A stretch of 6,513 nucleotides of DNA, taken from assembly GCA_012523155.1 (NCBI GenBank), contig JAAYJB010000069.1, forward strand, positions 1 to 6,513. The letters are read 5' to 3'. Every line of letters begins with the position of its first letter. Within the stretch, counting starts at the first letter, position 1. The translations under genes and the position numbers were made by a program. The DNA comes from Synergistaceae bacterium (GTDB lineage: Bacteria > Synergistota > Synergistia > Synergistales > Aminobacteriaceae). This document shows positions 1 to 6,513 of the stretch, piece by piece. Under the pieces are notes generated by a model. That model did no database searches. It was not told the origin of the DNA and was given only the letters and a program-made list of their open reading frames with translations.

Positions 1-5
1 ACCAA

Positions 6-707
6 ATGAAATCAATTATTAAGTTGCTGCTGTCTTTTATTGCTGCAGTTCTTTTTCTGTCTTCGACAGTATGCGGCAATGAAGCATCAGCATCTACACC
101 TGTAGGGCGCATCCAGGATTCTGTGAATATCCTGCGCGAAATGGCGAAACAGAAGGACGCAAGTACCATGGGAGAACTGCTGGCGGAGGCGAAAGGTATC
201 GCGATTTTTCCCTCAGTCATCAAGGCAGGGCTTGTTTTCGGAGGTCAGTACGGTGAAGGGCTGGTTCTTCGCAGGGATCCGGGAGCGAAAAAATGGTACG
301 GCCCTTCATTCGCAACAGTAGCCGGCGCATCCTGGGGACTTCAGATCGGAGCCCAGTCGATCGCCCTTGTCCTCGTCATTACGAACGAACGGGGGCTGGA
401 AGGCTTCAAGGGAAACAATGTCAAGCTGGGAGGCGACCTCGCTGTAGCGGCCGGACCTGTCGGGCGGAGGGGTGAGCTTGGTACGGACTACCGTCTGAAA
501 GCATCAATTTACAGCTATTCAATGACAAAGGGGCTCTTCGCAGGGCTTTCTCTTGAAGGGGCCGCTATCACCGTGGACAAGAATGCAAACCAGGTCTACT
601 GGGGTACACCGACAACCGCAGGCACAGCGTTGAATAAAAGAGCGACCGGCTCGAAAATCACTCCTCTCATCAATGAGATCGAGAGGATCATCCGGAATGC
701 AAAATGA
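6..707 (+). CDS. Exported SYLF-domain (Ysc84/DUF500) lipid-binding protein
   Basis: The 233-residue product has an N-terminal signal peptide (basic KSIIK start, hydrophobic core about residues 7-22, likely cleavage after ASA near residue 29). Cys23 is preceded by STV, which does not make a lipobox, so I read it as a soluble periplasmic or secreted protein. Residues 33-230 form one SYLF domain. Visible hallmarks are AKGIAIFPSVIKAG (62-75), GGQYGEG (79-85), SWGLQIGAQS (109-118), LGGDLAVAAGPVGR (141-154) and SYSMTKGLFAGLSLEG (170-185). The family is known for lipid or phosphoinositide binding, and in yeast Ysc84 for actin binding; the bacterial role is poorly defined and probably concerns the envelope. 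Only five bases precede the ATG, so its ribosome binding site and promoter lie outside the window; the signal peptide at residue 1 supports this start. Transcription probably ends at the hairpin three bases after the stop. Confidence 0.9.
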   Translation: MKSIIKLLLSFIAAVLFLSSTVCGNEASASTPVGRIQDSVNILREMAKQKDASTMGELLAEAKGIAIFPSVIKAGLVFGGQYGEGLVLRRDPGAKKWYGPSFATVAGASWGLQIGAQSIALVLVITNERGLEGFKGNNVKLGGDLAVAAGPVGRRGELGTDYRLKASIYSYSMTKGLFAGLSLEGAAITVDKNANQVYWGTPTTAGTALNKRATGSKITPLINEIERIIRNAK

Positions 708-709
708 AA

Positions 710-735
710 AAAGGCCTGTAGAAATACAGGCCTTT
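710..735. terminator. Bidirectional intrinsic terminator between convergent genes
   Basis: A perfect 11-bp stem (710-720 with 725-735) is closed by a GAAA tetraloop on the plus strand. It fills almost the whole 35-base gap between the SYLF gene and the minus-strand 146-aa gene. Read on the minus strand, the stem is followed by a run of T residues (TTTTTTCATTTT, partly formed by the stem end), a good intrinsic terminator for the ychF unit. Read on the plus strand the tail is TTTCTGATTCTT, weaker but plausible. Confidence 0.88.
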
Positions 736-742
736 CTGATTC

Positions 743-1183
743 TTACAGTATGAGCTTGCTTCCTCCGCCCTGCTTGCCTCCCATACGGTTCAACTGCTGG
801 AGGACTGCGGCAGGGGCTACGTCAATTTTAGGTTTCTGCTGCTGCCGGCTCATGGCATCCTGCATTTTGCGCTCGTACTCCTCCATACCTTTTTTTAGAG
901 CTTCCACGTCTCCCCTGATCCATTGCAGAATATTTTCCGCTATGGCTTTCACTACATCTTCACCCGGCTCCTCTGCGATGAGACCGAGTTCTTTCAGAAC
1001 ACGGTGCTCCTCACGGATGGAATTCGCTACATCATCGTCGGTTATGATCCCCTTTTTATAGAGCACACGTGTAATGATGTTGAACTTGCTCTTAGAGTTC
1101 TCATCGCTCAGGACCAGGCTGTCAACCCTGGCCAGAAGCATCGACAATATTTCATCCAGACTTACCTGCATCGGCATGGCCAT
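743..1183 (-). CDS. Conserved-looking helical protein of unknown function, downstream of ychF
   Basis: I do not recognise this 146-residue protein. It has no signal peptide or membrane segment, so it should be cytosolic. Residues 7-28 and 52-110 look strongly helical. Residues 90-116 are highly charged and heptad-like (GDVEALKKGMEEYERKMQDAM), suggesting a coiled coil. Residues 113-118 are Gln/Lys-rich, and the tail (134-146) is Gly-rich and basic, ending SKLIL. The ATG at 1183 is preceded by AAGGGGAGG ending eight bases upstream, an excellent ribosome binding site, so this start is better than the Met codons at positions 3 and 5. It lies 50 bases after the stop of the ychF-like gene on the same strand with no terminator between them, so co-transcription is likely, and it ends at the shared hairpin 710-735. 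A weak internal promoter may also serve it. The helical, charged make-up would suit a small adaptor or regulator, but that is inference. Confidence 0.85.
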   Translation of the reverse strand: MAMPMQVSLDEILSMLLARVDSLVLSDENSKSKFNIITRVLYKKGIITDDDVANSIREEHRVLKELGLIAEEPGEDVVKAIAENILQWIRGDVEALKKGMEEYERKMQDAMSRQQQKPKIDVAPAAVLQQLNRMGGKQGGGSKLIL

Positions 1184-1221
1184 AAAAAGCGCCTCCCCTT
1201 ATCTAAAAAATTTGAGACTTG

Positions 1222-1230
1222 ATTGTACCA
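1222..1230 (-). promoter_or_regulatory. Possible internal extended -10 for the 146-aa gene
   Basis: On the minus strand the sequence TGG-TACAAT (extended -10 layout, 5/6 match to TATAAT) sits between the ychF-like stop and the start of the 146-aa gene, about 40 bases before its ATG. The hexamer 17 bases upstream (TACGTT) is a poor -35. It could give the downstream gene some independent expression, but chance is quite possible in this AT-rich gap. Confidence 0.25.
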
Positions 1231-1233
1231 TAT

Positions 1234-2325
1234 CTATATATTGAAACGTATTTCTATCATATCCCCGTCCGATACCCGGTATTCCTTCCCCTCCAGCTTT
1301 AAAACACCTTTTTCCCTGCATTTCGCGAATGAGGATTCATGGAATTTAAAATCATCGTACGATACCACCTGGGCGCGGATAAATCCACGGGCAAGATCTG
1401 AATGGATCACTCCGGCGGCATCAACGGCAGTTTCCCCTTTGCGGAGCGTCCATGCCTTTACCTCGTCTTTACCTGTCGTAAAGAATGAGATAAGGCCCAG
1501 CAGAGAATATGCCTCTGAAATCAGCCTGTTTCTCCCCGGTTCCTCGATTCCGAGATCATTCATGAACTCGGACTGCTCCTCCGGGGCAAGTTCCGCCAGC
1601 TCCATTTCCATTTTGCCGAAGACTTTCACGACGCTTAATCCTTTTTCCGCGGCCAGCGAACGCAGGTCCTTTAACCGGGGCATATCGTCATCGGTTTGGT
1701 TTTCATCAAGGTTTGCGGCTATGAGTTCCGGTTTGAGGGTGACAAAGGCAAATCCGCTCAGCGTTCTCATTTCCTCCATCGTCAGGCCAAGATCCCTGAG
1801 AGGCCGTTCTTCGAGAAGACATGCCTGGCATTTCTCAAGGAGAACCTGTTCCGCCTCCTCGGCAGGGATATGCTTTTTTTTCGCCTGAAGCCGCGAGAGT
1901 CTGTTTTCAATGACTGCAAGATCCCGGAAGATGAGCTCCATTTCCACGATATTCCAGTCACGGAGAGGGTCTATTGAACTTTCCGGATGGGGAACATCCG
2001 GGTTTTCAAAAAAACGGATTACATGCACCAGCGCATCTGATTCAGATACAAATGAGAGAAATGAGTTCCCAAGGCCTTCTCCCTTGCTGGCATTCCTTGA
2101 TAACCCCGCAAGATCGACGAACTCGACTGTTGCGGGCGTTTCTTTCCTGGGTTCGAATATGGTTACCAGGTCATCGAAACGGGTGTCGGGCACATTAACC
2201 ATCGCCCTGTTGGGGTCGGTCTTACCGCTTGCGTACGGTTTGACCTCTGCTCCCGCCCTGGTGACTACATTGAAAACAGTACTTTTCCCGCTGAGCGGAA
2301 GACCTATGATTCCACATTTGAGCAT
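1234..2325 (-). CDS. ychF: YchF/Ola1-family P-loop NTPase, divergent subgroup
   Basis: From the ATG at 2325 the product is 363 residues, the same length as E. coli YchF. The reading frame opens further upstream to a TTG at 2364, but that codon lies before the likely transcription start, while the 2325 start has a GGAGGGA site five bases upstream. Motifs seen: P-loop GLPLSGKS (8-15), DLAGL (71-75, the DxxG motif), SKGEGLGNSFL (80-90), NLDE (205-208) where GTPases have NKxD, and a C-terminal TGS domain (about 278-361) with AWTLRKGETA, AAGVIHSD, GFIRAQV, YDDF and the LEGKEYRVSDGD core. The NxxE form is known to favour ATP over GTP in this family, which binds ribosomes and affects stress responses and translation. 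Canonical YchF has NVGKS in the P-loop and a YPFCTIEPN-like segment after it; here they are LSGKS and PYASGKTDPN (30-39), so this is a divergent subgroup. It is probably first in an operon with the 146-aa gene. Confidence 0.93.
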   Translation of the reverse strand: MLKCGIIGLPLSGKSTVFNVVTRAGAEVKPYASGKTDPNRAMVNVPDTRFDDLVTIFEPRKETPATVEFVDLAGLSRNASKGEGLGNSFLSFVSESDALVHVIRFFENPDVPHPESSIDPLRDWNIVEMELIFRDLAVIENRLSRLQAKKKHIPAEEAEQVLLEKCQACLLEERPLRDLGLTMEEMRTLSGFAFVTLKPELIAANLDENQTDDDMPRLKDLRSLAAEKGLSVVKVFGKMEMELAELAPEEQSEFMNDLGIEEPGRNRLISEAYSLLGLISFFTTGKDEVKAWTLRKGETAVDAAGVIHSDLARGFIRAQVVSYDDFKFHESSFAKCREKGVLKLEGKEYRVSDGDMIEIRFNI

Positions 2326-2328
2326 TAT

Positions 2329-2349
2329 GCTCCCTCCTTCGTTAGGGAG
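2329..2349 (-). promoter_or_regulatory. ychF ribosome binding site with a facing complementary segment
   Basis: In the ychF leader (minus strand) CUCCCU is followed after eight bases by AGGGAG, which forms the 3' half of the ribosome binding site AAGGAGGGAG. A 6-bp, mostly GC stem (2344-2349 with 2330-2335) would hide part of the site, while AAGG would remain in the loop. The pairing is seen directly in the sequence; any role in control of translation is inference. Confidence 0.45.
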
Positions 2350-2366
2350 TGTTTTTTCCAACAAGC

Positions 2367-2372
2367 ATTATA
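2367..2372 (-). promoter_or_regulatory. -10 element of the ychF promoter
   Basis: The minus strand reads TATAAT, a perfect sigma-70 -10 hexamer, 41 bases upstream of the ychF ATG. The region 16-18 bases further upstream is T-rich (TTTTCTCT) with no good -35. A start of transcription near 2360 gives a leader of about 35 bases and excludes the upstream TTG at 2364 as the translation start. Confidence 0.6.
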
Positions 2373-2410
2373 CCTGTTTCACGGGAAAAAGAGAAAATAG
2401 CCGATTGCAT

Positions 2411-2439
2411 GAATTACTCACGGAACTTTCTGGTATGAT
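2411..2439 (+). promoter_or_regulatory. Extended -10 promoter for the MuiA-like gene
   Basis: TGG-TATGAT (2431-2439) matches the extended -10 pattern TGn-TATAAT with one mismatch. The hexamer 17 bases upstream (GAATTA, 2411-2416) is a weak -35, which extended -10 promoters tolerate. Transcription would start near 2446 and give a leader of about 42 bases. It is divergent from the ychF promoter, with about 60 bases between the two -10 elements. Confidence 0.5.
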
Positions 2440-2487
2440 TAATGGAAATTTTCACCCACATCAGGGAATTGAGAGGGGGAACAGTTC

Positions 2488-4017
2488 ATGAAGTGTTTTT
2501 TCTCCGTTCTGTTTGCGAGCGTTGCTTTCCTTATGGCGTGGCCGGGCCAGGCTCCCGGCTCGGCCCCTGGTGTACCAAGGATCGTGAAGACCGATATCTA
2601 CCCCGGCGGGGCGAAAGTAACCTTCTCGGTTTCTTTTGAACAAGGTTTGAGTTTTGAGCTTCCGGGCACATTTGATGCTGAATCGGTACGTCCCCTTCCT
2701 TCTGGGGAACAGTCAGTCCACTCCTTCGAAGCCCTGGAATTTCCCCGTCCGGGCTGGATCCCGCTCTCTCTCAGGGAAGCTGATAAAACGATCACGGAAA
2801 AGGAACGTGCCCTTGCCGTCCTGGAGGGAAAAGAGGCGGCGGTAAAACAGTCAGTTCAAATACTCTCGGGCCCCCTTCCAAAGGATCTGAAGGGGGGAGA
2901 CATTCCGACGTACGTGGAAGCGACCCGCTCGGTACGGGAAAAACTTGAATCGGATCTCATAATCATTACCGAATCCATGAATGAACTGAAAAAGGAAGTT
3001 GAGGCTCTTCAGGAAGATTTTGCGGCAAAAATGCCCAGGAACTCAGACCTTGGAATTTCTGTAAATGCCAGGGCGACCGGCAAGGGGGAACTTCTCGTTG
3101 AAGCCTGGACTTCATATGCCGGCTGGACGCCGTTCTACCGAATGGACCTTGACAGCGATTCGGGGACTATTTCAGCCTCACTCATCGCAAAAGCAAGGCA
3201 GCATACAGGGGTGCCTCTCGATGGAGAGCTGTATTTTCATACCAATATGCCTTCCAGGGAAGTACGCATGCCAGAGCTTCGCCCCCTGGTGGCGGATTTC
3301 GAGCGAAAAGACGCGAAAAGTTACGGGGCCCTGGAGGAAGCCGCAATGATGATGGAACGGCCTGCCTTCAGATTGGCATCTGCTCCTGAGGCTCCTGCAC
3401 CGGTAATTATCGAGACGATGACCGATATGACAGTCCATGCCCAGGGACTTCTCGAAGGGGATAACACGTGGGCTGATTTCGGACTTGGAGAATTTTCAAT
3501 GAAGGCTCAGCCGGACATCGTGTCGATCCCGGTTCTTTCAGACGAGGCCTGGATAACGGCGGAGGCAAAAGAGATACCCCAGCCCATTCTCCCGGGAACG
3601 GCCGAACTTTCAACGGACGGCCGGCTCTCTGCAAAAATACTCCTCCTGGAACAGGGAGCAGGTACTGACCTGTCTCTTGCTTTCGGCAAACTGCCCCTCG
3701 TGAAGACAAAAAGAGAGAAAATCGTCTCGAAAACAGGAAGCACCTGGACCGGCAAGGGGCGACTGGAAGACGGTTATACAATCGAGATCGTCAACGGTAC
3801 GAAGAAAAAAATCAGTGTCCTCCTTAAAGACAGGATTCCTCTGTCCGCCCAGGAAAAAATCTCGGTGGAAACAATCAGTATCGAGCCGGAGGCTGCAGAA
3901 CAGAACAAAGAAAACATACTCACCTGGAAACTCGCTCTCGAGCCGGGTGAGAAAAAGAACGTGAAGGTAATGTACAGGCTCGGCTATCCCGCTGATGAAA
4001 CAATACGCATGCGGTAG
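2488..4017 (+). CDS. Exported MuiA-like protein (DUF4140/DUF4139)
   Basis: The 509-residue product starts with a signal peptide (MKCFF, hydrophobic to about residue 18, Ala/Pro/Gly-rich to 28) and no lipobox. Residues 30-70 resemble the N-terminal DUF4140 strand region (VKTDIYPGGAKVTFSVSF, then ELPGTFDAESVRPL). Residues 95-180 are charged and helical, likely coiled coil, with a break at 127-142. From about 185 to the end it follows the DUF4139 pattern: the SYAGWTPFYRMDLDSDSG segment (209-226), ASLIAKARQHTG (230-241), and the closing TWKLALEPGEKKNVKVMYRLGYP (479-501). Residues 262-320 contain a low-complexity Ala/Pro/Met-rich insert, common in this family. Members are called mucoidy inhibitor MuiA family after an old phenotype; the biochemical function is unknown. 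A GAGAGGGGG site lies eight bases before the ATG, which supports this start. It is probably transcribed alone: hairpins follow the stop and the next gene has its own promoter. Confidence 0.85.
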   Translation: MKCFFSVLFASVAFLMAWPGQAPGSAPGVPRIVKTDIYPGGAKVTFSVSFEQGLSFELPGTFDAESVRPLPSGEQSVHSFEALEFPRPGWIPLSLREADKTITEKERALAVLEGKEAAVKQSVQILSGPLPKDLKGGDIPTYVEATRSVREKLESDLIIITESMNELKKEVEALQEDFAAKMPRNSDLGISVNARATGKGELLVEAWTSYAGWTPFYRMDLDSDSGTISASLIAKARQHTGVPLDGELYFHTNMPSREVRMPELRPLVADFERKDAKSYGALEEAAMMMERPAFRLASAPEAPAPVIIETMTDMTVHAQGLLEGDNTWADFGLGEFSMKAQPDIVSIPVLSDEAWITAEAKEIPQPILPGTAELSTDGRLSAKILLLEQGAGTDLSLAFGKLPLVKTKREKIVSKTGSTWTGKGRLEDGYTIEIVNGTKKKISVLLKDRIPLSAQEKISVETISIEPEAAEQNKENILTWKLALEPGEKKNVKVMYRLGYPADETIRMR

Positions 4018-4018
4018 C

Positions 4019-4038
4019 TGTTTTCCAGCAGGAAAACA
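4019..4038 (+). other. Hairpin directly after the MuiA-like stop codon
   Basis: An 8-bp perfect stem (TGTTTTCC with GGAAAACA) with an AGCA loop begins two bases after the stop codon. There is no T-run after it, so it looks more like a 3'-end stabiliser or part of a weak terminator than a classical terminator. Confidence 0.45.
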
Positions 4039-4059
4039 ATCGCGTACATAAACAATCAG

Positions 4060-4090
4060 AAGAGGCAGGGTTTACGATCTCCTGCCTCTT
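4060..4090 (+). terminator. Likely terminator of the MuiA-like gene
   Basis: A perfect 10-bp GC-rich stem (AAGAGGCAGG, 4060-4069, with 4081-4090) encloses an 11-base loop, 42 bases after the stop codon. The plus-strand tail is CTTAAACATG, without a proper T-run, so termination may be inefficient or factor-assisted. Confidence 0.55.
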
Positions 4091-4099
4091 AAACATGCT

Positions 4100-4113
4100 C
4101 AAATAGTTATTTG
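4100..4113. promoter_or_regulatory. Palindrome CAAATA-GT-TATTTG, possible operator
   Basis: A 6-bp perfect inverted repeat with a 2-base centre overlaps the first three bases of the proposed -35 of the glycoside hydrolase gene. The position suits a repressor site. It is AT-rich, so chance is possible, and I cannot name a regulator. Confidence 0.35.
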
Positions 4114-4139
4114 TACCTCATCCAAAGTTTTTTTAAGAT
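4111..4139 (+). promoter_or_regulatory. Possible sigma-70 promoter of the NagZ-like gene
   Basis: TTGTAC (4111-4116) and TAAGAT (4134-4139) are separated by exactly 17 bases and match the consensus at 3/6 and 4/6 positions. Transcription near 4146 would leave a 25-base leader holding the ribosome binding site. The in-frame TTG at 4111 lies inside this promoter, which argues against translation starting there. Confidence 0.4.
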
Positions 4140-4170
4140 CTTCTCCATAAACAGGAGGCGGAGAGTTTCA

Positions 4171-5847
4171 ATGGGGAAAATATGGAAATGTGGTCTCTTT
4201 TTTCTCGTCTTACCTTTAATGACAGTTGCTTTTTCTTCCTCCGGAGCGTCAAAATCCGCGATCCGCACAATGTCTCTTGAGGAAAAAGTCGGTCAGATCA
4301 TGATGTGCTTCTTCGAAGGATCCTCCCTCTCACCCCATCTTGAAAGAGTGATCATGGAGATGAAGACGGGGGGGGTTATCCTCTACTCAAGCAGGGGAAA
4401 CATCCGGTCCGCAGAACAGGTAGCGGAGCTCGTGGAAGATATGCAGAAAGCAGCCGTCAGGTCAAATTCATGGCCTCTTTTTGTCGCAGTCGACCAGGAA
4501 GGAGGGCTGGTGAACCGGATAAACGAAGGAATAACCCTTTTTCCCGGCAACATGGCGCTTGGTGCTGCAGGCGACGAAAGGCTGGCAGCCAGGGTTGCGG
4601 GCATTATGGCTGAAGAGCTCGCGGGAATGGGCATCAATGTGAATTTCGCCCCTGTTGTGGATGTGAACAATGATCCTCGCAATCCCATCATAGGCGCCCG
4701 TTCCTTCGGATCCTCCCCTGAACTCGTTTCACGGCTGGGCAGTGCCATGATCTCCGGCTTCCTGGAAAAGGGGATCCTCCCCTGCGCGAAACATTTCCCC
4801 GGTCACGGCAATACGGGCATCGATTCCCACACGGGGCTGCCGGTGATCAGTTCCTCCGTCGAAGACCTGAAAGCGACGGAACTGCCTCCTTTCCGTGCGG
4901 CGATAGAAGCGGGCGTACCGATGATCATGACTGCACATGTTCTGGTCCCGGCACTCGACCCTGAGAGCCCGGGAACGCTTTCCCCCGGAATCCTCGGAAT
5001 GCTCAGGGAGGAAATGGGATTTTCCGGAATCATTGTCACTGATTCCATGGGAATGGGAGCGCTTGAAAAGGGATGGGGCATGACCCGGGCGGCAATAGAA
5101 GCTTTCAACGCAGGAGCTGATATTCTCCTCTTCGGAGCAGACCGCGGACACCTGGAAGAAGAACATGCCGGGGTTTTTGAAGCCTTACTGGAAGCGTGCA
5201 GAAGCGGAGTTATTTCCGAAGCACGCCTCAACGAATCCGTGGAGAGAATTTTGAAAACAAAAGCCCGGCTGGGACTTTTCCTCCCAAAGAGGCCATCCGG
5301 TAAAACGGCTCTTCGGAAATCAGCGAACGGTGAACAGACAGCAGCCGAGGCAGCGTCGAAAAGCATAACGCTTGTTCGGAACTGGAGCAGGGCAACCGGA
5401 CAGCTCCGGTCGGGGGAGAAAACACTGCTGATCTGGCCCGGGGAAAAAATAGCCGCAGGGAAACAGCTGGCCTCTTTATGCAACAATTTTTCGGTCGTTT
5501 CAGTTCCGGAAAAACCACGAAAGGAAGATATTCAGGCTGTTCTCGAAAAAGCCAGCAATGCTTCAGTTATTTTTGCAGGAGAATATGACAGCTGGAAAAA
5601 TCCCGATTGGATGGAACTTCTGAAAAGCATGGGAGAGAGCCGTATCTATCTTCTCTCCGCGAGGAGCCCCTACGCACTTTCTTCTCTTCCTTCGGCAGGA
5701 GGAGCCCTGGTGCTTTACAGCGACATACCGTCAGTTATTTCTTCTGCAGCCGCCATTCTGAACGGAACGATGATTCCCCGGGGAAAACTCCCAGTCGACC
5801 TTCCGGGAATCCACTCTGCTGGCTGGGGCCTCGAAAATATGGACTAA
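4171..5847 (+). CDS. nagZ: Exported glycoside hydrolase family 3, NagZ-type beta-N-acetylglucosaminidase
   Basis: From the ATG at 4171 the protein has 558 residues. AGGAGGCGGAGAG just upstream and a clean signal peptide (residues 1 to about 26, cleavage near SSGA-SKS) choose this start over the in-frame TTG at 4111. The catalytic TIM-barrel domain (about 30-370) shows VDQEGG (107-112), NFAPVVDV (158-165), GARSFG (175-180), KHFPGHGNTGIDSH (207-220) and VTDSMGMGA (289-297). In the NagZ family Asp218 and His220 act as the acid/base dyad and Asp291 as the nucleophile; all are present. Residues 385-558 form the second alpha/beta domain, ending in IPRGKLPVDLPG and GWGL, as in the two-domain Bacillus NagZ and unlike the one-domain cytosolic E. 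coli enzyme. No lipobox, so it is probably periplasmic or secreted. The expected job is removal of terminal GlcNAc from muropeptides or chitooligosaccharides in wall recycling or scavenging. A G8 run lies at codons 66-69. Confidence 0.93.
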   Translation: MGKIWKCGLFFLVLPLMTVAFSSSGASKSAIRTMSLEEKVGQIMMCFFEGSSLSPHLERVIMEMKTGGVILYSSRGNIRSAEQVAELVEDMQKAAVRSNSWPLFVAVDQEGGLVNRINEGITLFPGNMALGAAGDERLAARVAGIMAEELAGMGINVNFAPVVDVNNDPRNPIIGARSFGSSPELVSRLGSAMISGFLEKGILPCAKHFPGHGNTGIDSHTGLPVISSSVEDLKATELPPFRAAIEAGVPMIMTAHVLVPALDPESPGTLSPGILGMLREEMGFSGIIVTDSMGMGALEKGWGMTRAAIEAFNAGADILLFGADRGHLEEEHAGVFEALLEACRSGVISEARLNESVERILKTKARLGLFLPKRPSGKTALRKSANGEQTAAEAASKSITLVRNWSRATGQLRSGEKTLLIWPGEKIAAGKQLASLCNNFSVVSVPEKPRKEDIQAVLEKASNASVIFAGEYDSWKNPDWMELLKSMGESRIYLLSARSPYALSSLPSAGGALVLYSDIPSVISSAAAILNGTMIPRGKLPVDLPGIHSAGWGLENMD

Positions 5848-5852
5848 GGAAA

Positions 5853-6038
5853 TCAAACGGCAAGAGAAAGCTTTTTACGGCAGGGAAGAGAGGAGATCAG
5901 TGAAGACGGGCTGACTGACTCCGTGAGGAACCAGCATCCGTCTTCACCTTTATTCCATACGCTGCTGCATTCGGCGTGGCCGGCAATTACAGGGCTTTCA
6001 CAATACCAGTTTCCGCAGCTGTCTTTCATCCAGGACAT
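5853..6038 (-). CDS. Small Cys/Trp-containing protein, unknown function
   Basis: I do not recognise this 61-residue protein, but the expression signals say it is real. GAGGGAGGAAG sits just before the ATG, and a near-consensus promoter lies 47-75 bases upstream. The protein has no signal peptide or membrane helix. Five cysteines lie at 8, 13, 24, 35 and 53, giving the spacing C-x4-C-x10-C-x10-C-x17-C, with three Trp residues (3, 11, 17-36 region includes Trp28 and Trp36) near them and a conserved-looking core KDSCGNWYC (5-13) and KGEDGCWFLTE (30-40). A metal-binding or redox role for the first four cysteines is possible but inferred. The last third (41-61) is Ser/Leu-rich and ends in basic residues. 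The stop is 5 bases from the stop of the convergent NagZ-like gene. A long inverted repeat covers codons 31-47. Dyads around the promoter suggest tight regulation. Confidence 0.72.
   Translation of the reverse strand: MSWMKDSCGNWYCESPVIAGHAECSSVWNKGEDGCWFLTESVSPSSLISSLPCRKKLSLAV
5900..5947 (+). terminator. Long hairpin, probable terminator of the NagZ-like gene lying inside the small gene
   Basis: A perfect 10-bp repeat (GTGAAGACGG, 5900-5909, with 5938-5947) is extended after a 2-base bulge by four more pairs (GCTG 5910-5913 with CAGC 5932-5935) and a small inner TCC/GGA stem. On the plus strand it is followed by CTTTATTCC, a weak T-rich tail. It lies 52 bases after the NagZ-like stop, so it may end that transcript, but it is also coding sequence of the antisense 61-aa gene. 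Confidence 0.5.
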
Positions 6039-6058
6039 TTTTCTTCCTCCCTCATATC

Positions 6059-6072
6059 TGAACTCATGTTTA
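6059..6072. promoter_or_regulatory. Degenerate copy of the TGAA-N6-TTCA dyad near the transcription start
   Basis: TGAAC-TCAT-GTTTA differs from perfect TGAAC-N4-GTTCA symmetry at one position. It lies about 7-20 bases after the predicted transcription start of the 61-aa gene, a place where a bound repressor would block transcription. It resembles the palindrome at 6139-6152, which also has GAAC-N4-GTT. Confidence 0.35.
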
Positions 6073-6084
6073 TTCTATGAGGTA

Positions 6085-6113
6085 TTTATAACATCCCGAA
6101 CTTATAATGTCAA
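6085..6113 (-). promoter_or_regulatory. Strong near-consensus sigma-70 promoter of the 61-aa gene
   Basis: On the minus strand a perfect TTGACA (6108-6113) and TATAAA (6085-6090, 5/6) are separated by exactly 17 bases, and TGT directly before the -10 adds an extended -10 element. Predicted transcription starts near 6078, giving a leader of about 40 bases that ends in the strong ribosome binding site at 6042-6052. It is the best promoter match in the window. Confidence 0.8.
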
Positions 6114-6122
6114 CAGGTGTTG
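6111..6122. promoter_or_regulatory. Small dyad CAACA-GG-TGTTG at the -35
   Basis: A 5-bp inverted repeat with a 2-base centre overlaps the upstream half of the -35 element and abuts the next palindrome. It may be part of a composite operator or chance. Confidence 0.25.
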
Positions 6123-6134
6123 AATATATATTCA
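6121..6134. promoter_or_regulatory. Perfect 14-bp palindrome TGAATATATATTCA, probable operator
   Basis: The sequence is its own reverse complement and has the form TGAA-N6-TTCA. Its centre is about 50 bases upstream of the predicted transcription start of the 61-aa gene. The TGAA-N6-TTCA form is typical of ArsR/SmtB metal-sensor operators; activators of other families could also bind here. Confidence 0.5.
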
Positions 6135-6137
6135 CGT

Positions 6138-6153
6138 ATGAACCATTGTTCAT
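6138..6153. promoter_or_regulatory. Second palindrome ATGAAC-CATT-GTTCAT, probable operator
   Basis: A 6-bp perfect inverted repeat with a 4-base centre contains TGAA-N6-TTCA at 6139-6152, the same pattern as the neighbour at 6121-6134, with centres 18 bases apart. It also contains GAAC-N4-GTTC, the core of the LexA box of Bacillus and relatives. It begins directly after the stop of the partial minus-strand gene, so it might instead form a short RNA hairpin, but no T-run follows. Confidence 0.5.
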
Positions 6154-6513
6154 TTATAGATTTTTCACATAGGGCTCCCGCTCTCCTCCGGGCCTCCTCA
6201 TGCCCGGCACAAGCCAGGTCGTTTCAGGGCCTGAACAGTTTCCGTGAAGGGTGCGTATCAACACCCTTCCCGCAGCAATTCCCAGTTCAAAGGCGGGCCA
6301 TTCCATGGAATACAATGTTTCTGGAACTCTTCCATCCGGAAGGGTGCAGACGCAACCCCTCTCCGGCGGGAGCCCGTTCCAGAGTGTTCCGTCAAGTACC
6401 GGAAATTCATTTCCTTCAGGCACTTCTCCACCGGGGATAAGGTCAGAAAGAAAGGGAAAACACGGGGAGTTTCCCGAATAGTATCGAAGCGGGCGTCCTC
6501 CAGAGATCTCCTC
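6154..6513 (-). CDS. C-terminal part of an unrecognised protein, 5' end outside the window
   Basis: The minus strand is open from the right edge to the TAA at 6154, giving the last 119 residues. The frame has no stop up to the edge, so the GTG at 6423 is not needed as a start. Codon use resembles the neighbours (GGA for Gly, CTT and CTC for Leu, AGG for Arg), unlike the plus-strand frames here. The fragment is rich in Pro, Gly and Glu, with RYYSGNSPCFPF near the left end, VLDGTLWNGLPPERGCVC in the middle and GIAAGRVLIRTLHGNC followed by a basic, Pro-rich tail. No membrane segment is seen. I cannot assign a family. It is on the same strand as the 61-aa gene and 115 bases upstream of it; the strong promoter between them argues for separate control. 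Confidence 0.6.
   Translation of the reverse strand, partial: EEISGGRPLRYYSGNSPCFPFLSDLIPGGEVPEGNEFPVLDGTLWNGLPPERGCVCTLPDGRVPETLYSMEWPAFELGIAAGRVLIRTLHGNCSGPETTWLVPGMRRPGGEREPYVKNL

What the first reader, a model, noticed from the sequence alone, without database searches (positions are those of the whole stretch)
5853..6153. Highly promoted 61-aa Cys/Trp protein as an isolated, regulated unit
A tiny gene with no family I can name has the best promoter in the window (TTGACA, 17 bases, extended TATAAA), a strong ribosome binding site and several dyads around the promoter. Cysteines at 8, 13, 24 and 35 with nearby Trp residues suggest a metal-binding or redox-active small protein. Genes with such investment in control usually answer a specific stress. 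The link to metal or redox stress is inference.
Basis: partly seen in the sequence, partly recalled or inferred. Interest (0 to 1): 0.72.

Follow-up and report, generated by a model that had tools for sequence, protein, structure and literature searches.

The report
Small Trp-repeat protein in pyrimidine regulon
This is a real, conserved 61-residue protein gene of Synergistota bacteria that lies next to the gene of a regulator predicted to control pyrimidine synthesis, so the unnamed protein likely helps adjust the cell's supply of pyrimidine building blocks rather than answering metal or redox stress.

Summary
In detail: the ORF (6038-5853, minus), the extended -10 promoter (11 of 12 consensus bases; next best site in the window 9) and the dyads are real, and purifying selection shows a gene. 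The metal/redox reading fails for the family: the window's cysteines recur in 2-6 of 26 distinct relatives, while W3, K5, D6, G9, W11, W28, K30 and W36 are invariant in those 26. They form two repeats, each predicted to be a beta-hairpin. The family was found only in Synergistota (39 of 185 genomes); no Pfam, NCBIfam or PDB entry matched above its cut-off.

Its context points to pyrimidines. In 18 of 39 genomes a LacI-family regulator gene lies directly upstream; in the window it is the cut ORF 6154-6513. A LacI-type palindrome, TGCAACCG[G/C]TTGCA, precedes pyrR at 42 of 49 sites looked at, and lies (0-2 mismatches) upstream of the small gene in 13 of 36 genomes scanned. In two genomes a small-gene copy stands directly before pyrR-pyrB-pyrC.

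The window's own clade lacks that palindrome near the gene. There a covarying stem joins the transcription start to the Shine-Dalgarno region and may silence read-through mRNA. The biochemical function is inferred: a small modulator of pyrimidine control.

The parts
5853..6038 (-). 61-aa small protein gene; repeats W3-Y12 (WMKDSCGNWY) and W28-W36 (WNKGEDGCW), each predicted to be a beta-hairpin, then a variable tail
6046..6051 (-). Shine-Dalgarno GGGAGG
6085..6090 (-). -10 TATAAA (extended, TGT at 6093-6091)
6108..6113 (-). -35 TTGACA
6078..6078 (-). predicted transcription start (7 bases after the -10; assumed, not measured)
   Evidence: inference used
6076..6082 (-). 5' arm CCTCATA of the covarying stem, 2 bases after the -10
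6050..6056 (-). 3' arm TATGAGG of the covarying stem, overlapping the Shine-Dalgarno region by two bases
6110..6123 (.). dyad TCAAC-N4-GTTGA over the -35; AAC-N4-GTTGAC is kept in 10 of 10 f1 upstream regions that follow the regulator gene
   Evidence: read; function unknown
6139..6152 (.). dyad TGAAC-N4-GTTCA just after the regulator stop codon; same or similar dyad in G001, G003, G034, G071, G072, G009
   Evidence: function unknown
6059..6072 (.). second such dyad, inside the leader, only in the window and its sister contig
6154..6513 (-). C-terminal part of a LacI-family regulator gene, cut by the contig end
   Evidence: (orthologues)

Best explanation
The gene encodes a conserved small protein of Synergistota with two Trp-Lys-Asp/Gly-Asn-Trp repeats, each predicted to fold as a beta-hairpin, and it likely serves pyrimidine homeostasis as a partner of the adjacent LacI-family regulator, which is predicted to repress pyrimidine genes. 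Shown: the family, its invariant residues and purifying selection; adjacency to the regulator gene; the palindrome TGCAACCG[G/C]TTGCA before pyrR and, in other lineages, upstream of the small gene or of the regulator gene. Inferred: that this regulator binds that palindrome, that pyrimidine supply is the signal, and that the small protein binds a protein of the pathway (the regulator, the uridine-kinase-like neighbour or PyrR) through its Trp-rich hairpins. In the window's clade the gene has its own strong promoter; messages that read through from the regulator gene would fold so that the start region is masked, whereas messages from the own promoter would start inside the 5' arm and stay open, so the protein would be made only when its own promoter fires.
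For: Family and selection. Adjacent LacI-family gene, same strand, in 18 of 39 small-gene genomes from four families, f1, f5, f7, f8. Regulator present in 34 of 39 small-gene genomes (G000 counted through the window) against 41 of 146 others. Palindrome before pyrR at 42 of 49 sites looked at, of 53 found; regulator present in 43 of 47 genomes with a site against 31 of 138 without. Palindrome with 0-2 mismatches upstream of the small gene in 13 of 36 genomes scanned and before the regulator gene in 6 of 30 loci; of 372 other genes in the fetched stretches 16 have one, all sharing a site of the small gene, the regulator or pyrR (read from the coordinates). Small-gene copy directly before pyrR-pyrB-pyrC in G041 and G050. 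Uridine-kinase-like gene before the regulator in f1 and f8, directly before the small gene in f2. Stem: 35 of 35 cells paired in 5 distinct sequences, 5 of 7 pairs changed on both sides, 2 of 120 permutations of the 3' arms reach that.
Against: In the window's own clade no copy of the palindrome lies near the small gene (best 5-6 mismatches). Ten of 39 genomes show neither adjacency nor palindrome (G040, where the gene lies near a contig end, G039, G056, G035, G044, G177, G180, G182, G183, G184; G180 and G182 were not scanned for the palindrome). Reversed control patterns are not rare: 15 against 34 and 12 against 19 sites. Co-occurrence is not corrected for descent, and many f4 regulator hits cover only the N-terminal half. 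The C-terminal (effector) domain is poorly conserved. Stem masking is strong only in genus g1: g8 0.5-1.2, G016 3.5, G009 3.2 kcal/mol, against a background median of 1.4; against shuffled upstreams p is 0.01-0.16 in g1. The Shine-Dalgarno itself is not more paired in the window's long message (unpaired 0.64 against 0.58), and the duplex test gives p 0.74 for the window. No expression or binding data.
Confidence: 0.55

Rival explanations
1. A metal-binding or redox-active small protein made under metal or redox stress.
For: Five Cys and one His in 61 residues; several near relatives carry three or four Cys, mostly in the loop between the hairpins; a sub-threshold Pfam zinc-domain match, E 0.22, 12.1 bits against a cut-off of 25.
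Against: The window's Cys recur in 2-6 of 26 distinct sequences, and some members have none (for example L012 keeps one, at its last residue; L014 has none). No metal or thiol gene was recognised among the neighbours named.
Confidence: 0.06
2. A regulon passenger with another job: a small binding protein (for example for nucleic acid or a nucleobase) that is merely co-controlled with pyrimidine genes and touches neither regulator nor enzyme.
For: Trp/Lys-rich hairpins could stack on bases (inference); copies exist away from the regulator gene, e.g. G033 and G045.
Against: Repeated tight adjacency to the regulator gene in four families and to pyrR in two genomes.
Confidence: 0.27
3. The small gene answers a signal unrelated to pyrimidines in the window's clade; there the LacI-family neighbour is only a positional neighbour and the unassigned dyads bind another regulator.
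For: No pyr palindrome near the gene in that clade; other conserved dyads instead.
Against: The same regulator gene stays adjacent in all nine f1 genomes of that clade, and five of them (G001, G002, G003, G071, G072) have TGCAACCGCTTGCA before pyrR.
Confidence: 0.11
4. Not a protein gene but a leader or small RNA.
For: Short length, structured leader.
Against: Frame kept across ten families; dN below dS in the window pair and in 9 of 10 further pairs over the first 37 codons, the tenth having no synonymous change; no Rfam match in the window.
Confidence: 0.01

Closest known systems
LacI-family regulators of nucleotide and nucleoside genes: PurR, CytR, UriR (PMC4052901, passages seen)
   Same: LacI-family HTH; palindromic operator with central CG; nucleotide genes as targets; likely autoregulation in some genomes.
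   Different: Below the NCBIfam cut-offs of CytR and UriR; shorter protein (about 280 aa); predicted to sit on pyrR-pyrB in Synergistota; paired with an undescribed small protein.
sigG (spoIIIG) read-through hairpin of Bacillus subtilis (PMC5942855, passages seen)
   Same: A stem that can form only in messages reading through from the upstream operon, not in those from the gene's own promoter, would mask the start region.
   Different: Other phylum and gene; the B. subtilis hairpin has 20 or more pairs, here 7 plus longer-range pairing in g1; here only predicted.
Trp-containing repeat families Choline_bind_1 (PF01473) and W_rich_C (PF07483), and SCNM1_acidic (PF15805)
   Same: Short W-x-K-D-like and G-x-W motifs; weak matches (2, 3 and 12 of 20 members at E <= 1; best 0.061, 0.12, 5.3e-5).
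   Different: Where the cut-off was shown the scores are below it (SCNM1_acidic 21.7 of 27, W_rich_C 15.4 of 26.2 bits); two repeats, no secretion signal seen.
CodY-like regulon of Synergistetes (PMC9318921, passages seen)
   Same: A regulon inferred for this phylum from a palindromic motif.
   Different: AT-rich arms and amino-acid genes; another protein family.

Membership tests
LacI-family transcription regulator (upstream neighbour) | LacI-type HTH (PF00356) above cut-off | tested here: met
   Three orthologues, 60-62 bits against 27; in the window itself the N-terminus lies beyond the contig end, membership by 46% identity over 110 aa
LacI-family transcription regulator (upstream neighbour) | palindromic operator with central CG near targets | tested here: inconclusive
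   Palindrome before pyrR, small gene and regulator gene in many genomes; binding not shown; absent near the window gene
CytR / UriR equivalogs | score above NCBIfam cut-off | tested here: not met
   CytR 44.7 of 436, UriR 42.9 of 550 bits
Choline-binding / W_rich_C repeats | Pfam gathering score | tested here: not met
   E 0.061 and 0.12 at best in 20 members; W_rich_C 15.4 of 26.2 bits in P0014; the cut-off of Choline_bind_1 was not shown
SCNM1_acidic (PF15805) | Pfam gathering score | tested here: not met
   21.7 of 27 bits in P0016 over 14 residues of repeat 2; 12 of 20 members match at E <= 1, best 5.3e-5
Cys-based metal/redox protein | conserved Cys ligands | tested here: not met
   2-6 of 26
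Read-through-silencing hairpin (sigG type) | 5' arm at or upstream of the start, 3' arm at the SD, pairing conserved | tested here: inconclusive
   Geometry and covariation met in 8 of 8 g1/g8 sequences (hand-set register); masking energy high in g1 only; start site not measured
Pyrimidine regulon | expression follows pyrimidine supply | not testable with these tools
   No expression data held

The most novel reading that the evidence does not exclude
A LacI-type pyrimidine repressor spread over much of Synergistota works with its own dedicated protein effector, the two-hairpin Trp-repeat protein, which binds the shortened regulator (or PyrR) and sets pyrimidine synthesis; in the window's clade its making is insulated from regulator-gene read-through by an mRNA stem that forms only in the long message.
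Probability: 0.22. Interest if true: 0.78.

Novelty: new variant of a known kind. Interest (0 to 1): 0.6.

Why it matters
It gives an undescribed small-protein family a metabolic address and a short list of near-invariant residues to test, and it predicts a LacI-type pyrimidine regulator in a phylum where, as PMC9318921 says, genetic manipulation is not yet established. Small proteins tied to core metabolism are hard to place; here synteny and palindrome evidence agree across several families.

Tried and rejected
Metal/redox role: rejected as family-defining. Known families: no Pfam or NCBIfam match above a cut-off for the small protein; sub-threshold ones are zf-RING_13, SCNM1_acidic, SH3_VIII-1_N and W_rich_C. 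PDB by sequence: best E 0.038; Foldseek: best E 1.7. Rfam: no match in the window; in 11 relatives' loci one TPP riboswitch, on the other strand in L061. TGAAC-N4-GTTCA as a regulon marker: few sites in four genomes, controls of similar number; the second site in G001 and G003 precedes what reads like an amino-acid-binding-protein gene. Pyr palindrome near the window gene: searched, not found. Duplex test of SD pairing: 11 of 36 upstream regions with p < 0.05, the window not among them (p 0.74); its combined p is not used because the rows are related. Literature: searches for a LacI-type pyrimidine regulator found none for Synergistetes (listings, and passages of PMC4052901). PMC6429828 (Thermovirga lienii intergenic regions) and PMC9318921 were seen as passages only and do not name this gene there; supplements were not read. 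Dropped rows: G010 and G118 (E 0.008-0.009, partial or with a stop) from the 41 hits, giving 39. The 26 sequences counted do not include the f10 members with only repeat 1 intact (G177, G183, G184 read; G180, G182 matched only in repeat 1; G183 has Q for K5) nor the second G041 copy (E for G9). G033 was left out of the promoter and stem counts.

Full report
Check of the observation. The 61-aa ORF (6038-5853, minus), its cysteines (8, 13, 24, 35 and a fifth at 53), the promoter and the ribosome-binding site are as described. The promoter matches 11 of 12 consensus bases with a 17-base spacer and an extended -10; the next best site in the window matches 9. The scanner misses it because of its rule for position 6 of the -10.

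It is a gene. The window's assembly holds a second contig, C38, 90% identical over 2 kb and with the same gene order; most likely it comes from a close relative in the same bin (inference). Between the two copies dN is 0.021 and dS 0.115, with no amino-acid change in the first 39 codons. In ten further pairs the first 37 codons show dN below dS in nine; the tenth has no synonymous change.

The family. A single-sequence search found matches at E <= 1 in 36 of 59 genomes, the weaker ones chance-like. A profile search of the 185 held Synergistota genomes gave 41 with E <= 0.01, of which I keep 39. In named genomes the pattern hit 167 stretches, of which 13 encode a relative; all 13 are Synergistota. 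The 5.8-billion-protein search gave 35 proteins, none with a precomputed Pfam domain and nearly all unnamed or hypothetical; one source label, 'ketosteroid isomerase-like' on P0002, is not borne out by any domain. The alignment shows two repeats, MWxKDxxGNWY and WxKxxxGxW, and a variable tail. In 26 distinct sequences W3, K5, D6, G9, W11, W28, K30 and W36 are invariant, N10 and G34 are in 25, and the window's Cys are in 2-6. Five f10 members, not among the 26, keep only the first repeat, and one of them has Q for K5. AlphaFold2 gives two beta-hairpins, with ten-residue blocks of pLDDT 85-92 at the start of each, in two runs with different first sequences; pTM is low (0.31, 0.29), so how the hairpins pack is unknown. 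Foldseek found no convincing relative in the PDB. The strongest known-family match is SCNM1_acidic, below its cut-off and limited to 14 residues.

The neighbourhood. The ORF cut by the contig end at 6154-6513 (minus) is the C-terminal part of a LacI-family regulator (46% identity over 110 aa to the G003 orthologue; Pfam LacI in three orthologues). The regulator lies about 115-272 bases upstream on the same strand in 18 of 39 small-gene genomes: G000 (by the window), G001, G002, G003, G009, G016, G034, G071, G072, G057, G064, G065, G041, G050, G038, G047, G055 and G070. In eight f1 and two f8 genomes a uridine-kinase-family gene lies upstream of the regulator, mostly next to it; in f2 it directly precedes the small gene.

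The pyrimidine link. Some relatives carry CAACCGGTTG upstream of the small gene, in several over its promoter. In G045, G053, G117 and G041 the TGCAACCGGTTGCA of the genome lies before pyrR (PyrR and PyrB by NCBIfam). Across 185 genomes GCAACCGGTTGC has 34 sites in 32 genomes (reversed control 15). Of the 30 sites annotated, 25 lie before pyrR, 1 before pyrB, 1 before the small gene and 3 were not assigned. TGCAACCGCTTGCA has 19 sites in 17 genomes (control 12): 12 before pyrR by annotation, 5 more by position (G001, G002, G003, G071 and one of two in G072), one before an NCS2-family nucleobase permease gene whose substrate is not settled, and one not assigned. 43 of 47 genomes with either site have the regulator, against 31 of 138 without; this is not corrected for shared descent, and many f4 regulator hits cover only the N-terminal half. 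The palindrome with 0-2 mismatches lies upstream of the small gene in 13 of 36 genomes scanned, of 39 (G055, G180 and G182 not scanned; G033, G041, G042, G043, G045, G050, G051, G052, G053, G058, G066, G067, G117), and with 1-2 mismatches 31-38 bases before the regulator start in 6 of 30 loci. Of 372 other genes in the fetched stretches 16 have such a site within 350 bases, and by their coordinates all 16 share a site of the small gene, the regulator or pyrR. In G041 and G050 a second small-gene copy stands directly upstream of pyrR, pyrB and a dihydroorotase gene. Against this reading, the window's own clade has no such palindrome near the small gene, and ten genomes show neither adjacency nor palindrome.

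The leader. In genera g1 and g8 a stem joins bases just after the -10 to bases at the SD: CCTCATA/TATGAGG in the window and C38, CCCGTAA/TTACGGG, CCCGTGG/TCACGGG, CCTCGTG/CACGAGG and TCTCGTG/CACGAGG in relatives. All pairs are standard (G-U included) in 8 of 8 sequences and 5 of 7 pairs change on both sides; 2 of 120 permutations of the five distinct 3' arms reach that (register set by hand). The 5' arm starts 2-3 bases after the -10, so a message from this promoter would lack part of it, whereas a message reading through from the regulator gene would contain it all. Opening the start region costs 7.5-12.6 kcal/mol more in the long than in the short message in the five g1 sequences; 0-4 of 67 neighbour genes reach that, and against shuffled upstreams p is 0.01-0.16. 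In g8 the difference is 0.5-1.2, in G016 3.5, in G009 3.2. In the window the masking lies at the start codon rather than at the SD. The arrangement resembles the sigG read-through hairpin (PMC5942855, passages seen). No terminator-like site lies between the two genes in the window or in G003. The start site is assumed, not measured.

Mechanism. I commit to a small, probably cytosolic protein of the pyrimidine regulon that modulates a pathway protein. Regulon membership is well supported across the family (I put it at about 0.75) but rests on adjacency in the window's own clade. The molecular act is inference: the tight adjacency, the short regulator and the invariant Trp, Lys and Asp make a contact with the regulator the most testable guess.

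Novelty. LacI-family regulators of nucleotide genes are known (PurR, CytR, UriR; PMC4052901, passages seen). A LacI-type regulator of pyr genes in Synergistota was not found in the searches, which cover only the open-access library held. The small protein family has no name in Pfam, NCBIfam or the PDB copy searched.

Noticed in passing
L076, L084, L085, L088, L089, L082, L081, L103-L105 (f7, f8, f9, f10), about 60-110 bases upstream of the small gene: A conserved stretch CGAATAAG[A/G][T/C]G with unknown role; a looser CGACGAAGATGA stands at a similar place in f5. Not in the window.
   Followed up: partly
L146, L147, L149, L150, L151, upstream of pyrR: A possible short leader ORF followed by a terminator-like hairpin with a T run before pyrR, like a pyrimidine attenuator (read only).
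   Followed up: no
G000:C38 (L002, L108) against the window: A second contig 90% identical to the window over 2 kb with the same gene order: the bin probably holds two close relatives.
   Followed up: partly
window 743-1183 (-): 146-aa ORF with no Pfam or NCBIfam match above cut-off.
   Followed up: no
window 4111-5847 (+): Glycoside hydrolase family 3 gene whose stop lies 5 bases from the small gene's stop (convergent); this neighbour is kept in the g1 and g8 genomes.
   Followed up: partly
L081, L082, L101, L102; P0003, P0013, P0017, P0020 (f7 type): The frame stays open upstream of the MW start and gives 102-105 aa predicted proteins with a conserved Arg-rich N-terminal part; whether it is translated is open.
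   Followed up: no
G045, G053, G117, G041, G050: Two small-gene copies per genome; in G045, G053, G041 and G050 one has the pyr palindrome upstream and the other does not (the second G117 copy was not scanned).
   Followed up: partly
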